Assembly: GCA_021776015.1 (NCBI GenBank)
Contig: JAJFGT010000096.1
Span: forward strand, 1 to 6,870
Direction of reading: 5' to 3'
Origin: Alphaproteobacteria bacterium
GTDB lineage: Bacteria > Pseudomonadota > Alphaproteobacteria > Micavibrionales > Micavibrionaceae
DNA length: 6,870 bases
A program made the position numbers and the translations under genes. This document shows, piece after piece, positions 1-6,870 of the stretch (position 1 is the stretch's first letter; every line of letters starts with the position of its first letter). The notes under the pieces were generated by a model that was not told the DNA's origin, searched no databases, and was given only the letters and a program-made list of their open reading frames with translations.

Positions 1-486
1 TTCGGGAAGAGCGGCATCAACGTCACTCCATTTGTTGTATGGGTTATCAATAAGCGCTCCATTAGAAGGCACTTGCTTTGCCAGAGCGAGAAAGATTTGC
101 TCCTTAGTCAAAGTGTAGCGTGGCGCTTTTTTGGAATTAGCAAGGACAATCCCATCAAAACCAATTTTCAATTCTGTAATATTATCTATACCGTTTTTGG
201 CACATAGCTTTTCTTCGCTCTCTTTGATCATACGAGATGCATCATTGATATCGGGATGCTCGTCACCAATCCCGCCACAAAAAAGTTTAAAGCCGCCGCC
301 CGTTCCTGTTGATTCAACAATTGGGGTTTTATAGTTTTCTGTATTTCCAAACTCCTCAGCCACAACGGTAACAAAGGGGTAGACAGTAGATGAACCCACA
401 ATTTGGATATGATCACTCGCCTGTGCCTGTCCAGAAATAGGCAAAAATAAAGCCGTTAAAACGGCTGACAATAGAATCTTCTTCAT
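1..486 (-). CDS. pstS: PstS, phosphate ABC transporter periplasmic binding protein (3' part beyond window)
   Basis: The first 162 residues of the periplasmic phosphate-binding subunit of the PstSCAB importer are visible; the gene runs off the left edge. Residues 1-23 form a Sec signal peptide: positive MKK, a hydrophobic core, then a likely cleavage after AQA. The mature protein begins with the family's phosphate-loop signature GSSTVYP (residues 31-37), followed by STGTGGG (59-65) and DASR (82-85). All three contribute phosphate ligands in PstS proteins. Cys70 and Cys95 fit the conserved pair seen in alphaproteobacterial members. The start is fixed by an AAGGAG Shine-Dalgarno 9 nt upstream, and by the signal peptide beginning exactly there. 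It lies 47 nt downstream of the arsR-type gene on the same strand with no obvious terminator between, so co-transcription is likely. Identity is near certain; the substrate (phosphate rather than another oxyanion) follows from the family. Confidence 0.93.
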   Translation of the reverse strand, partial: MKKILLSAVLTALFLPISGQAQASDHIQIVGSSTVYPFVTVVAEEFGNTENYKTPIVESTGTGGGFKLFCGGIGDEHPDINDASRMIKESEEKLCAKNGIDNITELKIGFDGIVLANSKKAPRYTLTKEQIFLALAKQVPSNGALIDNPYNKWSDVDAALPE

Positions 487-495
487 TATAGATTT

Positions 496-501
496 CTCCT
501 T
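496..501 (-). promoter_or_regulatory. Ribosome binding site of pstS
   Basis: AAGGAG on the minus strand, 9 nt before the pstS ATG at 486. It is the only clear consensus Shine-Dalgarno found at a gene start in this window, which contrasts with the probably leaderless arsR and membrane-protein genes. It fits an internal operon gene translated from a longer message. Confidence 0.8.
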
Positions 502-533
502 ATTGGTTTGTTGAGGGGTATATAAACAAGAGG

Positions 534-920
534 TCATTTCGATTTTTCCTTTTTTAATTCTACAAGCGGATGAGGCGAAGCAAGTTCAATCAAAACGCCT
601 CCTGGATTTATCTTACTGTCTTTAATATCAACGAATTCCACGGCACAACATTTTACAACCATGTACTGGATGAGTTCTTGACCAAATTCAAAATTAGCCG
701 TGTAGATAATAGAGCGTCCTTCACGTCGTGGTGTAATAAGACCCGCATTACTCATATGCGATAAGTGAAAAGAAAGAGTGTTATGAGGAATACCTAGTTT
801 TTTACTGATCTCACCCGCAGCAGATCCCTTTGCCCCCTTCTTAATAAGAAGACGAAATGTTCTCAGGCGTGTTTCCTGAGAGAGTGCGTCGAACGCTATG
901 AGTGCTTCTTGTATGTCCAT
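534..920 (-). CDS. ArsR/SmtB-family winged-helix repressor
   Basis: A small DNA-binding repressor of the ArsR/SmtB type, which in this family leaves its operator when it binds arsenite, a metal or another ligand. The winged-helix core is complete: 'FDALSQETRLRTFRLL', then a helix-turn-helix around 'ISKKLGIPHNTLSFHLSHM', then the wing 'GLITPRREGRSIIY'. The frame is open to an ATG at 950 (138 aa). The start at 920 (128 aa) is preferred, because a TTGACT-N16-TATAGT promoter would start transcription near 923, downstream of the first ATG, and family homology begins at MDIQEAL. The classic CxC site in the third helix is absent. A vicinal Cys91-Cys92 pair follows the last helix, recalling the C-terminal arsenite site of the Acidithiobacillus-type ArsR, but no third cysteine is visible. 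The lysine-rich tail ends 47 nt before pstS. Family is certain, ligand is not; it could also sense a metal or redox state. Confidence 0.9.
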   Translation of the reverse strand: MDIQEALIAFDALSQETRLRTFRLLIKKGAKGSAAGEISKKLGIPHNTLSFHLSHMSNAGLITPRREGRSIIYTANFEFGQELIQYMVVKCCAVEFVDIKDSKINPGGVLIELASPHPLVELKKEKSK

Positions 921-921
921 C

Positions 922-939
922 TGTCTAGAACTATAGACA
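922..939. promoter_or_regulatory. Candidate ArsR operator (inverted repeat)
   Basis: TGTCTA-N6-TAGACA, an interrupted 6-bp-arm palindrome. It covers the whole -10 box (930-935) and the predicted start of transcription of the arsR gene. A dimeric winged-helix repressor bound here would block its own promoter, the usual autoregulation in this family. The position is striking, but the arms are short, so binding is inferred. Confidence 0.45.
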
Positions 940-957
940 CATTTTATCATGAGTCAA
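930..957 (-). promoter_or_regulatory. Sigma70-type promoter of the arsR-pstS operon
   Basis: Minus-strand TTGACT (957-952), 16-nt spacer, TATAGT (935-930). The AT-rich block at 959-972 just upstream would suit an UP element. The expected start of transcription, about 7 nt after the -10 box, falls near 923, three bases before the ATG at 920. This implies an almost leaderless message and argues against the longer start at 950. Confidence 0.6.
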
Positions 958-958
958 G

Positions 959-972
959 ATTTTTTAAAAAAT
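959..972. repeat. 14-bp perfect A/T palindrome between divergent promoters
   Basis: ATTTTTTAAAAAAT reads the same on both strands and sits immediately upstream of the arsR -35 box. An A/T tract here could act as an UP element or bend the DNA between the two divergent promoters. It is too A/T-only to be a convincing hairpin terminator. Confidence 0.5.
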
Positions 973-1004
973 ATACACATTGAGAAAACAAGCTGACATT
1001 TTTA

Positions 1005-1033
1005 TTGACATACATTTAAAGCCCCCCTATTCT
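1005..1033 (+). promoter_or_regulatory. Sigma70-type promoter of the membrane-protein gene
   Basis: Consensus TTGACA (1005-1010), 17-nt spacer, TATTCT (1028-1033). Transcription should start around 1040-1041, which is the A of the ATG itself, so the message is predicted to be leaderless. No Shine-Dalgarno precedes the ATG; the upstream bases are GCCCCCCTATTCTCCGCGTT. The hexamer TGACAT occurs at 994-999 and again at 1006-1011, 12 bp apart, across the -35 box, and might be a regulator site. Confidence 0.6.
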
Positions 1034-1040
1034 CCGCGTT

Positions 1041-1832
1041 ATGGAAAAAAAAGAAACTAATAACAACCAGTTTTTAACCAAAACATTTAATATTCTTACG
1101 GATACGGGTGTTCAGTTTTCAGCTGGAAACACCTGCCTCTTTTGGGCTGGTGGGGGCATTCCTCAAATCGCATCAACAGGCGCCCTTATTGGCTGTATTA
1201 CATTAAAAGCTTATTCAGAATTTTCAGGCGATGCTCACAATTTACTGGCAGATCCAAATGCGGCTTTAAAAATTGCCAGCGGAGCTTTAGGCATTATAGC
1301 CGTAAATTCAGTCATTAACGGTGAAATGATTCCCGCCATAACATCAACAGCTTTTGCCATTGGTAACTTAAGAGTCGCAGGTATTTTTGAAAATTTAAAA
1401 AGTAAATTATCTGATACATTTGGAAAAGTCGTAGGACAAATTGCGACACAACCCGAGACATTCTATACAATTGGATTAGGCCTGGCCGCACATATGGCAG
1501 CAGGAGACGCAACAGTTGCCCTCCCTTTTATAGACAAGACTGTTCCATTATCCATGTTAACTTATATTCCTACAGCTATTGGGGGTGGCTTGGCCGTTCG
1601 TAATGCTGTTACAGGAGAACATGATAAATCAAAACCATTTCTGTGGTTAGCAGGAGGTGTCGGAGCAACGGCAGGAGCTGGAATTTTGGGAGGTGCTGTA
1701 TTGCCCGCCCTAGCGAATGGTTTCTTTTCTAGTGCTTACATTAAAATTCAAGCCGATATTGAAGGTGGATATAAAAATCTTGGACAATCCATTAAAAATA
1801 ATGGGCAAAAACTCTGGCAAAGAATACTATAA
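1041..1832 (+). CDS. Unrecognised polytopic inner-membrane protein, 263 aa
   Basis: I do not recognise a family. The protein has a short polar N-terminus (MEKKETNNNQ) and no signal peptide. Four or five long Gly/Ala-rich hydrophobic stretches follow, at about residues 32-56, 76-107, 142-163, 168-186 and 198-228, and it ends with an amphipathic Lys/Gln-rich tail of about 35 residues. This suggests an integral membrane protein. The two halves look distantly alike: 'INGEMIPAI' (92-100) in the first lines up with 'LGGAVLPAL' (216-224) in the second, each followed by a polar segment with spaced Lys and Leu, so an old duplication is possible. The start at 1041 is supported by the promoter that places transcription there. 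It is transcribed divergently from arsR and converges on the DUF1543 gene 17 bp away. A small transporter or membrane scaffold is possible; no function is claimed. Confidence 0.75.
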   Translation: MEKKETNNNQFLTKTFNILTDTGVQFSAGNTCLFWAGGGIPQIASTGALIGCITLKAYSEFSGDAHNLLADPNAALKIASGALGIIAVNSVINGEMIPAITSTAFAIGNLRVAGIFENLKSKLSDTFGKVVGQIATQPETFYTIGLGLAAHMAAGDATVALPFIDKTVPLSMLTYIPTAIGGGLAVRNAVTGEHDKSKPFLWLAGGVGATAGAGILGGAVLPALANGFFSSAYIKIQADIEGGYKNLGQSIKNNGQKLWQRIL

Positions 1833-1849
1833 TTTACGCTTTCACCTTT

Positions 1850-2350
1850 TTATATGGGTATGTATCGACAAATAAAATCAAAAGGTTTTTCTTTATCTGT
1901 TTTCACAAGATGAATAGAAAGATTGTTTTTCTGTACAACTTCATGAAGACAAATAGCCGTTTCAACCTCTATTTGAACATCTCTATGAGGTGATTTCCAG
2001 TTTTCAACCCCTTGTAATGCCTTTGCACGCGCTTTACTTTCTGTTTCCTCAACAATAAATACATTGTGATGAATTTCGGTAAATTGTGTGGGATCATACC
2101 CGCCAAGATTTAGAAAATATAATTTTTTAGAGCTTTGGTCAGAATCAGCTTTGAGGGCAATATCGTACCCATCGGCATAATTTAAGATTCCCCAGCAATC
2201 AATATGGAGACTTTCAGGTGTCCCCCACCATTGCCGACGTAATTCATCATAGCAATCTTCAATAGTATCCTCCACGACAAAACGAAGATCATGGACTTCT
2301 ATATTTGAATTATGAGTTACGCCACCAATATAAATTACAAATAAGTTCAT
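1850..2350 (-). CDS. DUF1543-type protein with two related repeats, 166 aa
   Basis: A small, probably cytoplasmic protein resembling DUF1543, a family of unknown function. The first unit begins 'MNLFVIYIGG' and continues with 'IEVHDLRFVVEDTIEDCYDE' and 'WWGTPESLHIDCW', the family's recognisable order. The second unit, from about residue 76, repeats the plan more loosely: 'KLYFLNLGG' (76-84), then 'EIHHNVFIVEETESKARAKA'. The protein is thus two tandem copies of one fold, as in several family members. There is no signal peptide or membrane segment. No clear Shine-Dalgarno precedes the ATG at 2350, which is chosen because the family motif starts at once. It is divergent from the HAD/receiver/PPDK fusion gene and convergent with the membrane-protein gene, so it is likely transcribed alone. 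The family call rests on remembered motifs. Confidence 0.8.
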   Translation of the reverse strand: MNLFVIYIGGVTHNSNIEVHDLRFVVEDTIEDCYDELRRQWWGTPESLHIDCWGILNYADGYDIALKADSDQSSKKLYFLNLGGYDPTQFTEIHHNVFIVEETESKARAKALQGVENWKSPHRDVQIEVETAICLHEVVQKNNLSIHLVKTDKEKPFDFICRYIPI

Positions 2351-2367
2351 CTTAATTTTGCCTAAAA

Positions 2368-2396
2368 AATCTATGTGTTGAGCCTCTGCCTATGAA
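2368..2396 (-). promoter_or_regulatory. Weak candidate promoter of the DUF1543 gene
   Basis: Minus-strand TTCATA (2396-2391), 17-nt spacer, TAGATT (2373-2368). Each box matches the sigma70 consensus at four of six positions with ideal spacing, giving a leader of about 10-15 nt. In such A/T-rich DNA this could be chance. Its upstream edge touches the decamer repeat at 2396-2420. Confidence 0.25.
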
Positions 2397-2420
2397 ATCT
2401 TGGACAATCTTGGACAATCT
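2396..2420. repeat. Decamer tandem repeat, 2.5 copies
   Basis: AATCTTGGAC is repeated head to tail at 2396-2405 and 2406-2415, followed by a half copy AATCT (2416-2420). It lies in the divergent intergenic region, just upstream of the likely -35 region of the DUF1543 gene and about 30 bp upstream of the opposing promoter. A 15-base version (AAATCTTGGACAATC) occurs at 2395-2409 and also inside the 3' end of the membrane-protein gene (1775-1789). One helical turn of spacing would suit tandem protein binding on one DNA face, but a replication-slippage product is equally possible. Confidence 0.7.
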
Positions 2421-2451
2421 AAATCATTTACGCAAGATTTAATCAAAACCA

Positions 2452-2480
2452 TTGCCATATCAAAAATAAATATCTATACA
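2452..2480 (+). promoter_or_regulatory. Sigma70-type promoter of the HAD/receiver/PPDK fusion gene
   Basis: TTGCCA (2452-2457), 17-nt spacer, TATACA (2475-2480), in an A/T-rich setting. Transcription would start near 2487. This leaves 6 nt before the GTG at 2493, 21 nt before the ATG at 2508 and 27 nt before the ATG at 2514. The last has a weak AAGG (2504-2507) 6 nt upstream. Confidence 0.5.
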
Positions 2481-2492
2481 TAATTTTTTAAC

Positions 2493-5225
2493 GTGTATGA
2501 TCAAGGTATGGGAATGCCAAAAGACGCTAGATCTTTCTACAGTGATTTAAATCATCAAATTTCTAAGCATGACACTGTCGACTTATGCGTCGATTGTGAT
2601 GTCTTTGGAACACTTCTCGCTGACTTTACAAGTAGCTCATTGAATATCCCTCTAATGAAGGCGTTGCAATGGTTTCGTCAACAGGGCTATAGAATTCGCA
2701 TTGTCTCTTCTCATCCTATCCGCGCGGAAGCATTACTGAGAGAATCTGATTTTGATCAAAGTTTTTTTCCTGTCGTAGATAAAAAAGATCTTTCGAGTCC
2801 TCATAACTACGTTATTGCTCTTCGAATAGATGATGAACCCATTATGAACAGCTCATCAGAGTCCCCTCAATATGTTGCGACTTATCATCCTCACTCAGCA
2901 GAATTCCAAGCATTTTTATCTGCCTTTCTAGGAGAAGAGATAGCTCCACCCGACCCTAAAAATATTAAAAGAATGCTCATCGTAGATGATGATTTAGGGA
3001 GATATATGTCTCCCTCTTTTTTCTTTAAAAATTCTGAAATCCCTGTCGAAGTTGGTTATGCTACAAATAGCAAAAAGGCCCTCAAAATAATAGATGATTG
3101 GATCTCTCAAGGATATGGATTGGATCTTATCTCTTGTGATGACAATCGAAAAGGAATGGGAGAGCATGGAGTATCTGTCCTGACAACTCTTATGCAACAT
3201 ATCGAAAATATAAACCCTAATTATCTCCCTCCTCAAATGTTTATTCACTCTAAAGGTGATGTTGATATCCCTCTTGATTTTAAATGGGGAACGCCAGATT
3301 CATTACAATTTCAAGAGTTTCAAGCAATGGCTCGTGAAGGAAAATTCTATGATTTTATTTTAGGATTAACCTCTGCAAAATGCTTTGAAAATCATCATTT
3401 TTTCTCCACAAAACTTCGAAAATATTGCAATCAGCATTGGGGAACAAATTTTGCCACTTCAGCCTCAGAACAACATTTTTATTATAATCCAAAGGCATCA
3501 CTAGACTTAGAAGACATACAAAATCTTATCGGCCCCAAAAACTCCTCAGAAAATATTTTTGATCGATGTAGAACGGATCAAATCAGTAGCTTAAGAGGAC
3601 GAAAAAGACTCTCTTATCTGAAGGGATGGGAATATGCCGCAGGAATTGATTTTAAGAATGCTGTTGGGGATGCTGTTGTCGGACGTTTAGCTTTTGATAA
3701 AGAGGATATTGAAACTTTAAAATCTCAAGATTTACAAACACCCATTATTTTGTGTATTGAAAAATACGATCCCAAATATATTTCATTATTATCTCATGTA
3801 GAGGGAGTCATTTTACTAGGAGAGGATCCACCACATTTAAAACTCATATTAGATAATGCTGGTATAAGCGGTATTTTAACAATGGACCGAGAAGACAATC
3901 AAAGAGAAAAAAAATTGATATTGGAGGGAAAAACCCTCATATACTGTAATAAATACTGGGATGATGATAAAGAGGAATGGGCTCTTAGAAATATCTTCGT
4001 ATCTGTAGGAGATACAGTCTCTATTGACTATGACATTGTTGCCACATCTTCCATGCACGAATCTTCATCGGAAGAAGAAATTATTGGACAATTTTTTCCT
4101 ATCGAAATTCCTTATCAAAAATCATTCACTCATTATCCCCCTCATCACTTCTCAAGATTAAGCTCTGCTGCTGATAGTTTACGAAAAAAATATTCTTCTC
4201 TCACAATAGTCTCTAATGCAGATACCGCAGAACAAATAGGCGAAGCTTGTCTTCAAAAATCAGAGGGGATAGGTCTTATTCGAAGTGAACATATGTTTTA
4301 TGAACCTGATCACCTAGAGCTTCTTCAAAAAATCATGACCACAGATAATAATGAAGAGAGACAGCATGCCTTAAATGCTTTGCAGGTTTTGCATTCAAAA
4401 GATATAGATGCCCTCCTATGCGCTGCTAAGAAAATAGAGCCTCCCTTCCCTCTGACATTCAGATTATTAGATGCCCCATTAGAAGAATTTTGTCCACCCC
4501 ATCAACAGAAGACTATTATAGACCGTGTAGGAGAAACTCAAGGCCGTGGAGTACAATTTGCCTTACAAACACAGGGGCTTTATGAAATGCAGATTAAGGC
4601 TCTTTTTGAATCCATACAACGATCTAGTTATACCCCCAACATTCGTATTATGGTTCCACATCTTCGTACTGTAGATGAAGCCCTTAGGGTAAAAAATATG
4701 ATCAGTCCGTTAGCAGATCAAATCCCTTTTGAATTTGGTGGAATGATTGAAACCGTTGAGTCTGTTAAGAATATTGAGTCCTTAGCACCTCATTTTCATT
4801 TTGCGAGTATTGGAACAAATGATCTCATGTCAGATCTCATGGGCGGTATTCATAGAGTTGACTATGAAGGCATTACAGAATGGATGATTGAGAATAAGGT
4901 CAAAGGAGACTCTCCTTTCAAAAAAATGCCTCCCATTCTTCAAGACACAATGCAATACATCGCCAATGCTTCACGAACAGCCAATCCCAATATTCATCTA
5001 TCAGCCTGCGGTCAACATATGGGAACAGATGAAATCGCTCCAGATCTCGCTTTATCAATAGGATTAGACAGTATCTCAGTCCCCAATAGGGATATCCTTA
5101 GTGTCCGTCTATTATCAGCATACTATGCGAATGCAAAACGCCACGATCTTAACAAAGCAGGGAAAACTAAGATAACAGAGAGTTCCATTACACAATCTGA
5201 TCTATTACAGAGATACAAAATTTAA
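2493..5225 (+). CDS. HAD-like / receiver-like / PPDK-type phosphohistidine and PEP-binding fusion protein, 910 aa
   Basis: A large, probably cytoplasmic protein. Residues ~29-120 are HAD-like: nucleophile Asp36 in DVFGTL, Ser72/73, Lys97/98 and the acidic pair Asp113-Asp114. Residues ~158-270 resemble a response-regulator receiver: acidic pocket Asp165-167, phospho-acceptor candidate Asp216, Ser253, and Lys264 in 'DFKWG'. From about 375 it follows pyruvate phosphate dikinase (PPDK). The swivelling domain (~380-520) has 'GEDPPH' where PPDK has 'GGMTSH', placing His448 on the phospho-histidine. The PEP/pyruvate barrel (~545-880) keeps Arg597 (GIGLIRSEHMF), Arg657 (RLLDAPLEEF), Glu753 (GGMIE), Asn776-Asp777 (SIGTND) and Cys839 (SACGQH). 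These match the PPDK catalytic set. The ATP-grasp domain of PPDK is absent, so ATP-dependent PEP synthesis is unlikely; phosphate transfer from PEP to His448, or a regulatory role, is the inference. The start is GTG 2493, but ATG 2514 behind a weak AAGG is equally possible. The 3' end overlaps the convergent gene by 21 bp. Confidence 0.9.
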   Translation: MYDQGMGMPKDARSFYSDLNHQISKHDTVDLCVDCDVFGTLLADFTSSSLNIPLMKALQWFRQQGYRIRIVSSHPIRAEALLRESDFDQSFFPVVDKKDLSSPHNYVIALRIDDEPIMNSSSESPQYVATYHPHSAEFQAFLSAFLGEEIAPPDPKNIKRMLIVDDDLGRYMSPSFFFKNSEIPVEVGYATNSKKALKIIDDWISQGYGLDLISCDDNRKGMGEHGVSVLTTLMQHIENINPNYLPPQMFIHSKGDVDIPLDFKWGTPDSLQFQEFQAMAREGKFYDFILGLTSAKCFENHHFFSTKLRKYCNQHWGTNFATSASEQHFYYNPKASLDLEDIQNLIGPKNSSENIFDRCRTDQISSLRGRKRLSYLKGWEYAAGIDFKNAVGDAVVGRLAFDKEDIETLKSQDLQTPIILCIEKYDPKYISLLSHVEGVILLGEDPPHLKLILDNAGISGILTMDREDNQREKKLILEGKTLIYCNKYWDDDKEEWALRNIFVSVGDTVSIDYDIVATSSMHESSSEEEIIGQFFPIEIPYQKSFTHYPPHHFSRLSSAADSLRKKYSSLTIVSNADTAEQIGEACLQKSEGIGLIRSEHMFYEPDHLELLQKIMTTDNNEERQHALNALQVLHSKDIDALLCAAKKIEPPFPLTFRLLDAPLEEFCPPHQQKTIIDRVGETQGRGVQFALQTQGLYEMQIKALFESIQRSSYTPNIRIMVPHLRTVDEALRVKNMISPLADQIPFEFGGMIETVESVKNIESLAPHFHFASIGTNDLMSDLMGGIHRVDYEGITEWMIENKVKGDSPFKKMPPILQDTMQYIANASRTANPNIHLSACGQHMGTDEIAPDLALSIGLDSISVPNRDILSVRLLSAYYANAKRHDLNKAGKTKITESSITQSDLLQRYKI

Positions 5226-5840
5226 AAGCTTGTTATACCTATCAAGAGAAAATTCATATAATTGACCCTTCTTCTTTGAAATAGGGCATCCAATCCACAT
5301 AGGAATTGGGTGATGCCATGCAAACTCCATAATCATAGAACGTTCAAAAGGCTTTAGTAATTGAGGAGCATCACATTCTATATCTTTAATCTCAGCTTTA
5401 CTCTTTTGCTCTTTTGTCCAAACAACATAAGAACCATATGATTTCCAAAAGCCTTCTGCCCCCAATTCCATTAAATCAGGTGAAGATTTCAAAATAGGCA
5501 TCCCTTTTAAATTTTTCTCTATAATCATGATCAAATCATCAAGTGAAGACTCTTTAGAGACTCTATTCAGAACAGAGATAAGAAACAGTTGCTGTTCTTT
5601 CTTCGGCATAGCTTTAATACGGAGACCATAAAAGAAAAAATTTTCATGTTTATCGCTAAAAAAAGCTTCCAAAGCTAAATCAGATGGCGCATTTAAAACC
5701 CAATCCATTAAGTCTTTTATCTCAACAGGATTTGGAGACACAGGAATATGCTTTGCATTTTCCCACATTCCATCTTCTGCAATTTGCCAGTGAGTGATAA
5801 ATTTTCCTGATGTTTCGGAAGAAAGTTTTTTTATAAACAT
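5205..5840 (-). CDS. Unrecognised soluble protein, 211 aa
   Basis: I do not recognise a family. There is no signal peptide or membrane helix. The protein looks globular and mixed alpha/beta, with many aromatic residues. The most distinctive parts are 'ELGAEGFWKSYGSYVVWTKE' in the middle and 'MEFAWHHPIPMWIGCPISKK' near the C-terminus, where a His-His pair, two Trp and a Cys cluster; these would be the first places to look for a conserved site. The ATG at 5840 is the first in frame and has no Shine-Dalgarno, although a TAAAAT box at 5852-5847 would place transcription close to it. It follows the upstream gene on the same strand after 49 nt, so the two are probably an operon. Its last seven codons, including the stop, lie inside the 3' end of the fusion gene on the opposite strand. 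Coding status is well supported by length and placement. Confidence 0.75.
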   Translation of the reverse strand: MFIKKLSSETSGKFITHWQIAEDGMWENAKHIPVSPNPVEIKDLMDWVLNAPSDLALEAFFSDKHENFFFYGLRIKAMPKKEQQLFLISVLNRVSKESSLDDLIMIIEKNLKGMPILKSSPDLMELGAEGFWKSYGSYVVWTKEQKSKAEIKDIECDAPQLLKPFERSMIMEFAWHHPIPMWIGCPISKKKGQLYEFSLDRYNKLLNFVSL

Positions 5841-5869
5841 GTTTTCATTTTACAAATAAATATAATGAT

Positions 5870-5889
5870 AGAGTAGATTTATATACTCT
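5870..5889 (-). promoter_or_regulatory. Small hairpin at the junction of the two minus-strand genes
   Basis: AGAGTA (5870-5875), 8-nt loop, TACTCT (5884-5889): a 6-bp stem ending next to the stop codon (5890-5892) of the upstream gene. On the transcribed strand it is followed by ATCATTATATTTATTTG, T-rich but without a clean U-run. It could act as a weak terminator, processing site or 3' stabiliser between the two genes. The stem is A/U-rich and short, so chance is possible. Confidence 0.3.
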
Positions 5890-6870
5890 CTATTGAAGAG
5901 TAAAGGTCTCCAGCATAAGGTTAAAAGTACCAACACTTTTTGCCCACTCCATATAATCAAATCTCTGATCAGGAATAATCATAAAGACTATGAAATAACT
6001 TGAGCTTGTTTCGTTATATGAAACCCACATTTCATCCCCTACACCTTCAACAGATCTATAGATCTTAATAGGTGAAAAAGCGACAGTCCCATCTTTTTTC
6101 CCTCCAGATCTTTCTATAACATTTACTTTTTCTACATTAAGGCCTTTTCTCCGTTTTTCTTTAATCATTTTATCTATTCTTGTATTAACGTCAGGCAAAA
6201 GAGTCTTTGAAACCAATATAGTTTGAATATATCCTTTTTTCTTATCCACATACGCCTCGTCTGCCCCTCTTTTCTTTAAATCTATGACATGTCCAAATGT
6301 TGTAGACATATCCCGAGTCGTATCATAATCATCTATAATATATTGCAAAGTCTTAGGGTAACTATGACCTGCTATATTAGAATATTCATAGATGTTTGTA
6401 AGCTGATACGAACCTTCATCTGGATTAGAAAGCCTAAGAAGAGTCATTGTCCATAATTGGTTGTCCCCATGTTCCTCCTCCATCTGGATAGGAAGAAAAT
6501 ATTCTGACAAAATAATACGATCACCATTTCTTTGAACAACAGCACGAACAGTATATGAACGCCCTTCTAAGAAAACACTATATTTTGCATGGATCAAATC
6601 CGCAGAAAAAACCTTTAACCCCCTTATGTATATCCCCTTTACAGACATATAATGTATAAACCAGTGCTCAATACTCGTGTAAGCATTCATTTTAATGGCT
6701 TGCATCATAAATATTTCACGGTCATCATCATCAATAGGAGGGCTTACATATTTAACAATTGTTCCTAACAGACGCGTACTTAGCCCAGAGGTATCCTTCT
6801 CAAGCACAACTTCTTCAGAATTAGTATCATCTAATTCTACCTGATCTTCAAATTCCTTATGCTCGTTGTC
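5890..6870 (-). CDS. Unrecognised protein, N-terminus beyond window, at least 326 aa
   Basis: I do not recognise a family. The frame stays open from the stop at 5890-5892 to the right edge, so the gene is 5'-partial. A GTG at 6807 could start a 305-aa product but has no visible support. The 21 codons upstream of it encode an acidic stretch (beginning DNEHKEFEDQVELDD) that looks like a continuing linker. The visible part then has 'YVSPPIDDDDREIFMMQAIK', a predicted beta-rich region (residues ~75-140 from the edge, including 'SYTVRAVVQRNGDRIILSEY'), a Lys/Arg-rich helix ('RIDKMIKEKRRKGLNVEK') and a C-terminal hydrophobic strand 'SSYFIVFMIIPDQ'. There is no cysteine in the visible 326 residues, which is common in exported proteins, but the N-terminus that would show a signal is missing. 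It is probably co-transcribed with the 211-aa gene 49 nt downstream. Confidence 0.75.
   Translation of the reverse strand, partial: DNEHKEFEDQVELDDTNSEEVVLEKDTSGLSTRLLGTIVKYVSPPIDDDDREIFMMQAIKMNAYTSIEHWFIHYMSVKGIYIRGLKVFSADLIHAKYSVFLEGRSYTVRAVVQRNGDRIILSEYFLPIQMEEEHGDNQLWTMTLLRLSNPDEGSYQLTNIYEYSNIAGHSYPKTLQYIIDDYDTTRDMSTTFGHVIDLKKRGADEAYVDKKKGYIQTILVSKTLLPDVNTRIDKMIKEKRRKGLNVEKVNVIERSGGKKDGTVAFSPIKIYRSVEGVGDEMWVSYNETSSSYFIVFMIIPDQRFDYMEWAKSVGTFNLMLETFTLQ

Follow-up and report, generated by a model that had tools for sequence, protein, structure and literature searches.

The window analysed here (the whole stretch of DNA, which is an entire contig of 6870 bases from a 1.52 Mb, 86% complete draft genome) encodes a single protein in which predicted domains of the HAD type and of the receiver type are followed by the swivelling and PEP-barrel half of pyruvate phosphate dikinase (PPDK), without the ATP-grasp domain; this domain order is confirmed by sequence comparison. 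Our preferred reading, to which we give a probability of roughly 40%, is that the fusion takes phosphate from PEP onto H443 and likely hands it on to D211 of the same chain. Judged from the residues conserved in the sequence, phosphorylation of H443 by PEP is well supported, and we infer that the phosphate probably passes from H443 to D211. The features to which the argument refers are the following.

2514..5225, forward strand: whole gene, likely start ATG 2514, 903 aa
GTG 2493 (910 aa) and ATG 2508 (905 aa), forward strand: alternative starts
2503..2506, forward strand: AAGG, possible ribosome-binding site, 7 nt upstream of ATG 2514
2514..2951, forward strand: compact HAD-like domain, residues 3–148 (motifs in 5/5 members; profile against PDB 4ygq, E 1.9e-4; PF00702 below cut-off in 5/5)
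2598..2600, forward strand: D31, predicted HAD nucleophile (CDVFGT), with Phe33 as the +2 residue
2952..3446, forward strand: atypical receiver, residues 149–313, with a low-confidence stretch near 273–299
3138..3140, forward strand: D211, predicted phospho-acceptor Asp (21/21 rows; 17/17 rows with a residue at this position; aligned with the Asp of receivers)
3447..3632, forward strand: linker between receiver and swivelling domain, pLDDT mostly low, no fold assigned
3633..4037, forward strand: PPDK-type swivelling (phosphohistidine) domain, residues 376–510
3834..3836, forward strand: H443, predicted phosphohistidine (21/21 rows; 18/19 rows; profile-aligned to the PPDK catalytic His)
4194..5147, forward strand: PPDK-type PEP-binding barrel, residues 563–880
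4281..4283, forward strand: R592, PEP-site arginine (19/19 rows)
4461..4463, forward strand: R652, PEP-site arginine (18/19 rows)
4749..4751, forward strand: E748, presumed PEP-site metal ligand (19/19 rows)
4818..4823, forward strand: N771 and D772, PEP site (N in 17/19, D in 19/19 rows)
5007..5009, forward strand: C834, presumed PEP-site catalytic cysteine (19/19 rows)

Residue numbers follow the frame opened by ATG 2508 (P0001). ATG 2514 is the likeliest start, because it is preceded by AAGG at 2503–2506 and because its Met falls, in the alignment, at the initial Met of each of the protein's four homologues.

These homologues were retrieved by a protein search of public assemblies; they are full-length proteins of 897–905 aa, 42–47% identical to the query over 96–97% of its length. 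The domain order is kept in all five full-length sequences, and all four homologues retain the residues of the HAD, the receiver and the PEP site as well as the histidine, with the exception of one Arg at K92. The same order is thus found in other genomes, where the earlier note had suggested looking for it. The shortness of the contig (6870 bases) and the incompleteness of the draft genome might raise the suspicion that unrelated genes were fused in one contig by an assembly or annotation error, but the protein is read from one open frame, and the whole domain order recurs in the four homologues at 42–47% identity on contigs of 3391–5094 bases, which refutes such an artefact and leaves it a negligible likelihood.

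Scans of the whole protein against Pfam and NCBIfam yielded the barrel as the sole confident match, and no ATP-grasp family was found among the matches, in line with the earlier note, in which this domain was called missing and the C-terminal half was ascribed to PPDK. Profiles and fold comparison bear out the latter assignment as well: the swivelling domain carries H443 and its fold was matched in the PDB, and the barrel carries six PEP-site residues (Arg, Arg, Glu, Asn, Asp and Cys) whose roles, presumably the same here, are taken over from work on PPDK. The swivel profile searched against the PDB gave nothing useful, and a Foldseek search with a 545-residue model gave nothing at E ≤0.001, the top row being pyruvate kinase (prob 0.25). 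Immediately before the histidine, the 'TSH' of PPDK becomes 'PPH' in the window protein and 'SEH' in its four homologues. H443 and the full set of six PEP-site residues are present together in 16 of the 19 rows of our broader family alignment, including all five full-length members; the exceptions are a HAD-less relative with Gly in place of N771 (L006) and two degenerate paralogues, one lacking H443, N771 and D161 (L010) and the other R652 (L014). The protein is closer in sequence to PPDK (TIGR01828, 132.2 of 843.45 bits, over residues 555–864 only) than to Enzyme I (TIGR01417, 62.5 of 341.7 bits, below the curated cut-off), and PF02896 matches in its own genome were confined to PPDK and the HAD-receiver-PPDK gene. 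Confidence in the two structure models is middling (mean pLDDT 63.8 and 63.0, pTM 0.48 and 0.40), and for this reason they give no His–Asp distance.

The receiver-like domain called in the earlier note was recovered by fold comparison, which matched this part of the protein to a CheY-like fold in the PDB, and a profile of the receiver part searched against the PDB gave five receiver rows (E 0.0074–0.4). The top five rows of the latter search, four designed PPR proteins and an alpha-solenoid, were rejected as spurious sums of weak repeat matches. Pfam Response_reg matched one of eight members, short of its cut-off (E 0.12), and gave no match at the window locus. The acidic pair D160/D161 and D211 are present in all five full-length members, and D161, D211, R304 and H443 are invariant in all 21 aligned members. 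This 21-row alignment consists of the window fragment, the four homologues and 16 members of a second subfamily (B), two pairs of rows being more than 90% alike; it omits L039 and L040 (judged by name or length to be the same proteins as P0123 and P0130), L042 (a short frame), three HAD-less kin, and L010, L013 and L014, the last six of which are included in the 19-row alignment. D161 is found there in 17 of the 18 rows with a letter at this position, L010 having Gln. At position 160, all eight rows from the window's branch have Asp, as does L013, and L010 has Ser; the eight subfamily B rows have Gln or Asn, so that Q-D or N-D stands where the window's branch has D-D. The receivers of the two groups aligned weakly to each other (prob 20, E 1.1e-3).

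Ordinary receivers possess a conserved lysine that helps to bind the phosphoryl group. At the end of beta 5, where it would be expected, no Lys is aligned in subfamily B (profile alignment), nor in the window's branch, in which the position follows from alignment with B and from the middling-confidence model. K249 ('HSK', next to S248) was considered for this role and rejected, since it follows beta 4 rather than beta 5 in the model; it is Lys in six of eight rows, Arg in one and Gln in one, the two non-Lys residues occurring in two of the three HAD-less kin. Departures of this kind recall the pseudo- and atypical receivers, which, in the accessible part of PMC12632262, retain the receiver fold with the DD, T, K set partly changed and in which phosphorylation can survive replacement of DD, T or K. 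The present family differs in that its phospho-acceptor Asp is invariant in 21 rows.

The HAD-like domain, also proposed in the earlier note, is the least supported of the domain calls. The case for it is made by the profile match to 4ygq and by the motif residues D31, T35, S67, D108 and D109, which are invariant in the five full-length members, with Lys in four and Arg in one at motif III (K, R, K, K, K). The list of fold matches was filled by receiver and PPDK rows and hardly tested this part; Foldseek returned 2p9j_G, which we take to be a HAD protein, at prob 0.95 with no aligned range, and no other HAD row was recognised among the rows shown, which does not speak against a HAD fold. DUF7652 matched the HAD part below its cut-off (E 0.029 with the whole protein, 0.005 with the part alone). 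The domain shares with capless HAD members motif I (CDVFGT), motif II (S67), motif III (K92) and motif IV (D108/D109), and stand-alone compact HAD-like ORFs are found in the same bacterial order. It differs from them at position +2, where the acid-base Asp of the phosphatase members is absent and Phe is found in all five proteins; haloacid dehalogenases have an aromatic residue there. Because of this Phe, the domain is unlikely to be a fast phosphatase.

Members of the wider family were found in 18 of 142 genomes of a single alphaproteobacterial order, probably Micavibrionales. A receiver-to-swivel profile (A8) matched 19 of the 142 at E 1e-5, one of which (G094) was dropped for matching by the receiver only, in a 1085-aa frame; among the 18, G001 shows nothing but the swivel part, close to the edge of a contig, and G130 has the N-terminal part and the barrel match on separate contigs. 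Draws of 385 genomes of the class and 398 of the phylum, which overlap in at least the own genome and G443, contained the whole arrangement in the own genome only, with up to four candidates scored per genome. The remaining matches, in 19 class and 23 phylum genomes, were to the receiver part or the swivel part, never both, and seven of the swivel matches in the class come from frames of 895–914 aa, the size of PPDK. Having been found in a single order, and in the own genome alone in the class and phylum draws, the arrangement looks like a lineage-specific invention. A profile of the HAD part (A4) found a long frame in the own genome only among the 142; its remaining matches, in six genomes, are in frames of 153–348 aa, mostly small HAD-like ORFs; inspection by eye of the ORFs listed at six loci around stand-alone HAD-like matches revealed no gene for a PEP barrel. 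Pattern searches of viral contigs (16 stretches) yielded no confirmed member; in GTDB r220 contigs, 25 stretches matched a HAD-bearing-family search without a confirmed member, and a separate search gave ten subfamily B loci. A search with the 19-row alignment, in which scoring was limited to the candidates with the most words in common, returned the known five and one Enzyme I-like protein.

Besides the five HAD-bearing proteins, three HAD-less kin have the same order of the other parts (L004 in G091, 702 aa; L005 in G097, 758 aa; L006 in G092, 751 aa), and subfamily B proteins, of about 750–800 aa, likewise possess receiver-like, swivel and barrel parts. Since such relatives exist, the receiver-PEP core rather than the HAD-like domain is the conserved unit, and the HAD-less kin suggest that this core works without HAD. 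On a midpoint-rooted tree of 46 barrel sequences, the 19 rows of the family lie on one side of a starred branch (97/93), across from 13 PPDKs belonging to the order. All five HAD-bearing rows fall in a single clade (95/98) within a starred group (95/94) that also holds the three HAD-less kin, a topology that fits a single gain of HAD on a receiver-PEP protein; finer placing is unsure owing to long branches (P0121, L010, L014, L013, L005, L006, P0090 and P0006). Taken together, these proteins are a real, conserved and lineage-restricted family, the HAD-bearing branch of which agrees with the description in the earlier note.

How might such a protein work? Enzyme I (PtsI/PtsP) transfers phosphate from PEP to histidine without ATP by means of a swivelling domain and a PEP barrel, and the usual acceptor of phosphate from a PEP-phosphorylated histidine is HPr. 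The own genome, a draft of 86% completeness, gave no HPr (the control was matched in 7 of 14 known genomes), and none of the 104 genomes that make up the window's bacterial family (f1) is among those listed with a match; within the order HPr is present in 25 of 142 genomes, all in families f2, f4 and f6. The argument from missing HPr is limited to the window's branch, because 10 of the 14 genomes with other subfamilies (G001–G005, G042, G057, G075, G122, G126, G130, G131, G133 and G139) do possess HPr, which H443 could serve there. Phosphohistidine is a phosphoramidate, and receivers accept phosphate from phosphoramidates. Transfer from PEP to H443 and on to D211 is the simplest reading, since the residues for the PEP-to-His step are complete, the ATP-grasp and HPr acceptors are missing, D211 is fixed together with H443 and D161, and receivers are capable of using such a donor. 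The barrel would bind PEP and Mg and, in the manner of PPDK and Enzyme I, phosphorylate H443 with release of pyruvate; the swivelling domain would then swing to the receiver, where D211 would take the phosphate from the phosphohistidine. The HAD-like domain, in what is the weakest step of the scheme, may read or slowly reset the phosphorylated state: D31 could form phospho-aspartate with phosphate from H443 or D211, although clearance would not be fast without an Asp at +2. The level of phosphorylation would report the PEP/pyruvate ratio to the partners of the receiver.

The fuller form of this idea, a self-contained PEP-fed phosphorelay running from PEP via a swinging His to the protein's own receiver Asp, with HAD as eraser or reader, in bacteria without HPr, is put forward tentatively. 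The relay proposed in the earlier note gains from the invariance of H443, D161 and D211, from the completeness of the PEP site and H443 in 16 of 19 rows and from the lack of listed HPr in family f1, but it is weakened by a receiver that seems to be without the usual beta 5 Lys, by a HAD-like domain with Phe in place of the second Asp and by a sister subfamily that resides mostly in HPr genomes.

Alternatively, the receiver might act as a switch that takes its phosphate from a histidine kinase encoded elsewhere and toggles the PEP-to-His reaction, the histidine feeding another protein or a small molecule, which would make the arrangement regulatory and not a relay. We consider this rather unlikely, albeit several observations agree with it: the seven HisKA domains matched in the own genome, beside 15 Response_reg matches, could serve the receiver from outside; the HAD-less relative in G097 is adjoined, on the facing strand, by an ORF that by eye resembles a PAS histidine kinase; and receiver-PPDK fusions elsewhere are, in the part of PMC5847659 available, response regulators with enzymatic output. 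The apparent absence of the receiver lysine tells against a switch, and no histidine kinase was recognised by eye among the ORFs of the window or those listed near the relatives in G091 and G092. The seeming lack of the receiver lysine, and the lack of the +2 Asp in HAD, agree with another alternative, in which the protein would be a PEP-dependent phosphotransferase comparable to rifampicin phosphotransferase or Enzyme I, acting on a protein or a small molecule, with HAD and receiver as a binding or docking scaffold. The swivel and barrel residues are conserved, in contrast to N-terminal parts that differ from one subfamily to another, and the HPr of 10 of the 14 genomes mentioned above is a possible protein acceptor there. 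Yet HPr is not listed for the window's bacterial family, and the invariance of D161 and D211 (21/21) and of D31, T35, S67, D108 and D109 (5/5) exceeds the needs of a scaffold; we regard this alternative as distinctly unlikely. A catalytically idle PEP/pyruvate sensor, whose barrel would bind PEP and change shape with no phosphate transfer, is more improbable still: a PEP-site residue has been lost in three of 19 relatives (N771 in L006 and L010, R652 in L014), one of which, L010, has also lost the histidine, but the five full-length members have all kept the six residues together with the histidine.

Bacteria run ATP-driven His-to-Asp two-component systems beside the PEP-driven His-to-His phosphotransferase system (PTS). 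Were transfer from H443 to D211 to take place, PEP phosphate fed straight to a receiver Asp would join the two chemistries, giving two-component signalling powered by PEP in place of ATP and independent of a histidine kinase, and a direct read-out of carbon status through the PEP/pyruvate ratio; if the relay is shown, the protein would represent a new type of signalling protein.

By its parts, the protein is a variant of PEP-utilising enzymes and of receiver-enzyme fusions. It shares with the C-terminal half of PPDK the swivelling phosphohistidine domain and the PEP barrel with its catalytic residues, and differs from PPDK in that HAD-like and receiver domains replace the ATP-grasp domain. With Enzyme I it has in common the swivel, the barrel and a predicted PEP-to-His transfer without ATP, but it has no match to the HPr-binding domain and HPr is not listed for its bacterial family. 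Receiver-PPDK fusions of the Bacteroides kind presumably keep the ATP-grasp domain, in contrast to the present protein, which has a receiver and no ATP-grasp match. The earlier note knew of no described enzyme with this order, a claim that has to be narrowed, since fusions of a receiver to PPDK parts are in print: Bacteroides-like ones in PMC5847659 and, in PMC4395418, PPDK among the effector domains associated with receivers lacking the Asp, which the window protein keeps. In the accessible parts of these two papers neither a HAD domain nor loss of ATP-grasp is described, and PMC4001038, as far as its available text goes, deals with a receiver protein and a PPDK-like protein encoded by separate neighbouring genes. 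No paper on the HAD-receiver-PPDK order was found among the titles and abstract openings listed by searches of the open-access literature, which leaves most subscription journals outside.

The genes surrounding the HAD-receiver-PPDK gene in the window give no pointer to an output. The larger ORFs on its forward strand are the gene itself and a 263-aa ORF of unknown nature. The flanking ORFs at 1850–2350 and 5205–5840 are both on the opposite strand, and therefore the gene probably stands alone.

Two degenerate paralogues were recognised in alignment with the studied protein. The one at locus L010 (genome G075) carries Gly in place of the swivel His, the predicted phosphohistidine H443, and Lys in place of N771 of the PEP site, while in the one at L014 (genome G081) R652 of the same site is replaced by Asn; perhaps the two are regulatory relics. 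In subfamily B, P0129 (936 aa) has a long N-terminal extension; its receiver-like part starts only at approximately residue 180. In three genomes within the phylum, outside the class, the receiver-to-swivel profile matched open frames of 1408–1431 aa in the swivel part only (locus L106, on G561:C303; G615:C70; G625:C216).

ATP-grasp is absent from the precomputed Pfam lists of further proteins with PEP-utilising domains. These are P0071 and P0080 (646 and 666 aa), representing another PEP-barrel protein with a different N-terminus, which the 46-row barrel tree placed weakly next to the receiver-swivel-barrel family (support 65/77), and P0006, a PEP-utilising protein of 980 aa. By eye, the N-terminal ∼420 residues of P0006 resemble a second, degenerate PEP barrel, followed by swivel and barrel.

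As regards the HAD-like domain, loci L068 (8612–9578) and L070 (8365–9977) contain small ORFs adjoining one another, several of them HAD-like, which are possible kin of the N-terminal domain of the studied protein.

Searches against Pfam returned no match for three ORFs of the window, at 1041–1832 (+), 5205–5840 (−) and 5890–6870 (−). The following minus-strand genes could be assigned:

1–537, −, PstS-like phosphate-binding protein (PF12849, E 1.1e-20), truncated by the contig end
534–950, −, ArsR-type regulator (NF033788, 57.4 bits versus a cut-off of 55)
1850–2350, −, DUF1543 protein (PF07566, E 4.4e-17)

The ORFs for the PstS-like protein and the ArsR-type regulator share 4 bases, and the two genes (1–950, −) are likely co-transcribed.
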